Assembly (NCBI RefSeq): GCF_024585165.1 | Contig: NZ_CP029008.1 | Location: 744,001-808,000, forward strand | DNA from: Bradyrhizobium sp. WBOS07 | GTDB lineage: Bacteria > Pseudomonadota > Alphaproteobacteria > Rhizobiales > Xanthobacteraceae | Length of the DNA stretch: 64,000 nucleotides | Direction: 5' to 3' | Part shown: piece by piece, positions 1-64,000 of the stretch | How the letters are laid out: the number at the start of each line of letters is the position of its first letter | Position numbering within the stretch: position 1 is the first letter of the stretch | Translations under genes and position numbers: made by a program | Notes under the pieces: generated by a model | The model's input: only the letters and a program-made list of their open reading frames with translations | Databases searched by the model: none | What the model was told of the DNA's origin: nothing

Positions 1-753
1 ATCTTCCTGGCCTCGATCCCGATGCTGGTCGGCCTGTCCAAGGCCTATCTCTATTTCGACGTCGCCTTCGTCGTCGTCATCATCTCGCTCTTGCTGCAGG
101 GCTGGACCCTTGCACCGGCCGCGCGCAAGCTGCACGTGGCGCTGCCGCGCGCCGAGCGCGGTCCGCGCCGCGTCGAACTGGATCTGCCCGGCCAGCTCGA
201 GCAGCAGCTGGTCGGCTATCCGGTGCGGCCCAAGAGCCTGTATTTCCGCCGCGGCCTGATCCCGTCCTGGTCCAAGCCGACGCTGGTGATCCGCAACGAG
301 AACATCCTGACGCCGCTGGAGGCCGATCCGATCGCGCCCGGCGACTACATCTATCTGCTGGCGCCACCGGAGAAGGCCGAATCGCTCGACCGCTTCTTCG
401 TCGACATGCAGCCGAGCTCGGCGCCGGATCCGCATCTGCTCGGCGACTTCATGGTCTCCGGCGAGCACACGCTGGCCGAGCTCGCCGAGATCTACGGCGT
501 CCGGATCGGCGAGGACGAGGGCAAGCTGACCCTCGCCGATTTTTTCGACATCCATCTCGACCACGCGCCGAAGGAGGGCGCCGAGCTGCCGCTGGACGAG
601 ATCGTGCTGGTCGCGCGGAGCATCTCCGGCGGCCGCGTCAGCGTCGTCGGCCTGCGCCTGCCGGAAGAAGACGAGACGCCCCCGCCGCTGACGCGCGCGC
701 AGGCGCTGCGGAAGAAGCTCTCGGATATGTGGGCCTCGGTGGCGGGGGTCTGA
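1..753 (+). CDS. cvrA: Potassium/proton antiporter, CPA1 family, C-terminal part
   Basis: The reading frame is already open at base 1, so only about 250 C-terminal residues are present. They begin in hydrophobic sequence (the last membrane helices, ending near residue 40). A cytoplasmic region follows that resembles a TrkA-C/RCK-C regulatory domain (KPTLVIRNENILTPLEADP, then PGDYIYLLAPP) and a CorC/HlyC-type C-terminal domain (FMVSGEHTLAELAEIYGV, then LPLDEIVLVARSI). This order is typical of NhaP2/CvrA K+/H+ antiporters, which exchange cytoplasmic K+ for H+ and help control cell turgor and pH. The protein ends in an acidic, proline-rich tail. The antiporter call is firm from the C-terminal architecture; the ion specificity is inferred from the family. 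Confidence 0.8.
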   Translation: MFLASIPMLVGLSKAYLYFDVAFVVVIISLLLQGWTLAPAARKLHVALPRAERGPRRVELDLPGQLEQQLVGYPVRPKSLYFRRGLIPSWSKPTLVIRNENILTPLEADPIAPGDYIYLLAPPEKAESLDRFFVDMQPSSAPDPHLLGDFMVSGEHTLAELAEIYGVRIGEDEGKLTLADFFDIHLDHAPKEGAELPLDEIVLVARSISGGRVSVVGLRLPEEDETPPPLTRAQALRKKLSDMWASVAGV

Positions 754-759
754 CGCCGC

Positions 760-850
760 CGTAGGGTGGCAAAGCGAAGCGTGCCCACGCATTTGTTGCG
801 ATCGAAAGAGTTGGTGGGCACGGCGCAAGGGCGCCTTTGCCCACCCTACG
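760..850. repeat. Palindromic intergenic repeat, GTAGGGTGG family, copy 1
   Basis: The ends are inverted (CGTAGGGTGG and CCACCCTACG). An inner pair, GCGTGCCCACGC and GTGGGCACGGCGC, flanks an AT-richer centre. A second copy at 19249-19338 matches in the opposite orientation along almost its whole length. This copy sits between the convergent antiporter and modC genes, where the RNA hairpin could also act as a terminator for both. Confidence 0.85.
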
Positions 851-880
851 AAAGCGATCGCAAGGACGACGACGGAGTTG

Positions 881-1543
881 CTACGCCAGCACCTTCACCC
901 CGCCGAAACTCGTCACCCGCCCCTGCTTCAGCATCACGATCTGGGTGGCGAGCTGGCGCAGCTCGGCGGCGTCGTGGCTGACATAGACCATCGGCACGTT
1001 GGCCTCGTCGCGCAGCCGCACCAGGTAGGGCAGGATCTCGAGCTTGCGGCCCTCGTCGAGCGCGCCGAGCGGCTCGTCGAGCAGCAGCAGGCGTGGCCGT
1101 GACAGCAGCGCGCGTCCGAGCGCGACGCGCTGGCGCTCGCCGCCGGAGAGTTTTCCGGGACGACGATCGAGCAGGGCGCCGATGTCGAGCAGGTCGATGA
1201 TGCGCCTGTGCTGGGCGGGATCGAGCGCTAGGCCGTTCATGCGACGGCCGTAGTCGAGATTCTGCGCGACGTCGAGATGCGGGAACAGCCGCGCGTCCTG
1301 AAACACGTAGCCGATGCGGCGGCGATACGTCGGCACGTGGATTCCGGCCGCGATGTCGTCCACGGTTTCGCCGTCGATCACGATGGTGCCGCGGTCGGGC
1401 CGCAACAATCCTGCGATCATGTTGACCAGCGAGGTCTTGCCGGCGCCCGACGCGCCGAACAGGCCGATGACGCGGCCTTCGCTGGTGAAGGACGCCTGAA
1501 GCGAGAACTCGCCGAGCTTCTTCTCGACATCGACGCGCAGCAT
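881..1543 (-). CDS. modC: Molybdate ABC transporter ATP-binding protein ModC (short form)
   Basis: This is the ATPase subunit that powers molybdate import by ModB. The Walker A motif GASGAGKTS lies near residue 34, followed by a Q-loop (GYVFQDARLF), the signature LSGGERQRVALGRALL, the Walker B/D-loop LLLLDEPLGALD and the switch His in YVSHDAAEL. The ATG at 1543 is two bases after the modB stop, so the genes are probably coupled. The protein is 220 aa and stops soon after the switch region. Typical ModC proteins of about 350 aa add a C-terminal TOBE/Mop domain that binds oxyanion, and that domain is absent here. The palindromic repeat at 760-850 begins about 30 bp after the stop codon. The first 16 residues match the usual ModC start. 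Confidence 0.9.
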   Translation of the reverse strand: MLRVDVEKKLGEFSLQASFTSEGRVIGLFGASGAGKTSLVNMIAGLLRPDRGTIVIDGETVDDIAAGIHVPTYRRRIGYVFQDARLFPHLDVAQNLDYGRRMNGLALDPAQHRRIIDLLDIGALLDRRPGKLSGGERQRVALGRALLSRPRLLLLDEPLGALDEGRKLEILPYLVRLRDEANVPMVYVSHDAAELRQLATQIVMLKQGRVTSFGGVKVLA

Positions 1544-1545
1544 GG

Positions 1546-2241
1546 TCAATTCCCGTGCAGTCGCGCGGTGGCGCGGCGGGCAAACCATTCGGCGGATATC
1601 AGCGCGCCCAGCGCCAGCGCGATCGAGACGATCACCAGCCGGCCCGCCGCGGCGTCGCCGTCCGGCGTCTGGATCAGCGAATAGATCGCCGACGAGATCG
1701 TCTGGGTCTCGCCGGGAATGTTGGAGACGAAGGTGATGGTCGCGCCGAACTCGCCGATCGCCTTGGCGAAGCCGAGCACCATGCCGGCGAGCACGCCGGG
1801 CAGCGCCAGCGGCAGCGTCACGGTGAAGAACACTTTCCAGGGGGCGGCGCCGAGCGTCTCGGCGGCCTGCTCCAGCCGGCGGTCGATCGCCTCGATCGAC
1901 AGCCGCATCGGGCGCACCAGCAGCGGAAACGCCATCACGCCGCAGGCGAGCGCCGCGCCGGTCCAGCGGAACGAGAACACGATACCGAGATGGTCGGCGA
2001 GGAAGCCGCCGATGAGGCCGCGCCGGCCGAAGCTGAGGAGCAGCAGATAGCCGGTGACGACAGGCGGCAGCACCAGCGGCAGATGCACCACGGCATCCAG
2101 CACCGACTTGCCCCAGAAATCCCTGCGCGCGAGCAGCCATGCCAGCGCGATGCCGAACGGCGTCGCGACCAGCGTGGCGATGACCGCGACCCTGAGCGAG
2201 AGCAGGATCGCGGTCCATTCGGCGGGAGAGATCTCGAACAT
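1546..2241 (-). CDS. modB: Molybdate ABC transporter permease ModB
   Basis: This is the inner-membrane channel subunit of the molybdate importer. The 231-aa protein has about five hydrophobic segments and the permease coupling motif around EQAAETLGAAPWKVFFTVTL, which contacts the ATPase, followed by GEFGATITFVSNIPGETQT, which is characteristic of ModB. I chose the ATG at 2241 because MFEISPAEW begins a normal ModB N-terminus; the frame is open further upstream, but that part would overlap modA and does not look like protein. It lies 13 bp after modA and 2 bp before modC, giving a compact modABC operon. Confidence 0.92.
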   Translation of the reverse strand: MFEISPAEWTAILLSLRVAVIATLVATPFGIALAWLLARRDFWGKSVLDAVVHLPLVLPPVVTGYLLLLSFGRRGLIGGFLADHLGIVFSFRWTGAALACGVMAFPLLVRPMRLSIEAIDRRLEQAAETLGAAPWKVFFTVTLPLALPGVLAGMVLGFAKAIGEFGATITFVSNIPGETQTISSAIYSLIQTPDGDAAAGRLVIVSIALALGALISAEWFARRATARLHGN

Positions 2242-2254
2242 CAAGTGCTGAATA

Positions 2255-3055
2255 TCAGATTGTCGGGCTAACCAGGAACTTGAAGCCGTATTTTTCCAGG
2301 ATGGACTTGGCCACCGAGGAGCGCAGGAAGGCGAGATAGTCGCCGGTCCCGGCCTTCGCGATCGTGGTCGCGGCGACCGGATAGATGATCGCGGGATGCG
2401 AGTCCGCCGGGAAAGTGCCGACGATCTTGACGCCGGGCTCGACCTTGGCGTCGGTGGCATAGACGATGCCGAGATTGGCCTCGCCGCGCGCCACCAGCGT
2501 CAGCGCGGCGCGCACGCTCTCGGCCATCGCGAATTTCGCTTCGGCTGCCTGCCAGGCGCCGAGCTTCTCGAGCGCCGCCTTGGCATATTTGCCTGCGGGC
2601 ACCGACTTGACGTCGCCGGTCGCGACCCGGCCGTCGCCGGCGAGCTTGGCGAGGTCGAAGCCCCCGGCAATCGCGACGTTGTCGATCCTGGAATCCTTCG
2701 GCGCGATCAGCACGAGGCTGTTGCCGAGCAGATTGACTCTGGAAGGCTCGTTGATGGTCTTCCTGGCGATCGCGTAATCCATCCAGTCGGTGTCGGCGGA
2801 GACGAACACGTCCGCCGGCGCGCCCTGCTCGATCTGGCGGGCGAGCACCGAGCTCGCGGCATAGCTGACCGAGAACTTGACGCCGGTCCTTGCGGTGTAG
2901 GCGGCATCGACCTCGTCGAGCGCGTTCTTCATCGACGCGGCGGCGAACACGGTGATGGTCTTGTCCTCGGCTGCGGCCGGCGAGAGGGGGGCGGCGGCAA
3001 GGATCACGAAGGCGGGGATCACGAAGGCGGTGAGAAGTCCGGACTGGCGAAACAT
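2255..3055 (-). CDS. modA: Molybdate ABC transporter periplasmic binding protein ModA
   Basis: This 266-aa secreted solute-binding protein delivers molybdate (or tungstate) to ModBC. A signal peptide occupies about residues 1-29 (hydrophobic core, then LSPAAAED). The mature protein opens with ITVFAAASMKNALDE, the ModA signature that contributes oxyanion-binding serines. ASSVLARQIEQGAPADVFVSAD, GNSLVLIAPK and GEANLGIVYATDA follow, all typical of the family. It is the first gene of modABC. I see no obvious ModE box or molybdenum-cofactor riboswitch in the upstream 340 bp, most of which is a palindromic repeat. Confidence 0.93.
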   Translation of the reverse strand: MFRQSGLLTAFVIPAFVILAAAPLSPAAAEDKTITVFAAASMKNALDEVDAAYTARTGVKFSVSYAASSVLARQIEQGAPADVFVSADTDWMDYAIARKTINEPSRVNLLGNSLVLIAPKDSRIDNVAIAGGFDLAKLAGDGRVATGDVKSVPAGKYAKAALEKLGAWQAAEAKFAMAESVRAALTLVARGEANLGIVYATDAKVEPGVKIVGTFPADSHPAIIYPVAATTIAKAGTGDYLAFLRSSVAKSILEKYGFKFLVSPTI

Positions 3056-3395
3056 GGATGCGCTCCGTGCGAGCTCGCGCGCGCAGGCGGCGCACGCAAA
3101 TCTGGCGTTGATTGGGTCAGATGCGACGGGCGGACGCGCCGTTCCACGGCTCCACTTTGGCTTACGGCCAGCGTGGGATATCGCAGCAGCGAAGATAGCA
3201 GGCCAGGTCGGAAGGTCAAACCGGGCGCGTCATCCCGGGGCGCGCGTAGCGCGAGCCCGGGATTCATAGCCACAGGATTGTGTTTGGCGAAGACTCGGAG
3301 TGGCCGCCTCGCGTCATGACCACTTCTTGGGGGTATGGATCCCGGGCTCGCTTCGCGCCCCGGGATGACAGCGGTGGGCGAGGGGACAGCGTATC
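3056..3395. other. 340-bp gap between modA and mepA
   Basis: This gap lies between two minus-strand genes. The part next to modA (3056-3228) must hold the modA promoter, but no clear -35/-10 pair stands out. The remainder is the palindromic repeat at 3229-3371. No coding sequence is supported here. Confidence 0.6.
3229..3371. repeat. Palindromic repeat, GTCATCCCGGGGCGCG family, copy 1
   Basis: The left arm GTCATCCCGGGGCGCG...GCGAGCCCGGGAT is answered by the right arm ATCCCGGGCTCGC...GCCCCGGGATGAC. The centre contains CATAGCCACAG and the GGTATGGATCC motif. Copies with the same layout occur at 43191-43340, 46125-46270 and 49263-49380. Confidence 0.85.
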
Positions 3396-4340
3396 CTACG
3401 GCTTCGCATCGCCCGCGTGCAGCACCGCCCTGCAGGCCGCCGGCATCTGCGCCAGCGTCATCGGCGGCTTCGGTTTTGGCGGCTCCGGCGGCGGCTTGGG
3501 GTGCAGCACCGCGTCGGAGAACCAATAGGCGAGATCGGCGGGCTTGCAGCCTTCGTCCTCGGCCTGCGAGGGCTGGCCTTCGCATTCGCCGGCGCCGGCC
3601 GGGCAGCGCATGCGGATGTGGAAATGGTAGTCGTGGCCCCACCAGGGGCGGATCTTCGACAGCCATGCGCGGTCGCCCTTGGCCTCGCGGCACAGCGCCT
3701 TCTTGATCGCGGCGTTGACGAAGATGCGCTGCACCGCCGGCTCCCGCGCCGCATCGCGCAGCACCAGCACATGGCCCGGCGTGAACACTTTCGGATCGAT
3801 GTCGAGCCGGTCCTGGCGCACCATCATCACCGCCGACATGTCTTCGCGCTCCTCGCGCGAGAGGCGGCGGTCCGGCATCGGCGTCAGCCAGATGTCGGCG
3901 TCGAGACCGATCTGGTGGCTGGCATGGCCCGACAGCGCCGGGCCGCCGCGCGGCTGCGCGATGTCGCCGACCAGGATGCCCGGCCATCGCGCGTCCTTGT
4001 GCGCCTTGGCCGCGAGCCGCTTGATCAGCGCGATCATCTCGGGGTGGCCATAGCTGCGGTTGCGTGACAGCCGCATCACCTGCCAGTGATCGCCGTTGAG
4101 CGGCATCTGCTCCGCGCCGCCGATGCAGCCCTTGGTGTAGGAGCCGATGACATGGGCCGGTCCCTTGGACGGCAGCAGCTTGCGCGCGAACAGCTCCTTG
4201 GCGGCCAGATCCGGGTCGTTCGGATTGGCGAGCGGCGGCAGCGGCTTCGGATTCACGCTGCCCTTGTCCTGGGCCAGCGCGGTGCCGGCGGCCAGGGGGA
4301 CGAACCAGAGCAGGAGGAGGATGATGCCGCGGCGACTCAT
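3396..4340 (-). CDS. mepA: Penicillin-insensitive murein endopeptidase MepA
   Basis: This periplasmic LAS-type metallopeptidase cleaves the D-Ala-meso-DAP cross-bridges of peptidoglycan. The ATG at 4340 gives 314 aa with a signal peptide ending near residue 23 (GTALAQ/D). The zinc-site motifs are visible: GHASHQIGLDADIWL (first His and Asp) and DYHFHIRMRCP (HxH). Four or more cysteines (KGCIGG, MRCPAGAGECEG, EGCKPADL) fit the disulphide-bonded MepA fold. The C-terminus has a proline/lysine-rich linker (PKPPPEPPKPKPP) before a last short segment. The frame is open another 86 codons upstream, but that part lacks a signal peptide and was rejected. Confidence 0.9.
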   Translation of the reverse strand: MSRRGIILLLLWFVPLAAGTALAQDKGSVNPKPLPPLANPNDPDLAAKELFARKLLPSKGPAHVIGSYTKGCIGGAEQMPLNGDHWQVMRLSRNRSYGHPEMIALIKRLAAKAHKDARWPGILVGDIAQPRGGPALSGHASHQIGLDADIWLTPMPDRRLSREEREDMSAVMMVRQDRLDIDPKVFTPGHVLVLRDAAREPAVQRIFVNAAIKKALCREAKGDRAWLSKIRPWWGHDYHFHIRMRCPAGAGECEGQPSQAEDEGCKPADLAYWFSDAVLHPKPPPEPPKPKPPMTLAQMPAACRAVLHAGDAKP

Positions 4341-4753
4341 GCAGATGTCCTTATAGCCCAATGCTGCATCAGGGGTAAGAATGAGGCTGGAGCCGGCCGC
4401 CGGCTCGGCGCTGCTCGTTAAATCGCGTCTCGGGCCGGGTTTCTTAAGGCGGCAATAACCGTATCCTGCATTGACCAAAATTCGTGCGCAGCGCGAGGAA
4501 AATCCGCGGCTCGCATGCAATCGCGCCTGATTTCGGAACTGATACAAGCGCGCGCGCAATTTTGCATCAGGCCGACCAACGATTGCGGCTCCAGACACAA
4601 TGTGACCGCGCCTGCCGCCATAGCCACGCCGCGCAAACAGGCAGCAAGGTCCGCATCGCGCGGACCGCGGCCGGGCGAGATTACTTTTTTTTCAGACACT
4701 TGCCCCAAGACTTTTTCATTCAGGACTTGCGCGGGCGGGCGCGACGGGAACGA
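4341..4753. other. 413-bp divergent gap upstream of mepA and the EAL gene
   Basis: This gap separates two divergently transcribed genes, so it should carry both promoters. Open frames extend through it, but their translations are rich in Arg/His/Ala and match no domain. I see no strong promoter consensus, hairpin or repeat. A T-rich run lies near 4685-4695. Confidence 0.5.
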
Positions 4754-6964
4754 GTGAAGTTGGGTTTGAAGTCTCGAAAAGCAAAAAAGCGAAGGCAAGG
4801 CTTGCCTGCCCGGGCCGGCCGCTCGCCGCGCAAGCCGCGCTTCGCATGCGCACCGCGACCCCTGTCCGAACGCGACGAGGTCTTGCGCAGTCGCGCCGAG
4901 GCGGAGGCCGCGATCGCGGACGCGCGCAAATCGCATGAGCGGCTGCGCCAGGCCATCGACATCCTGCCGCAGGGCATCGTGTTCCTCGATGCCGAGGGCC
5001 GCTACGTCCTCTGGAACAAGAAATACGCGGAGATCTACAGCAAGACCGCCGATCTGTTCGAAGAGGGCGCACGTCTCGAAGACACGCTGCGCATCGGCGT
5101 TGCCCGCGGCGATTACCCGGAGGCTGTGGGCCAGGAGGACGCGTGGATCGCCGAGCGGCTGCAAAAACTCTATCAGCCCGGCGCGCGGCACGAGCAGATG
5201 TTGTCGGACGGCCGCGTCATTCTGATCGACGAGCGCTTGACCGATGACGGCGGCGTGGTCGGCCTGCGCGTCGACATCACCGAGCTGAAGCAGCGCGAAG
5301 CCTCGTTCCGCCTGCTGTTCGACGGCAATCCCGTCCCGATGATCGTCTGCGCGCTGGACGACGAGCGCATCCTCGGCGTCAACGATGCCGCGGTCGCGCA
5401 TTACGGTTACAGCCGCGCCGAGTTCGAGCGGCTGAAGATCCGCTCCTTGCAGGCCTTCGACAGCGAGCCGCCCTGGACCGCCGATCGTTCCAGCGAGGAG
5501 CAGGCCGGCCGCACCTGGAAGCACGTCAAGGCCGACGGCGCGCTGATCGACCTTGCGATCTATTTCCGCGAATTGACCTATGCCGACCGGCCCGCGGTGC
5601 TGCTGGCGCTGATGGACATCACCGAACGCAAGCGCGCCGAGGCGCGGCTCGCCTTCATGGCCCAGCATGACTCCCTGACCGGCCTGCCCAACCGCGCCTT
5701 GCTGCGCCAGCAGACCGACGAGATGCTGCTGCACACGCGGCGCAGCCCCGAGAAGGTCGCGCTGCTGATGCTGGGACTCGACAATTTCAAGGCGGTCAAC
5801 GACACGCTCGGACACGCGGTCGGCGACAAGCTGCTGCGCGGCGTCGCCAAGCGGCTGCGCTCGACCTTGCGCGAGGAAGACGCGCTGGCGCGGCTCAACT
5901 CGGACGAGTTCGCGATCGTGCAGAGCGGCTTGATGCGGCCCGAGGACGCGGTCGGGCTGGCAAAGCGCCTGCTCGAGGCCATCGCCGATCCCTATCTGCT
6001 CGACGGTCATTCCGTGGTGATCGGCGCCTCGATCGGCATCGCGATGGCGCCGGGCGATGGCGACGATTCCGAGAAGTTGCTCAAGAGCGCCGACATGGCG
6101 CTGTCACGCGCCAAGCAGGACGCGCGCGGCAGCTTCGCCTTCTTCGAGGCCGCTTTGGATGCGAAAGCGCAGAGCCGCCGCAAGATCGAGGTCGAGCTGC
6201 GCGACGCGATCCAGAACGACGTGCTGCGTCCGTATTATCAGCCGCTGATCGACCTCCAGAGCGGCCGCATCACCGGCTTCGAAGCGCTGGTGCGCTGGCC
6301 GCACGCCGAGCGCGGCATGGTCTCGCCCGCCGAGTTCATTCCGGTCGCCGAGGACACCGGCCTGATCAATCCGCTCGGCGGGCTGATGCTGCGCCGGGCC
6401 TGCCTCGATGCCGCGGCCTGGCCGGACGACGTCCGCGTCGCCGTCAATCTGTCGCCACTCCAGTTCCGCAGCGGCAATCTGCTCTCGATGGTCACGGAGG
6501 CGCTCAAGGGGGCCGGCCTGACGCCGCGCCGGCTCGAGCTCGAGATCACCGAGACGCTGCTCCTGGAAAAGAGCGCGCAGGTGCTGGCGACGCTGCATGC
6601 CTTGCGCGCGCTGGGGGTGCGCATCTCGATGGACGATTTCGGCACCGGCTATTCCAGCCTCAGCTATCTGCGCAGCTTCCCCTTCGACAAGATCAAGATC
6701 GATCAGTCCTTCGTTCGCGATCTCGGCGCCAATCGCGAGGCGCAGGCCATCATCCGCTCCATCGTCAGCCTCGGCAAAGGCCTGGGCGTCACCATCACCG
6801 CCGAAGGCGTCGAGACCGAAGCCGAGCTGAGCTGCCTGCGCGCGGAAGGCTGCCACGAAGGCCAGGGCTTTCTGTTCAGCAAGGCCCGGCCCAATGTCGA
6901 GATCGTCAGCCTGCTCGCCGCACAGCGCGGCATCGACGGCGATGACGCCGCGCTGGTGGCGTGA
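4754..6964 (+). CDS. PAS-PAS-GGDEF(degenerate)-EAL cyclic-di-GMP signalling protein
   Basis: This predicted soluble signalling protein most likely hydrolyses cyclic-di-GMP. The order is a basic N-terminus, a short coiled coil (about 45-65), a PAS-7-type domain (DILPQGIVFLDAEGRYVLWNKKYAEIY), a second PAS (LLFDGNPVPMIVCALDD, ending ALMDITERKRAEARL), GGDEF (about 305-465) and EAL (about 485-730). The GGDEF signature reads N382-S-D-E-F, so the two glycines of the cyclase site are lost and diguanylate synthesis is unlikely. The EAL domain keeps E510-A-L, NLSPLQF, ELEITE, MDDFGTGYSSL, KIKIDQSF, TAEGVET and EGQGF, so phosphodiesterase activity is expected. The GTG at 4754 is preferred because upstream codons look non-coding; the start is uncertain. 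Confidence 0.85.
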   Translation: MKLGLKSRKAKKRRQGLPARAGRSPRKPRFACAPRPLSERDEVLRSRAEAEAAIADARKSHERLRQAIDILPQGIVFLDAEGRYVLWNKKYAEIYSKTADLFEEGARLEDTLRIGVARGDYPEAVGQEDAWIAERLQKLYQPGARHEQMLSDGRVILIDERLTDDGGVVGLRVDITELKQREASFRLLFDGNPVPMIVCALDDERILGVNDAAVAHYGYSRAEFERLKIRSLQAFDSEPPWTADRSSEEQAGRTWKHVKADGALIDLAIYFRELTYADRPAVLLALMDITERKRAEARLAFMAQHDSLTGLPNRALLRQQTDEMLLHTRRSPEKVALLMLGLDNFKAVNDTLGHAVGDKLLRGVAKRLRSTLREEDALARLNSDEFAIVQSGLMRPEDAVGLAKRLLEAIADPYLLDGHSVVIGASIGIAMAPGDGDDSEKLLKSADMALSRAKQDARGSFAFFEAALDAKAQSRRKIEVELRDAIQNDVLRPYYQPLIDLQSGRITGFEALVRWPHAERGMVSPAEFIPVAEDTGLINPLGGLMLRRACLDAAAWPDDVRVAVNLSPLQFRSGNLLSMVTEALKGAGLTPRRLELEITETLLLEKSAQVLATLHALRALGVRISMDDFGTGYSSLSYLRSFPFDKIKIDQSFVRDLGANREAQAIIRSIVSLGKGLGVTITAEGVETEAELSCLRAEGCHEGQGFLFSKARPNVEIVSLLAAQRGIDGDDAALVA

Positions 6965-7236
6965 GCGGCGGTCGCCGCCTGGCGATGCCGATGTAAAGGG
7001 ACGCGCCGCTTTCTCCAACGTCGCAACACGAGGCCGAAACTCGAAGTCCGACCAAGGGGCGGACTCATGACGCCGGCTTGCTGACGCAAAGCCTTCGACA
7101 ATGGCGGACCTGAGGTCGGCCAGCCGAGTTGTGCTCCAGGAGAAGGTGTCCCCACCCATGTGCCGAGCACAAAATTCTTTCTCTGCGCGCTTGGTTGTTG
7201 GACAAGGGGGCGTCCGGTTCAGAGGGAGCACGACGA

Positions 7237-7818
7237 ATGTTTGGTAGGTCTGGCGGCACTTGGTTGAACGAGCCGAAGTCATGGTCCGAAAAGGAAAACC
7301 TCCTTGAACTGATAACGGACCAGGCCACTGACTTTTGGCGCGAGACACATTACGGCTTTATCCGCGATAGCGGACATTTCCTCGGTTTTGAGACGGGAGA
7401 TGCGTTCACGGCCGAACTTCGCATCCGGGCTGATTTCAAGGCGCTCTACGATCAAGCGGGCCTGATGGTGCGTATAGACGAACGTCGCTGGCTCAAGGCG
7501 GGGATCGAGTTTTCGGACGGGCGCGCCATGCTGTCGAGCGTGCTGACTGCGGGGCAATCGGACTGGGTAACAGCCCACTATGAGCACGACGCCAGTGACT
7601 TCCGATTGCGTGTCACGGTTGCGCATGGTGTTCTTCGTTTGCAGGCCTCGACCGATGGAAAGATGTGGCCTCTCATGCGGCTCGCGCCATTCGCGGAGAG
7701 TTCTTCCTATCTCGTTGGCCCCATGGCTTGCACGCCGGAGCGGTCGGGATTAGCGGTCGCCTTTTCCGATTTTCGGCTGGGGCCGCCGCTTGGCAAGGCG
7801 CTTCATGATCTGGGATGA
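7237..7818 (+). CDS. DUF1349 domain protein (concanavalin A-like fold)
   Basis: The 193-aa protein belongs to the DUF1349 family, beta-sandwich proteins related to a yeast protein described as a regulator of enolase. Family-like stretches are the opening TWLNEPKSW, GDAFTAELRIRADFKALYDQAGLMVRIDERRWLKAG, and the late YLVGPMACTPERSGLAVAFSDF. There is no signal peptide or membrane helix. The start at 7237 follows a good ribosome-binding site (GAGGGAG near 7222-7228), although the frame is open from 7129. No enzymatic residues can be assigned, and the cellular role is unknown. It converges with the MFS gene at 7888. Confidence 0.8.
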   Translation: MFGRSGGTWLNEPKSWSEKENLLELITDQATDFWRETHYGFIRDSGHFLGFETGDAFTAELRIRADFKALYDQAGLMVRIDERRWLKAGIEFSDGRAMLSSVLTAGQSDWVTAHYEHDASDFRLRVTVAHGVLRLQASTDGKMWPLMRLAPFAESSSYLVGPMACTPERSGLAVAFSDFRLGPPLGKALHDLG

Positions 7819-7887
7819 GGAGCACAAGCGAAAGCGGGTTGACGTCCGCCCGCCAAGGCAAACTGGCGATGTCCTCGCTCGTTGAAA

Positions 7888-9102
7888 TCAGGCCGCGGCG
7901 CGGCCGAGGGCGAGCGATGGCCCGCGCCTGGTCGGGAAGCTCAGCGCCACCGCGACGGCGGCGAGGCCGATCGCGAACGAGCCGGCATGCAGCCACGTGT
8001 ATTGCTGGAAGCTGTCGAACACGAGCCCGCCTGCCCATGGGCCGAGCGCCATGCCGAGGCTGGCGAAGGCCGACACCGCACCGAACACCGTCCCCATGAT
8101 GCGGGCGCCGAAAAACTCGCGGACCAGCACGGCATAGAGCGGCATCACCCCGCCATAGGCGAGGCCGAACACGACCGAGAGCGCGTAGAACTCGCCGAGC
8201 AGCGCCACCGCAAGATAGGTCGCGATGCAGATCGCCTGCACCAGGAGCCCGCCGACCAGCACCGGCTTGGCGCCGATGCGATCGGCCAGCGCGCCCAGCA
8301 GCAGGCGGCCGCCGAGGCCCGAGACGCCGGCGACGCTGTAGACCGTCACCGCCGTGAGCGGAGCGATGCCGCAGACCATCGCGTACGAGACCATGTGGAA
8401 GATCGGGCCGGAATGCGCCGCGCAGCAGGCGAAATGCGCCGCCGCCAGCGCGATGAATTGCGGCGTGCGCAACGCCTGCGCCGCGGTCAGCTCGACCTCC
8501 GGCGCCGCGTCTGCGCTCGCGTCGACCGCCGCCGCCGGACGCACCAGAAAGCAGGCGGGGATCAGCAGCGCCCAGGCGGCACAGCCGATCACCAGCATGG
8601 CAGTGCGCCAGTCGTAGGCCGTGATGAGCCAGCTTGCAGCCGGTGCGATCGTCACCGGCGACACGCCCATGCCGGCCGAAACCAGCGCCACGGCCAGACT
8701 TCTGTTCTTCTCGATCCAGGCGCTCGCCAGCGCCATCATCGGCGCATAGAAGCTGCCGGCGGCAATGCCGATCAGCACGCCGAAGCAGAGCTGGAACTGC
8801 CACAGGCTGGTCGCCTGGCTCGCGGTGACGAGGCCAAGCCCCAGCAGCAGGCTTCCCGCCAGAACCACAATGCGGGTGCCGAACCGGTCCGACAGCGCGC
8901 CCCACAGGAACGCGGCAAATCCCATGAAGAGGAAATCCAGCGTCGCCGCCGCGGACACGCCGGCGCGCGACCAGCCCATGGCGTCCGAGATCGGCTGCAG
9001 GAACACCGCCAGCGACAGCATCGTGCCGAATCCGACGCATGTCATCAGCGCGCCTGCGGCGACAACGACCCAGCCATAGTCGAAGCGTGACGGCTTGCTC
9101 AT
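7888..9102 (-). CDS. MFS transporter
   Basis: This 404-aa inner-membrane carrier of the major facilitator superfamily has about twelve hydrophobic segments. The cytoplasmic loop between helices 2 and 3 carries the family signature GALSDRFGTRIVVLAG, and the equivalent second-half loop is LLLGALADRIGAKPVLVGG. The start MSKPSRFDYGWVVVAAGALM is typical of MFS proteins related to oxalate/formate or monocarboxylate carriers (FDYGWVVV opening). The substrate cannot be told. A longer frame upstream to 9354 lacks coding character. It is divergent from the serine hydrolase at 9296. Confidence 0.85.
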   Translation of the reverse strand: MSKPSRFDYGWVVVAAGALMTCVGFGTMLSLAVFLQPISDAMGWSRAGVSAAATLDFLFMGFAAFLWGALSDRFGTRIVVLAGSLLLGLGLVTASQATSLWQFQLCFGVLIGIAAGSFYAPMMALASAWIEKNRSLAVALVSAGMGVSPVTIAPAASWLITAYDWRTAMLVIGCAAWALLIPACFLVRPAAAVDASADAAPEVELTAAQALRTPQFIALAAAHFACCAAHSGPIFHMVSYAMVCGIAPLTAVTVYSVAGVSGLGGRLLLGALADRIGAKPVLVGGLLVQAICIATYLAVALLGEFYALSVVFGLAYGGVMPLYAVLVREFFGARIMGTVFGAVSAFASLGMALGPWAGGLVFDSFQQYTWLHAGSFAIGLAAVAVALSFPTRRGPSLALGRAAA

Positions 9103-9295
9103 GCGTTTCCTCGGCGCTGTTGCTCTTGTTGATGCTGCGCGTGGAGGGATGGTGGCCCATCCGCTTCCGGAGAGCAAGGCGCGCCGGGCGCACGGCTGAC
9201 ACCGCCTGCCCGTCATGATAGCGTGCCGCTCGCCACCGGCCTGCTTTGTTGTTCTCACTAACGCATCCGCAAGAACGCGTGAGGAGGCAAGTCCA

Positions 9296-10597
9296 ATGAC
9301 ATGGGAAGCGCTCTGCAGGCCGCGCAATTGCCGCGGGCTTGTCTTGTCAGTCATGCTCGCCGCCGCGGTCGCGGCATCTCCAGCCTGCGCAGACGACGGC
9401 CGCAGCTCCGCCCGCGAGCCGGGGCCGGTGTTTTCGGATAGCGGCCCGGATGCCGAGCTCTACGGCGCGGCTGAGGGCTATCCGGTCGGCACACGCGGGG
9501 GCGCCCCCCAGCTTGACAAGCTGGTCGGGGCCTACAGCCATTACGACGAGCTCTATCGCTCGCGCCCGGTTCGCCGCGCGGCGGTGACCTGGTCATTCAA
9601 GCGCGCGCCGGAGCCGCCGATTGCCTATAGCTTCGATAGCCAGCGGCTGAGCATCGCGGAGTATCTCAAGCGCAATCCAGTAACGGGACTCCTGATCGCC
9701 CGGGACGACACCATCCTGTTCGAGCACTATCAATATGCACGGACCGACCGCCACCGCTTTGTCTCGCAATCCATGGCCAAGACGCTGGTGGCCATGCTGG
9801 TCGGGATCGCGGTCTCGGAAGGGCGGATCAAGTCGATCGACGACCTCGTCTCGACCTACGTTCCCGGCCTTGCAGGAACGGAATATGGAAACACATCCAT
9901 CCGTGCCCTGCTGAACATGTCGTCGGGCGTCGCGTTCTCGGAAGTCTACGACGGCAAGGACGACATCGCCCGGCTCGGGCGGGCCCTGTTCGTCGACGAG
10001 CCGAAGGACCCCGCCGCAATCGTCGCGCAATTCAATACCCGAACCGCACCGCCGGGGACCAGATGGCACTATGCCAGCGTTGAAACGGAAATCCTCGGCC
10101 TGGTCCTGCGCGCTGCCACCGGCACGCCGGTTGCCGACTATCTCCACGACCGGATCTGGGATCCCATCGGCACCGAAGCGGATGCCTCGTGGGCGATCGA
10201 CGGCAGCGGGCAGGAGGTCGCCTTTTGCTGCTTCAACGCCATCTTGCGCGACTATGCGCGCCTGGCCCGGTTGCTCGCGCATGACGGCGCCTGGGAGGGG
10301 CGGCAGCTGATCCCCCGGCAATGGCTGCTCGATGCAACGACCGTCAGGCCAGAGGATGGTCATCTCGCGCCGCGCGTTGCCACGCCCTTTCTCGGTTACG
10401 GCTATCAAGTGTGGCTCCTCCCCGGCGAGCAGCGCAGATTCGCCCTGCTCGGCATCCGCGGCCAAATCATCCTGGTCGATCCCGCCTCCAAGCTCGTCAT
10501 GGTGCACACCGCCGTCCGCAAGAAGCCGACCGAGCCCGGTGGCCTCAGGGAGCCGCTGGCGCTATGGTCCGCCGTGCTTCAGCAGCTCGGGCACTGA
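9296..10597 (+). CDS. Exported serine hydrolase, beta-lactamase/class C family
   Basis: The 433-aa protein has the penicillin-binding-protein/class C beta-lactamase fold (Pfam Beta-lactamase). The catalytic SxxK is S159-M-A-K162 in SQSMAKTLVAML, and the second motif is Y259-A-S, the YxN/YxS position. The C-terminal half (LGYGYQVWLLPG, then IRGQIILVDPASKLVMVH) is typical of 6-aminohexanoate-dimer-hydrolase-like and esterase-type members. An N-terminal hydrophobic segment (VLSVMLAAAVAASPACADD, about 21-39) is a likely signal peptide. The ATG at 9296 follows GAGGAGG at 9281. Family members act on beta-lactams, esters or amides; the substrate here is unknown. Confidence 0.85.
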   Translation: MTWEALCRPRNCRGLVLSVMLAAAVAASPACADDGRSSAREPGPVFSDSGPDAELYGAAEGYPVGTRGGAPQLDKLVGAYSHYDELYRSRPVRRAAVTWSFKRAPEPPIAYSFDSQRLSIAEYLKRNPVTGLLIARDDTILFEHYQYARTDRHRFVSQSMAKTLVAMLVGIAVSEGRIKSIDDLVSTYVPGLAGTEYGNTSIRALLNMSSGVAFSEVYDGKDDIARLGRALFVDEPKDPAAIVAQFNTRTAPPGTRWHYASVETEILGLVLRAATGTPVADYLHDRIWDPIGTEADASWAIDGSGQEVAFCCFNAILRDYARLARLLAHDGAWEGRQLIPRQWLLDATTVRPEDGHLAPRVATPFLGYGYQVWLLPGEQRRFALLGIRGQIILVDPASKLVMVHTAVRKKPTEPGGLREPLALWSAVLQQLGH

Positions 10598-10742
10598 TGA
10601 ATTGCTGATGCCTGCCAATGGCATACAGCCGCGCCCGGCGCGGTCGGTCGCGTCAGACAGCCGCGGCTGCATTGAACCTGTCCGGCTTCCGGGAGCACCA
10701 ACGGCGCGTAGGTCCCTGATGTCAGCGACGAGGGAAGGCGCG

Positions 10743-11696
10743 ATGAAGGCTCTGAAAGCATCCATCTGTGTTGCAGTCACGGCGCTCGCCTTGAGCCTGT
10801 CCTTCGGCGCGCCATCCCATGCCGAGGAGGACGAGGCGGGCACGCTGACCCGGCAGATGAAGCAGCTTTATCGGGCCGGGAAGTACATGGAAGCGCTGCC
10901 GTTGGCGCAGAAGTCGCTGGCCCTTCGCGAGAAGGAGTTCGGCCCTGATGATGCGCAAGTCGCGACGCCGCTGAACGACCTCGGCACGATCCACTACAAT
11001 CTTGGCCAATACGCCGTTGCCGAACCGCTGTACAAGCGCGCGCTGGCCATCGAGGAGAAGACGCTAGGCCCGAATCACTCCGAAGTCGCGATGGTGCTGA
11101 ACAATCTCGGCGATCTCTATCGCGCGGAAGAGCGCTACGCCGAAGCGGAGCCGCTGCTCAAGCGGGCGATCGCAATTCACGAGAAAAGCGATGATCCATC
11201 GATCGTGATGGCGTTGAGCAATCTTGGCGCCGTCTACAGCCATCAGGGCCGATACGATCAGGCCATACCGCTGTTCAAGCGAGGCCTCGCGGTGCTGCAG
11301 AAGGCGCTCGGTCCCGACGATCCCGAAGCCACGGTGCTGATGAACAATTTGGCGGACGCTTATACTAATCGGCATCGCTATGCCGATGCCGAGCGGCTGC
11401 TGAAGCGGTCAATGGCAGTGACCGAAAAGGCGTTCGGCCCCGATCATCCCGACATCGCGCAGGCACAGAACAATCTGGCTGCTCTCTACGGGCGTCAGGG
11501 CCGCAATGCGGAGGCCGAGCGGCTGTTCAAGCGGTCGGCGGCCACTTTCGAGAAAACCCTCGGCCCCAATCATCCGGATCTCGCCGGCGTTCTGGATAAC
11601 CTCGCTGGTCTCTACAAGTACCAAGGCCGCCATGCCGATGCCCAGCAGGTCCTGAAACGGTCGATGGCCATCCGAGCGAAGACAAGGCCGATCTGA
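10743..11696 (+). CDS. Exported tetratricopeptide (kinesin light chain-like) repeat protein
   Basis: The 317-aa protein has a signal peptide of about 26 residues (ending PSHA/EE) followed by six or seven 42-residue TPR units of the kinesin light chain type. Each unit contains A-LNNLG-LY, a Y-AEPL-KRAL heart and LGP-HP at its end. It contains no catalytic domain, so it is probably a periplasmic scaffold. The start at 10743 has AGGGAAGG seven bases upstream; an in-frame ATG at 10719 is less likely. The repeats closely resemble those at the N-terminus of the CHAT protein at 24520, suggesting common ancestry. Confidence 0.85.
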   Translation: MKALKASICVAVTALALSLSFGAPSHAEEDEAGTLTRQMKQLYRAGKYMEALPLAQKSLALREKEFGPDDAQVATPLNDLGTIHYNLGQYAVAEPLYKRALAIEEKTLGPNHSEVAMVLNNLGDLYRAEERYAEAEPLLKRAIAIHEKSDDPSIVMALSNLGAVYSHQGRYDQAIPLFKRGLAVLQKALGPDDPEATVLMNNLADAYTNRHRYADAERLLKRSMAVTEKAFGPDHPDIAQAQNNLAALYGRQGRNAEAERLFKRSAATFEKTLGPNHPDLAGVLDNLAGLYKYQGRHADAQQVLKRSMAIRAKTRPI

Positions 11697-11889
11697 ACCA
11701 GGATGGTAGGGCGTTTGCCCACACCACGACTTCTCCAACTTTTTTGGCACATTGACGCCGGACCATGTCGGCATGGGCCGGTCTCGATCGTCCTTGGGTC
11801 GACACGTCGCGGACGTGCTGGAATGGACCCGGCACATGAAACGAGATTCCGTCAACTCGAGCCGTCAAAGCCGTACTGGAGCAATGCCC

Positions 11890-12300
11890 ATGAGGATCAC
11901 CGTCGAAACCAGCGTAGCTGCCCCGATCGATCAGGTCTGGCAGGCCTATACGACGCCAGCCGACATCGTGAAGTGGAATGCGGCGTCCGACGACTGGCAC
12001 ACGACCAGGGCGACGGTTGACTTGCGGGAAGGCGGCGCCTTCTCGTCCCGGATGGAGGCAAAGGACGGCAGCATGGGCTTCGACTTCGCCGGCACCTACA
12101 CTGGGATCGTCGAGCACAAGCGGATCGAATATGCGTTCGGCGACCGGAGGGCCGAGGTCGAATTCGTGCCGGGCCCGAAGGGCGTTGTCGTCCGTGTCGT
12201 CTTCGATGGCGAGACGACGCACTCGGAGGAGCAGCAGCGGAGTGGCTGGCAGGCGATCCTCGACAATTTCGCGAGGTACGTCGAGGCGAAGAAAGTGTGA
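11890..12300 (+). CDS. SRPBCC/AHSA1 domain protein
   Basis: This 136-aa START/Bet v1-like protein is in the activator-of-Hsp90-ATPase (AHSA1) subgroup. The hallmark pattern is present: ITVETSVAAPIDQVWQAYTTPADIVKWNAAS at the start, DLREGGAFSSRM in the middle, IVEHKRIEYAF, and a C-terminal helix SGWQAILDNFARYVEA. Members bind hydrophobic ligands or act in stress pathways; no specific ligand is predictable. I chose ATG 11890 for its GGAG eight bases upstream; ATG 11884 adds two residues. It is the last plus-strand gene before the first low-GC islet. Confidence 0.85.
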   Translation: MRITVETSVAAPIDQVWQAYTTPADIVKWNAASDDWHTTRATVDLREGGAFSSRMEAKDGSMGFDFAGTYTGIVEHKRIEYAFGDRRAEVEFVPGPKGVVVRVVFDGETTHSEEQQRSGWQAILDNFARYVEAKKV

Positions 12301-12462
12301 TCGTTCGGGCGGCGTGCGTGCTGATGCGTTGCTGGCATCACGCGCCCTGAGATGCTGCCACCATCCGCAGAGCAAGGCGGGCGGCTACGCGCGTACGATT
12401 TGCCTTCTGCAAGGGTGGAGAGAAAATGATGGTGAACTAAGTTGTCGCCGGAGGTGCCGTAT

Positions 12463-13893
12463 TCACCCTCTCCGAAAGGGAGGCTCCCGATGGTAGTAGT
12501 TCCAGAATGTTTCGCGAAGGAGAGAGTTGTTTGACTGTACCCTCACCGTCGACCCAGTGAGTTTTTCTTGCAATAGGAAATATCCATCCTTCTTCTTAGT
12601 CAGTTGGAACTCCATATCGTTATAGAAGATGCGTCGAACCATCTCTGCGACCTCGCGTCGGTCGTCCATCACAATCGAACCAACGGCGACGCCGTTGTGG
12701 AAGTTGATCAGGCGAGCGAGCGGATGAATGTCTTTGAACAATTTCTGCTTAGTCTCCGTATCGCAGAAGAAAATTACGGGCTTGCCCAAGCTCAGGGCCA
12801 TCGCGGCCTCAGCATCCTTTCCGTAACTGTCAGATTTCCCGGCGTTGTAGATCAACATTTTCGAGCATTTGACCATCAAACATTCGATTAGCCCCTTGTC
12901 TTCGTGGTTGTCAGCTGCGCTCATCGTCGGATCGAAATATCTCAATCTCAAAGCGCTGATCTTGGGGTCGCCAAATACATCTTCGCAGAATTCTGCCATG
13001 GTGCGGAAATCATCCCGATTGCGCATGCTAGTAGCAACATACACGTCTAGGTCAGAGATCATCGAAAGATAGAGGCTTGTATTCTTCAACGCATTTTCCC
13101 GAGCTCGTTCGAACTTGGCAACAAGCGGCCCAATAGTTTTCTCAAGATCGGCCGCGCTTGAAACTTCTTTGTCTATCGCTTCGTCAAGCGAGAACGAAAG
13201 CTGATATTCATCGTATTTGTCTTCTTGTGACCGACTGTCCGAGATTAGATTCTTTACCGTGAGTCGTTTCTGTCCTGCTTCAGAGAGTTGTTCGTAGCGT
13301 CGCTGTATGTATTCGAGAAGCGAGGGCATAGACCGGTCCGCCGGCGCGTATGTCTTGCAAGCGACCTCAGCGATCAAATATCGCTCGTCTTTCGCGATGT
13401 GATTTAAAGGCAGATAGTCGCTGCGGCTCGTGAGATCGTTGGTGTCGTGAATCCTGGCGCGGAAAAAGTCTTCTAACTGCGCCTTCGAAAGGCCTCGGAG
13501 GCTTCGGTAACACTCGCGGATATTGCCGAAATAGAGTAGTCCATCGGTGTAGAGGCGGTGCAATCCCCATTTCAGGTGGGATAGGTTGATGATTGCACTA
13601 GCCTCTAAGAACTTCTCGTCGAACTCAGGCAGCTTCTTTGGGTCGTACCAATAGGCTCCAACAGGGTGCGGATTGGACAGAAAGTAAAAGTTGAAAAAGC
13701 CGTAGGACATGCCGGCTTCGTGCGAGAGAATTAGGAGCTGGTTGAGGATTTCGAAAGGGATGTTCCGCACCTCGCAATTGCAGAGATGGTTCGCAACGAC
13801 GTCGGGCATCGTTTCCGAGAACCAGGCTTCGATGCCGCCGCCGTTGCCGCTGAAGAGCTCAAACTCCTTTAGTAGGCCAGCTTTGTCCAACAT
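12463..13893 (-). CDS. Uncharacterised protein with C-terminal deoxyribosyltransferase/SLOG-like domain (possible defence effector)
   Basis: I do not recognise the full 476-aa protein. Residues 1-265 look mostly helical and match nothing I know. From about residue 281 the pattern is Rossmann-like: DLDVYVATSMRNRDDF (strand plus basic loop), LRYFDPTMSAADNHEDKGL, then SKMLIYNAGKSDSYG and GKDAEAAMALSLGKPVIFF. The last element resembles the Glu-bearing helix followed by A-x-GKPV of nucleoside 2-deoxyribosyltransferases and SLOG/TIR-like nucleotide-processing domains. A C-terminal tail follows. It has a strong ribosome-binding site (GGGAGG) before the ATG at 13893. The base composition is clearly poorer in GC than flanking genes. 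It is divergent from the Panacea pair. A nucleotide- or NAD-processing immune effector is inference only. Confidence 0.55.
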   Translation of the reverse strand: MLDKAGLLKEFELFSGNGGGIEAWFSETMPDVVANHLCNCEVRNIPFEILNQLLILSHEAGMSYGFFNFYFLSNPHPVGAYWYDPKKLPEFDEKFLEASAIINLSHLKWGLHRLYTDGLLYFGNIRECYRSLRGLSKAQLEDFFRARIHDTNDLTSRSDYLPLNHIAKDERYLIAEVACKTYAPADRSMPSLLEYIQRRYEQLSEAGQKRLTVKNLISDSRSQEDKYDEYQLSFSLDEAIDKEVSSAADLEKTIGPLVAKFERARENALKNTSLYLSMISDLDVYVATSMRNRDDFRTMAEFCEDVFGDPKISALRLRYFDPTMSAADNHEDKGLIECLMVKCSKMLIYNAGKSDSYGKDAEAAMALSLGKPVIFFCDTETKQKLFKDIHPLARLINFHNGVAVGSIVMDDRREVAEMVRRIFYNDMEFQLTKKKDGYFLLQEKLTGSTVRVQSNNSLLRETFWNYYHREPPFRRG

Positions 13894-14122
13894 TGACGGT
13901 CTCCCTCCCTGTCATGCCCACAATAAAGCAGACCTTTAGATGTAACTCCAAGTTGTTTTGGCGAAGTTGGACGATCGCATCGTTTAACGGACGTCTGGTG
14001 GGGGGCGGCCCCAGTATTGGGCTAAAGAGCGGGGCGGAGCGGGTACGTTTGTCGGTAGGACTCGATGCTCCGAATCAGTGGAAAATAGCGTTTGGCTTAT
14101 TGCGAACAAAACGTGAATATTC

Positions 14123-14128
14123 TATTCT
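14123..14128 (+). promoter_or_regulatory. Candidate -10 box for the Panacea operon
   Basis: TATTCT at 14123-14128 lies 17 bases after TTGCGA at 14100-14105. Transcription would begin at or next to the ATG at 14134, giving a leaderless mRNA. This would explain why no ribosome-binding site is visible there. It is supported only by consensus matching. Confidence 0.35.
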
Positions 14129-14133
14129 GCGCT

Positions 14134-14622
14134 ATGTCTAATGATGTCCGTGCTATCGCAAATTTGGTTTTAGATCTTGCTGATCAGCGCGGTCGGCAGG
14201 TCTCGAACTTAAGCATCAATAAGATCGTTTTCTTTCTGCATGCTTTCTTTCTTGCTCGATTTGGAAAGCCATTGGTTTCAGCGAAGATTGAAGCATGGGA
14301 ATATGGCCCAGTATTTCGAGAGCTGTATCGCGAGTTTAAGTCGTGTGGTGATAAGCCGATCAACGCGCGGGCTCACCGAATCAATCCGCGTACGGGTGAA
14401 CGGGAGCTTTGTGAGGCGCTCTTGCCCGAACAGGAGCGCCTATTCGTAGAGGAAGTAGGCCAGAAGTTTGTTGCGTTTTCGGCTAGTTCTCTCGTGTCAA
14501 TGTCGCATGAAGCTGGCGGGCCTTGGGATCAGGTTTGGAATCATAGCTCCAAGGCGAACCCTTCTATGCAAATATCAGACGATCTGATCGTGAGTTGGTA
14601 CGCTAAAGCTGCGAGGCACTGA
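14134..14622 (+). CDS. Panacea (SocA/DUF4065) domain antitoxin
   Basis: This 162-aa protein has the Panacea/SocA layout: a start like DVRAIANLVLDLADQRG, then LSINKIVFFLHAFFLARFGKPLV, then the hallmark AKIEAWEYGPVFRELYREFK and a C-terminal LVSMSHEAGGPWDQVW. Panacea proteins act as antitoxins to many unrelated toxins, and SocA is a ClpXP adaptor-antitoxin in Caulobacter. The stop overlaps the next gene's ATG by one base, so the two are translationally coupled, as expected for a toxin-antitoxin pair. I prefer the ATG at 14134; a TTG at 14092 is possible. Low GC relative to the chromosome suggests recent acquisition. Confidence 0.8.
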   Translation: MSNDVRAIANLVLDLADQRGRQVSNLSINKIVFFLHAFFLARFGKPLVSAKIEAWEYGPVFRELYREFKSCGDKPINARAHRINPRTGERELCEALLPEQERLFVEEVGQKFVAFSASSLVSMSHEAGGPWDQVWNHSSKANPSMQISDDLIVSWYAKAARH

Positions 14623-15431
14623 TGATCGAATACAGCGCTGAAATCGTGAAGCGTCTCAAAATTCTTCGGAAATTGGATTTTCCACCTGCTGGGCCAAACT
14701 GGGTTCGGTTTATTTTTGATGATGTGCGACCGACCGCAAAAGCAATTCTTAGCTTTGCGAAAGGTCAACCGGCTTTCGGCTATCAACCAGGTTACCGTGC
14801 GATAAAGGACAGGCTAGAACTTGGTATTGGGCTCGACGCTGCTATCAAGGTGGCCGCTAGCAAGGGGGCGCCGGCTGGCAGGGTCCAGAATAAGCAATTG
14901 GTCGAGGCGTTTTTCGACTACGATGAGACGCGTAGGTATTCGTCGTCAAACCCGATTGAATTCGAGAAGGAATTCTTTCGCGTTTCGAGGGATGTGCTTG
15001 TGCCGGTAGCGCCGCTTTCAATCATTCGCGAGAAGGGTAAGTTCGTTCCTCTGTTCGTCTGCGGATGGGCGAATAATCCACTGCGGTTGCTCCAGCGACG
15101 TCTCCTTATGACAGTTTATGAGGATGCTTTCTTCTCCTTGACGGACTATCAAGCGTCACCTGGCGAAGTGCTGTTTTTTCCGCAGAGCGAAGCTAGAAAG
15201 CAAGAGGAAGCAAACGAAAATTGTCGCGAGATAGAGTTGTGGCGCCGCGGTGATTACGACTTGCTGTCAAAAGCGGAGCTCAGCGATTGCGTGGAGATAT
15301 TTGCATTGGCCCGGGAACAAGCGCGATCGATTCTCCAAAGCGAGATTGATGAGCTTAGGAACAGGATGAAAGCCGAAAATGCGGTCGATGAAGTAGGCCC
15401 TTCTTTGGAAGATCTCTTCCATAAGAAATAG
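14622..15431 (+). CDS. Putative toxin partner of the Panacea antitoxin
   Basis: This 269-aa protein of unknown family follows the Panacea gene with a one-base TGA/ATG overlap. It contains no signal peptide or clear membrane helix. Visible features are an N-terminal helix-rich part (EIVKRLKILRKLDFPPAGPNWVRF), a central stretch with RNLEF-like aromatic and acidic residues (VEAFFDYDETRRY), FVPLFVCGWANNPLRLLQRRL, and a charged C-terminal helix likely to form a coiled coil (ALAREQARSILQSEIDELRNRM). The toxin role rests on position and coupling alone. No nuclease or ADP-ribosyltransferase motif is obvious. Confidence 0.55.
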   Translation: MIEYSAEIVKRLKILRKLDFPPAGPNWVRFIFDDVRPTAKAILSFAKGQPAFGYQPGYRAIKDRLELGIGLDAAIKVAASKGAPAGRVQNKQLVEAFFDYDETRRYSSSNPIEFEKEFFRVSRDVLVPVAPLSIIREKGKFVPLFVCGWANNPLRLLQRRLLMTVYEDAFFSLTDYQASPGEVLFFPQSEARKQEEANENCREIELWRRGDYDLLSKAELSDCVEIFALAREQARSILQSEIDELRNRMKAENAVDEVGPSLEDLFHKK

Positions 15432-15685
15432 TTCGCTCCAGCTTGTTCACTCTGGACGCGGTATGTTTCTCGATGGTGCTTCAACCCGTCGATTTGTGCT
15501 TTTCCGGTTTGTCGATCACGACTGCTGATGGCATTATGCCCCTGTTTCGCCCGACGGGTCAAATCGGATTCGCAAAACTCGAAAAAGCGCAATGCCGCCA
15601 AGGGGGCGGCTACTGTGCATGGGGTTGTTTTCGCAATTTTTGTTGGCTGACCCCGAAGAGGGGACCGACCGTGCCGAGCCTCGCC

Positions 15686-17497
15686 TCAGCTGTCCACCTT
15701 CAGCGCGGCAATAAAGGCTTCCTGCGGGATGTCGACCTTGCCGAACTGCCGCATCTTCTTCTTGCCTTCCTTCTGCTTCTCCAGAAGCTTGCGCTTACGC
15801 GTAATGTCGCCGCCGTAGCATTTCGCGGTGACGTCCTTGCGCAGCGCGCGCACCGTCTCGCGGGCGATCACCTTGCCGCCAATCGCCGCCTGGATCGGGA
15901 TCTGGAACATGTGCGGCGGGATCAGCTCCTTCATCTTCTCGACCATGGCGCGGCCGCGGCCTTCGGCGCGGGTGCGATGCACCAGCATCGAGAGCGCGTC
16001 GACCGGCTCGGCATTGACCAGGATCTGCATCTTGACGAGGTCGGCCGGCTTGTAGTCGGTGAGATGATAGTCGAACGAGGCGTAGCCCTTGGAGACCGAC
16101 TTCAGGCGGTCGTAGAAGTCGAACACCACTTCGTTGAGCGGCAGATCGTATTTCACCATGGCGCGGGAGCCGACGTAAGTGAGCTCCTTCTGCGAACCGC
16201 GGCGGTCCTGGCACAGCTTCAGCACGCTGCCGAGATATTCGTCGGGCGTCATGATCGTCGCCTCGATCCAGGGCTCCTGGATCTCCGCGATCTTGACCAC
16301 GTCGGGCATGTCGACGGGATTGTGGATCTCGAGCTCGCTGCCGTCGGTGAGCTTCATCTTGTAGATGACGCTCGGCGCGGTCGCGATCAGGTTGAGATCG
16401 AACTCGCGCGACAGCCGCTCCTGGATGATCTCGAGGTGAAGAAGCCCGAGGAAGCCGCAGCGGAAGCCGAAGCCGAGTGCGGCCGAGGTCTCCATCTCGA
16501 AGGAGAAGCTGGCGTCGTTCAGCCGCAGCTTGCCCATCGCGGCGCGCAGTGTCTCGAAGTCGTCGGCGTCGACCGGGAAGAGGCCGCAGAACACGACGGG
16601 GATGGCGGGCTTGAAGCCCGGCAGCATTTCGGTGACAGGCTTCCTGTCGTCGGTGATGGTGTCGCCGACGCGGGTGTCGGCGACTTCCTTGATCGCGGCG
16701 GTGATGAAGCCGATCTCGCCGGGGCCGAGCTCGTCGACTTGCTGCATCTTCGGCGTGAAGAAGCCGACGCGCTCGACGTCGTAGGCCGCGCCGGTGCCCA
16801 TCATGCGCACGCGCTGGCCCTTTTTCATGACGCCGTCGACGACGCGGATCAGAACGACGACGCCGAGATAGACGTCGTACCAGCTGTCGACCAGCAGCGC
16901 CTTCAGCGTCGCGTCGCGGTCGCCCTTCGGCGGCGGCAGGCGGGTGACGATGGCCTCCAGCACGTCGGGGACGCCGAGGCCGGTCTTGGCCGAGATCATC
17001 ACCGCGTCGGAGGCGTCGATGCCGATGACGTCCTCGATCTGCTGCTTGACCTTCTCGGGCTCGGCCGCGGGCAGGTCGACCTTGTTCAGGACCGGAACGA
17101 TCTCGTGATTGTTGTCGAGCGCCTGGTAGACGTTGGCGAGCGTCTGCGCTTCGACGCCCTGGCTGGCGTCGACCACCAGCAGGGAACCCTCGCAGGCCGC
17201 CAGCGACCGCGAGACTTCGTAGGCGAAGTCGACATGGCCGGGCGTGTCCATCAGGTTGAAGATGTAATCCTTGCCGTCCTTGGCGCGGTACGACAGGCGC
17301 ACCGTCTGCGCCTTGATGGTGATGCCGCGCTCGCGCTCGATGTCCATGGAATCGAGCACCTGCTCCTTGCCCGCCATTTCGCGGTCGGAGAGCCCGCCCG
17401 TCATCTGGATCAGGCGGTCGGCCAGCGTCGATTTTCCATGGTCGATATGGGCGACGATGGAGAAATTGCGGATGTTGGAAATGGGGACGGTCGTCAT
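15686..17497 (-). CDS. lepA: Elongation factor 4 (LepA) GTPase
   Basis: This 603-aa translational GTPase acts on ribosomes, back-translocating or remodelling stalled complexes. G-motifs are clear: [16 protein letters not shown] (G1), RGITIKAQ (G2), DTPGHVDF (G3), NKVDLP (G4) and ISAKTG (G5). The LepA-specific C-terminal domain is present ([17 protein letters not shown] end; [17 protein letters not shown] basic patch). The start at [17 protein letters not shown] gives normal family length; a 13-residue upstream extension is possible in frame. It is transcribed towards the first low-GC islet. Confidence 0.97.
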
Positions 17498-17610
17498 GGG
17501 CGCGGGATACCACTCACATCCCCGTGCGGCAACCATATTGCTGTAATTTCAGGGCCTTTGTTCACGCCAAGCTGATTCCACGATCGCCCAAAACGCGCTA
17601 GCAACGGCCC

Positions 17611-19236
17611 ATGTCGATCACGTCTCTTCCCACCCACAGGGTGCGCGCGAATTCCCGCCTGAGCTTGACCCGCGTCCGGGCCTGGTTGGTGGCCTGCGCG
17701 GTCCGCCCCGAGGCGAGATTGTGGCTGGTGATCCAGCTCGCCATCCTGCATGCGGTGCTCTGGACCTTCATCCTGATCAATCTCAAGGCGGCGCAGGATG
17801 TTCACATGGACGTCGCGGAAGCCTATGGCTGGGGCCAGAAATTCCTGTGGGGCTACGGCAAGCACCCGCCGTTGTCGGGCTGGGTGGCCGGTCTCTGGTT
17901 CAGCGCGTTCCCGGCGGCGGACTGGGCGACCTATGCGCTGGCGATGGCGACCGTCGGCGTCGGCATGGTGATCTGCTGGCTGGTGGCCTTGCGCGTGGTG
18001 GATGCGCGCCGCGCCTTCCTGGTCGTGGTGATGGTGGCGCTCTACCCGATCTTCAATTTCAAGGGCTTCAAGTACAACCCGGATCTGCTGCAGCTCGTCA
18101 CGCTGCCGCTGCTGGTGCTTGCTTATCTCAACGCGTTCGAGAAGCGGAGCTGGCAGTCCGGCGTCTTGCTCGGGCTCGCCGGCGCGCTGGCGCTGATGAC
18201 CAAATATTGGGTGCTGACCATGATCGGCGCCATCGGCCTTGCCGCGCTGATCCATCCGGAGCGGATGAGATTCCTGCTCTCGCCGGCGCCATGGGTGGCG
18301 ATCGTGACGATGGCGCTGGCGATGATCCCGCACATCGTGTGGCTGGCCGAGGCGCATTTCGTGCCGCTGACCTATGCCGGCGACACCTACAGCCTCCAGG
18401 ACAAGAGCCAGGTGCATCAGCTCGTCGCCGGCTACCTCCTGCATAATTTCGGCTTGCTGGCCTTGCCGGTGGCGCTCGCCGGGCTGGCGATGGCGCTGGT
18501 GCCGCCGTGGCTGACGCTGCTGGTGCGCGCGCCTGCGCGCATCGTCACGCGGGCGTGGCGGCGCGGCGCCAATTCGGGCGTCAACGTCTCGCAGGCGCTG
18601 AACGTCTGGATCATCCAGATCGTCGTCGCGTTCGGCCCGCCGCTGGGAGCTCTGGTCTTCAGCATCTACATGAAGACCGATTGGGGCATCTCGCTATTCT
18701 TCCTGGTGCCGCTGGCGCTGGTCGCGATCCCCACCTTGCGCGTGCAGAGCGCGAGCCTGTTCAACATCGCCGCGATCTGGCTCGTGCTCAGCGTCGCGAC
18801 GCTCATTGCCTCGCCCTGGATTGCCGCGCGCGAGATGACGGCCAATGCCGGCAACACCGCGACCTATGGCGCGCGCTCGGAGCTCGCGCGCGAGCTGACC
18901 CAGGCCTGGCACGCGCGCTTCGCCTCGCGCTGGGCCGTCGTTGCGGGCACGATGGAGACGATCCAGCCGATGGTGTTCTACAGTGCCGATCACCCAAGCC
19001 CGTTCACGCCGAACGAAGCCTGGGCCTCCGGGCTGACCTCGCTCGACGACGTCAAGCGCTACGGCTTCATCGGCGTGGTCGATGCCAGCGACGAACGCCT
19101 GCCCAAGTTCGAGAAATGGATCTCCGAGACCGCGCCGAACGCCGAGCGCATCGTGATGACCACGCGCCGCTTCACCCACGGCAAGCCCGGCCCGTCGATG
19201 AGCTGGAATGTCTACATCGTACCGCCGGGGAAATGA
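17611..19236 (+). CDS. Membrane glycosyltransferase, GT39/ArnT-like
   Basis: This 541-aa multi-pass membrane protein resembles the protein O-mannosyltransferase/ArnT (GT-C) family. After the first hydrophobic helix comes the acidic first loop (KAAQDVHMDVAEAYGWGQKF), where GT-C enzymes keep their catalytic Asp/Glu. The GYGKHPPLSGW stretch, shared with PMT_2 proteins, follows, and then about ten hydrophobic segments. The C-terminal 120 residues are soluble and probably periplasmic. Such enzymes transfer sugars from polyprenyl-phosphate donors to lipid A, proteins or polymers; the acceptor is unknown. The ATG at 17611 has no strong ribosome-binding site. Confidence 0.75.
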   Translation: MSITSLPTHRVRANSRLSLTRVRAWLVACAVRPEARLWLVIQLAILHAVLWTFILINLKAAQDVHMDVAEAYGWGQKFLWGYGKHPPLSGWVAGLWFSAFPAADWATYALAMATVGVGMVICWLVALRVVDARRAFLVVVMVALYPIFNFKGFKYNPDLLQLVTLPLLVLAYLNAFEKRSWQSGVLLGLAGALALMTKYWVLTMIGAIGLAALIHPERMRFLLSPAPWVAIVTMALAMIPHIVWLAEAHFVPLTYAGDTYSLQDKSQVHQLVAGYLLHNFGLLALPVALAGLAMALVPPWLTLLVRAPARIVTRAWRRGANSGVNVSQALNVWIIQIVVAFGPPLGALVFSIYMKTDWGISLFFLVPLALVAIPTLRVQSASLFNIAAIWLVLSVATLIASPWIAAREMTANAGNTATYGARSELARELTQAWHARFASRWAVVAGTMETIQPMVFYSADHPSPFTPNEAWASGLTSLDDVKRYGFIGVVDASDERLPKFEKWISETAPNAERIVMTTRRFTHGKPGPSMSWNVYIVPPGK

Positions 19237-19248
19237 CCGAGCTGTCGC

Positions 19249-19338
19249 AGGGTGGGCAAAGGCGCACTTGCGCCGTGCCCACGATCTCTCTCGGTCGCGA
19301 AAAGATGCGTGGGCACGCTTCGCTTCGCCCACCCTACG
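19249..19338. repeat. Palindromic intergenic repeat, GTAGGGTGG family, copy 2
   Basis: This is the reverse-complement match of the element at 760-850, with CAGGGTGGGC at one end and GCCCACCCTACG at the other and inner arms GTGCCCACG and GCGTGGGCACGC. It sits between the convergent glycosyltransferase and HPr genes. Confidence 0.85.
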
Positions 19339-19360
19339 GCACTGCGTGCGCTGGAGAGAG

Positions 19361-19678
19361 CTAAATCCCTTCCTCGTTGAACTTGCTTTCAACGAGCTCG
19401 GTGATCGCCGCGAGCGCGGCTTCGGCATCGGGGCCGGCGGCGGCGACCGTGATGGTGGTGCCGGGTCCCGCGGCGAGCATCATCAGACCCATGATCGACG
19501 TGCCGCCGACGGTCTCGCCGCCGCGCGTCACCCACACTTGCGCGTCGAAGCGTTCGACCGCCTGGACGAATTTTGCCGAGGCGCGGGCGTGCAGGCCGCG
19601 CTTGTTGATGATCAGGAGATCCTTGGAGATCGCGCCCGCGGGCACGCCTGCCCCCGCTTGTGACGCCTCGCCGGTCAT
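19361..19678 (-). CDS. ptsH: HPr phosphocarrier protein
   Basis: This 105-aa phosphocarrier receives phosphate from enzyme I on His in NKRGLHARASAKFV and can be phosphorylated by HPr kinase on Ser in GGTSIMGLMML. The N-terminus has about 15 extra residues before the canonical HPr fold (KDLLIINKRGLHARAS). Its start overlaps the EIIA stop by four bases. In alphaproteobacteria this pathway (PTS-Ntr/EIIA-Man) is regulatory and is not used to import sugars. The operon with hprK and ChvG/ChvI supports that. Confidence 0.95.
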   Translation of the reverse strand: MTGEASQAGAGVPAGAISKDLLIINKRGLHARASAKFVQAVERFDAQVWVTRGGETVGGTSIMGLMMLAAGPGTTITVAAAGPDAEAALAAITELVESKFNEEGI

Positions 19679-20076
19679 TTGCCGGCGAGCACGCGGCTGG
19701 CGATGGTGACGTATTTGCGGCCGGCTTCCTGTGCCATCGCGATCGCGTCGGGCAGCGTGCGCTCCTCGCGCACCTTGGCGAGCTTCACCAGCATGGGCAG
19801 GTTGATGCCTGCGAGCACTTCGACCTTGGGCCGGCTCATGCAGGATATTGCAAGGTTCGACGGCGTGCCGCCGAACATGTCGGTGAGGATCGCAACGCCG
19901 TCGCCGGAATCGACGCGGTTAACCGCCTCGATGATGTCGCTTCGGCACAGATCGGAATCATCTTCGGCGCCGATCGTGATCGCCTCGATTTGCTTTTGTG
20001 GGCCCATGACATGCTCAAGCGCTGCCTTGAATTCGTCGGCAAGGCGCCCGTGGGTCACAAGTACTAGACCAATCAT
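19675..20076 (-). CDS. manX: PTS EIIA component, mannose type
   Basis: This 133-aa cytoplasmic EIIA-Man-type domain opens with MIGLVLVTHGRLADEF, where His9 in VTHG is the phosphorylation site receiving phosphate from HPr. The middle LTDMFGGTPSNLAI is the second family signature. No IIB, IIC or IID domain is attached or nearby, so the role is probably regulatory. I chose the start at MIGL over a longer in-frame one. It is downstream of hprK after a 133-bp gap and overlaps HPr by four bases. Confidence 0.92.
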   Translation of the reverse strand: MIGLVLVTHGRLADEFKAALEHVMGPQKQIEAITIGAEDDSDLCRSDIIEAVNRVDSGDGVAILTDMFGGTPSNLAISCMSRPKVEVLAGINLPMLVKLAKVREERTLPDAIAMAQEAGRKYVTIASRVLAGK

Positions 20077-20209
20077 CGGAAAACTCCTCGCGGGCGCTTT
20101 TGGTGCACCGCACGAACGCGCCACTTTGACCATCCAGAGCCCCCGCGCAAGAGGGGATGTTGCGTATCTCCCTGAATCTAGACGGATGGATGAGGGGAGC
20201 TGCGCCGGT

Positions 20210-20764
20210 CTATTCGGTCGCGATAGTGGGGTTCATATGGTTACCATTTCCCTTCAAACAATCGCCTGAAGGGTTAACGGAAGATGAACTCTTGGTAGTG
20301 GTCAAGGCGGCGACAACCAAGGGGAGGGGTGAATGGTCGCGGCCCACCGGAATTCGCGGTATTTCGACACCAGAAATGCTGGTTTTCAGGGCTTCGGGCG
20401 GCGGCAGGCGCTCGGCGTCCGCGGCGTCGAGGTCTACCACGAGACCGACGGTCGCATGCTCCACGAAGTCGCAGCCGCGGATTCCGAGGCCCCGGATCTC
20501 GATCAGGCCCTTGAGGCGCGGCGCCGGGCGGACCTCAATTTCATCGCCGACTGTCGCCAGATGGACACGGTCATCCCCGACCAGAACGGCCCTATCGACC
20601 ACGCCCGCGCGTCCCGCCATGATCAAATCGAAGGCAAGGCGCGACTTGCCCGAGCCCGAGGGCCCGCGGATCAGCACCGCCACGGGCCCGACCTTGACCG
20701 CGGAGGCGTGAACGCTCGGGCCGCCCTCGTTCAAGCCGCCGTCGTTCAATCGGCCCTGGCTCAT
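20210..20764 (-). CDS. hprK: HPr kinase/phosphorylase, short alphaproteobacterial form
   Basis: This 184-aa protein corresponds to the catalytic half of HPr kinase. The P-loop GPSGSGKSRLA follows VAVLIR near residue 33, LVGDDRVHL carries the catalytic region, and IEIRGLGI precedes GCDFVEHATVGLVVDL. The regulatory N-terminal domain of Firmicute HprK is missing, as is usual for alphaproteobacteria. The start overlaps the chvG stop by four bases, suggesting coupling. It phosphorylates HPr on Ser, connecting metabolic state to the EIIA/HPr pathway. Confidence 0.92.
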   Translation of the reverse strand: MSQGRLNDGGLNEGGPSVHASAVKVGPVAVLIRGPSGSGKSRLAFDLIMAGRAGVVDRAVLVGDDRVHLATVGDEIEVRPAPRLKGLIEIRGLGIRGCDFVEHATVGLVVDLDAADAERLPPPEALKTSISGVEIPRIPVGRDHSPLPLVVAALTTTKSSSSVNPSGDCLKGNGNHMNPTIATE

Positions 20765-22557
20765 AGCGCCGGCAGCCTGACCACGAAGCGCGCGCCTGCG
20801 ACCGTCGGGATGCCCTCGTCGTCCGGCGGGCCGGCACGGTTCTCGGCCCAGATGCGTCCGCCATGGGCGTCGACGATCTGCTTGGAGATCGACAGGCCAA
20901 GGCCGGAGTTCTGGCCAAAACCCTGATGCGGACGGTCGGTGTAGAAGCGCTCGAAGATGCGCTCCAGTGCGTCGTCGCGAATGCCGGGGCCGTCGTCGTC
21001 GACCACGATCTCGATCTCGGAGCGCACGCGGCGGCAGGTGAGGCGCACCTTGTTGCCGGCTTCCGAGAACGATTGTGCGTTGGAGAGCAGGTTGGAGACC
21101 ACCTGTCCGAGCCGCGAATCATGGCCGCTGACGGCGAAGGTGTCGCTCGGGCTGCGGCCCTCGAAGCGCGTCTCGACCGCGACGTCATGGCCGAGCTTCG
21201 TTTCATTGGCGACGGACACCAGTGTCGTCAGCAGGCGGCGCAAATCGACCGGGATCGCATCCTGGCGCTGCAATTCGGCATCGAGGCGGCTGGCGTCGGA
21301 GATGTCCGAGATGAGGCGGTCGAGCCGCTTGACGTCGTGCTCGATCACCTCGAGCAGGCGCGCGCGGCTGGTCTCGTTGCGCGCCAGCGGCAGCGTCTCG
21401 ACCGCCGAGCGCAGCGAGGTCAGCGGGTTCTTCAATTCGTGGGCGACGTCGGCGGCGAACATCTCGATTGCCTCGATGCGGCTGTAGAGCGCGCTCGTCA
21501 TGTCGCGCAATGCGCCCGAGAGATGGCCGATCTCGTCGCGGCGGCGGGTGAAATCCGGAATCTCGATGCGGGCCTTGATGCGGCGGCGGACGCGCTCGGC
21601 GCTGTCGGCGAGCCGGCGCACCGGACCTGCGATCGTGCTCGCGAGCAGCAGCGACAGCATGATCATGACGGCGGCCGCGACGCCGCCGACCTTGAGGATG
21701 GCGAGGCGCTCGGCAGTGACCATCTGGTCGATGTCGTCGCCTTGCGTCGACAGCATCAAGGCGCCGTGGATCGCGCGCGAGCGCAGCACGGGGACCGCGA
21801 CCGAGACGATCACCTCGCCGCGGGCATTGACCCGCACCATCGAGCGCTTCTGGCCCTGGAGCGCATCGCCCACCTCCGCATAGCCGTTGCCGTTCTCGGG
21901 CCCTAGCTCGCGATAGAGCGGCAGGTCGCCGCGGTTCAGCCAGGTGCGGACCGCGACCATGCCGCGCTCGACGATGCCGGGCTTCTCGGCCGGCGGCGGC
22001 AGATTGTAGCGCAGCACGTTTTCGAGGTTGCGGCTGTCCACCAGCAGGCTGCCGTTCGGATCGTAGATGCGGGCGCGCGTCTTGGTCGGCGAGATCAGCG
22101 TGCGCAGCACCGGCGCCACCCGCTCCGGATTGATCGGGAAATCCAGCGGCGAATATTCGTCCGGGCCGCCATAGGTCTCGCCCGGCTTGAGGTCGAGCAG
22201 CCGGTCGGGATCGATGGTGATGGCGTTGGTCTGCACCGTGGCCGAGGCCGCGATCGCGCCGGCGATGATCTCGGCCTGCACCAGCAGGCTCTGCGCCCGC
22301 GCGTCGATCAGGCCGGCGCGGAATTGCGACAGATAGAGGATGCTGGCGACCAGCGCGACGAGGCCGGCGAGGTTGAGCGAGACGATGCGGCGGGTGAGGC
22401 TGGAAAAGGACAGCGCGAAGAAGAACTGCCCGGCGCGCTTCAGCCAGTTCAGCGGCCGGAAGCCCTGCGGCCTGGCTTCGGCAAATGGCTCCTGAACGCC
22501 GTCGGATGCGACGTCGCCGGCGCTCTGGTTGGGATCAGGCTGCGTTCGGTCCAGCAA
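20761..22557 (-). CDS. chvG: Sensor histidine kinase ChvG/ExoS
   Basis: This 598-aa inner-membrane sensor works with ChvI in acid sensing, envelope homeostasis and symbiosis or virulence in Rhizobiales. There is a membrane helix near residues 60-80 (IVSLNLAGLVALVASILYL), a periplasmic sensor of about 200 residues, a second helix (AAAVMIMLSLLLASTIAG), a HAMP segment, HisKA with VAHELKNPLTSLRSAVE, and HATPase motifs NLLSNAQSF, DDDGPGI and GLGLSISKQI. The first in-frame start is TTG at 22557, immediately after an in-frame stop, so the start is uncertain. It is separated from chvI by a gap holding a palindromic repeat. Confidence 0.95.
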   Translation of the reverse strand: MLDRTQPDPNQSAGDVASDGVQEPFAEARPQGFRPLNWLKRAGQFFFALSFSSLTRRIVSLNLAGLVALVASILYLSQFRAGLIDARAQSLLVQAEIIAGAIAASATVQTNAITIDPDRLLDLKPGETYGGPDEYSPLDFPINPERVAPVLRTLISPTKTRARIYDPNGSLLVDSRNLENVLRYNLPPPAEKPGIVERGMVAVRTWLNRGDLPLYRELGPENGNGYAEVGDALQGQKRSMVRVNARGEVIVSVAVPVLRSRAIHGALMLSTQGDDIDQMVTAERLAILKVGGVAAAVMIMLSLLLASTIAGPVRRLADSAERVRRRIKARIEIPDFTRRRDEIGHLSGALRDMTSALYSRIEAIEMFAADVAHELKNPLTSLRSAVETLPLARNETSRARLLEVIEHDVKRLDRLISDISDASRLDAELQRQDAIPVDLRRLLTTLVSVANETKLGHDVAVETRFEGRSPSDTFAVSGHDSRLGQVVSNLLSNAQSFSEAGNKVRLTCRRVRSEIEIVVDDDGPGIRDDALERIFERFYTDRPHQGFGQNSGLGLSISKQIVDAHGGRIWAENRAGPPDDEGIPTVAGARFVVRLPAL

Positions 22558-22604
22558 TGCTTACGCCCGTGTTCAGACGGCGTTGAGAAGGTCCCCACAT
22601 TCTA

Positions 22605-22653
22605 GAGCATGATCCGGAAAAGTGTGCAGCGGTTTTCCGAAAGGATCATGCTC
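22605..22653. repeat. Palindrome GAGCATGATCCGGAAAA family, copy 1 (inside chvI-chvG)
   Basis: GAGCATGATCCGGAAAAG and CTTTCGGATCATGCTC-type arms meet at a centre reading GTGTGCAGCGG. The same sequence recurs at 43485-43533 (one arm slightly diverged). It lies between the co-directional chvI and chvG genes, so it would be present in their shared transcript. Confidence 0.8.
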
Positions 22654-22761
22654 GAGAAACAAACCGAGCACGATGATCTCATCGCGCTCTGGAGCGATCC
22701 CGGTCCCGATGCAATCAGAACCGGCGATGCTCGTAGTCCGTTCGTGAAGCTGCCTGCCGCC

Positions 22762-23463
22762 TCAGGCTTCCTTGAAACGATAGCCGACGCCGTACAGCGT
22801 CTCGATCATCTCGAACTCGTTGTCGACCACCTTGAACTTCTTGCGCAGCCGCTTGATGTGGCTGTCGATGGTGCGGTCGTCGACATAGACCTGGTCGTCG
22901 TAGGCGGCGTCCATCAGCGCGTTGCGGCTCTTGACCACGCCGGGCCGGGTCGCCAGCGCCTGCAGGATCAGGAATTCGGTGACGGTCAGCGTCACCGGCT
23001 CGTTCTTCCAGGTGCAGGTATGCCGTTCGGGGTCCATGCGCAGAAGGCCGCGATCGAGCGCCTTGGCGTCGTTCTCCTTCGGCGCGACGGTCGGGTCCTT
23101 CGGCGCCGAGCGGCGCAGCACCGCCTTGACACGCTCGACGAGGAGGCGCTGCGAGAACGGTTTGCGAATGAAATCGTCGGCGCCCATCTTGAGGCCGAAC
23201 AGCTCGTCGATCTCCTCGTCCTTCGAGGTCAGGAAGATCACCGGCAGATCGGATTTCTGCCGCAGGCGGCGCAGCGTCTCCATGCCGTCCATGCGCGGCA
23301 TCTTGATGTCGAGGATGGCCAGATCAGGCTGGGTGGTGCGGAAACCGTCCAGCGCGGAGGCGCCGTCGGTGTAGGTCATGATGCGGTAGCCTTCGGCTTC
23401 CAGCGCGATCGAGACGGATGTGAGAATGTTGCGGTCGTCGTCGACCAAAGCGATTGTGGGCAT
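22762..23463 (-). CDS. chvI: Response regulator ChvI, OmpR family
   Basis: The 233-aa DNA-binding response regulator is paired with ChvG. The receiver domain shows [10 protein letters not shown] (acidic pocket), D52 in [13 protein letters not shown] (phosphorylation site), LTSK and K in FIRKPF. The C-terminal winged helix has [22 protein letters not shown] and [15 protein letters not shown], the OmpR/PhoB recognition region. The ATG at 23463 is the family start. In related bacteria ChvI regulates acid-inducible genes, including pckA, which lies about 4 kb away in the opposite orientation. Confidence 0.96.
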
Positions 23464-23705
23464 GAGCCTCTGCTTTCTGCTTTCCGTTTTGGGTCGTGGC
23501 TTGAAACGGCGAGCAATCCACTGATGCGCCGCATACATGGGTGCCGAAGTCGGCGTTCGAACCTTGTCACCGAGCAATGCAAGCTGGGCTGAAGTGTGAC
23601 CAAGTTCCACGAAACACGGCAGATTCGCCGCATGTCGACCCATAACCAGGCCCCCGTTTACCCGAAAAAAGGCCTCCCTTGCAACCACCTGAGCCGAGAA
23701 AGCCG

Positions 23706-24440
23706 ATGCAACCGACCCCTGATTTCGACCCCGCAAAGCTCGCCAAATCCCTGCTGCGACGATCGCGCCAGGGGGCGCTGGCAACCCTGATGGTCGGCAG
23801 CGGCGATCCCTATTGTTCCCTGATCAATCTGGCCAGCCATCCCGACGGCTCGCCCATTCTGCTGATCTCAAGCCTTGCCGTGCATACAAGGAATATCCTT
23901 GCCGACAGCCGGGTCTCGCTGATGCTGGACGAGCGGGCGGAAGGCGATCCGCTGGAAGGCGCCCGGATCATGCTGTCCGGCCGGGCGGAGCAGGCCGGGG
24001 CCGAAAGGGATCTGCTCCAGCGGCGGTATCTCAATGCCCATCCGTCGGCGGAAAACTTTGTTTCTTTTAAAGATTTCTCGTTCTTCCGGATCCGCCCCAC
24101 GGGAACCCATCTGGTCGCCGGTTTCGGCCGGATCGTCGATCTCCAGCCCGAGCGGTTTCTCACGGATCTCACCGGGGCCGAGGATCTGCTGGCGGCGGAG
24201 GAGGGCGCCGTCGCGCATATGAACGCCGACCATCGGGAGACCATGGGCCTCTATGCGACGAAGCTCCTGGGTGCCGGCGCGGGTGATTGGCGCTGCACCG
24301 GCTGCGATCCGGAAGGCCTCGACATGCAGGACGGCCAGATCGCGCTGCGGCTGGATTTCCCGGAGCGGGTGACCGACGGCACGTCGCTGCGCAAGATGCT
24401 GGTGCGTCTTGCTGGCGAAGCGCGCAGCAAGATGGACTGA
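23706..24440 (+). CDS. HugZ-like heme/pyridoxamine-oxidase-fold protein
   Basis: The 244-aa protein has an N-terminal split-barrel flavin/PNPOx domain ([29 protein letters not shown], then SRVSLML) and a C-terminal DUF2470-type domain ([18 protein letters not shown]). This combination is found in HugZ/HutZ-type heme-utilisation proteins and related proteins. Heme binding or degradation is inferred from the family. The ATG at 23706 has weak Shine-Dalgarno support; an in-frame TTG at 23679 adds nine residues. It is divergent from chvI. Confidence 0.8.
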
Positions 24441-24519
24441 AGCGCAACGCTTTGAACGCTCTCCTCCGCCGCGGCGACCCAACACCGGTATGGTTCGAGG
24501 TCGGCCGCGAGAGGGGTTC

Positions 24520-27108
24520 ATGACACGTCGTCGTTTGACGCTGGTCGCAGGTCTGGCGCTCGCGATCACCGCATCGCTGGTGACCCCCTGCCTCGGGCAG
24601 AAGGGTCTTGCCGCCGAGAGCGCGCGGCTCAGCGCGCTCATCCGCGCCGGAAAATATTCGGAGGCGCTGCCGCTCGCGCAGGCGATGGTCGCTGGCCTCG
24701 AGAAGGACAACGGCCGCGATCTCTCCGGCGCGTTGAACAATCTCGGCCAGGTCCATGCCGCTCAGGGGCGAGACGATCTGGCTGAGCCGCTCTACAAGCG
24801 CGCGATCGCGCTCATGGAAAAATCGCTCGGCCTCGACAACGCATTGGTTGCGGCCGAGCTGACCAATCTCGCCGCGCTCTATCAGCGGCAAAGTCGCTTC
24901 GCAGAGGCCGAGCCGCTGTTCAAGCGTGCACTGGCCGTGCGCGAGAAAGCGCTGCCGCGCGAACATCCCGACGTCGGTCAGTCCCTCAACAATATCGCCA
25001 CGCTCTACGCCAAGCAGCAGCGCCCGGCCGACGCCGAGCCGCTATTCCAGCGGGCCCTCGGGATCTATCAAAAGGCCGCCGGGCCCGAGCATCCCGCGGT
25101 CGCGACCGTCCTGAACAACATCGGCCAGGTCTATCGCGACCTCAACCGCAAAGCCGACGCCGAGGCGCCGATCAAGCGCTCGCTGGCGATCCGCGAGAAG
25201 GTGCTGGGGGCCGATCATCCCGATGTCGCGCGCTCGCTGAACAATCTCGCGGGCCTCTACGAGCATCAGCAGCGCTATGCCGAGGCCGAGCCGCTCTATC
25301 GCCGTGCCCTGTCCATCCGCGAACGCGCGCTCGGGGCGGACCATCCGGATACCCTGATCTCGACCGGCAATCTTGCTTATTTCCTCTACGTCTCCGGGCG
25401 CACCGCCGATGCTTTGCCGCTCGCGGACAAGACGCTTGCCAGCGGTCGCGCGCAGCTGCGCATCGTGCTGCCGATCCTGCTGTCCGCGCGGCAGCAGCAT
25501 CTGCTGCCCGACGACAAGGCGCTCGACAAGGCGCTGGCCGCGGTCCAGCGCGGCACGCAATCCTCCGCCGCCGCTGCCGTGAACAAGCTCGCGGTGCGGA
25601 TGGCCGCCGGCAGCGACCGGCTCGCCGAGCTCGTGCGCCAGGATCAGGATCTCGCCGCCGAGTCCGAGGCGCTCGACAAGGCCATCGTCGCGGCGGTGTC
25701 GAAGCCATCTACGCAGCGCGACCGCGCGGTCGAGCAGCGCAGTCGCACGCGGATCGCCACGATCGCGAACGAGCGTGCGGGCTTGCAGAAGACCCTCACG
25801 CTCGAGTTTCCCGACTATGCCTCGCTCTCCAACCCGCTGCCGCTGGCAGTGAAGGACATCCAGCCGCTGCTGTCGGCGGACGAAGCGATGGTGATCTATT
25901 CCGTCGTCGACAGGCAGAGCCATGTCATCGCGATCACGCGCGAGGGCGCCGAGTGGAAGGAGATCCCGCTCGGCGCGGATGCGGTGACGCAGAAGGTCGC
26001 CGCCTTCCGCAAGGGGCTGGATGTCGGCAAGGCGCGCGATGCCTCCGGCAAGTCGGGCCTGTTCGACCTTGCGCTGGCCCATGAGCTCCATGCGGCGTTG
26101 CTCGGCCCGGTCGAGGCGCTGACGAAGGACAAGCGCAATTTGCTGGTGGTGCCCTCGGCGGCGCTGACGGCGTTGCCGTTTCATCTGCTGGTGACGGAGA
26201 AGCCGCAGGCTGCGATTCCGGACCGGCTCGAGGGCTATCGCGATGCCGCCTGGCTGCTGCGGCGTCAGGCCGTCTCGGTGTTGCCGTCGGTGATCTCCCT
26301 GAAATCGCTGCGTGCCTCTGCCCGCAAGGATCAGAGCGTCAAGCCGATGACCGGCTTCGGCGATCCCGTCTTCAATCCCGCGGCCGAAGGGCCGGCCGAC
26401 CGTCGCGCAGCCGGCGACAAGGTCGCCGCGCGCAGCATTGCGACGATCGCCTACACCGATTTCTGGCGCGGCGCCGGCGTCGATCGCGCGCGGCTGGCGC
26501 AGGCGCTGCCGCAACTGCCCGATACCGCCGACGAGCTGAACGCGGTGGCGAGGGACGTCGGCGCGGCCAAGGCCGACATCCATCTCGGGCGCGATGCCAG
26601 CGAGACGACGCTGAAGCGTGCAGCGCTTGCTCAATACGGCATCATCTACTTTGCCACCCACGGTCTCGTCGCCGGCGACATCAAGGGACTGGCCGAGCCC
26701 TCCCTCGCGTTGTCCATTCCCGATCAGCCGTCGGAGTTCGACGATGGTCTTCTGACCGCGAGCGAGGTGGCGCAGCTCAAGCTCAACGCCGATTGGGTGG
26801 TGCTGTCCGCCTGCAACACCATCGCCGGCGACAAGCCGGGCGCCGAGGCACTGTCGGGATTGGCGCGCTCGTTCTTCTACGCAGGGGCCCGCGCGCTCCT
26901 GGTCTCGCATTGGGCCGTGGATTCGGAGGCCGCCACCCGCTTGACCACGTCGACATTCGAGCTGCTCAAGAACGAACCAAGGATCGGTCGTGCCGAAGCC
27001 TTGCGCCGCGCGATGTTAACGTTTGTCGACGACGCCACTTCGCCGCGCAACGCCTACCCAGCCATGTGGGGACCGTTCGCGCTGATCGGCGAAGGCGAGG
27101 TAAAATGA
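24520..27108 (+). CDS. Exported TPR-CHAT (caspase-like peptidase) protein
   Basis: The 862-aa protein has a signal peptide (residues 1-26), five or six kinesin-light-chain-type TPR repeats (about 35-300), a helical linker (about 320-450) and a CHAT domain (about 490-860). The CHAT catalytic dyad is intact: His714 in YFATHGLVAGD and Cys765 in VVLSACNTIAGD. The C-terminal LARSFFYAGARALLVSHWAVDSEAA and AYPAMWGPFALIGEG are family hallmarks. CHAT proteases include separase relatives and the Craspase effector, but secretion argues for an envelope or extracytoplasmic target here. GAGGGG precedes the ATG at 24520. It resembles a fusion of the 10743-type TPR protein to a protease. Confidence 0.85.
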   Translation: MTRRRLTLVAGLALAITASLVTPCLGQKGLAAESARLSALIRAGKYSEALPLAQAMVAGLEKDNGRDLSGALNNLGQVHAAQGRDDLAEPLYKRAIALMEKSLGLDNALVAAELTNLAALYQRQSRFAEAEPLFKRALAVREKALPREHPDVGQSLNNIATLYAKQQRPADAEPLFQRALGIYQKAAGPEHPAVATVLNNIGQVYRDLNRKADAEAPIKRSLAIREKVLGADHPDVARSLNNLAGLYEHQQRYAEAEPLYRRALSIRERALGADHPDTLISTGNLAYFLYVSGRTADALPLADKTLASGRAQLRIVLPILLSARQQHLLPDDKALDKALAAVQRGTQSSAAAAVNKLAVRMAAGSDRLAELVRQDQDLAAESEALDKAIVAAVSKPSTQRDRAVEQRSRTRIATIANERAGLQKTLTLEFPDYASLSNPLPLAVKDIQPLLSADEAMVIYSVVDRQSHVIAITREGAEWKEIPLGADAVTQKVAAFRKGLDVGKARDASGKSGLFDLALAHELHAALLGPVEALTKDKRNLLVVPSAALTALPFHLLVTEKPQAAIPDRLEGYRDAAWLLRRQAVSVLPSVISLKSLRASARKDQSVKPMTGFGDPVFNPAAEGPADRRAAGDKVAARSIATIAYTDFWRGAGVDRARLAQALPQLPDTADELNAVARDVGAAKADIHLGRDASETTLKRAALAQYGIIYFATHGLVAGDIKGLAEPSLALSIPDQPSEFDDGLLTASEVAQLKLNADWVVLSACNTIAGDKPGAEALSGLARSFFYAGARALLVSHWAVDSEAATRLTTSTFELLKNEPRIGRAEALRRAMLTFVDDATSPRNAYPAMWGPFALIGEGEVK

Positions 27109-27395
27109 AACGATTCCTCAGGGATTGTGCGTCGCAATAACCTGACGTAACGCGCAAACACGCATTTGGTTGCGCGATCATTTGTGTTTTCTGGTTGCCC
27201 CTGCTCAGAGCTGACATGCGCGACGTTTGGCGCGGTCCTTGAATAAACCAAATCCTGCGGGATCAGCTTGGCAACGCCAGCGTTCATGATTATTAGGTCG
27301 TTCAGCCGAGGCCGAATGGCCCATTCATCACGGTGACTGCGATGGCGTCCAAACTTGGTCGCGCAGGGTGTCGCGGGTTCTAGGAGGATTTTTTC
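27109..27395. promoter_or_regulatory. pckA: pckA upstream region
   Basis: The 287-bp gap before pckA should contain its promoter. AT-richer stretches lie at 27150-27300, but no -35/-10 pair is convincing. A strong ribosome-binding site, AGGAGGA at 27382-27388, precedes the GTG start. ChvI control of pckA is known in relatives, but I cannot confirm a site here. Confidence 0.4.
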
Positions 27396-29012
27396 GTGCA
27401 AGAGACGGGCGTGCGCAACGGTGCCTTCGGCGCCGACAAATTCGGCTTAAAGAATCTCAAGCAGGTTCACTGGAATCTTGGTGCGCCGCAACTCTATCAA
27501 TACTCGCTCGCGGCCGGCGAGGCGGTGCTGTCCGCCGACGGTGCACTCTGCGCCGACACCGGCGAGTTCACCGGGCGCAGCCCGAAGGACAAGTTCACGG
27601 TGCGTGACGCCACCACCGACAAGAAGATGTGGTGGGCCGGCAACCAGTCGATCACCGCGGAGCAGTTCGAGACGCTCTATCAAGATTTCCTCAAGCACGC
27701 CGAAGGCAAGAAGCTGTTCGCGCAGGACCTCTACGGCGGCGCCGACCCGGCCTACCGGATCAAGACGCGCGTCTTCACCGAGCTCGCCTGGCACTCGCTG
27801 TTCATCCGCACTCTCCTGATCCGCCCCGAGGCGATCGAGCTGTCGACCTTCGTGCCGGAACTCACCATCATCGACATGCCGAGCTTCCGCGCCGATCCCA
27901 AACGTCACGGCTGCCGCTCGGAGAACGTGGTCGCGATCGATTTCACCCGCAAGATCGTCCTGATCGGCGGGTCTTATTATGCCGGCGAGATGAAGAAGTC
28001 GGTCTTCACCACGCTGAACTATTACCTGCCCGAGCGCGGCGTGATGCCGATGCATTGCTCGGCCAATGTCGGCGCCAAGGGCGACACCGCGATCTTCTTC
28101 GGCCTGTCGGGCACCGGCAAGACCACGCTGTCGGCCGATCCCAACCGCACCCTGATCGGCGACGACGAGCACGGCTGGGGCCCGAACGGCGTCTTCAATT
28201 TCGAGGGCGGCTGCTATGCCAAGTGCATCAAGCTGTCGAAGGAAGCCGAGCCCGAGATCTTCGCGGCCTCGACCCGCTTCGGCGCGGTGCTCGAGAACTG
28301 CGTGCTCGACGAGGACACCCGGATCGTGGATTTCGACGACGGCTCCAAGACCGAGAACACGCGCTCGGCCTATCCGCTCGACTTCATCCCGAACGCCTCG
28401 CGCACCGGCCGCGCGCCGCAGCCGAAGAACGTGGTTATGCTCGCCGCCGACGCCTTCGGCGTGCTGCCGCCGATCGCGAAGCTGTCGCCGGCGCAGGCGA
28501 TGTATCACTTCCTGTCCGGCTACACCGCCAAGGTCGCGGGCACCGAGCGCGGTCTCGGCAACGAGCCGCAGCCGGAATTCTCGACCTGCTTCGGCTCGCC
28601 CTTCCTGCCGCTCGACCCCAGCGTCTACGGCAACATGCTGCGCGACCTCATCGCCCAGCACAATGTCGATTGCTGGCTGGTCAACACCGGCTGGACCGGC
28701 GGCAAGTACGGCGTCGGCTCGCGCATGCCGATCAAGGTGACGCGCGCGCTGCTCACCGCCGCGCTCGACGGAAGCTTGCGCAACGTCGAATTCCGCACCG
28801 ACAAGTATTTCGGCTTCGCGGTCCCGACCGCGCTGCCCGGCGTGCCCAGCGAGATCCTCAACCCGGTCAACACCTGGAAGGACAAGGACGAGTTCGACAA
28901 GACCGCCCGCGCGCTGGTCGGCATGTTCCAGAAGAACTTCGCCAAGTTCGAAGCCCAGGTCGACGCCGACGTGCGTGCGGCAGCCCCGGACGTGAAGCTC
29001 GCGGCGGAGTGA
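27396..29012 (+). CDS. pckA: Phosphoenolpyruvate carboxykinase (ATP)
   Basis: This 538-aa enzyme catalyses oxaloacetate + ATP to phosphoenolpyruvate + CO2 + ADP, the first step of gluconeogenesis from C4 acids. Signatures are [13 protein letters not shown] (substrate loop), [14 protein letters not shown], the kinase-1a P-loop [14 protein letters not shown], and LIGDDEHGW (metal site). [15 protein letters not shown] completes the PEPCK pattern. The start is GTG at 27396 because AGGAGGA sits eight bases upstream. A terminator follows at 29035. In Rhizobiales this gene is ChvI/acid regulated. Confidence 0.98.
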
Positions 29013-29034
29013 GGCTCCGTTTCCTTGAATGCAC

Positions 29035-29062
29035 AAGGGCGGCCGCAGGGCCGCCCTTTTTT
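29035..29062 (+). terminator. Rho-independent terminator of pckA
   Basis: A perfect ten-base stem (AAGGGCGGCC paired with GGCCGCCCTT, 29035-29044 and 29049-29058) with a GCAG loop is followed by TTTT. It begins 23 bases after the pckA stop. Confidence 0.9.
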
Positions 29063-29067
29063 CTTTC

Positions 29068-29219
29068 CTTCTCCCCTTGTGGGAGAAGGTGGCGCGAAGC
29101 GCCGGATGAGGGGTTCTGTCCGCAAACTCAGGTGTAAGAGAAGTGCCCGCGGAGAGAACCCCTCACCCGTCTCGCCGCTGCGCGGCGAGCCCCCCTCTCC
29201 CACAAGGGGAGAGGGGAGA
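29068..29219. repeat. Palindromic repeat, CTCCCCTTGTGGGAGA family, copy 1
   Basis: CTCCCCTTGTGGGAGAAGG at one end matches CTCTCCCACAAGGGGAGAGG at the other. The inner arms are GGCGCGAAGCGCC and the CGCCGCTGCGCGGCG hairpin, and GGGGTTC and GAACCCC flank the centre. A similar element is at 55025-55172. Confidence 0.8.
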
Positions 29220-29224
29220 AACAG

Positions 29225-30040
29225 CTACGCCTTGAAATACGCGATCTGCGTCGTGGTCGCGAGCAGCCGGCCGTTCGGCGACCACAGCTCGGCGTTCTGG
29301 TCGGCGTAGCTCTTGTGCATGATCTTGGAATCCGCCGTCGCCAGCACGCGGGTGATGTCCTCGCTCGCGAGCTCTGCGCTGTCGGTGTGAAAATACGTCG
29401 TCAGCGACACCGTGCCGAACGGCACCATCTCGCGCCTTGCGTGGAAGATGCGGCCGAAGAAGGCGTCCGACATCGACGTCAGCGACAGCATGTCGAGCTT
29501 GCGCGGCGTGCGGTCGCTGATCCAGATTTTCGAATAGGTGCTGGCGGGCTCGGCCTGCTGCGGGCCGATCCGCATCTCGCCCTCGACGAAACGGAATTCG
29601 TACTGGTTGGCCCAGGACGCCGCGATCTTCGGGAACGGCATGGTCTCCTCGAACGGCTTGGCCTCGGGATATTGCGCCACCCGGTGCTCCCAGGACGGCC
29701 GCCGTTCGGCGAACACCGCGGTGGCGAGCGTTGCGACCTCGCCGCCGCCCTGGCTGAGCTCGACGCACCAGTGCTGGCTGGAGCGGTTGGCCTTGACCAG
29801 CCGCACGTCGAGATCGAACGCGCCCTTGGCGATCGGCGCGCAATAATTGACGGTGAGCGCGAGCGGATCGCCGGCGGCTTGCGGATGCTCGATCAGCGCG
29901 CGGAGGATCGTCGCGGCCGTGGCGCCGCCGAACGGGCCGACAAAGGCCCAGTAATCGTCGCTGGTGTGTCCCTGCCAACTGCTGTCACCCGCGGTGATGC
30001 GGGTCGCGTCGTCGAAGGGGTGCGGGAGCTTGGCGTGCAT
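29225..30040 (-). CDS. Acyl-CoA thioesterase, TesB-like double hotdog
   Basis: The 271-aa protein resembles the two-hotdog acyl-CoA thioesterase-like family. The N-terminal hotdog reads DDYWAFVGPFGGATAATILRALIEHP, then LTVNYCAPIAKGAFDLDVRLVK. The second half includes RKLDMLSLTSMSDAF and VSLTTYFH, the position of the Asp active site in such enzymes. The substrate is not predictable. The start at 30040 avoids an upstream extension encoded by the palindromic repeat at 30066-30144. It is convergent with pckA and its terminator. Confidence 0.75.
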   Translation of the reverse strand: MHAKLPHPFDDATRITAGDSSWQGHTSDDYWAFVGPFGGATAATILRALIEHPQAAGDPLALTVNYCAPIAKGAFDLDVRLVKANRSSQHWCVELSQGGGEVATLATAVFAERRPSWEHRVAQYPEAKPFEETMPFPKIAASWANQYEFRFVEGEMRIGPQQAEPASTYSKIWISDRTPRKLDMLSLTSMSDAFFGRIFHARREMVPFGTVSLTTYFHTDSAELASEDITRVLATADSKIMHKSYADQNAELWSPNGRLLATTTQIAYFKA

Positions 30041-30065
30041 GGGAGTCCTCGGTGTCGCCCCACCC

Positions 30066-30144
30066 GTCATTGCGAGCGCAGCGAAGCAATCCAGACTGTC
30101 TCCGCGGAAAGATTCTGGATTGCTTCGCTGCGCTCGCAATGACG
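30066..30144. repeat. Palindromic repeat, GTCATTGCGAGCGCAGCGAAGC family, copy 1
   Basis: An almost perfect long inverted repeat: GTCATTGCGAGCGCAGCGAAGC and ATCCAG on the left face CTGGAT and GCTTCGCTGCGCTCGCAATGAC on the right, around ACTGTCTCCGCGGAAAGATT. The partial copy at 43072-43155 has one arm intact. It lies between two minus-strand genes. Confidence 0.9.
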
Positions 30145-30266
30145 GCGTTTGAGGTGGCGGCGTCGGTTCACCGACTCCGCCTTGGGGATGATGGCAGTCA
30201 TATCATCATCCGCCTTGCGAGATGCAAATAACCTCGCAGGTAATCCCGCTTCCATGCCGCGGAAAA

Positions 30267-32792
<2,526 letters not shown>

Positions 32793-32986
32793 TTCCTAGG
32801 TCGAACTCTTACCAATCTGCGCGTCGTGCCCTTGCACCCAGAACTGCCGCCGGTGGCCGTGCATTGCGCTGGCGCTAATTTATGCAAGGAACGGGCCGAA
32901 TTGGGAACCCGGGTGAGCACGGAGAAACCGCAGATTCGGTGCTAGATTACGAAAGATTCAGCCATCAGTGTGGAGAGGAGACGACG

Positions 32987-33220
32987 ATGAGACTGCTGAT
33001 CGACATCGCCACTGCGGCCCTGCTCGTCCTCTGCATCAGCGCCTCCGGCGTGGCGTTTGCCGCCGGCAAATCCGGCCGCAGCGCCGATGGTCTCAGCTGC
33101 GGCTTCACGGCCCCGCAAAAGGCGTCGCCCGCGGCTCGCTGCGCTGCGATCAAGCGCCAATGCGGCGGCAAGTTCTATGCGAATGCGTGCGGGGATAAAC
33201 TGCTGTCGGCGGCGAATTGA
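32987..33220 (+). CDS. Small exported cysteine-containing protein
   Basis: This predicted 77-aa protein has a signal peptide (MRLLIDIATAALLVLCISAS..., cleaved near FA/AGKSG). The short mature part has four cysteines (LSCGF, ARCAAIKRQCGG, NACGDK) that could form two disulphides. GAGAGGAG at 32973-32980 precedes the ATG at 32987. I do not recognise the family. It is convergent with the LysR gene. Confidence 0.65.
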   Translation: MRLLIDIATAALLVLCISASGVAFAAGKSGRSADGLSCGFTAPQKASPAARCAAIKRQCGGKFYANACGDKLLSAAN

Positions 33221-33240
33221 GCGCCTGACCTCGAGCGGGC

Positions 33241-34104
33241 TCAAGCCGCCTTCGCCTGCACCGCATCGCAAAATTCGGCGAGACGATCCGCAAGCCGCAG
33301 CGTGGCCGGGCTCGCATCCGGCGCAGCCATCAATGCGACCTCGGTCTTGTTGATCGGTGCAAAACCTTCCTTCGCCGTCAGCACGCGGTGATCGGACTGG
33401 ATCGACATCTCCGACAGGATGCTCAGCCCCATGCCGGCGGCGACCGCGGCCTGGATGCCGGCGAGGCTCGACGAGGTATAGGCGGTGTGCCAGGCGCGGC
33501 CGGCGCTTTCCAGCGCATGGATCGCGCCGGCGCGGTAGATGCAGCCGAGCGGAAAGCCGATCAACGGCACCGAGGGAACGTCGACATCGACGGGATGGCT
33601 CTTGCTGGTGACCCAGTGCACCCGCTCCGGCCACACCGCGATCGCGCCGTTCGCGCCGGCCTCGCGCTTGTAGAGCGCAAGGTCGAGCTCGCCGCGCTCG
33701 AGATCGCGCGCCAGATGCTTGCTCTGGTCGGCCCGCACGTCGAGCCGCAGGCCCGGATGCGAGCGCGCGAATGCGCCGAGCAGCTTGGTCAGCCGGTACG
33801 CCGCGAAATCCTCGGGGATGCCGAGCCGGACCGCGCCTTCGCCACCCGGGCGGCGCAGCACGTCGCGCGCCTCCTCGGCCAGCGAGAGCAGACGGCGCGC
33901 ATAGGAGAGCAGCCGCTCGCCGGCCTCGGTCGGCCGCACGCTCTTGCCGTCGCGATGCAGCAGCACCTGGCCGATGTCGTCCTCCAGCCGCTTGATCTGC
34001 TGGCTGACGGTCGATTGTGTGCGGTGGACGCGCTCGCCGGCGCGGGTGAAGCCGCCGGCCTCGACCACCGAGACGAAGCTGCGCAGCAGCTCGAGATCCA
34101 GCAT
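33241..34104 (-). CDS. LysR-family transcriptional regulator
   Basis: The 287-aa regulator opens with the classic LysR winged helix MLDLELLRSFVSVVEAGGFTRAGERVHRTQSTVSQQIKRLE, followed by the two-lobe effector domain (LVTKS-like WVTSKSHPVD, and GIQAAVAAGMGLSIL). It is divergent from the EamA-type transporter at 34208, with about 100 bp between them, a typical arrangement for a LysR regulator and its target. ATG 34116 in frame adds four residues. The effector ligand is unknown. Confidence 0.9.
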   Translation of the reverse strand: MLDLELLRSFVSVVEAGGFTRAGERVHRTQSTVSQQIKRLEDDIGQVLLHRDGKSVRPTEAGERLLSYARRLLSLAEEARDVLRRPGGEGAVRLGIPEDFAAYRLTKLLGAFARSHPGLRLDVRADQSKHLARDLERGELDLALYKREAGANGAIAVWPERVHWVTSKSHPVDVDVPSVPLIGFPLGCIYRAGAIHALESAGRAWHTAYTSSSLAGIQAAVAAGMGLSILSEMSIQSDHRVLTAKEGFAPINKTEVALMAAPDASPATLRLADRLAEFCDAVQAKAA

Positions 34105-34207
34105 TGCCGCTTCCATTCGAAAATCAACTGATCGGAAGTTAATCATTTAATTTCCAAATGACAAGCGGCGTCCCTAGATCGAGGGCCGGAACAAGAACAT
34201 CCCGAGA

Positions 34208-35128
34208 ATGCCCCTCATGTCGCTCGCCCCCTCGATTTCGGTCCCAGGCACCCGCTTCAACACGCTGCCGCTCGCCATCGGCCTGTTCTGCCTGCTCTGG
34301 AGCTACGCCTTCGTCGCCGGCAAGATCGGCGTCACCCATTGCCCGCCACTGATCCTGCTCGCCGCGCGCTTCTCGCTCGCCGGCATCTTGATCCTGGGCG
34401 CAACGTTGATCCGCGGCGCTGCCTGGTCACTCTCCTGGCGCGATGCCGCGATCTTCGCCGTGCTCGGCATCGCCAACAACGCGCTTTATCTCGGTCTCGG
34501 CTACACCGGCCTGCAATCGGTCTCCGCCGGCCTCGGCGGCCTGATCGTCTCGGCCAATCCGGTATTCACAGCCGCGTTGGCAGCGTTGCTGCTCGGTGAA
34601 GGCATGACCTGGCGCAAGGCAAGCGGCCTCGTCCTCGGCGTCGTCGGCGTGACGGCGATCGTCTGGCACCGCCTGTCGGTCGGCACCGACAGCCTGCACG
34701 GCATCGCCTTCACGCTGGCCTCACTGGCCTCGCTCGTCGCCGGCACGATCCTGTTCAAGCTGCTCGCACCGAAGGGCTCCCTGTGGATCGGCAACGGCGT
34801 GCAGAACGTCGTCGCCGGCATCGTGCTGACGCCGGTCGCGCTCACTTTCGCCGACATCCACGCCATTGACGTCACGCCGAGCCTGATCGGCGCCTTTGCC
34901 TTCCTCGTGCTCGGCGGCTCGATCCTGGCCTACTGGCTCTGGTTTCATCTGCTGAAAGTGAGCGGCGCCACCGCCGCCAGCGCCTATCATTTCCTGATGC
35001 CGCCGCTCGGCATGCTGTTCGCGTATCTCGTCCTCGGCGAGCACATCGAGGCGCGCGATCTGCTCGGCATCGTTCCTGTCGCGCTCGGCATCTATCTGGT
35101 GACGCGGCCGGCGAGGGTGTCGGCGTGA
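34208..35128 (+). CDS. DMT-superfamily (EamA) transporter
   Basis: This 306-aa inner-membrane protein has about ten hydrophobic helices arranged as two EamA repeats (LCLLWSYAFVAGKIGVTHCPPLIL, then GLGGLIVSANPVFTAALAALLLGEGMTWRKASGLVLGVVGV; and later ASAYHFLMPPLGMLFAYLVLGEHIEARDLLGIVPVALGIYL). Such proteins export amino acids and other metabolites. An in-frame ATG at 34217 is an alternative start. Likely regulated by the divergent LysR gene. Confidence 0.85.
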   Translation: MPLMSLAPSISVPGTRFNTLPLAIGLFCLLWSYAFVAGKIGVTHCPPLILLAARFSLAGILILGATLIRGAAWSLSWRDAAIFAVLGIANNALYLGLGYTGLQSVSAGLGGLIVSANPVFTAALAALLLGEGMTWRKASGLVLGVVGVTAIVWHRLSVGTDSLHGIAFTLASLASLVAGTILFKLLAPKGSLWIGNGVQNVVAGIVLTPVALTFADIHAIDVTPSLIGAFAFLVLGGSILAYWLWFHLLKVSGATAASAYHFLMPPLGMLFAYLVLGEHIEARDLLGIVPVALGIYLVTRPARVSA

Positions 35129-35150
35129 GCAGGGCGCCACAACCTCAACT

Positions 35151-35262
35151 GTCATGCCCCGGCTCGACCGGGGCATCCAGTACGCCGCGGCGGTTGTTGT
35201 GAGCGAGTTCTCCGACGAAGGCCTCTGGAATACTGGATCGCCCGGTCAAGCCGGGCGATGAC
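35151..35262. repeat. Palindromic repeat, GTCATGCCCCGG family, copy 1
   Basis: GTCATGCCCCGGCTCGACCGGGGCATCCAGTA is answered by TACTGGATCGCCCGGTCAAGCCGGGCGATGAC, each arm itself a hairpin, around a central spacer. Related to 56208-56327. It lies between the EamA gene and the convergent 35297 gene. Confidence 0.85.
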
Positions 35263-35296
35263 GAGCGGAGAGGGATGCGCACGGAGTGACGCGCCC

Positions 35297-36067
35297 TCAA
35301 TCCTTCCTGAACACGATCGACGCCATCCATCCCGTCATCAGCGCCATCGCCACGGTGGCGAGGCCGTACAGGAACCCGTTGTGCCGCGCGGTCGTGGCGA
35401 CGAACTGCTCGAAGCCGATCTTGACGATCTCGAACGCGGTCTCGGTCTTGCCGATGAACGCGCCGTTCGCGAACAGCTTGATCTCGACCTCGTAGGTCCC
35501 GATCGGCACCTCCGCCGGCAGCGGAATGCCGGTCCGGAACAGCGTCGGGGTCAGGAACGTGACCGCGCTGCCGTCTTCGCGATAGAGCCCGCGCTGGGTA
35601 CGCAGGCGGATGAAGGCCGAGCGGAACGCGTCGTTCGGCACCACGTCGGCGAAGTCGCCGCTGACCCGTTGCGTCAGCAGGACGTTGTTCAGCCCGATCT
35701 GCTGCCGCCGTGCGATCTCGGGCGAGGTGATCGTTTCGAAGGGACGGTTGGCGAACAGCGCCAGATAGCTCGGCACCTGCAGGAACTGACGGTAGTCGGT
35801 GTTGATCCAGATTCCGAAGGTACGTTCCTTCCGCCGCGTCACCATGTCGGCGCGTGGGCCCATCACGGTGACGACGAGATCGTAGGCGGTGCGGTCCGCC
35901 GGCGTCGTCGCATCCTTCTCCACCGAGCCGAACAGCACCAGCTCCTCGCCGGAATAGTTCGGCGTCACCGTGACGCGGTGGTTGGAGACCGACACGATCA
36001 GCCGCTCGGCGCGTGCGGCGCCGCCGAGCAGCAGGACGAGAAGGATGGCGAGAAGCGTGCGCATCAT
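35297..36067 (-). CDS. TIGR02186-like exported/membrane protein paired with a TauE permease
   Basis: The 256-aa protein has an N-terminal signal ([23 protein letters not shown]) and a C-terminal membrane helix (FLYGLATVAMALMTGWMASIVF), with a periplasmic domain between. Sequence like SNHRVTVTPNYSGEELVLFGSVE and RTFGIWINT fits the family often found beside TauE/SafE sulphonate or sulphite exporters. The start ATGA overlaps the TauE stop, so the pair is translationally coupled. A supporting role in the transport of sulphur compounds is inferred. Confidence 0.75.
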   Translation of the reverse strand: MMRTLLAILLVLLLGGAARAERLIVSVSNHRVTVTPNYSGEELVLFGSVEKDATTPADRTAYDLVVTVMGPRADMVTRRKERTFGIWINTDYRQFLQVPSYLALFANRPFETITSPEIARRQQIGLNNVLLTQRVSGDFADVVPNDAFRSAFIRLRTQRGLYREDGSAVTFLTPTLFRTGIPLPAEVPIGTYEVEIKLFANGAFIGKTETAFEIVKIGFEQFVATTARHNGFLYGLATVAMALMTGWMASIVFRKD

Positions 36068-36981
36068 CCGCTCACTCCGAGCTCGCGGATGGTGAAGAGG
36101 TCCGAGGGCTGGATCACCAGCTCGATCGCGAAGCGGATGCCGACCGAGAGGATCAGCAGGCCGAGCAGCAGGCGCAGCTGCTCGCCGCGGATCTTCTGCC
36201 CGGCGCGGGCCCCGAACTGCGCACCGGTGACGCCCCCGATCATCAGGATCAGCGCCAGCACGGCGTCGACCAGGTGATTGGTCGCCGCGTGCAGCATGGT
36301 CGCGAACAGCATGGTGACCAGCGTCAGCACCATCGAGGTCCCGATCACCGTCGAGGTCGGCACCCGCAAGAGATAGATCATGATCGGCACCAGGATGAAG
36401 CCGCCGCCGATGCCCATGATGGCGCCGATGAAGCCGATCACGATGCCGACCACCACCACCGGGATGACCGAGAGATAGATCTTCGAGCGCTTGAACCGCA
36501 TCTTCAGCGGCAGGCCGTGGATCCAATTGTGCGTGCGGCGTGGCGGCAGCGCGCCGCGCCGGGTCCGCATCAGCGCGCGCAGGCCTTCCGAGAACATCAG
36601 GCTGCCGACGGTGGTGAGCAGCACCACGTAAGAGAGCGCGATCATCAGATCGAGCTGGCCGAGCGCACGCAGCTGGGTGAAGGTCCACACGCCGAGCGCC
36701 GTGCCGGTCACGCCGCCGCAGAGCAGGACGCTCGCCAGCGCCGGATCGATCGCGCGACGCCGCCAATAGGACAGCGCGCCGGAGAACGAGGAGGCCGCGA
36801 TGTGGCTGGTGACCGAGGCGACCGCGACCGCGGGCGTGATGCCGATGAATATCAGCAGCGGCGTCATCAGGAAGCCGCCGCCGATCCCGAACATGCCCGA
36901 GACGAAGCCGACCGCGGCCCCCATCGCCAGCACCAGCAAGACGTTGACGGGAAGATCGGCGATCGGGAGATAAAGCTGCAT
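36064..36981 (-). CDS. TauE/SafE-family membrane permease
   Basis: The 305-aa protein has about eight hydrophobic helices and the two family repeats: [24 protein letters not shown] in the first half and [23 protein letters not shown] in the second. The GxGGG motifs are the signature of TauE/SafE exporters. The start at [13 protein letters not shown] is family-typical; the frame extends further upstream but there it has no helix. It is first in a two-gene operon. Substrates in the family are sulphite, sulphonates or taurine-derived compounds. Confidence 0.87.
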
Positions 36982-37155
36982 CGAAGGGCCACGCTCCGGC
37001 GAGACGGACGATTGCGCAAATGCCCGCCGGACGGTCGGAACGATTGCCGCGTCCCTCAATAGCGGAATTCGGCGCGGGGAGGGACCCCAGAATTCCGGCG
37101 TGGTGAATGGAGGCGTGAGTGGTGATATCGCGATCGTCACCACAACGAAATCTGC

Positions 37156-37248
37156 GCTCCCTCCCCCGCGTGCGGGGGAGGGTTGGGGAGAGGGTATCTC
37201 CGCAGTGGGACTCCCCAAGAGGAGAGAGCCCCCACCCCTGCCCGGGGC
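37156..37248. repeat. Palindromic repeat, GCTCCCTCCCCCGC family
   Basis: GCTCCCTCCCCCGCGTGCGGGGGAGGG forms a strong hairpin and is followed by TTGGGGAGAGGGTATCTCC, with a degenerate right arm. Elements with the same plan occur at 62044-62152 and within 44565-44858. Confidence 0.65.
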
Positions 37249-37271
37249 GGCCCAAAAGACCGCCCAAAACC

Positions 37272-37300
37272 TTGACTGCCCGCCCCTTCCCCCCTATACG
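37272..37300 (+). promoter_or_regulatory. Sigma-70-type promoter for rpmB
   Basis: TTGACT at 37272-37277 and TATACG at 37295-37300 are separated by 17 bases. The -35 hexamer matches consensus at five of six positions. It lies about 95 bp upstream of the rpmB ATG, leaving a leader of roughly 90 nt. Confidence 0.6.
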
Positions 37301-37396
37301 TCCGCCCGCTCCCTGCAAGGACAAAAGAATTTGCCCCCGTGGCGCCCAAAATGGCGGCCGCACCCGTTGGGGGTTCGAAGCATAAGGATTTCTACC

Positions 37397-37708
37397 ATGT
37401 CTCGCCGCTGCGAACTGACGGCCAAGGGCCCCCTCGTCGGCCACAAGGTCAGCCACTCCAACATCAAGACCAAGCGCCGCTTCCTGCCGAACCTCGTCAA
37501 CGTGACGTTCATCTCGGAAGCCCTGGAGCGCAACGTGCGCCTGCGTGTCTCCACCAACGCGGTGAAGAGCGTCGACCACAATGGCGGCCTCGATGCCTAC
37601 CTGCTCAAGGCCAACGCCGACGCGCTCTCCCCGCGCGCCCTCGAGCTGAAGCGCGCCATCCAGAAGAAGGTCGGCCCGTCGACCGCGCCGGCGAAGAAGG
37701 CGAGCTGA
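37397..37708 (+). CDS. rpmB: 50S ribosomal protein L28
   Basis: The 103-aa protein begins [33 protein letters not shown], the classic L28 N-terminus, and ends in a Lys/Ala-rich tail. It is a structural component of the large subunit. A promoter and terminator flank it, so it is monocistronic. It marks the left boundary of the second low-GC islet. Confidence 0.97.
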
Positions 37709-37778
37709 GTTTTACGGAATTGGGCGGGGGCTAGGTTGCGTCGCGTGGCGTAGGCTTAGCCGAGTAAGAGTTTGCGTT

Positions 37779-37812
37779 GCGGCCGGATCGGAAGATCCGG
37801 CCGCTTTTGTTT
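37779..37812 (+). terminator. Rho-independent terminator of rpmB
   Basis: A perfect eleven-base stem (GCGGCCGGATC, loop GGAA, GATCCGGCCGC) is followed by TTTTGTTTTT. It begins about 70 bp after the rpmB stop and is where the GC-rich chromosome gives way to the islet. Confidence 0.92.
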
Positions 37813-37897
37813 TTGGGGAGCGACAACCTAAGGTATCGATCGTTGCCCGCGAATCGCGCAAAAATCCCAAGATTGCTCGCGGTCGAAAGGACGTCAG

Positions 37898-39277
37898 ATG
37901 GTGGCGCTCCGTGACTCTGTATTTATTAGTCACGCTACTCCTGAAGATAACGCTTTCACTCTTTGGCTCGGAGGGCGCCTAACCGCTTTGGGCTATCACG
38001 TATTCGCCGACATACTTCGCCTCAAAGGCGGAGACGATTGGGAACGCATTCTCGAGGACGCTATCCGACAACGCGCCAAGCGCTTTCTACTCGTTGCGAC
38101 GCCAGGCGGCATTCAAAAGCAAGGAGTTCGGAACGAGATTAATCTGGCGGTCGAAACCGCTAAAAAGATTGGGGATGGCGGCTTCATTGTACCGCTCCGG
38201 CTCGCTGCTTATCCACCACCGCTACAGATTGCGCAGACTCAGTACATAAACTTCGAAAAGGGTTGGGCTCAGGGTCTCGCTGAACTGTTGCCGCTGCTCG
38301 AAGAAGCAAACGTTCCTAAGCACACCGCTCCAGAGGAGACAAAGGCTTGGCAAAGCCTTCAGCTCAAAGATGCAAGATCCATAACTAACGGCCCTGAGCA
38401 ACTCGTCTCCAATTGGTTAAAAGTAACATCTTTGCCGACGTCAATTGCATTCTTCGATTTCAAAAGCGGCATCGCTCTAGGATCAGCACAAAAGGCGCGA
38501 GCAGATTGTCCGCTTCCCATCGCGCTTCACAACCGTGGCTTTCTCAGCTTTGCACCGCTGCACCAGTTGCAAGAGTACTTTGGCCCTAACCTTCCCATCG
38601 AAGTGATCGATACTTGCGACATAGACACGTTTCTCTCCAAAGGATGGCACTCGCAACATCTCGCGCCGAAAGATTGCCGTCCCAAATTTACCGACATAGT
38701 TCGCCGAGCGCTCGACGCTCACTTCAGTTCTAAGGGATTAAGGTCATTTGAGTACGCCAGCGGTCGACTTGCGTGGTGGGCAACCGCACGTCACGCTACG
38801 CTAGATCAACACACTTTCGCGTGGGACTCGCTTAGGGGAAGGCGACAGCTTGTTGGCCGATCCGAGAAGCGAGGCTTTTACTGGCACTATGCCGTCAATT
38901 GCATAGCGCGAACCAATCCGTTGCGTCACGTCCGCGTTACCGGGCGAGTAGTATTTACCTCAAATGGCTCTGACCTCATTGGAGATACCCGTCGCCTACA
39001 CCGGATGCGGCGCACATTCTGCAAGGGATGGAGAAATGACAAGTGGCGAGATCTACTTCTCGCGTTCTGGTATTGGATGAGCGATGGAGCAGAATTCCTA
39101 GACATTGCACTTGGCGAAGGAAACGCCATGCGTCTAAGTCTTCCTCCTCACCTTTTCACAGCGCCATTTGGGATAAGCTCTCCGTCCGACGCACTTCAAG
39201 ACGATCAGGACGATGATCTGCTAACTGACTATGACGACGATACAGACGATAGCGAAGAAGGGGATGGGGTTGACTAA
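37898..39277 (+). CDS. TIR-APAZ subunit of a SPARTA short-Argonaute immune system
   Basis: The 459-aa protein has an N-terminal TIR domain (about 5-140) and a C-terminal APAZ-type domain (about 160-430). The TIR strand FISHATPED (9-17), the WE motif at W48-E49 of GGDDWERILEDAI (E49 aligns with the catalytic Glu of NAD-hydrolysing TIRs), the KRFLLVATPGG strand and RNEINLAVE helix are present. APAZ resembles the N-L1-L2 part of long Argonautes and holds the guide-target duplex with the partner. On activation by target nucleic acid, TIR depletes NAD(P)+ and kills the infected cell. The C-terminus is a highly acidic tail. AAAGGA precedes the ATG. Its TAA overlaps the Argonaute ATG by one base. 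Low GC content contrasts with both flanks. Confidence 0.88.
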   Translation: MVALRDSVFISHATPEDNAFTLWLGGRLTALGYHVFADILRLKGGDDWERILEDAIRQRAKRFLLVATPGGIQKQGVRNEINLAVETAKKIGDGGFIVPLRLAAYPPPLQIAQTQYINFEKGWAQGLAELLPLLEEANVPKHTAPEETKAWQSLQLKDARSITNGPEQLVSNWLKVTSLPTSIAFFDFKSGIALGSAQKARADCPLPIALHNRGFLSFAPLHQLQEYFGPNLPIEVIDTCDIDTFLSKGWHSQHLAPKDCRPKFTDIVRRALDAHFSSKGLRSFEYASGRLAWWATARHATLDQHTFAWDSLRGRRQLVGRSEKRGFYWHYAVNCIARTNPLRHVRVTGRVVFTSNGSDLIGDTRRLHRMRRTFCKGWRNDKWRDLLLAFWYWMSDGAEFLDIALGEGNAMRLSLPPHLFTAPFGISSPSDALQDDQDDDLLTDYDDDTDDSEEGDGVD

Positions 39278-40818
39278 TGAAAACCTTGAACCTCATCAGA
39301 CTTGCGGAACCTCAATTAGAATTCAAATACGGACAGACCTTAGTCTACCCTAGGGACGGACTTTACCTCTACGGCCCCGTGGATGGTGGACGGCCCAGTA
39401 TTCATTATGGCGCGATAGGAACGAAGAGTGGGGTTGAGCGGCTCGGGCGCTGGGCTAAAGCTGTGGCCGGGTTTGTCGATATTCCACCACCCCGCAAGGG
39501 CGCTAAAGCGATCGAGCCTCAACATATTCCGTTTCCCGGATTCTCAGCGGCATTCAACTCGAACTGGCCTGTTTACCCGAAGACAGTAATCGACACTATC
39601 GACTCTGCAGCGCTTTCTAAAGCGCTCAGAATTTCGAATCGAAACGAAGCAATCAAAGCTGCAGTGGATCTGTATGTGAACGCCTTAGTGGCCCGATGCG
39701 ACCGAATTGAAGATGCGCCGAGCTTTTGGTTCGTAGTTATTCCCGAAGAAGTTTACGACCTTGGCCGCCCACTTTCTCGCATCCCAACAAAGGAGAAGAT
39801 TCCAGGCAAAACCCGCATCTCAAGGGCGGAGGCATTAAAGCTTGACAATCAGCCGACTTTATTTGGGTTGGAAGAGGCCGAAGCCGATGTTTACAAGTAC
39901 GCAACTCACTTTAGGAGACAACTGAAAGCTCGACTCTTGTCTCCCAAGATAGTGACCCAAATTGTTCGAGAGACAACTCTTACACCCGACGATTTCCTAA
40001 GGAGCGATGGTCAACGAAAGAGACGCATTGAGGACAACGCGACCGTTGCATGGAAACTGACGACGGGATCCTATTACAAGGCCGGAGGCAGACCTTGGCA
40101 ATTAGCCGGCGTTCGAGAGGGCGTATGCTACGTAGGCTTGGCGTACAAGAGGCGAGAAGCGACAGCAGATGACGGCTTCGCCTGCTGCGCAGCTCAGATG
40201 TTCCTCTCAAGCGGCGAGGGCATCGTCTTCAGAGGCGCATTGGGTCCTTGGTACAACTCGGACACAAAACAATTCCACATTGACGAGCCAGCAGCGAAGC
40301 GCTTGATCGAAATGGTGGTTCAGGAATATCGCGATCAGCACAACAATCAACCGCCAAAAGAATCATTCCTGCACGCTAAATCTCACTTCTCCGACGAAGA
40401 ATGGAGCGGCTTCGCTAGTGGCGCGCCTCCCGAAACCAATGTCGTCGGCGTACAAATCTCAGACGCGCAAGACGCGCTTAAGCTATTTAGGCCCGGTAAG
40501 TATCCAGTCCTGCGGGGAACGGCGCTACTCCTTTCTGAAAGCGAGGCCTATGTCTGGACATCTGGATACGCCCCCCGGCTCGATACTTATCTGGGCCCCG
40601 AAACACCTAATCCCTTGTTGGTAAGACGACAGCGAGGAAATTGCGAACTAGAAACGATCCTTGAGGACGTGATGAGCCTTACAAAGATCAACTTCAATTC
40701 GTGCCTGCACAATGATCGTCTGCCTGTAACCATAAGGTTCGCCGATGCCGTGGGTGAAGTGATCCTTGCGGCGCCCCAGACAAGTGAGCCCAAGCTAGCG
40801 TTCAAATATTACATCTAG
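39277..40818 (+). CDS. Short prokaryotic Argonaute (MID-PIWI), SPARTA type
   Basis: The 513-aa protein matches short pAgo in length and layout: a MID domain (about 60-260) and a C-terminal PIWI (about 270-513). Expected slicer residues are not intact: VCYVGLAYKRRE occupies the position of the first catalytic Asp in active PIWI domains (where IGIDxSR is usual), and LHAKSHFSDEEW is the short-pAgo version of the third motif. The end LAFKYYI fits the buried C-terminus typical of PIWI domains. It would bind a guide and use the target to trigger the TIR partner without cutting. The ATG shares its A with the upstream TAA, so synthesis is coupled. Confidence 0.9.
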   Translation: MKTLNLIRLAEPQLEFKYGQTLVYPRDGLYLYGPVDGGRPSIHYGAIGTKSGVERLGRWAKAVAGFVDIPPPRKGAKAIEPQHIPFPGFSAAFNSNWPVYPKTVIDTIDSAALSKALRISNRNEAIKAAVDLYVNALVARCDRIEDAPSFWFVVIPEEVYDLGRPLSRIPTKEKIPGKTRISRAEALKLDNQPTLFGLEEAEADVYKYATHFRRQLKARLLSPKIVTQIVRETTLTPDDFLRSDGQRKRRIEDNATVAWKLTTGSYYKAGGRPWQLAGVREGVCYVGLAYKRREATADDGFACCAAQMFLSSGEGIVFRGALGPWYNSDTKQFHIDEPAAKRLIEMVVQEYRDQHNNQPPKESFLHAKSHFSDEEWSGFASGAPPETNVVGVQISDAQDALKLFRPGKYPVLRGTALLLSESEAYVWTSGYAPRLDTYLGPETPNPLLVRRQRGNCELETILEDVMSLTKINFNSCLHNDRLPVTIRFADAVGEVILAAPQTSEPKLAFKYYI

Positions 40819-40921
40819 CGGCAGGGGCTGATCTAAGTCGACCTTGGCAGCAAATTCCGTTGGATCGACTCTACGCTCAGAATTTTAGCTACTTGGGCGA
40901 CACGTAAAAATGGGAGTTCAT

Positions 40922-41605
40922 ATGCCGAGCCGCGCCGAGGTAATTCGCGTTCTCTTGCATCTCCTCAACGAAACAGCACATGGCGAGATCGACGAGATCA
41001 CCAGCCAAATACTTGAAGGCGCCCGTCATATTTCGGCACAACGGCTCTCTGAGATAGATCAGAAGCTCGACAGTATAATTCGTAGACTTGATCGGCCATT
41101 TTGCCAGCTTGCCGAAACCGAGGACAACGCACACGCAAAGTTGATTGTGGGGCTGGGCTCTGGCGCGAGACAGCAGGCCTTAGCCCACTTGAACGACAGC
41201 TTGGGCGGAGCTCGACATTTGACGATATGTGATCCCTATCTTCTAAGTTCGCCAGGACGCATATCATCCGAAGAGTATGTGAATGGAATCGAGAGCGCTC
41301 TACCGCAGACGCTGAGAGCCGTTGAGATTTTCTCGAAACGGGGCGTACGAAACAAGGATATTGCGGATCGACTAAACCAAATGTTTCGTCGCAGAGATAT
41401 TAGAGTGAGGATCTACAAAACGGAAGACATCCATGATCGCGTTTGGATCAAGGACTCTCTTGAAGCGTATTCGATCGGAACGTCTTTCAACGGCCTTGGA
41501 AACAAATTCACCTTTATTCTTCCCTTACCATCAAGCGACGTCAGGCCCTTCTTATCAGAAATACAAATTCTTAGATCGGAACTGTCATTTTCGAAATCGG
41601 TGTAA
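40922..41605 (+). CDS. PLD-like (HxR/GTSxN) protein downstream of SPARTA; possible accessory
   Basis: This 227-aa protein has an N-terminal helical region (about 1-65) and a single phospholipase D-like half-domain. The C-terminal motif reads H171-D-R173-(x4)-D178 followed by IGTSFN, which is HxK(x4)D(x)nGSxN with Lys replaced by Arg. Earlier elements LTICDPYLL and DIRVRIYKTEDIHDR fit the same fold. One such half-domain usually dimerises to make an active site, as in Nuc-like endonucleases, or is used in abortive-type proteins. It begins 103 bp after the Argonaute stop, in the same direction. GGGAG supports ATG 40922; ATG 40910 is an alternative. Its low GC matches the SPARTA genes. A functional link to them is inferred. 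Confidence 0.7.
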   Translation: MPSRAEVIRVLLHLLNETAHGEIDEITSQILEGARHISAQRLSEIDQKLDSIIRRLDRPFCQLAETEDNAHAKLIVGLGSGARQQALAHLNDSLGGARHLTICDPYLLSSPGRISSEEYVNGIESALPQTLRAVEIFSKRGVRNKDIADRLNQMFRRRDIRVRIYKTEDIHDRVWIKDSLEAYSIGTSFNGLGNKFTFILPLPSSDVRPFLSEIQILRSELSFSKSV

Positions 41606-41718
41606 GTTGTCAGCGAGGAAAGCTATACGACCTCGAAGCATCCAATCCAGCATAGCGTTATCCTAAGCCCGATTTTCCGCTATACTCGCCCCGGTAGCAT
41701 CCCCCCGAGGCGCATCCG

Positions 41719-43047
41719 ATGGACACCGCGCACACCCCCGACCCCCACCCCTCCCCCAAGAACCTCGTCATCTGCTGTGATGGCACTGGCAACGAGATCT
41801 CGGAGAACATCTCCAACGTCCTGAAGCTGTATCGCTGCCTGCGCAAGACCGACAGGACGCAGCCGCGGCAGATGGTGTTTTACGATCCCGGGGTAGGCAC
41901 GGTGACGGAGCCGACGACGTGGCACCGCCTCAAGGCCAACGTCAACCTGGTGCTGGGGCTCGCCACCGGCTACGGGCTCGATGACAACGTGCTCTCGGCC
42001 TATTGCTTCCTGGTCGAGCATTACGCGCCGGGCGACAAGATCTATCTGTTCGGTTTTTCGCGCGGCGCCTACACCGTGCGCGTGCTGGCGGGGCTGATCC
42101 ACAAGATCGGCCTGATCAGGCCGGAGCAGGCGAACCTCGCTGGGAGCGGCCTCGTCGCCTACAAGCAATATTCCGGCACCGGGCGCGGCAACGACGTCGA
42201 GGATCTCAGCGACGTCGCGTTCGACGAGAGCGGGCCGCTGCCGAAGGACGCGTTCGATCTCGCCGCGCAGTTCGCGCGCATCACCTCGACGCGCTGGCCG
42301 ACCATCCACTTCATCGGCGTGTGGGACACGGTCGCGAGCGTGATCGTGCCGCGCGCCGACCGGCTGTTCTGGCCGAGCCTGGAGGAGCTCGCCTTCACGC
42401 TGCGCAACCCGAGCGTCAGGATTTTCCGGCAGGCAATCGCGATCGACGAGCGGCGCTGCATGTTCCGCCTCAAGAAGTACTGGGAGCCGCAGGAGTTCTG
42501 GAGCAACCGCTACGTGCCTGATGAGAAGAAGGTGCCGCAGGACATCCTGCAGGTGTGGTTCGCCGGCGTGCACAGCGACGTCGGCGGCGGCTATGCCGAG
42601 GCCGAGAGCGGCGAGTCCAAATATCCGCTGCTGTGGATGCTGGATGAGGCGGAGAAGGCGGGGCTGAACTTCAACCCCGCGACCATCAAGCAGCTGGCCT
42701 GGGGCATCCCGCGCAAGAACTCGCCGTTTCACTATGTCGCGCCGGCCTATGCCGGCAAGACCGGCGAGCTGCACAATTCGATGACGGCCGCCTGGCGGCT
42801 GCTGGAGTACATTCCGAAGAGCGCGAAGTACCGGGAGTGGCCGGAGCGGAAGGTGGTGCTCGGCTTCTACATCCCCGATTGCGAGCCGCGCCTCATTCCC
42901 GACGGCGCGCATGTGCACGAGAGCGTGCTGAAGCGGATGGCGGTGGAGCCGGAGTATCGGCCGGTGAACATGCCGAAGGACTACGTGACGGTGCCGATGC
43001 CGGTGCCGCCGCGGGTGGAGCCGGCGGGGGAGAGCGTGACGGGGTGA
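41719..43047 (+). CDS. DUF2235 (T6SS Tle1-like phospholipase/hydrolase) protein
   Basis: The 442-aa protein has the DUF2235 alpha/beta-hydrolase fold. The N-terminal VICCDGTGNEI is the family opening. S114 in YLFGFSRGAYTVRV is the nucleophile elbow; D and H follow in IGVWDTV and FAGVHSDVGGGY. Tle1 effectors share this fold, but there are no T6SS genes nearby and no toxin-immunity partner, so a cytoplasmic housekeeping hydrolase is equally likely. GC-rich codons mark it as chromosomal flank, not islet. Confidence 0.85.
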   Translation: MDTAHTPDPHPSPKNLVICCDGTGNEISENISNVLKLYRCLRKTDRTQPRQMVFYDPGVGTVTEPTTWHRLKANVNLVLGLATGYGLDDNVLSAYCFLVEHYAPGDKIYLFGFSRGAYTVRVLAGLIHKIGLIRPEQANLAGSGLVAYKQYSGTGRGNDVEDLSDVAFDESGPLPKDAFDLAAQFARITSTRWPTIHFIGVWDTVASVIVPRADRLFWPSLEELAFTLRNPSVRIFRQAIAIDERRCMFRLKKYWEPQEFWSNRYVPDEKKVPQDILQVWFAGVHSDVGGGYAEAESGESKYPLLWMLDEAEKAGLNFNPATIKQLAWGIPRKNSPFHYVAPAYAGKTGELHNSMTAAWRLLEYIPKSAKYREWPERKVVLGFYIPDCEPRLIPDGAHVHESVLKRMAVEPEYRPVNMPKDYVTVPMPVPPRVEPAGESVTG

Positions 43048-43071
43048 TGGGAGCGCACTGCTCTCACCCGC

Positions 43072-43155
43072 GTCATTGCGAGGAGCCCTTGCGACGAAGC
43101 AATCCAGACTAACGCCGCGGATACAGTTCTGGATTGCTTCGCTGCGCTCGCAAAG
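43072..43155. repeat. Palindromic repeat, GTCATTGCGAG family, copy 2 (diverged)
   Basis: The right arm CTGGATTGCTTCGCTGCGCTCGCAA matches the copy at 30066; the left arm reads GTCATTGCGAGGAGCCCTTGCGACGAAGCAATCCAG and is only partly complementary. Confidence 0.8.
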
Positions 43156-43190
43156 GGCGGGTTGAGGCAGGCTCGTGCCACACCCTCAGC

Positions 43191-43340
43191 TGTCGTCCCT
43201 GCCTAGTGCGCAATTGCGCACGGGCGCAGGGACCCATAACCACAGGGAGTGGTTTGGCGAAGATTCGACGTTCGGTACTCCAACCACGGATAACCGAGAG
43301 ATCACGCGGTATGGGTCCCTGCGTTCGCCGGGACGACAGC
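43191..43340. repeat. Palindromic repeat, TGTCGTCCC...GGGACGACA family
   Basis: TGTCGTCCCTGCCTAGTGCG begins the left arm and ACGACA ends the right. It contains a perfect GTGCGCAATTGCGCAC palindrome, CCATAACCACAG and ACGCGGTATGGGTCCC, shared with 49263-49380 and related in layout to 3229-3371. Confidence 0.8.
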
Positions 43341-43484
43341 GGTGTCTGCGGCGCACCGCACCCCGCTACCTTCGCTTTCTTCCGTCGCCGACACTTTTCA
43401 TTAAAATTCTCCCGCGCGGCTTAGCTTGATCGCATCATCTCCTGCCCATCATGGCCTCTCGAACACGCCACGAAACTTGTGGTT

Positions 43485-43533
43485 CGGCATGATCTTTCCG
43501 GAAAACCGCTTCACACTTTTCCGGATCATGCCG
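43485..43533. repeat. Palindrome CGGCATGATC...CCGGATCATGCCG, copy 2 of the GCATGATCCGGAAAA family
   Basis: The arms match the chvI-chvG element at 22605-22653. It ends about 20 bp upstream of the PilZ start and its ribosome-binding site. Confidence 0.8.
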
Positions 43534-43553
43534 CGAGCGGAGCTGGAGGAGAC

Positions 43554-43805
43554 GTGCCGCAATTCCCACGCAAATATGCCCGCGTGAAGCCGGCCGGGCT
43601 GGTGTCGCGCCAGGCCAAGATCATCACCGATGCGCGCGCGCCGGTGATCCCCTGCACGCTGATCGACTATTCGCCCGGCGGGGCCTGCGTCGATCTCGGC
43701 GGCCAGGTCAACATCCCCGACCGCTTCGAGCTGCTGCACGTCAACACCAGGAAACGCTGCCGCATCGCCTGGAAGCGCGGCACAAGGGTGGGCGTGGTGT
43801 TTTAG
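43554..43805 (+). CDS. Small PilZ-domain protein
   Basis: This 83-aa single-domain PilZ protein binds cyclic-di-GMP through its RxxxR and (D/N)xSxxG motifs. Both are visible: RKYAR near the N-terminus and DYSPGG in the middle (TLIDYSPGGACVDLGG). The GTG start at 43554 has GGAGGAG seven bases upstream; a longer frame from 43479 runs through the palindrome and looks spurious. Possible target of the cyclic-di-GMP system that includes the EAL protein at 4754, but the link is not shown. Confidence 0.8.
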   Translation: MPQFPRKYARVKPAGLVSRQAKIITDARAPVIPCTLIDYSPGGACVDLGGQVNIPDRFELLHVNTRKRCRIAWKRGTRVGVVF

Positions 43806-43823
43806 GCTTACCCTCCCCTGGAA

Positions 43824-44040
43824 GGCAGGGCTATCGCATATGGCGCTTTGCGAGACCTGAGCGCGCGCCTCGTCCTTCGAGACGACCGCTTTCGCGGTCT
43901 CCTCAGGATGAGGCTAAGCAGCATTGGTGCTCGTTGAAACTTGTGTCGCGCACCTGGTCCTCATCCTGAGGGCCCGCCAACGGCGGGCGTCTCGAAGGAT
44001 GGCCACAGGCGAAATCGCTCCCATATGCGATTGCCCTGCC
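43824..44040. repeat. Nested composite palindrome (outer GGCAGGGCNATCGCATATGG arms)
   Basis: Outer arms GGCAGGGCTATCGCATATGG at 43824-43843 and CCATATGCGATTGCCCTGCC at 44021-44040 are inverted. They enclose a second palindrome running from CGTCCTTCGAGACG to CGTCTCGAAGGA (43870-44001), with further GAGG/CCTC pairs (TCCTCAGGATGAGG, CCTCATCCTGAGG) inside. A diverged outer-arm motif, GGCAGGGCCATCGCGCATATGG, recurs at 44576-44597. Confidence 0.8.
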
Positions 44041-44058
44041 CTGGAGGGTGAAGATACT

Positions 44059-44466
44059 CTACTTCCGCATCCTGGCCTTGGCGCCGGCGATGATCTGCAT
44101 GGCGACGCCGGCGATCCAACCGATGAAGACGAGCCAGGTCCAGCCCATGTGCGGATCGAGCCGGAGCACGATGACGGCGACGGAGACGAAGGCAGTGAGC
44201 GTGGCGAACAACGTGCCGGCGGAGCTCATGAATTCGGCGGCGTCGATCTGGCTGTGCGCGTCGTCGAACGGCATCTGCGGCGTGTCGATGCCGAGATAGA
44301 AGCCGACGGCGCCGAGCAGCATCATCAGCAGCAGGAAGCCCTGCGTGGTCAACATCGGAATCGCGGCGCCGACATAGGCGCCGACGAACAGCCCGCACGC
44401 GGCGCCCGCCATCGCGAGGCCGACACGCTCGAAGATATGAGCCGTTTTGCGGACAGGATAACGCAT
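44059..44466 (-). CDS. Small hypothetical membrane protein, four helices
   Basis: The 135-aa protein has four hydrophobic segments (about 14-34, 40-60, 85-102 and 110-126) and an intervening polar loop (GIDTPQMPFDDAHSQIDAAEF). I do not recognise a family. There are no co-oriented neighbours in the immediate vicinity. It probably is a real gene since coding GC pattern and start at 44466 are normal. Confidence 0.6.
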   Translation of the reverse strand: MRYPVRKTAHIFERVGLAMAGAACGLFVGAYVGAAIPMLTTQGFLLLMMLLGAVGFYLGIDTPQMPFDDAHSQIDAAEFMSSAGTLFATLTAFVSVAVIVLRLDPHMGWTWLVFIGWIAGVAMQIIAGAKARMRK

Positions 44467-44865
44467 GTCGGGCCTCCGTGATGCATCGTGAGACGGAGGT
44501 TAGGCCAGATTTACGCGGCGTGGAAGCTGAGGAGAGTTACGGATACAGCCGGTGAACTCCCTCTCTCCGCAAGCGGCAGGGCCATCGCGCATATGGATTT
44601 CACGAGGACCGCGGGCTTGCTCCGCCTCTCCCGCTTGCGGGAGAGGCCGACGCGCCCCGGGCGATGCAAAGCATCGTCCCGCGCGCGGCGAGTGAGGGTT
44701 CTCACCACTCGGGGACATCCTCCGCAGTTCCTGGCAATCCCAGTGCGGAGACAGCCCCCACCCCAGCCCTCCCCCGCAAGCGGGAGAGGGAGCCGACTGC
44801 CAATGCCACCGCATCGTGCACACCATTTGCGACTGCCCTGCCGCAAGCGGGGAGAGGTGAAGAAG
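44467..44865. other. 399-bp gap dominated by repeats
   Basis: The gap is almost filled by the repeat cluster at 44565-44858. The short remaining stretch 44467-44564 would hold the promoter of the minus-strand gene starting at 44466. Confidence 0.6.
44565..44858. repeat. Cluster of CTCCCTCTC/AAGCGGGAGAGG repeats
   Basis: Several arms of the CCGCAAGCGG and CCCGCTTGCGGGAGAGG type occur at about 44568-44579, 44627-44645, 44771-44790 and 44840-44857, with the GGCAGGG...CATATGG motif at 44576-44597. It looks like two or more elements joined or one inserted in another. Confidence 0.65.
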
Positions 44866-45978
44866 CTACCGCGCCCCGAAATTGGTTTTGCCGAACAGCG
44901 CCTTTTGCGTGGAGGGCTGCGAGCGCCAATATTGCGGCGGGGCTTCGACCTCGCCGCCGAGCTCGGCGGCGGCGTGCCAGGCCCAGCGCGGGTCGTAGAG
45001 CATGCCGCGGGCGAGCGCGACCATGTCGGCCTTCCCGGATGCGACGATCTCCTCGGCCTGCCCGGCTTCCGTGATCAGGCCGACGGCGATGGTGGCAAGG
45101 CCGGTCTCGCGCTTGATCGCTTCTGCAAACTGCACCTGATAGCCGGGGCCGAGCGGGATCTTCTGCAGCGGCGAGACGCCGCCGGAGGAGGCATCGATCC
45201 AGTCGACGCCGCGCGCCTTCAAGGCGTTGGCGAAGGCGATGGTCTGCGCAAGGTCCCAGCCGCCCTCGACCCAGTCGGTCGAGGACACCCGCATGCCGAC
45301 CGGCTTGTCCGCGGGGAAGGCGGCGCGCACCGCGTCGAACACCTCGAGCGGAAAGCGCATGCGGTTCTCCAGGCTGCCGCCATATTCGTCGGTGCGCTTG
45401 TTGGAGATCGGCGACAGGAATTGATGCATGAGATAGCCGTGCGCGCCATGGACCTCGATGGCGTCGATGCCGAGGCGCGCGGCGCGCTTCGTGCTGTCGA
45501 CGAAGGCCTCACGGATGCGCTTCAGGCCCGCGGCATCGAGCGCGAGCGGGGCGGCCTCGCCCTCCTTGTGCGGCACGGCGGACGGGCCCACCGTCTGCCA
45601 GCCACCTTGGCTTTCCGGAATCAGCTGGCCGCCGTCCCAGGGCCGCGCGCTGCTGGCCTTGCGGCCGGCATGGGCGAGCTGCATCGCGATCGCGGTGGAG
45701 CTATGCTTGCGCACCGAGGCGAGGATCGGCGCGAGCGCGGCCTCGCAGGCATCGCTGTAGAGCCCGAGACAGCCCGGCGTGATGCGGCCGATCGCCTCGA
45801 CATGGGTCGCCTCGATGCAGAACATCGCCGCGCCCGACAGGCTGAGATTGTTGATGTGGGTGAAGTGCCAGTCGTTGGCGACGCCGTCATGGGCCGAATA
45901 TTGGCACATCGGCGACACCACGAGGCGGTTCTTCAAGGTCAGGCCGCGCAGCTTGATCGGGGAGAACAGGACGGACAT
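44866..45978 (-). CDS. NADH:flavin oxidoreductase, old yellow enzyme family (YqjM/NamA-like)
   Basis: The 370-aa FMN-dependent ene-reductase has the typical opening LFSPIKLRGLTLKNRLVVSPMCQYSAHDG (Cys-containing YqjM-type motif), MQLAHAGRKAS (flavin/substrate His-Asn region), EVHGAHGYLMHQFLSPISNKRTDEYGG (phosphate/FMN motif) and VGLITEAGQAEEIVASGKADMVALARGML. It reduces activated C=C bonds of enals, enones or similar compounds. The ATG at 45978 is preferred over the longer frame. Confidence 0.93.
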   Translation of the reverse strand: MSVLFSPIKLRGLTLKNRLVVSPMCQYSAHDGVANDWHFTHINNLSLSGAAMFCIEATHVEAIGRITPGCLGLYSDACEAALAPILASVRKHSSTAIAMQLAHAGRKASSARPWDGGQLIPESQGGWQTVGPSAVPHKEGEAAPLALDAAGLKRIREAFVDSTKRAARLGIDAIEVHGAHGYLMHQFLSPISNKRTDEYGGSLENRMRFPLEVFDAVRAAFPADKPVGMRVSSTDWVEGGWDLAQTIAFANALKARGVDWIDASSGGVSPLQKIPLGPGYQVQFAEAIKRETGLATIAVGLITEAGQAEEIVASGKADMVALARGMLYDPRWAWHAAAELGGEVEAPPQYWRSQPSTQKALFGKTNFGAR

Positions 45979-46124
45979 GCGGGGGAGTTCCGGGGGATGA
46001 GAGGGAGATGGGATCAGTGTAGTGACGGATGCGCGGAATGCCAGCGGGGCGCGGGAATGGCGGGTCGCATCGGCATGCATTCCGGCAATCGTTGGGTGGC
46101 GAGGCGACGCTGCGAACTCCGGCC

Positions 46125-46270
46125 GTCATCCCGGGGCGCGCCTCGCGCGAGCCCGGGATCCATAGCCACAGGATGGAGTCGTGGAGCGAGCTCCCACTCG
46201 GAGTTATCGCAAAACTTCCGCCTGTGGGTATGGGTCCCGGGCTCGCGCTGCGCGCGTCCCGGGACGACAG
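46125..46270. repeat. Palindromic repeat, GTCATCCCGGGGCGCG family, copy 2
   Basis: GTCATCCCGGGGCGCG, CATAGCCACAG and GTATGGGTCCCGGGCTCGC mirror the copy at 3229-3371; the right arm ends GGGACGAC. It lies between the old yellow enzyme and phytase-like genes. Confidence 0.85.
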
Positions 46271-46276
46271 CGTGCC

Positions 46277-47353
46277 CTACTCGGCCAGCGTGAATTGCAG
46301 CAGCAGCGTCCTCTGCAGCATCGAGAAATTGTCGTCGGAGATCAGCGTCAGCACGGTCTCGCCCTCGGGCGTGACGTGGGCGTCGATGCCTTCCATGTTG
46401 TCGATCTCGTGGCCGAGATCGGCGACGAACAGCGCGGGGCCGTCGACCAGCGCGCCCGGCGCGATCGCCTTCAGGGGGATCGAGCGGATGCGGATGTTGA
46501 CGCCGGTGAACCAGGAGAATTTGCGCTCGAGGATCAGCAGCTCACCGGAAGGCAGCAGCACGGCGTCGCTGATGTCGTATTTGTCGATGCGGCGCACGCT
46601 GAACTGCCCGGGCGTGGGGCCGCCGATCAGGAATGCCGTCAGATTGCCGTCGGCGTCGAGGCCGCGCTCGGAGAAGGCGATCAGGGTGCCCGCGAGCGCC
46701 TGGTCCTTGCCTTTGGGCACGACGACCAGCGCCTCCAGCCCCTTGTTGGAGGGCAGCTTGCGCACGCCCGCCGGCACCGGCATCACCTCGCCGCGGGCGC
46801 GCGTGCCGCCCTTGGCAAAATCGTAGCGCAGGATCTGGTTGACGCGCTCAAGCCCGACATAGACGAGGCTGCCGTCGCGCGCGATCGCTTCCGAATCCCA
46901 CCACAGCCGCTTCTCGGTGATCGGCCGGCCCTCGGCCCCTAACAGCGGCGCGGCTTCGACCTCGTCGAGACCGGTCATCTTGCCGTCGGCATAGCGGATG
47001 CGGCCGGTGAACCAGCCGCCCTGGTCGGAGACCGCGAGGAAGCGCTCGCCCCTGGCGTCGAGCCGGATGCCGGACAGGCCGCCGAAGCCGCGATAGGCCG
47101 AGGTCAGCACCAGGCCGCTGCGGTACTCCAGCGAGCCGAAGCGCGTGCGCGTGCGGTCGCGCGGCTCGAAATTGGGAATGGCGCGCGCATTGACCTCGAC
47201 GCTGACCGGATCGGTGACGGCGTTCTCGATCTGAAGCGGGCGCGGCGGCGGCTCGGCCGCAGCTTGCGCCAGCGCGATGCGGGAGGCTGCGAGAGTGGAG
47301 AATCCCGCCGCAGCAAGCCCGAGGAAGCTGCGGCGGGATGAATGCGTGCTCAC
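46277..47353 (-). CDS. Tat-exported esterase-like activity of phytase family protein
   Basis: The 358-aa protein begins with a twin-arginine signal ([25 protein letters not shown]) and has the beta-propeller-like stretches of the esterase/phytase-like family ([57 protein letters not shown]). The start is GTG at 47353, overlapping the cobT stop by four bases, so it is coupled to cobT. A role with cobaltochelatase is unclear; the overlap may be simply operonic. Confidence 0.8.
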
Positions 47354-49251
47354 GAATGCAGTTTGCGTCGCGGGCGAGCGGGTGCTTGCGTGGGCGCCGT
47401 GGCGGTCTCGCTGAACAGCTCGGCGAGCTTCTCGGTGATGGCGCCGCCGAGCTCCTCGGCATCCACGATCGTTACCGCGCGGCGATAGTAGCGCGTCACG
47501 TCATGGCCGATGCCGATCGCGATCAGCTCGACCGGCGAGCGGGTCTCGATCTCCTCGATGATGTGGCGCAGGTGCCGCTCGAGGTAATTGCCGGGATTGA
47601 CCGACAGCGTGGAATCGTCGACCGGCGCACCGTCCGAGATCATCATCAGGATCTTGCGCTGCTCGGGCCGGCCGAGCAGGCGCTTGTGCGCCCAGTCCAG
47701 CGCCTCGCCGTCGATGTTCTCCTTGAGCAGACCCTCGCGCATCATCAGGCCGAGATTCTTTCGCGCACGGCGCCACGGCGCATCCGCGGACTTGTAGATG
47801 ATGTGGCGCAGATCGTTGAGGCGGCCGGGATTGGCCGGCTTGCCGGCGGCAAGCCACGCCTCGCGCGATTGCCCGCCCTTCCAGGCGCGCGTGGTGAAGC
47901 CGAGGATCTCGACCTTGACCCCGCAACGCTCCAGCGTGCGCGCGAGGATGTCGGCGCAGGTGGCCGCGACCGTGATCGGGCGCCCGCGCATCGAGCCGGA
48001 ATTGTCGAGCAGCAGCGTCACCACGGTGTCGCGGAACGTCGCCTCCTTCTCGTGCATGAAGGACAGCGGATGATAGGGATCGGTGACGACGCGCGACAGG
48101 CGCGCGGGGTCCAAAATGCCCTCTTCGAGGTCGAACTCCCAGGCGCGGTTCTGCTGCGCCATCAGGCGGCGCTGCAGGCGGTTGGCGAGGCGGGCGACGA
48201 TGCCCTGCAGATGCGCGAGCTGCTTGTCGAGATAGGCGCGCAGCCGCTCCAGCTCGTCATGGTCGCAGAGGTCCTCGGCGGCGATCACCTCGTCGAATTT
48301 GGGTGCGAAGGCGTGGTATTCCGGCCCGCGCGGCTCGTTCTTGCCGTGCTGGTTTGGACGCGTCGCCTCGCCCGGCGTCTCGTCATCGCCGAGCTCGCCG
48401 TCGTCGAAGCTGTCGGAGGTCGAGGCCTGCGCGCTTTCCATCGCGCTCTCGCTCATCTCCTCCGATGTCGCCTGGGCCTGGTCGGCGCTCATCTCCTGCG
48501 CGGCATCGGAATCGGGCGACCCTTCCGCGCCGGACTGGTCGTTGTCGCCGTCCTGGTTCTCGTCGTCGTTTTCGTCATCCTCGCTGTCGGCGTTGCGCTC
48601 GTCGCCGAGCTCGAGCGCGGTCAGGAGGTCATGCACGGCATCGCCGAACCTGGTCTGGTCCTCGACCAGCGTATCGAGCCGGTCGAGCCGCTTGCCGATC
48701 TTGTCTTCGAGGATCGGACGCCAGAGATCGACCATCTTCTTCGCAGCGGTCGGCGGCGCCATGCCGGTCAGGCGCTCGCGCACCAGCATCGCCAGCGCGT
48801 CGGCGAGCGGGGCGTCGGCGCGGTCGGTGATCTCGTCGAACTTGCCGCGATGGAAATGGTCGTCGAGCATCGCGGTGAGGTTCTTGGCCACGCCCGCCAT
48901 GCGGCGCGCGCCGATCGCCTCGACCCGCGCCTGCTCCACCGCCTCGAACACGCCGCGCGCCTGCGGATTGCCCGGCATCAGCTTGCGATGCAGCTTGGCG
49001 TCATGACAGGCGAGCTTGAGCGCGATGGAATCGGCATGGCCGCGCACGATCGCGGCATCGCGCTTGGTCATCTTGCGCGCCGGCTCGGGCAGCCGCGCCT
49101 TGCCGGGCGCGAGGCCCGGCCGCTCGGCGGCGAAGGAGACGTCGAGCTCCGGCGCCTTGGCGATCGCCTTCAGGCAGGAGGCGACCGAGCGCTTGAACGG
49201 CTCGGTCGGCGCTTCCTTGCTGCTGCGGAATTTGGAGTTGGAGGTGGTCAT
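47350..49251 (-). CDS. cobT: Aerobic cobaltochelatase subunit CobT
   Basis: This 633-aa subunit, with CobS and CobN, inserts cobalt into hydrogenobyrinate a,c-diamide in the aerobic B12 pathway. The central 100 residues are extremely acidic ([20 protein letters not shown] and on), and the C-terminal VWA domain has the MIDAS motif [10 protein letters not shown] and [37 protein letters not shown] precedes it. Length and architecture match CobT. It follows cobS after a 142-bp gap that contains a palindrome. CobN is not in this window. Confidence 0.95.
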
Positions 49252-49262
49252 CTGACCCTATC

Positions 49263-49380
49263 TGTCGTCCCGGCGAACGCCGGGACCATAACCACCGGCC
49301 GCTCTTGTGTCAGGAAACTATCAGCGTCGTTTCAATCGAGACATCACGCGGTATGGGTCCCGGCGTTCGCCGGGACGACA
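49263..49380. repeat. Palindromic repeat, TGTCGTCCCGGCG family, between cobS and cobT
   Basis: TGTCGTCCCGGCGAACGCCGGGA and TCCCGGCGTTCGCCGGGACGACA form near-perfect ends, each a hairpin. The centre includes CATAACCACCGG and CACGCGGTATGGG, shared with 43191-43340. It lies within the cobS-cobT transcript. Confidence 0.9.
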
Positions 49381-49393
49381 CACCGAGAGAACT

Positions 49394-50392
49394 TCAGCTC
49401 AGCGCCACGTTGACCGCCGATTCCGGCAGCTCGGCGTTGAAGCAGCGCTGGTAGAACTCGGCGACCAGGGGACGCTCGAGCTCGTCGCACTTGTTGAGGA
49501 AGGTGACGCGGAACGCAAAGCCGATATCGCCGAAGATGTCGGCATTCTCCGCCCAGGTGATCACCGTGCGCGGGCTCATCACCGTCGACAGGTCGCCGTT
49601 GGCGAAGGCGTTGCGGGTGAGATCGGCAAGGCGCACCATCTTGTTGACGATGTCGCGGCCTTCGCTGGTGCGATAGTGCTTGGCCTTGGCCAGCACGATC
49701 TCCACCTCCTCGTCATGGCTGAGATAGTTCAGCGTGGTGACGATCGACCAGCGGTCCATCTGGCCCTGGTTGATCTGCTGGGTGCCGTGATAGAGGCCCG
49801 ACGTGTCGCCGAGACCGACCGTGTTCGCCGTGGCGAACAGGCGGAACGCCGGATGCGGCTTGATCACCTTGTTCTGGTCCAGCAGCGTCAGGCGTCCGGA
49901 GACCTCCAGCACGCGCTGGATCACGAACATCACGTCGGGGCGGCCGGCGTCGTATTCGTCGAACACCAGCGCGACGTTGTGCTGCAGCGCCCAGGGCAGG
50001 ATGCCGTCGCGGAATTCGGTGACCTGCTTGCCGTCGCGGACCACGATGGAATCCTTGCCGACGAGATCGATACGGCTGATGTGGCTGTCGAGGTTGACGC
50101 GCACGCAGGGCCAGTTCAGGCGGGCTGCGACCTGCTCGATATGGGTGGATTTGCCGGTGCCGTGATAGCCGGTCACCATGACGCGGCGGTTGCGGGCAAA
50201 GCCGGCGAGAATGGCGAGCGTGGTGGCGCGGTCGAAGCGGTAATCGGAATCGACTTCGGGCACATGAGGATCGACTTCGGAATAGGCGGGGACTTCGAGA
50301 TCGCTGTCGATCCCGAACACCTGGCGCACCGACACCTTCATGTCGGGCAGACCGGAAACTTCCTCAACTTTGGACATGGCGGCGGTCGTCAT
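49394..50392 (-). CDS. cobS: Aerobic cobaltochelatase subunit CobS
   Basis: This 332-aa AAA+ ATPase subunit has the CobS N-terminus ([27 protein letters not shown]), Walker [16 protein letters not shown], Walker [14 protein letters not shown], and [27 protein letters not shown] (sensor and pore region). It forms rings with CobT. The start at 50392 (MTTAAMSK) is supported by GGAGGATTG just upstream. Confidence 0.96.
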
Positions 50393-50690
50393 CAATCCTC
50401 CGAGGTCCCGGGCGGTCCCGAAACCGGTTATTCGCACGTTGGCTGCGGCTGGGTGCTGAAACTCAACCTAGCAGAGACAGATGGCCGGCAGAAGCCCGCC
50501 CGCCAATCAAAGTTCCGTTGTCTTTTCATTTAGATAGGCAAGGATCGCAGTTTTTGGAGGTCTGCCTTGCGAATCATGCCCAAATTCAGGCGGGTTCGCG
50601 GGTGACCCGCCCACGCGAATGGCGCTTTGGCCGCGCGCCCCTACTTATGTAGGGTCGGAAAGCCCCGTGCTCCAGCCCGCCAGAGACGAC

Positions 50691-51350
50691 GTGACGTCCT
50701 TTCTCGATCCCCTCATCTCCTTCGTCTCCGCCCATCCGTGGCTGGCCTATCTGACCCTGTTCCTGGCGGCGCTGCTCGAGGCCGTCCCGGTGGTGGGCTC
50801 GGTGATCCCCGGCTCGACCATCATCCTGGCGCTGAGCGCGTTGGTGCCGGGCGGCGAACTCAAGCTGCAATGGGTGTTGCTGGCGGCCGCGCTCGGCGCA
50901 GTGCTCGGCGACGGCTCGGCCTACTGGATCGGTCACCGGCGCCAGCGCGAGATCCTCAACACCTGGCCGCTGACCAACTACCCGCGCGTGGTCGCCGAGA
51001 GCGAGAGCTTCTTCAACCGCTTCGGCACCTGGGCCGTGTTCTTCGCCCGCTTCGTGCCGCCGATCCGTGCCTTCGTGCCGGTCACGGCCGGCGCGCTGGG
51101 GATGACGCCCGCGAGGTTCTACGCGGTGAACATCCCGGCGATCCTGGCCTGGGCGCCCGCCCATGTGCTGCCGGGCGTGCTGGCGGTGTCGGCGCTGCAC
51201 GAATATGCCGGGTTGCATTATCATGGGCATGTCGGCAAGCACGTCTGGATGCTGACCGTGGTTGGGGTGGCGGCCGTCCTGGGGATGGCGGTGTGGATTT
51301 ATCGCCGGCGGCAGAATGGCGTCGTCGCAGAGGCGAAGCCGCGGGGGTAA
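50691..51350 (+). CDS. DedA-family membrane protein
   Basis: The 219-aa protein has about four to five hydrophobic helices and the DedA signature FFARFVPPIRAFVPVTAGALGMTPARFYAVNIPAILAWAP, preceded by GDGSAYWIGHR. DedA/UPF proteins flip or transport phospholipid carriers such as undecaprenyl phosphate. I picked GTG 50691 because VTSFLDPLISFVSAHPWLAY is the family start; the frame is open to 50619. Confidence in the exact start is moderate. Confidence 0.83.
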   Translation: MTSFLDPLISFVSAHPWLAYLTLFLAALLEAVPVVGSVIPGSTIILALSALVPGGELKLQWVLLAAALGAVLGDGSAYWIGHRRQREILNTWPLTNYPRVVAESESFFNRFGTWAVFFARFVPPIRAFVPVTAGALGMTPARFYAVNIPAILAWAPAHVLPGVLAVSALHEYAGLHYHGHVGKHVWMLTVVGVAAVLGMAVWIYRRRQNGVVAEAKPRG

Positions 51351-51386
51351 CGGCATCAAGAAGCCCCTGCATCTTATCGCCGGACC

Positions 51387-51392
51387 TATAAT
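51387..51392 (+). promoter_or_regulatory. Candidate -10 box for the MazE-like gene
   Basis: TATAAT at 51387-51392 matches consensus exactly, which is rare in this GC-rich genome, and is about 30 bases upstream of the ATG at 51424. A matching -35 is weak (CTGCAT about 16 bases earlier). Confidence 0.4.
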
Positions 51393-51423
51393 GCGATACA
51401 GTGTAACCCATCACGCCGGGGAC

Positions 51424-51642
51424 ATGTCCGATGACGCGTCCGCAAAAAGGATGAAAATGGTGCACCAACGGCGGCGCACGAGGGAGTTGCGCGAAGTGCG
51501 CCTCGTGTTGGCCGATGCCCGTTCGCGATCAGTTCAGCGGCGAGTGGCGAAGCAGGTTGCCAGCCTCGCTTCCGAACGCGAGCTCGACGCGCTCCAGTGG
51601 ATCGAGCAGGTCTCCGAGTTTGATGCAGATGCAACGCGGTGA
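51424..51642 (+). CDS. Lone MazE-like antitoxin (DUF3018 type)
   Basis: The 72-aa protein MSDDASAKRMKMVHQRRRTR continues with ELREVRLVLADARSRSVQRR and then a helical AKQVASLASERELDALQWIEQV. This order resembles DUF3018 MazE-type antitoxins (MKxVxxHRxR, VQIWVPDTRS, helix). No MazF-like gene follows: the next gene is on the opposite strand. ATG 51391 in frame is an alternative but would leave no room for a transcript start after the TATAAT box. Confidence 0.55.
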   Translation: MSDDASAKRMKMVHQRRRTRELREVRLVLADARSRSVQRRVAKQVASLASERELDALQWIEQVSEFDADATR

Positions 51643-51683
51643 CGTGGTTGGGACCGGCGACTCTGGCAAGCTTGTGTTTGGCG

Positions 51684-52190
51684 CTAAGACGCTTCCGGTG
51701 GGAGAATAGTTGCTAGGCTTTCTTCTATATCCACACCATACAGGTATCCGAGCAGCGCAAGCTGCTGGCCGAAGACGGCACGGAGTTTTCCCAATTCAAT
51801 GAAGAACTGCTCCTGCTCCCAGATATAGTCGCCTCGCATCATTCCTCGGTCGTTTTCGTAAGCCTTTGCACTGGTGAGCGTTAGGAAATCCCGGCATGAC
51901 GCTCGCATAATGCGCAAAGCGTCTTTCGCAGGTGAATTGTCACCGACCCGCTTGAGGCCGTTTGTCAGCTCGTCTCGGATTTTGAGGAGTGATTGGACGA
52001 CGTGGCTGGGTTCTTCCCAGACGGCTTGCGAGTACAAGGCTCGCTTGTCCTCAAGAGCCGTGATGATGTCCCGTACGACCACGCGTTCCGGTTCGGGGGC
52101 TTTCCAGCTCATCCCGAAGCCGAGCGCGGAAATACCGGCGATGCGACTGACCAGCGACTGTGACTGCACCTTAGCGCGTTTGGCTCTCAT
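51684..52190 (-). CDS. Uncharacterised small protein (possibly DUF6650)
   Basis: The 168-aa protein (start MRAKRAKVQS) has a middle portion ISALGFGMSWKAPEPERVVVRDIITALEDKRALYSQAVWEEPSHVVQSLLKIRDEL that I associate from memory with a family of uncharacterised proteins (DUF6650), but I cannot confirm it. It is mostly helical, with no signal peptide. The upstream 46-aa ORF may be co-transcribed. Function unknown. Confidence 0.6.
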   Translation of the reverse strand: MRAKRAKVQSQSLVSRIAGISALGFGMSWKAPEPERVVVRDIITALEDKRALYSQAVWEEPSHVVQSLLKIRDELTNGLKRVGDNSPAKDALRIMRASCRDFLTLTSAKAYENDRGMMRGDYIWEQEQFFIELGKLRAVFGQQLALLGYLYGVDIEESLATILPPEAS

Positions 52191-52245
52191 GCTTCCGCCT
52201 CCAACCCGAGGTAGAATACCCCGCCTCCGACGAAGAAGTCGACGA

Positions 52246-52386
52246 TCAAGGACGGAGCCCCCAGGCCGCCAAACCGAGTACGGCCAGCATGATGATGACG
52301 AAAGCCGAAATGCCGAGCGGGCCTTCGGCCTCCCCCTCGACAAACCGGAATATCCTCACCACTAGGCGGTTTCGTCTGGTTGACAT
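52246..52386 (-). CDS. Small membrane protein, 46 aa
   Basis: A 46-codon frame reads MSTRRNRLVVRIF... and then LGISAFVIIMLAVLGLAAWG, a clear single membrane helix, ending in RP. Its stop is 56 bases upstream of the 52190 start. The Shine-Dalgarno is weak. The positive-inside N-terminus and clean helix support a real small membrane protein, but chance cannot be excluded. Confidence 0.4.
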   Translation of the reverse strand: MSTRRNRLVVRIFRFVEGEAEGPLGISAFVIIMLAVLGLAAWGLRP

Positions 52387-52613
52387 GGTGGGTCTCTAAG
52401 AAGCGCTTCTAGATGCTCATCATCGGCCGACGCCTGTCGAACCGACATACCGAAGCGCGATGTTAAGTGAGCCCGGGCGGCGTCAACCGCGATCAGACCC
52501 CTTTGTCTCACGGCGACGAAGCGAGGGCGACTCATAAAGGCCCCGAAATAATGAGTCAGGATTGTAGAGGGGCATCAGCAAGCTTTACGTAAAAAGCTCG
52601 CAAGCTGGAGAGG
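52387..52613. other. Gap between the small genes and the citrate synthase cluster
   Basis: This 227-bp gap shows no clear gene or repeat. It would hold the promoter for the minus-strand small membrane protein and the 3' end of the citrate synthase transcript. Confidence 0.4.
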
Positions 52614-53831
52614 TCAGGAGCCCCCCACCCTCCGCCCCGGCGCCGGCCCGACATACCTGGCCCTTGGCCTGATCAACTTCCCGAACTGCAATTGCTCGCT
52701 GGCATGGGCGATCCAGCCGACGCTGCGGGCCATCGCGAACAGAGCGAGCTCGCTGCCTCCTGGCAGGCGCAGGGCGTGCACGAGCACGGCGAGCGCATAG
52801 TCGATGTTGACGAACTCGCCGGTGGCTTCCGCGATGCGCTCCGGCACCTCGCGGGTGAATTTGCGCGGCGCGCCGGCGCGCGTCAGTGCGTTCAGCAGCG
52901 ACTGCGCGCGCGGATCGCCGCGCTTGTAGACGCCGTGGCCGAAGCCGGCAAAACGCTCGCCGAGCGCGACGCGCTCGCGCACCATGGGCTCGACGTCGCG
53001 GTCGATCAGCGTCTTGACGAGTTGCGAGGCCAGCACGCCGGCGCCGCCATGCTGCGGCCCTTTCAACGCGGCAAGGCCGGCGATGACGGCATCGTACAGG
53101 TTGAGGCCGGTCGAGGCCGCGCAGCGCGCGGTGAAGGTCGAGGCGTTCAGCTCGTGATCGGCGAGCAGGACGAGGGCGCGGCGGATCAGGTCGGGCGCAT
53201 GCTTGTGGTCCGGCGCCCAGGCGGTTGCGACCTGCTGATGCAACGGCTCGGCCGAGGGCTCGGCATTGAGCATGGTCGCCACCAGCAGCCGGACGATGCG
53301 CGCGCCCACCATGGCGCGGCCGTCGGGCGCGCGGGTGAAGGCGCGGGGATCGGCGCTGGCGGCCAGCGCGAACACGGCGATGGCGCGGTCGATCGGCGCC
53401 GCGCGGCGTGCGGCCGCGGCGATCGCACGCATCTCCTCGGAGAGCTCAGGTTGGTTGTCGGCGGCGAAAGGATCGACGTCGGAGACATCCCAGAGCAGCG
53501 TCGCGGCGTGCTCCAGCGTGCCGTTCTCGGAGAGATCGACGCAGTTGACGCCGCGATAGATCGCGCCCTCCTCCGTGATGGTCGAGATCTCGGTGTCCAT
53601 CACCGGCAGGTCGGCATCGAAGCTGCGCAGGCCGCGCGGCTCCGGCGACGGCACCCGGCGCTCCTTCAGCGCCCGGACATCCTCGGCGCGGTAGCGGTTC
53701 TTCCGCGAATCCGGCGTCGGCTCGGAGCGGATCAAACCGCGGCTGACATAGGCGTAGAGCGTGGCCGGCGAGATCGCGAGCTCGGCCGCGGCCTCCCGAG
53801 CGGAGAGATAGAGTCCTTCCGGATTTTTCAT
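52614..53831 (-). CDS. Citrate synthase-family protein with N-terminal MerR-like HTH
   Basis: The 405-aa protein joins a DNA-binding helix-turn-helix (residues 8-55: YLSAREAAAELAISPATLYAYVSRGLIRSEP, then NRYRAEDVRALKER) to a full citrate synthase domain. Catalytic positions are His in GPQHGGAG, His in GFGHGVYKRGDPRA and Asp in FVNIDYALAVL, and the C-terminal substrate Arg is in IRPRARYVG. It may condense oxaloacetate or a similar keto acid with an acyl-CoA. ATG 53831 is used; TTG 53849 in frame would fall inside the operator repeats. Inverted repeats directly abut the start codon, suggesting autoregulation. It is divergent from the second paralogue at 53911. Confidence 0.88.
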   Translation of the reverse strand: MKNPEGLYLSAREAAAELAISPATLYAYVSRGLIRSEPTPDSRKNRYRAEDVRALKERRVPSPEPRGLRSFDADLPVMDTEISTITEEGAIYRGVNCVDLSENGTLEHAATLLWDVSDVDPFAADNQPELSEEMRAIAAAARRAAPIDRAIAVFALAASADPRAFTRAPDGRAMVGARIVRLLVATMLNAEPSAEPLHQQVATAWAPDHKHAPDLIRRALVLLADHELNASTFTARCAASTGLNLYDAVIAGLAALKGPQHGGAGVLASQLVKTLIDRDVEPMVRERVALGERFAGFGHGVYKRGDPRAQSLLNALTRAGAPRKFTREVPERIAEATGEFVNIDYALAVLVHALRLPGGSELALFAMARSVGWIAHASEQLQFGKLIRPRARYVGPAPGRRVGGS

Positions 53832-53832
53832 A

Positions 53833-53860
53833 TTGATTGATGTAATCAAGATTGATCAAT
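53833..53860. promoter_or_regulatory. Candidate operator: two inverted repeats between citrate synthase genes
   Basis: TTGATT-N5-AATCAA (53833-53849) is a perfect 17-bp inverted repeat. Adjacent ATTGATCAAT (53851-53860) is a perfect 10-bp palindrome. They start two bases upstream of the HTH-citrate synthase ATG and lie 50 bp from the divergent gene, so one bound dimer could control both. Confidence 0.6.
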
Positions 53861-53910
53861 GTGTCGAGAGGCCTGACCTTAGCTGCTCCCGTGAACAGGA
53901 GATTTGGGCC

Positions 53911-55005
53911 ATGAATATCCACCTCACCAAGAGCCAGATCGGGTTGGACGGCGTTCCCGCGGCCGAGACCGTGCTGAGCCATGTCGATGGCGAGCGCGGC
54001 GAGCTGATCATTGCCGGCGAGCATGTCGGCCGGCTGGCGAGCCAGTCGAGCTTCGAGGGCGTCACGGCACGGCTCTGGAACGGCGCCAGCAAGACCGGCT
54101 TGAGCGAAGCCAACGTGCGCGCGAGCCTGGGCGCGGCGCGCGAGCGCGCCTTCGCACGCCTGCCGGACCTGCTGCCGCCCACGCGCGGCATGGGCATCAT
54201 CGACGGATTTCGCGCCGCGGTCGCGGGGCTTCGCGCCGAGCATGGCCTTGCGCATGAAGCCACCATCGTCGGCGCGTTTCCGGTGATCGCCGGCGCGCTG
54301 GTCCGCCGCGCCAAGGGGCTCGATCCGGTCGCACCCGACCCGAATGCGAGCCATGCCGCCGATACGCTGCGCATGCTGCGCGGCACATCGCCTGAACCGC
54401 GCGAGGTCGCCGCGCTCGACGCCTATTTCGTCACGGTCTGCGATCACGGCATGAACGCATCGACCTTCGCCACGCGCGTGGTGGCCTCCACGCAGGCCGA
54501 TCTGTTCGCCGCCGTCACCGCTGGCTATTGCGCACTCACCGGCCCCCTCCACGGCGGTGCGCCGGAGCCGGTGCTGGAAATGCTCGACGCGATCGGCACG
54601 AACGAGCGGATCAAGCCGTGGGTCGATGCGGCGCTGGCCCGCGGCGAGCGGCTGATGGGCTTCGGCCATCGCGTCTATCGCGTGCGCGATCCGCGCGCCG
54701 ACGTGCTGAAGGCGGCGATCGAGCGGCTCTCGGCTGATGGCGCCGACCTGCCGTTCGCCGGCGAGGTCGAGGCCTATATCCGCAGCGCGCTGCGCAAGAA
54801 GAATCCGGAGCGGCCGCTGGAGACCAATGTCGAGTTCTTCACCGCGATCCTGCTCGATGCGCTGGCGATCCCACGACAGGCGTTCACGCCGATCTTCGCA
54901 GTGGCACGCGCCGCTGGCTGGACCGCGCATGCGCGCGAGCAGCAGCGCACCGGGCGGCTGATCCGGCCGAGCTCATCGTATGTCGGGGCGATGCCGGAGG
55001 CGTGA
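53911..55005 (+). CDS. Citrate/methylcitrate synthase paralogue
   Basis: The 364-aa protein is a citrate synthase-family enzyme without an HTH. Present are His in DHGMNASTF-type region (CDHGMNASTFATRVV), LTGPLHGGAPEPV, and LMGFGHRVYRVRDPRA, and the end RLIRPSSSYVGA. The usual catalytic Asp (in NVDFY) is Glu308 in TNVEFFTAILL. CAGGAGA near 53895 supports the ATG. It is divergently arranged with the HTH paralogue. Whether it makes citrate, methylcitrate or another product cannot be told. Confidence 0.85.
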   Translation: MNIHLTKSQIGLDGVPAAETVLSHVDGERGELIIAGEHVGRLASQSSFEGVTARLWNGASKTGLSEANVRASLGAARERAFARLPDLLPPTRGMGIIDGFRAAVAGLRAEHGLAHEATIVGAFPVIAGALVRRAKGLDPVAPDPNASHAADTLRMLRGTSPEPREVAALDAYFVTVCDHGMNASTFATRVVASTQADLFAAVTAGYCALTGPLHGGAPEPVLEMLDAIGTNERIKPWVDAALARGERLMGFGHRVYRVRDPRADVLKAAIERLSADGADLPFAGEVEAYIRSALRKKNPERPLETNVEFFTAILLDALAIPRQAFTPIFAVARAAGWTAHAREQQRTGRLIRPSSSYVGAMPEA

Positions 55006-55024
55006 GATATCGCTGAGCGTTCTT

Positions 55025-55172
55025 CCCCTCTCCCCTTGTGGGAGAGGGTGTCTCGCCGCGCAGCGGCGAGACGGGTGAGGGGTTCTCTCCGCGAGTACCC
55101 TCATGAGTTGGAATATGCGGAAGCAACCCCTCATCCGGCGCTTCGCGCCACCTTCTCCCACAAGGGGAGAAG
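55025..55172. repeat. Palindromic repeat, CTCCCCTTGTGGGAGA family, copy 2
   Basis: CCCCTCTCCCCTTGTGGGAGAGGG faces CCTTCTCCCACAAGGGGAGAAGG. It matches 29068-29219 in opposite order and has CGCCGCGCAGCGGCG inside. It lies between convergent genes. Confidence 0.85.
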
Positions 55173-55183
55173 GAAGAAGAGGC

Positions 55184-55816
55184 TTACGCCTCGCGCACCA
55201 CGGTCTTCAGATAATTATACGCCTTGATGATCTCGATCAGGCGATCCTCGGTGGAGCGGTCGCCGCCATTGGCGTCGGGGTGGTGCTGCTTCACCAGCGC
55301 CTTGTACTTGGTCTTGACGTCGGCGAGCGTGGCGCTGGGGCCGAGGCCCATGACCAGCAGCGCCTTGCGCTCGGCGTTCATCACCTTGCGCGTCTCGGCC
55401 TTGGGCGCAGCTTCCGGGCCCTTGCGCCAGCTGGCGCGGCCGTTGATCTCGCTGAACATGCTGAACGGATCGGACGCCATGTCGATCTCGGCTTCCGCGC
55501 CCTTCTTGCCGCCATTGGCGCCCATCTTCCAGGTCGGGCGGTGACCGGTCAGCGCATCCTTCTGGTAGCGCGCGACGGCGTCGGCGTTCATGCCGGAGAA
55601 GAAATTGTAGTTCTGGTTGTACTCGCGCACGTGATCCAGGCAGAAGTGCCAGTACTCGCGCTGGTTCTCGCGGCCCTTGGGCGCACGATGCGCGCCCTTG
55701 TTCTGGCACCCCGCCCACTCGCAGCCGACGGCGGTGTCGCGCGGCTTCACGTCCGGCTGCTTGCCCCGCGGCTTGACGCGGATGGAGTCGAAGAATTTTG
55801 ATGAATCGATCGGCAT
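55184..55816 (-). CDS. J-domain protein
   Basis: The 210-aa protein has a C-terminal J domain with HPD in LVKQHHPDANGGDRSTEDRLIEIIKAYNYL. The N-terminal part has CEWAGCQNKGAHRAPKG (Cys-containing), FCLDHVREYNQNYNFFSGM, typical of a family common in alphaproteobacteria. It would stimulate DnaK ATPase. It is divergent from the BolA gene at 55923, and the pair is often adjacent in these genomes. Confidence 0.9.
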   Translation of the reverse strand: MPIDSSKFFDSIRVKPRGKQPDVKPRDTAVGCEWAGCQNKGAHRAPKGRENQREYWHFCLDHVREYNQNYNFFSGMNADAVARYQKDALTGHRPTWKMGANGGKKGAEAEIDMASDPFSMFSEINGRASWRKGPEAAPKAETRKVMNAERKALLVMGLGPSATLADVKTKYKALVKQHHPDANGGDRSTEDRLIEIIKAYNYLKTVVREA

Positions 55817-55922
55817 GGCTGACTTTGACTACGCAATGCAAAAACGTTCAAGTCTTGACATTGCAATTCGCCGCAAACCCGGCAATTAACGGGGCGAGAT
55901 CTCCGCACCCGAATGGCACAAC

Positions 55923-56192
55923 ATGGCTATGCGCGACACTATCAGCAACAAGTTGCAGGAAGCTTTCACGCCGGAAAGCCTGCAAGTCGTCGACGAGTCA
56001 CATTTGCATGAGGGCCATTCCGGCCATCGGCCGGGCGGTGAGACACACTTCCGCGTCTATATCGTGTCTGCGGCCTTCAAAGGGAAGAGCCGGGTCGAGC
56101 GCCATCGCATGATAAATTCGGCGCTGGCCGCGGAACTCGCCGGCCGCGTGCACGCGCTGGCGATCCAGGCCAAGGCGCCGGGGGAAGGCTAG
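55923..56192 (+). CDS. bolA: BolA-family protein
   Basis: The 89-aa protein has the BolA fold: KLQEAFTPESLQVVDESHLHEGHSGHRPGGETHFRVYIVSAAFKGKSRVERHRMINSAL. The His/Gly pattern HEGHSGH binds iron-sulphur clusters with glutaredoxin in BolA members. It works in iron metabolism or stress. Convergent with the CNNM gene through a palindrome. Confidence 0.92.
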   Translation: MAMRDTISNKLQEAFTPESLQVVDESHLHEGHSGHRPGGETHFRVYIVSAAFKGKSRVERHRMINSALAAELAGRVHALAIQAKAPGEG

Positions 56193-56207
56193 CCGCAAAA
56201 CTCCGCT

Positions 56208-56327
56208 GTCATGCCCCGCCTAGTGCGCAATTGCGCACGGGGGCGGGGCATCCAGTACTCCGAGACAGTGCGGCTAGAAGCGAGCCGCCGCGGCGTACTG
56301 GATCGTCCGCCTTCGCGGACGATGACA
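56208..56327. repeat. Palindromic repeat, GTCATGCCCCG family, copy 2
   Basis: GTCATGCCCCGCCTAGTGCGCAATTGCGCAC (with the GTGCGCAATTGCGCAC palindrome shared with 43191-43340) and GCATCCAGTACTCC on the left, TACTGGATCGTCCGCC and GCGGACGATGAC on the right, match the 35151-35262 plan. It lies between convergent genes. Confidence 0.85.
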
Positions 56328-56338
56328 GTTGCCATACG

Positions 56339-57691
56339 TCAAAACGACGTCCCCGCCCGTCTCGGCTTCGCCTCTTCCAGCTCCGCCTCGCGTGCGACCG
56401 GCGAAATACGGAGCGCGGTGATGCGGTTGCGCTCACGGCGGAGCACGCGGAAGCGGAAGCCGTGGAAGGTGAAGCTCTGGCCCCGGTCGGGGATCGAGCG
56501 CGCCTCGTGAATGACGAGGCCGGCGACCGTCGTTGCCTCTTCATCGGGCAGGTGCCAGTCGAGCGCGCGGTTGAGATCGCGGATCGGCACCGAGCCGTCG
56601 ACCACGACCGAGCCGTCGGGTTGACGGCGCACGCCGGCGACCACCACGTCGTGCTCGTCGGAGATGTCGCCGACGATCTCCTCCAGAATGTCTTCCAGCG
56701 TCACGAGGCCTTCGACCTCGCCGTACTCGTCGACGACGAGCGCGAAATGGGTCTTGCGACGGCGGAACGCCTTGAGCTGCTGGGAGATCGGCCGCATTTC
56801 CGGCACGAACCAGGGTGGCAGCATGATGGTGGTGACGTCGATGCGCGAGGTGTCGCCCTCCGAGGCGCGGATGGCCCGCAACAGATCCTTGGCGTGCAGG
56901 ATGCCGATGATGTTCTCCGACTTGTCGCGCCACAGCGGAATGCGGGTGTATTCGGTGGCCAGCACCTCACGCACCAGTTCCTCCGGCGGCAGGTCGGCGT
57001 TGATCATCACCATGGCGGTGCGGTGAACCATCACGTCGGACACCGCCAGCTCGCCGAGGCGGAAGACGTTGTGAATGTATTCGGCCTCGCCGCTCTCGAT
57101 CTTGCCGTGCACGGCCGATTCCTCGACCAGGCCCTCGATCTCGGAATCCGTCAGGATCTCGTGCTGCGAAAACTCCTGGACCCCGATCAGACGCAGGATC
57201 GCGCTCGACGCTGCGTTGAGACACCAGCTGAGCGGATAGAACACCAGGTAGGAAACATGCAGCGGATAGGCGATCCACTGCGACACCGGCATCGGTTCCC
57301 TGATCGCGAGCGTCTTCGGCACCTGCTCGCCGATGATGATATGCAGCGACGAGAACACCAGGAAACCCGCCACGAACGAGACGAAGTGGAGCGTAGCCTC
57401 CGACAGACCGAGCGGCTCGAGGATCGGGCTCAGCAGCGCCGACACGGTCGGCTCGCCGATCCAGCCAAGACCGAGCGACGCCATGGTGATGCCGAGCTGG
57501 CAGCAGGCGAGATAGGATTCGATGTTTCCCATCATGGTCTGCAGCAGGCGCGCGCCGAAGCAGTTCTGCTCGACCATGGCCTTGACGCGAAAGCCGCGGC
57601 TCTTCACCAGCGCAAATTCCGCCGCCACGTAGAACGCGTTGGCGGCGAGCAGGAGCACCGCCAGCAGCAGATTGATCGAGATCGAATTCAT
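56339..57691 (-). CDS. CNNM/CorC-like hemolysin-family membrane protein
   Basis: The 450-aa protein has the DUF21/CNNM transmembrane domain (about 1-190; INLLLAVLLLAANAFYVAAEFALVKSR, then PKTLAIREP), a CBS pair (about 205-330; VMVHRTAMVMINADLP and DEYGEVEGLVTLEDILEEIVGDI) and a CorC/HlyC C-terminal domain. It is probably a Mg2+/Co2+ transport-related protein. It is the gene after aroB, 67 bp away. Confidence 0.9.
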   Translation of the reverse strand: MNSISINLLLAVLLLAANAFYVAAEFALVKSRGFRVKAMVEQNCFGARLLQTMMGNIESYLACCQLGITMASLGLGWIGEPTVSALLSPILEPLGLSEATLHFVSFVAGFLVFSSLHIIIGEQVPKTLAIREPMPVSQWIAYPLHVSYLVFYPLSWCLNAASSAILRLIGVQEFSQHEILTDSEIEGLVEESAVHGKIESGEAEYIHNVFRLGELAVSDVMVHRTAMVMINADLPPEELVREVLATEYTRIPLWRDKSENIIGILHAKDLLRAIRASEGDTSRIDVTTIMLPPWFVPEMRPISQQLKAFRRRKTHFALVVDEYGEVEGLVTLEDILEEIVGDISDEHDVVVAGVRRQPDGSVVVDGSVPIRDLNRALDWHLPDEEATTVAGLVIHEARSIPDRGQSFTFHGFRFRVLRRERNRITALRISPVAREAELEEAKPRRAGTSF

Positions 57692-57758
57692 GTTTGCCTC
57701 GCAACCGCTCCGGCATTCCCCGCCGTTGCGCGGGCGGCCGGCCTGAACGGTCCCGCCA

Positions 57759-58901
57759 TCACTGCGACAGTTTCGACTGCAGGAAATCGCGCACCAAGGT
57801 CGGCTCGACGTCCTTGGCGATCACCGCGCGTCCCACGGCCTCCAGCAGGATGAAAGTGAGCTTGCCGCGCTTGACCTTCTTGTCCTGCGCCATCAGCGCC
57901 ATCAGCGCATCGGCATCGGCAAGTCCTTCCTGCGCAAAGCCCGCGATGTCCTGCAGGCGGGTCGGCAGGCCGGCCTCGATCAGATGCCGCTCGACGCGCG
58001 CGGCGTCCTGCTCGCCGATCATGCCGAGCGTCGCCGAGAACTGCGCCGCCAGCGTCATGCCGATCGCGACGCCCTCGCCGTGGAACAGGCGGTCGGAGAA
58101 GCCGGTTGCCGCTTCCAGCGCGTGACCGAAGGTGTGGCCGAGATTGAGCAGCGCGCGCTCGCCGGTCTCGCGCTCGTCGCGAGAGACCACGCCGGCCTTG
58201 GCGCGGCAGGAGGTCGCGATCGCGTGCTCGCGCGCGGAGCCGCCCTTGACGATGTCGGCATGGTTCTTTTCCAGCCAGGCGAAGAAGGCCTCGTCGCCGA
58301 GCACGCCGTATTTGGCGACCTCGGCATAGCCGGCGCGGAACTGGCGCGGCGACAGCGTGTCGAGCACGGCGGTGTCGGCGATCACCAGCACCGGCTGGTG
58401 GAAGGCCCCGAGCAAGTTCTTGCCCTGCGGAGAGTTGATGCCGGTCTTGCCGCCGACGGAGGAATCGACCTGCGCCAGCAGCGAGGTCGGCACCTGCACG
58501 AAATCGACGCCGCGGCGCAGGATCGCCGCGGCAAAGCCGGCGAGATCGCCGACCACGCCGCCGCCGAGCGCGATGACGAGATCGTTGCGCTCGATCCTGG
58601 CGGCGATCAGGGCTTCGCTGACCTTCTCCAGGCCGGCATAGGTCTTGGAGATCTCGCCTTCCTCGACGACGATGCGCGAGGTCGGAATGCCGCTCGCCGC
58701 GAGCGAGGCCTCGGTCGGCTCGAGCCAGTGCTTGGCCACCGTGCGATCCGTTACGATCGCGGTGCGCACGCCGGGACGCAAACGCGCCACGCGCTCGCCG
58801 AGCGAAGCCAGCACGCCGCGGCCGATGACGATGTCGTAGGCGCGGTTCTCCAGCGCGACCTCGACCTTGACGGGATCGGAATGTTTCAACGGCGCAGTCA
58901 T
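57759..58901 (-). CDS. aroB: 3-dehydroquinate synthase
   Basis: The 380-aa NAD-dependent enzyme converts DAHP to 3-dehydroquinate in the shikimate pathway. Visible are the NAD motif LVIALGGGVVGDLAGFAA, QVPTSLLAQVDSSVGGKTGIN, RAGYAEVAKYG and LLNLGHTFGHALE with metal ligands. The start at 58901 (MTAPLKHSDP) overlaps the aroK stop by four bases. aroK-aroB is the classic order. Confidence 0.97.
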   Translation of the reverse strand: MTAPLKHSDPVKVEVALENRAYDIVIGRGVLASLGERVARLRPGVRTAIVTDRTVAKHWLEPTEASLAASGIPTSRIVVEEGEISKTYAGLEKVSEALIAARIERNDLVIALGGGVVGDLAGFAAAILRRGVDFVQVPTSLLAQVDSSVGGKTGINSPQGKNLLGAFHQPVLVIADTAVLDTLSPRQFRAGYAEVAKYGVLGDEAFFAWLEKNHADIVKGGSAREHAIATSCRAKAGVVSRDERETGERALLNLGHTFGHALEAATGFSDRLFHGEGVAIGMTLAAQFSATLGMIGEQDAARVERHLIEAGLPTRLQDIAGFAQEGLADADALMALMAQDKKVKRGKLTFILLEAVGRAVIAKDVEPTLVRDFLQSKLSQ

Positions 58902-59521
58902 CTCAACGCACTCGCCACGTCGGCAGATGGGGGAGCGGCCTGTTCGCCGCAAAGATGGGCGCGCAGCGCCTCGATGCATTCCTCGACGATCCTGTCGTGC
59001 GGCACGTCGCGCGAGGCGATGGTGAGGTCGGCATGGCCATAGACCGGCTCGCGCTCGGTGAGGAGGCGCGTCACGGTTCCTTCGGGATCGGCGGTCTGCA
59101 GCAGCGGGCGGTCGGCGCGGCGGCGCACGCGGCGCATGATGACGTCGTGGTCCGCCTTGAGCCAGATCGACACCGCCTTTGCCGCGATACGCTTGCGCGT
59201 CTCCTCGCGCATGAAGGCGCCGCCGCCGGTCGCCAGCACCACCGGCCCGCCGTCGAGCAGCCGCGCGATCACCCGCGCCTCGCCGTCGCGGAAATAGGCC
59301 TCGCCATGGCGCTCGAAGATCTCCGGGATGGTCATCTGGGCCGACGTCTCGATCTCGGTGTCGGCATCGACGAAGGGCAGCTTGAGCCTGAGCGCCATGC
59401 GACGGCCGATGGTGGATTTGCCCACTCCCATCATACCGACGAGCACGATCGAGCGCGATCCCAGCGCCGACAGGATGTCGGCTTCGGGCGAAGCTGGTAT
59501 CGGCAACGCGGCGTCGGACAT
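58898..59521 (-). CDS. aroK: Shikimate kinase
   Basis: The 207-aa kinase phosphorylates shikimate. The P-loop GMMGVGKSTIGRRMA, shikimate-binding DADTEIE and RDGE (YFRDGEARV), and GGGAFMRE are present, with ADRPLLQ the lid region. It overlaps aroB by four bases. Confidence 0.95.
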   Translation of the reverse strand: MSDAALPIPASPEADILSALGSRSIVLVGMMGVGKSTIGRRMALRLKLPFVDADTEIETSAQMTIPEIFERHGEAYFRDGEARVIARLLDGGPVVLATGGGAFMREETRKRIAAKAVSIWLKADHDVIMRRVRRRADRPLLQTADPEGTVTRLLTEREPVYGHADLTIASRDVPHDRIVEECIEALRAHLCGEQAAPPSADVASALR

Positions 59522-59708
59522 GTCTTGCTCGATTGGATCCCGCTCGATCTGCCGCCCAAGGCGGCACCGGTTCGGCCACCTATACGACCCCGGAAGGGGC
59601 CTCGCCAGAGGACTCTTGCCACGAAACGGCGAACATGTTGGATGATTTCATTGGTTAATTTGGCCGCCCAAGACCTACTTCCAAGACCTTCTCCCGAGAC
59701 CTTGCCCG

Positions 59709-59855
59709 ATGCCCAGCCTGTTCCGCTTCCTGACGGTCGTCGCCGTGCTCGCCGGCATCGTCTATGGCGTGGTCTTCGCACTGGCCAACTTCGTCACGCC
59801 CAAGTCGCGGGAAATGACGGTGACGATTCCGCCGGATAAATTTCTCAAGAAATAG
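59709..59855 (+). CDS. Small conserved-looking membrane protein between aroK and xerD, 48 aa
   Basis: The 48-aa frame reads MPSLFRFLTVVAVLAGIVYG, then VVFALANFVTPKSREMTV and a tail ending PPDKFLKK. It has a single membrane helix with a soluble tail. It ends 17 bases before the XerD ATG in the same direction, which suggests co-transcription. I recall a similar small protein in this place in related genomes. No function is known. Confidence 0.65.
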   Translation: MPSLFRFLTVVAVLAGIVYGVVFALANFVTPKSREMTVTIPPDKFLKK

Positions 59856-59872
59856 GAGCTAGCCTGACGGGC

Positions 59873-60829
59873 ATGCGCAACCAGCCCTCAGACGCCAGGC
59901 TCACCGGCCTGTTCCTCGACATGCTCGCGGCGGAACAGGGCGCCGGGCCCAATACGCTCGACGCCTATCGCCGCGACCTCACCGATTTCTCGGAGTTTCT
60001 CGGCCGCGTCGGCCGCAGCTTTGCCGATGCCGAGACGCAGACGCTGCGCGATTATCTCGCCGATCTCGACAGCCGCGGCTTCAAATCCACCAGCGTGGCG
60101 CGGCGGCTGTCGGCGCTGCGGCATCTCTATCGCTTCCTGCTGAACGAGCGCATCCGAGCCGAGGATCCCGCCGCGATCCTGTCGGGCCCCAAGCGCGGCC
60201 GCGGCCTGCCGAAAGTGCTGTCGATCTCCGATGTCGACCGCATGCTTCGCCGCGCCAAGGAATTGAGCGAGGCGGAGGATGCCTCGCCGGCGAAACGGCT
60301 GCGTGCCTTGCGGCTCTACTGCCTGCTCGAGGTGCTCTACGCCACGGGCCTGCGCGTCTCCGAGCTGGTGGCGCTGCCGCGCTCGGCGGCCAAGCGCGAT
60401 GCCCGCATGATCGTGGTGCGCGGCAAGGGCAACAAGGAACGCCTGGTGCCGCTCAACGAGGCCTCGCGGCAGGCGATGACGGATTACCTTGCGGCGACGG
60501 AAGCTGCAAAGGCGGACAAGAAAAACAGCGTGGCCGCCTCGAAATGGCTGTTTCCCTCCTTCGGCGAGAGCGGACACCTGACGCGGCAGCATTTCGCCCG
60601 CGACCTCAAGGAGCTCGCAATCGCCTCGGGCCTGCAGGCTCGGCTGGTGTCCCCGCACGTGCTGCGCCATGCCTTCGCCAGCCACCTCCTGCACAATGGT
60701 GCGGATTTGCGCATCGTGCAGACCCTGCTCGGCCACACCGATATTTCCACCACCCAGATCTACACCCATGTGGTCGAGGAGCGGCTGAAGAGCCTGGTGC
60801 GCGACCTGCACCCGCTGGCGGAGAAGTAG
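59873..60829 (+). CDS. xerD: Site-specific tyrosine recombinase XerD
   Basis: The 318-aa recombinase resolves chromosome dimers at dif with XerC. The core catalytic residues are seen: Arg in YATGLRVSELVAL, Lys in GKGNKER, HxxR in SPHVLRHAFASHLL, His in LLGHTDISTTQIYTH and the terminal Tyr. SAM-like N-terminal domain is in DMLAAEQGAGPNTLDAYRRDL. The start at 59873 is normal. Confidence 0.95.
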   Translation: MRNQPSDARLTGLFLDMLAAEQGAGPNTLDAYRRDLTDFSEFLGRVGRSFADAETQTLRDYLADLDSRGFKSTSVARRLSALRHLYRFLLNERIRAEDPAAILSGPKRGRGLPKVLSISDVDRMLRRAKELSEAEDASPAKRLRALRLYCLLEVLYATGLRVSELVALPRSAAKRDARMIVVRGKGNKERLVPLNEASRQAMTDYLAATEAAKADKKNSVAASKWLFPSFGESGHLTRQHFARDLKELAIASGLQARLVSPHVLRHAFASHLLHNGADLRIVQTLLGHTDISTTQIYTHVVEERLKSLVRDLHPLAEK

Positions 60830-61047
60830 GTACTGCCCTGTAGCGCGTCCGGGACACGAGAGCCGGACCGGGACGACCCATGAAACCGCCTTGACTTCGG
60901 CCACATCTCCGCAGAAAGAGCCGTGGCCTCTCGCATGATTTGGCGGCGCGCCAGGAGCGCACAAGCCAAACCATTGACAACGCTGCACTTCTTCCCACGG
61001 CCCCGACCTCGCTTCGCCTCTTAGCCCCGTCCCCCTATATTGAGTTG

Positions 61048-62010
61048 ATGCAAGACCAGATGCGCAGCTATCTCGACTTCGAAAAGCCGGTCGCCGAGCT
61101 CGATTCCAAGCTCGACGAGCTCAGGACGCTGGCGGCCTCCGGCACGGATATCGCTGACGAGATCGGGCGGATCGAGGACAAGGCGGCGCAGGCGCTGGCC
61201 GACCTCTATCAGAACCTGACGCCGTGGCAGAAGACGCTGGTGGCGCGGCATCCGCAGCGGCCGCATTTCAACGACTTCATCAAGGGCCTGATCACCGAAT
61301 TCACCCCGCTCGCCGGCGACCGCAAGTTCGGCGAGGACGAGGCGCTGGTCGCCGGCTTCGGCCGCTTCCGCGGCGAGCCGATCTGCGTGATGGGCCAGGA
61401 AAAGGGCGATTCCACCGAGAGCCGGATCCGGCACAATTTCGGCATGGCGCGGCCCGAGGGCTATCGCAAATGCGTGCGGCTGATGGAGATGGCCGAGCGG
61501 TTCGGCCTGCCGGTGCTGTCGCTCGCCGATTCCGCCGGCGCCTATCCCGGCATCGGCGCCGAGGAGCGCGGCCAGGCCGAAGCCATCGCCCGCTCGACCG
61601 ACGCGTGCCTGGCGCTGAGCGTGCCGAACGTCGCCATCATCACCGGCGAGGGCATGTCGGGCGGCGCCATCGCCATCACCACCGCCAACAGGGTGTTGAT
61701 GCTGGAGCACGCGATCTACAGCGTGATCTCGCCGGAAGCGGCGTCGTCGATCCTCTGGCGCGACGGCACCAAGGCGCAGGAAGCCGCCAACAACATGAAG
61801 ATCACCGCCCAGGACATGCTCCGCTTCGGGGTGATCGACCACATCCTGAAGGAGCCGGTCGGCGGCGCCCACCGCGACCCCGCCGCCATGATCGCCACCA
61901 CGGGTGAGGCCATCGCCAAGGCCTTCGACGAGCTGCGCGGCCTCGACGGCGACGCCATCCGCAAGCAGCGGCGGCAGAAATTCCTCGATATCGGCCGGAA
62001 ACTGGGCTGA
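61048..62010 (+). CDS. accA: Acetyl-CoA carboxylase carboxyltransferase subunit alpha
   Basis: The 320-aa subunit transfers the carboxyl group from biotin to acetyl-CoA with AccD, the first step of fatty acid synthesis. SYLDFEKPVAELDSKLDEL, TPWQKTLVARHPQRP, FGMARPEGYRKCVRLM, DSAGAYPGIGAEERGQAEAIA and ITGEGMSGGAIAI are AccA signatures. The start at 61048 is preferred; the frame is open farther upstream. Confidence 0.97.
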   Translation: MQDQMRSYLDFEKPVAELDSKLDELRTLAASGTDIADEIGRIEDKAAQALADLYQNLTPWQKTLVARHPQRPHFNDFIKGLITEFTPLAGDRKFGEDEALVAGFGRFRGEPICVMGQEKGDSTESRIRHNFGMARPEGYRKCVRLMEMAERFGLPVLSLADSAGAYPGIGAEERGQAEAIARSTDACLALSVPNVAIITGEGMSGGAIAITTANRVLMLEHAIYSVISPEAASSILWRDGTKAQEAANNMKITAQDMLRFGVIDHILKEPVGGAHRDPAAMIATTGEAIAKAFDELRGLDGDAIRKQRRQKFLDIGRKLG

Positions 62011-62415
62011 TTCGGCTCGATTCTGGTGCCGTAATGGCGGTGCGCTCCCTCCCGCGCTTGCGGGAGAGGGTTGGGGAGAGGGTTGTCTCCTCTCGCGACA
62101 CTCCCATTGCGGCGCGAGCCCCCTCCCGGCCTCCCCCGCAAGCGGGGGAGGTGAAGAGCGAGCCGGTAACCCCGCATTAACCCTTTTTTTGCCCAAATCG
62201 GCGATCTCTGTGCTGGTCTGGCCGCACGGTCCAAGTTCCGGCCCAGTTTAAGTCTCTGTTGACCACACCTTTGGGCCAACGCCCTCGTGATCCCCGCTCG
62301 GGTTGCGACCACATGACCCAGAGGTTAGAATTTTAATCAATGGCTTCAGGGCACAAGCGCTGGGGCGTGAGCTGAAAAAGCCCGTTACCGACGGGTCCGG
62401 TTCGCCGGTCGGATC
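62011..62415. other. 405-bp gap between accA and the L,D-transpeptidase
   Basis: The first third is the palindromic repeat at 62044-62152. The rest (62153-62415) is AT-richer and is likely to hold the promoter of the next gene; a run of T at 62180-62190 follows. No gene is supported. Confidence 0.6.
62044..62152. repeat. Palindromic repeat, GCTCCCTCCCGCGCTTGCGGGAGAGGG family
   Basis: CTCCCTCCCGCGCTTGCGGGAGAGGG at the left and CCTCCCCCGCAAGCGGGGGAGG at the right form hairpins, with GAGAGGGTTGTC and GCCCCCTC in between. Same plan as 37156-37248. Confidence 0.8.
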
Positions 62416-64000
62416 ATGCGCCAAACGAATTGGGGTTCGCGCATCAATGCCCGGCACGGTGTGGGGTCCATCTTGATTTCTCGTTCGCTTGCTCGCGCGC
62501 TCTTGGCTTCGGTTGCGCTGATGACGGCCGGCGGTCTGCTGGCCGGCTGCAACACCGACCAGGTCTCGCTCGCGACCAATGCCAAGGCCAATCAGCCGGT
62601 GCCGCCGAAGCTGATCGCCGCGATGGCCGAGAAGGACATGGATCTGCAATCGCCGATCCTGGTGCGCCTGTTCAAGCAGGAGGCCGAGCTCGAGATCTGG
62701 AAGCAGACCCGCTCCGGCCAGTTCGCGCTGCTCAAGACCTATCCGATCTGCCGCTGGTCGGGCGACCTCGGCCCCAAGGTGCGCGAAGGCGATCGCCAGG
62801 CGCCGGAAGGATTCTACTCGATCAATCCGAGCCAGATGAATCCGCAATCGGCGTATTACCTCTCCTTCAACACCGGCTATCCGAACGCGTTCGACAAGGC
62901 GCTGGGCCGCACCGGCTCGCAGCTGATGGTGCACGGCGACTGCTCCTCGCGCGGCTGTTACGCCATGACCGACGAGCAGATCGCGGAGATCTATTCGCTC
63001 GGCCGCGAATCCTTCTTCGGCGGCCAGAAGGCGTTCCAGCTCCAGGCCTATCCGTTCAAGATGACGCCGGTGAACATGGCCAGGCACCGCAACAATCCGA
63101 ACATGCCGTTCTGGAAGATGATCAAGGAAGGCTATGATCATTTCGAGGTGACGCGGCAGGAGCCGAAGGTCGATTTCTGCGAGAAGAAGTACGTCTTCGA
63201 CGCGGCGAAGCCGGCGGACGCCAAGCGCGACCCGGTGTTCGACGCCTCGGCCAAATGCCCGGCCTATGTCATCCCCGAGGACATCGTCGCCGCGGTGCGG
63301 GGCAAGCAGGCCAAGGACGAGGCCGAATACGCCAAGCTCGTCGCCAAGGGCACGCCGGTGGCGCGCATGAACACCGGCATCGACGGCGGCATGAACAAGG
63401 TGTTCGCCGCCAAGATTCCGGAAGGCTCGACCGGCCTGTCCGAGGGCGCCGAAGGCACCACGCTGCAGATGCTGGCGATGGCCAAGGCGCCTGGCACGAT
63501 CCCCAGCCACGTCAATCCGCCGAAGCCGAACCTCGACGCGGTGGCGTCGGCGCCGGCGCCGCAGGAAGAGCCGGTGGCCGTGCCCGCGAGCACCCGCGTC
63601 GCCTCGGCCGCCCCGACGACTGAAAAGCCTCAAGAGAAATCCGGCGGCTTCTTCTCGAACCTCGGCCGCAAGATGGGCATCGGCGCATCCGACACCACGG
63701 CGACCACACCGCCGCCGCAGGCCACCGCATCCGTCGCCCCGGCCGCCACGACGACGACACCCACGACCGCGGCGTCGCGGCTGAAGGCCGCCGTGAGCCG
63801 GTTCGTGCCGGGCAGCGACAAGAAGGATGCCGCGAAGGACGCGCCGAAGCCGACTGTTGCCGCCGCCAAGCCCGCCGAGCCGGCCAAGCCCGACACGCGC
63901 CTCGCCCAGACGCGGCCGGCGCTGAAGCCGTCGGTGAGCGACGGTGCCGGTGAAGCCACGCAGATCATGGGCGCCGCGCCGATAGTGTCATCGAACTCGT
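62416..64000 (+). CDS. Lipoprotein L,D-transpeptidase (YkuD), 3' end beyond window
   Basis: The open frame continues past base 64000, so about 528 residues are visible. The signal ends with lipobox LLAGC45. The YkuD domain (about 75-215) has the catalytic signature VHGDCSSRGC with Cys181. It crosslinks peptidoglycan through L,D-bonds or attaches proteins to it. The C-terminal 200 residues are long, low complexity and rich in Ala, Pro, Thr and Lys. The signal is long if started at ATG 62416; TTG 62473 would give a normal 25-residue lipoprotein signal. The start is uncertain. Confidence 0.85.
   Translation, partial: MRQTNWGSRINARHGVGSILISRSLARALLASVALMTAGGLLAGCNTDQVSLATNAKANQPVPPKLIAAMAEKDMDLQSPILVRLFKQEAELEIWKQTRSGQFALLKTYPICRWSGDLGPKVREGDRQAPEGFYSINPSQMNPQSAYYLSFNTGYPNAFDKALGRTGSQLMVHGDCSSRGCYAMTDEQIAEIYSLGRESFFGGQKAFQLQAYPFKMTPVNMARHRNNPNMPFWKMIKEGYDHFEVTRQEPKVDFCEKKYVFDAAKPADAKRDPVFDASAKCPAYVIPEDIVAAVRGKQAKDEAEYAKLVAKGTPVARMNTGIDGGMNKVFAAKIPEGSTGLSEGAEGTTLQMLAMAKAPGTIPSHVNPPKPNLDAVASAPAPQEEPVAVPASTRVASAAPTTEKPQEKSGGFFSNLGRKMGIGASDTTATTPPPQATASVAPAATTTTPTTAASRLKAAVSRFVPGSDKKDAAKDAPKPTVAAAKPAEPAKPDTRLAQTRPALKPSVSDGAGEATQIMGAAPIVSSNS

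Follow-up and report, generated by a model that had tools for sequence, protein, structure and literature searches.

A predicted SPARTA operon in a low-GC cassette of a defence hotspot downstream of rpmB in Bradyrhizobium sp. WBOS07

Results

Organization of the locus

The window analysed is a stretch of 64,000 nucleotides from Bradyrhizobium sp. WBOS07. The left anchor of the hotspot is rpmB (ribosomal protein L28; 37397..37708, + strand), for which a 103-aa match was found in 254 of 265 same-genus genomes. It is followed on the + strand by its intrinsic terminator (37779..37804; an 11-pair stem plus TTTTGTTTTT) and by a low-GC cassette (37815..41672, edges approximate), which was delimited by GC profile and flank comparison. 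The GC content of this islet is 0.49-0.55, versus 0.62-0.72 on both flanks. Three co-directional genes, all on the + strand, lie inside the islet. The first encodes a TIR-APAZ protein of 459 aa (37898..39277) and the second a short pAgo (MID-PIWI) of 513 aa with an inactive PIWI domain (39277..40818); both were assigned from PADLOC and PDB-chain matches. The third (40922..41605) encodes a 227-aa PLD-fold protein. Its start was set at 40922, GGGAG being located immediately before it; 40910 is also possible. A promoter-like stretch (TTTTCCGCTATACTCGCCCCGGTAGCATC; 41672..41718, + strand) forms the right edge of the cargo; its core is present in 40 of the 54 nearest loci, some of the remaining loci ending before they reach it. 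The gene that follows (41719..43047, + strand), presumably of the DUF2235 hydrolase family, is the right anchor in near relatives.

The first-pass annotation of the two SPARTA genes was confirmed in its coordinates, in both open frames, and in the one-base frame overlap (TAATG at 39275-39279). It also placed the genes correctly in a low-GC islet directly after the rpmB terminator, but the islet is not confined to them (to 40818) and runs to about 41672 through the third gene. No att-like direct repeats were found at the islet ends in the window, no RNA element was detected by Rfam at E ≤ 0.1 in 37000-43200, and a search limited to the sigma-70 type found no such promoter on the + strand of the islet.

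The TIR-APAZ protein

The TIR-APAZ protein matched the PADLOC model Aga_TIR-PNTD1-PNTD2 (E 3.5e-150). Its TIR domain spans residues 8-131 (Pfam TIR_2, E 1.5e-20), and the solved TIR-APAZ chains 8j8h_B (8.5e-54) and 8ifk_A (1.4e-53) align over residues 3-456. The PDB entries used for comparison (8ifk, 8j8h, 8fex, 8qlo, and others) are taken here to be MapSPARTA or CrtSPARTA, the assignment of entry to species being our assumption. The predicted TIR plus APAZ-like composition held, as the APAZ region, approximately residues 160-430, matches the APAZ part of solved SPARTA proteins. The TIR domain itself matched SPARTA TIRs strongly and the NADase TIRs of SARM1 and AbTir weakly (E 0.05-0.12).

Residue equivalences were mapped by hand on HMMER alignments, with MapSPARTA numbering taken from the accessible parts of PMC11156904 and PMC10474274. 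Conservation was counted over the query and the best 120 of 731 (TIR-APAZ) or 2973 (pAgo) matches, so that the counts describe close clade members. Glu49, the NADase position proposed in the first-pass annotation, is conserved in 117 of 121 sequences yet aligns without a gap with MapSPARTA Trp46, Trp48 being adjacent. The catalytic mutant of MapSPARTA is E77A, according to the accessible part of PMC10474274, and Glu77 aligns with Glu80 of the present protein, which is kept in 119 of 121 sequences, the other two having gaps. Glu49 was therefore ruled out, and Glu80 is the predicted catalytic residue; the E49 substitution proposed as a control would mutate the wrong position. MapSPARTA Y105 is Y105 here as well, and the position is Phe in 81 and Tyr in 38 of the 121 sequences. 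The TIR interface residues R114/N116 of MapSPARTA are replaced by Q113/Q115, and the published pair is absent in most of the 120 aligned relatives.

The short pAgo protein

The second protein matched the PADLOC model pAgo_I (E 4e-194), and the solved chains 8qlo_B (3.6e-117) and 8ifk_B (3.4e-114) align over its residues 5-513. No Pfam or NCBIfam model detected it above cut-off. It consists of MID and PIWI only and has 513 aa, the SPARTA pAgos aligned with it having 507 aa. The available portion of PMC11156904 gives V284/Y328/R362/N484 of MapSPARTA as the CbAgo tetrad positions, and these correspond to A289/F333/K368/D490. The DEDX slicer tetrad is thus absent. The loss of the first slicer Asp, noted earlier, was borne out (A289), and the second and third acidic residues are lost as well (F333, K368). 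Three of the four positions are non-acidic; D490 occupies the fourth, variable one.

The MID pocket for the guide 5'-phosphate is largely retained (Y160, K217, R249, N474, I513). The MapSPARTA guide contacts Y148, K211, R225, T228, R243, N466, N468, and I507 are kept as Y160, K217, R231, T234, R249, N472, N474, and I513. K217, R231, T234, R249, and N472 occur in 121 of 121 sequences, N474 in 120, Y160 in 117, and the C-terminal Ile in 116. The 5'-phosphate ligand H207 of MapSPARTA is replaced by Arg213, and Arg stands at this position in all 121 aligned sequences. The pAgo interface pair Q35/Y37 is replaced by G37/P40, the published pair being absent in most of the 120 aligned relatives.

With near end-to-end matches of both proteins to solved subunits and an operonic TIR-APAZ partner, the two genes form an intact SPARTA operon, whose activity is predicted from the sequences. 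It is a new member of a system that is widespread and, as recognized earlier, already known.

Distribution of SPARTA homologues

The own genome, a single 6.73-Mb contig, contained one match to the pAgo. At E ≤ 1e-3, pAgo homologues were found in 34 of 296 family genomes and 68 of 265 same-genus genomes, counts that include every short pAgo type and fragments. Among 30 family loci (L001-L030), all 13 with a full-length pAgo match of at least approximately 41% identity carried a TIR-APAZ homologue in the 1.5-kb flank. The remaining 17 had no TIR-APAZ homologue at E ≤ 1e-4 in that flank; one of them (L022) is a 150-residue pAgo fragment of 45% identity. The closest named copy among the matches listed was that of Bradyrhizobium sp. 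DASA03068 (pAgo 93%, TIR-APAZ 92% identity), in agreement with a Bradyrhizobium origin. Weaker relatives were found on rhizobial and other plasmids (14 records), of which 11 are from Rhizobium, 12 are predicted to be conjugative, and 9 align to both genes. A tblastn search of phage records with the pAgo gave no match.

The PLD-fold gene

The third protein was found to have the PLD fold, with the motif HxR(x)4D(x)7GTSFN in place of the canonical HxK(x)4D(x)6GSxN. H171 and R173 are invariant in 23 aligned sequences. The gene was present in 4 of 265 same-genus genomes, the own genome included and one match being weak, and in 1 of 296 family genomes, which is the own genome. In one same-genus genome (G313), the same slot holds a relative of 51% identity, approximately 5.7 kb downstream of rpmB and next to a helicase/methyltransferase-like module; no SPARTA was present in the stretch fetched. 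SPARTA was likewise absent from the flanks (up to 8 kb, four shortened by contig ends) of all 10 contig-collection loci with a PLD relative. No relative was confirmed in viral contigs, and a literature search for the family by name found nothing. A conserved third SPARTA component was rejected, as no linkage was seen in the 10 contig loci, the 296 family genomes, or the 265 same-genus genomes. The gene is probably an independent passenger, since in a same-genus relative it occurs downstream of rpmB with no SPARTA alongside.

Occupancy of the slot downstream of rpmB

The starting set was rpmB in 18 same-genus relatives. The first 13 loci taken (L120-L132) were those with a DUF2235 homologue or fragment near rpmB; one genome (G417) was split over contigs, and another split genome (G469) was left uncounted. 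Forty further genomes, next in the order of the rpmB match list, brought the total to 54 'nearest' loci with the window. The 'more distant' set (L198-L217) comprised 4 relatives earlier left out and 16 hand-picked from the lower listed matches. The terminator hairpin pattern was found in 51 of the 54 nearest loci; the anchors of the other three (L130, L131, L143) were set by hand. It fitted 2 of the 20 distant loci; for the remainder, a point 90 bases downstream of rpmB served as the anchor. A locus was called low-GC when the first 1.5 kb after the terminator had a GC content <0.57. Ten of the genomes supplied the controls, 260 tiles in 20 stretches that were 20 kb long each.

In near relatives, unrelated DNA follows the terminator T-run. 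Low-GC DNA after the terminator was found in 50 of the 54 nearest loci (exceptions L129, L131, L152, and L159), in stretches of approximately 1-7 kb. Among the more distant loci, 8 of 20 were low-GC after rpmB and 12 were not by the same measure, three of the distant loci (L201, L208, L210) having low-GC ORFs further in. Overall, 58 of 74 loci and 6 of 260 control tiles were low-GC.

One distant locus (L203, from genome G331) carried a divergent SPARTA approximately 2.3 kb after rpmB (TIR-APAZ 31%, pAgo 46% identity); SPARTA genes were found in none of the 53 near rpmB loci other than the window.

Cargo of the slot in relatives

The PADLOC scan was confined to 37 of the 53 near relatives, from which 56 hand-picked cargo proteins, usually the longest low-GC ORF(s), were taken. 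Mostly single proteins were scored per locus, so the system names given here denote component matches and not complete systems. At E ≤ 1e-10, 38 of the 56 proteins had a match, and these came from 32 of the 37 loci; the five without (L120, L143, L158, L165, L177) had one protein scanned each. For comparison, the longest ORF in the central part of every second control stretch was taken, and the ten ORFs thus obtained gave no PADLOC match.

The matches included Gabija in L132 (GajA 2.4e-227, GajB 1.3e-126), L138, and L162 (where only GajA was scanned), Zorya in L144 (ZorA2 5.8e-134, ZorB2 8.4e-82), Hachiman in L171 (HamA 1.6e-205), and Lamassu-like proteins in L161 (LmuB 2.7e-226), L164, L154, and L122. 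DSR1 (L126, 1e-99), a retron-type RT with DUF3800 (L123, 3.1e-217), the DRT protein RT_UG20 (L175, 2.2e-218), IetS (L150, 1.6e-265), SIR2 proteins (L127, L155), and restriction-modification type matches (L128, L139, L149) were also found. The 138 low-GC cargo proteins, window included, clustered into 95 families, of which 68 were singletons. In most of the related genomes examined, this chromosomal slot is filled with differing foreign DNA, often a phage-defence module. That relatives carry other low-GC cargo at this position further supports the horizontal acquisition proposed for the SPARTA genes.

The right edge of the slot

Of 31 genomes searched, 19 had DUF2235 homologues, and each of these 19 belongs to the same genus. 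Downstream of rpmB, 49 of the 54 nearest loci (the window among them) have a DUF2235 match of >110 codons, at 58-93% identity; three of the others have a remnant only and two have none, some matches being cut by the end of the stretch. This flank is present in 5 of the 20 distant loci and absent from the stretch fetched in the other 15. The DNA just before the first DUF2235 match is still low-GC in 31 of 52 loci, namely 12 with an intact gene (window included) and all 19 with a remnant; a GC-rich stretch separates cargo and DUF2235 in the other 21. An arrangement of a remnant plus a fuller DUF2235 gene was seen, with remnants in 19 of the 53 near relatives. Each remnant abuts low-GC cargo, which suggests that the DUF2235 5' end is carried by the cargo end or has recombined with it. 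We guess that this arrangement arose through recombination in the flanks.

In L128, an FtsZ-like gene that is absent from the window precedes DUF2235. A group II intron-like 5' end just after the terminator of L135 was dropped, as Rfam did not call it at the gathering threshold. No recombinase domain was found in 20 cargo proteins scanned with Pfam.

Discussion

The two genes very probably constitute a SPARTA system, brought in on a foreign cassette to a defence hotspot after rpmB that is bounded by the DUF2235 gene among the nearer members of the genus. By homology, the TIR-APAZ and short pAgo proteins would form a heterodimer that loads a 5'-phosphorylated guide RNA. Pairing of the guide with invader ssDNA would drive assembly of a tetramer of heterodimers, in which the TIR domains would stack and hydrolyse NAD(P)+ via Glu80, and the infected cell would thereby be stopped or killed.

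Two other views of the operon deserve attention. The differing interface residues could mark a relic, either decayed or regulatory, that keeps the shape of SPARTA but has lost the ability to assemble or to hydrolyse NAD+. This is very improbable: neither frame is interrupted, the overlap has been preserved, and the catalytic and pocket residues are conserved. Moreover, the altered interface positions are common to many clade members, which suggests clade-specific contacts and not decay. Alternatively, the operon could be a three-gene system in which the PLD-like protein acts as another effector or an accessory of SPARTA, comparable to the PLD protein of the haloarchaeal long-A pAgo (APAP). The PLD gene indeed lies on the same strand approximately 100 bp downstream of the pAgo gene in the same islet, no + strand terminator was found between them, the encoded protein has the PLD fold, and PLD proteins partner other pAgos in the available text of PMC11442185. 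Nevertheless, the PLD relative in G313 occupies the same slot and the 10 contig-collection loci hold PLD relatives, all without SPARTA in the DNA covered, and the few genomes with the PLD gene (4 and 1) stand against 68 and 34 with pAgo homologues. The same-genus scan and the G313 locus lowered our estimate further, and a three-gene system is now considered scarcely probable.

The site itself could be merely a tolerant intergenic one that accepts any foreign DNA without defence enrichment. Eighteen of the 56 cargo proteins had no PADLOC match at 1e-10, PADLOC models include generic helicases and methyltransferases, the cargo was hand-picked, and the control was small (10 ORFs from random stretches) and uninformative on other low-GC islets. 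This view is nevertheless unlikely given 38 matches in 56 cargo proteins versus none in 10 control ORFs, and given that the matches to GajA, GajB, ZorA, ZorB, HamA, Dsr1, retron, and DRT models lie between 8e-82 and 7e-285. We raised its probability slightly because the distant loci are patchier and the cargo was hand-picked. The DNA after the rpmB terminator is regarded as a defence hotspot, with conserved genes flanking varied defence cargo and with the DUF2235 flank for nearer genomes only. A 'genus-wide' hotspot was toned down, as 8 of the 20 distant loci are low-GC and 5 have the DUF2235 flank.

A broader reading of the hotspot, to which we give about an even chance, is that the post-rpmB slot serves as the defence-cassette exchange site of this genus and is nearly always occupied in the closest genomes. 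Each cassette would be joined to the rpmB terminator on one side and to the DUF2235 5' end on the other. Cassettes would be swapped not by an integrase of their own but by recombination in the conserved flanks, with 5' remnants of DUF2235 left behind. SPARTA would have arrived on at least two occasions (window and G331); the PLD-like gene would travel alone (window and G313). Undescribed defence systems would then be represented by the unclassified cassettes, among them the PLD-like gene as well as the 423-, 567-, and 1339-aa genes of L120, L143, and L177.

SPARTA being already known, the useful part of this work is the address. If post-rpmB DNA in close genomes does nearly always yield one foreign, mostly defence-like cassette, the slot offers a ready catalogue of immune systems and a place to seek new ones. 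It would also be a clean setting in which to study the transfer of defence genes from one chromosome to another when no integrase is visible. The identification of Glu80 guards against a wrong control mutant of the SPARTA copy.

The operon resembles MapSPARTA and CrtSPARTA in its two-gene arrangement of TIR-APAZ and short MID-PIWI pAgo with near full-length similarity, and in its catalytic Glu, inactive PIWI, and C-terminal Ile. It differs from them in the replacement of H207 by Arg, in other TIR and pAgo interface residues, and in a Trp shifted by one in the ungapped alignment. As far as the available descriptions of SPARSA (SIR2-APAZ/pAgo) and SPARDA (nuclease-APAZ/pAgo) go, a short pAgo with an APAZ partner is shared with both, whereas the effector is TIR here and SIR2 or a nuclease there. 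The haloarchaeal APAP, as portrayed in the accessible part of PMC11442185, also has a pAgo gene near a PLD-fold gene; however, its pAgo is an active long-A one and ours a short inactive one, its motif is HxK instead of HxR, and no recurrent pAgo-PLD linkage was seen here. No description of the rpmB-DUF2235 interval as a defence site was found in open-licence PMC text. The kind of hotspot is known from the core defence hotspots of Pseudomonas aeruginosa, cDHS1 and cDHS2, which in the accessible part of PMC10250203 likewise have conserved flanks, are occupied in the majority of cases, and hold many defence systems. Unlike these, the present slot belongs to another genus, is flanked by rpmB and DUF2235, spans species of a genus, and carries cargo of approximately 1-7 kb.

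Apparent recurrent arrival of SPARTA at the rpmB slot

The slot downstream of rpmB appears to have received SPARTA a second time, independently. In L203 (genome G331), a more distant locus of the same genus, a divergent SPARTA pair (2693-5601 of the oriented locus), preceded by a 531-aa ORF, occupies the rpmB slot as in the window. Among the rpmB loci of 53 near relatives, 19 carry short 5' pieces of the DUF2235 gene directly after the low-GC cargo (for example, L121, L123, L127, L128, L162, and L163), and in most of these loci a fuller DUF2235 copy lies further downstream. The cargo of L123 includes a retron-type RT with a DUF3800 gene as its companion; an Rfam DUF3800-VII RNA (L123:5609-5728) adjoins the latter gene.

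Candidate defence genes

Three cargo genes of the rpmB slot, encoding proteins of 423 aa (L120:3429-4697), 567 aa (L143:6205-7905), and 1339 aa (L177:4791-8807), are candidates for undescribed defence genes. Their products had no match among the PADLOC defence-model profiles at a cut-off of 1e-3 (L120) or 1e-10 (L143 and L177). Relatives of the window's PLD-like gene were found near genes judged by eye to be OLD-type ATPase-like and UvrD-like helicase genes (L039:8925-11692) and an AAA ATPase-like gene (L040:5772-6869); because of these neighbours, members of the PLD-like family may move together with other defence genes.

A second low-GC patch

Another low-GC patch of the window (12463-15431; GC of about 0.50) adjoins a gene that we take to be lepA. 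It contains a 476-aa ORF on the minus strand, followed by a 176-aa ORF and an overlapping 269-aa ORF. The two overlapping ORFs possibly form a toxin-antitoxin pair, the 176-aa product presumably resembling SocA/Panacea antitoxins.
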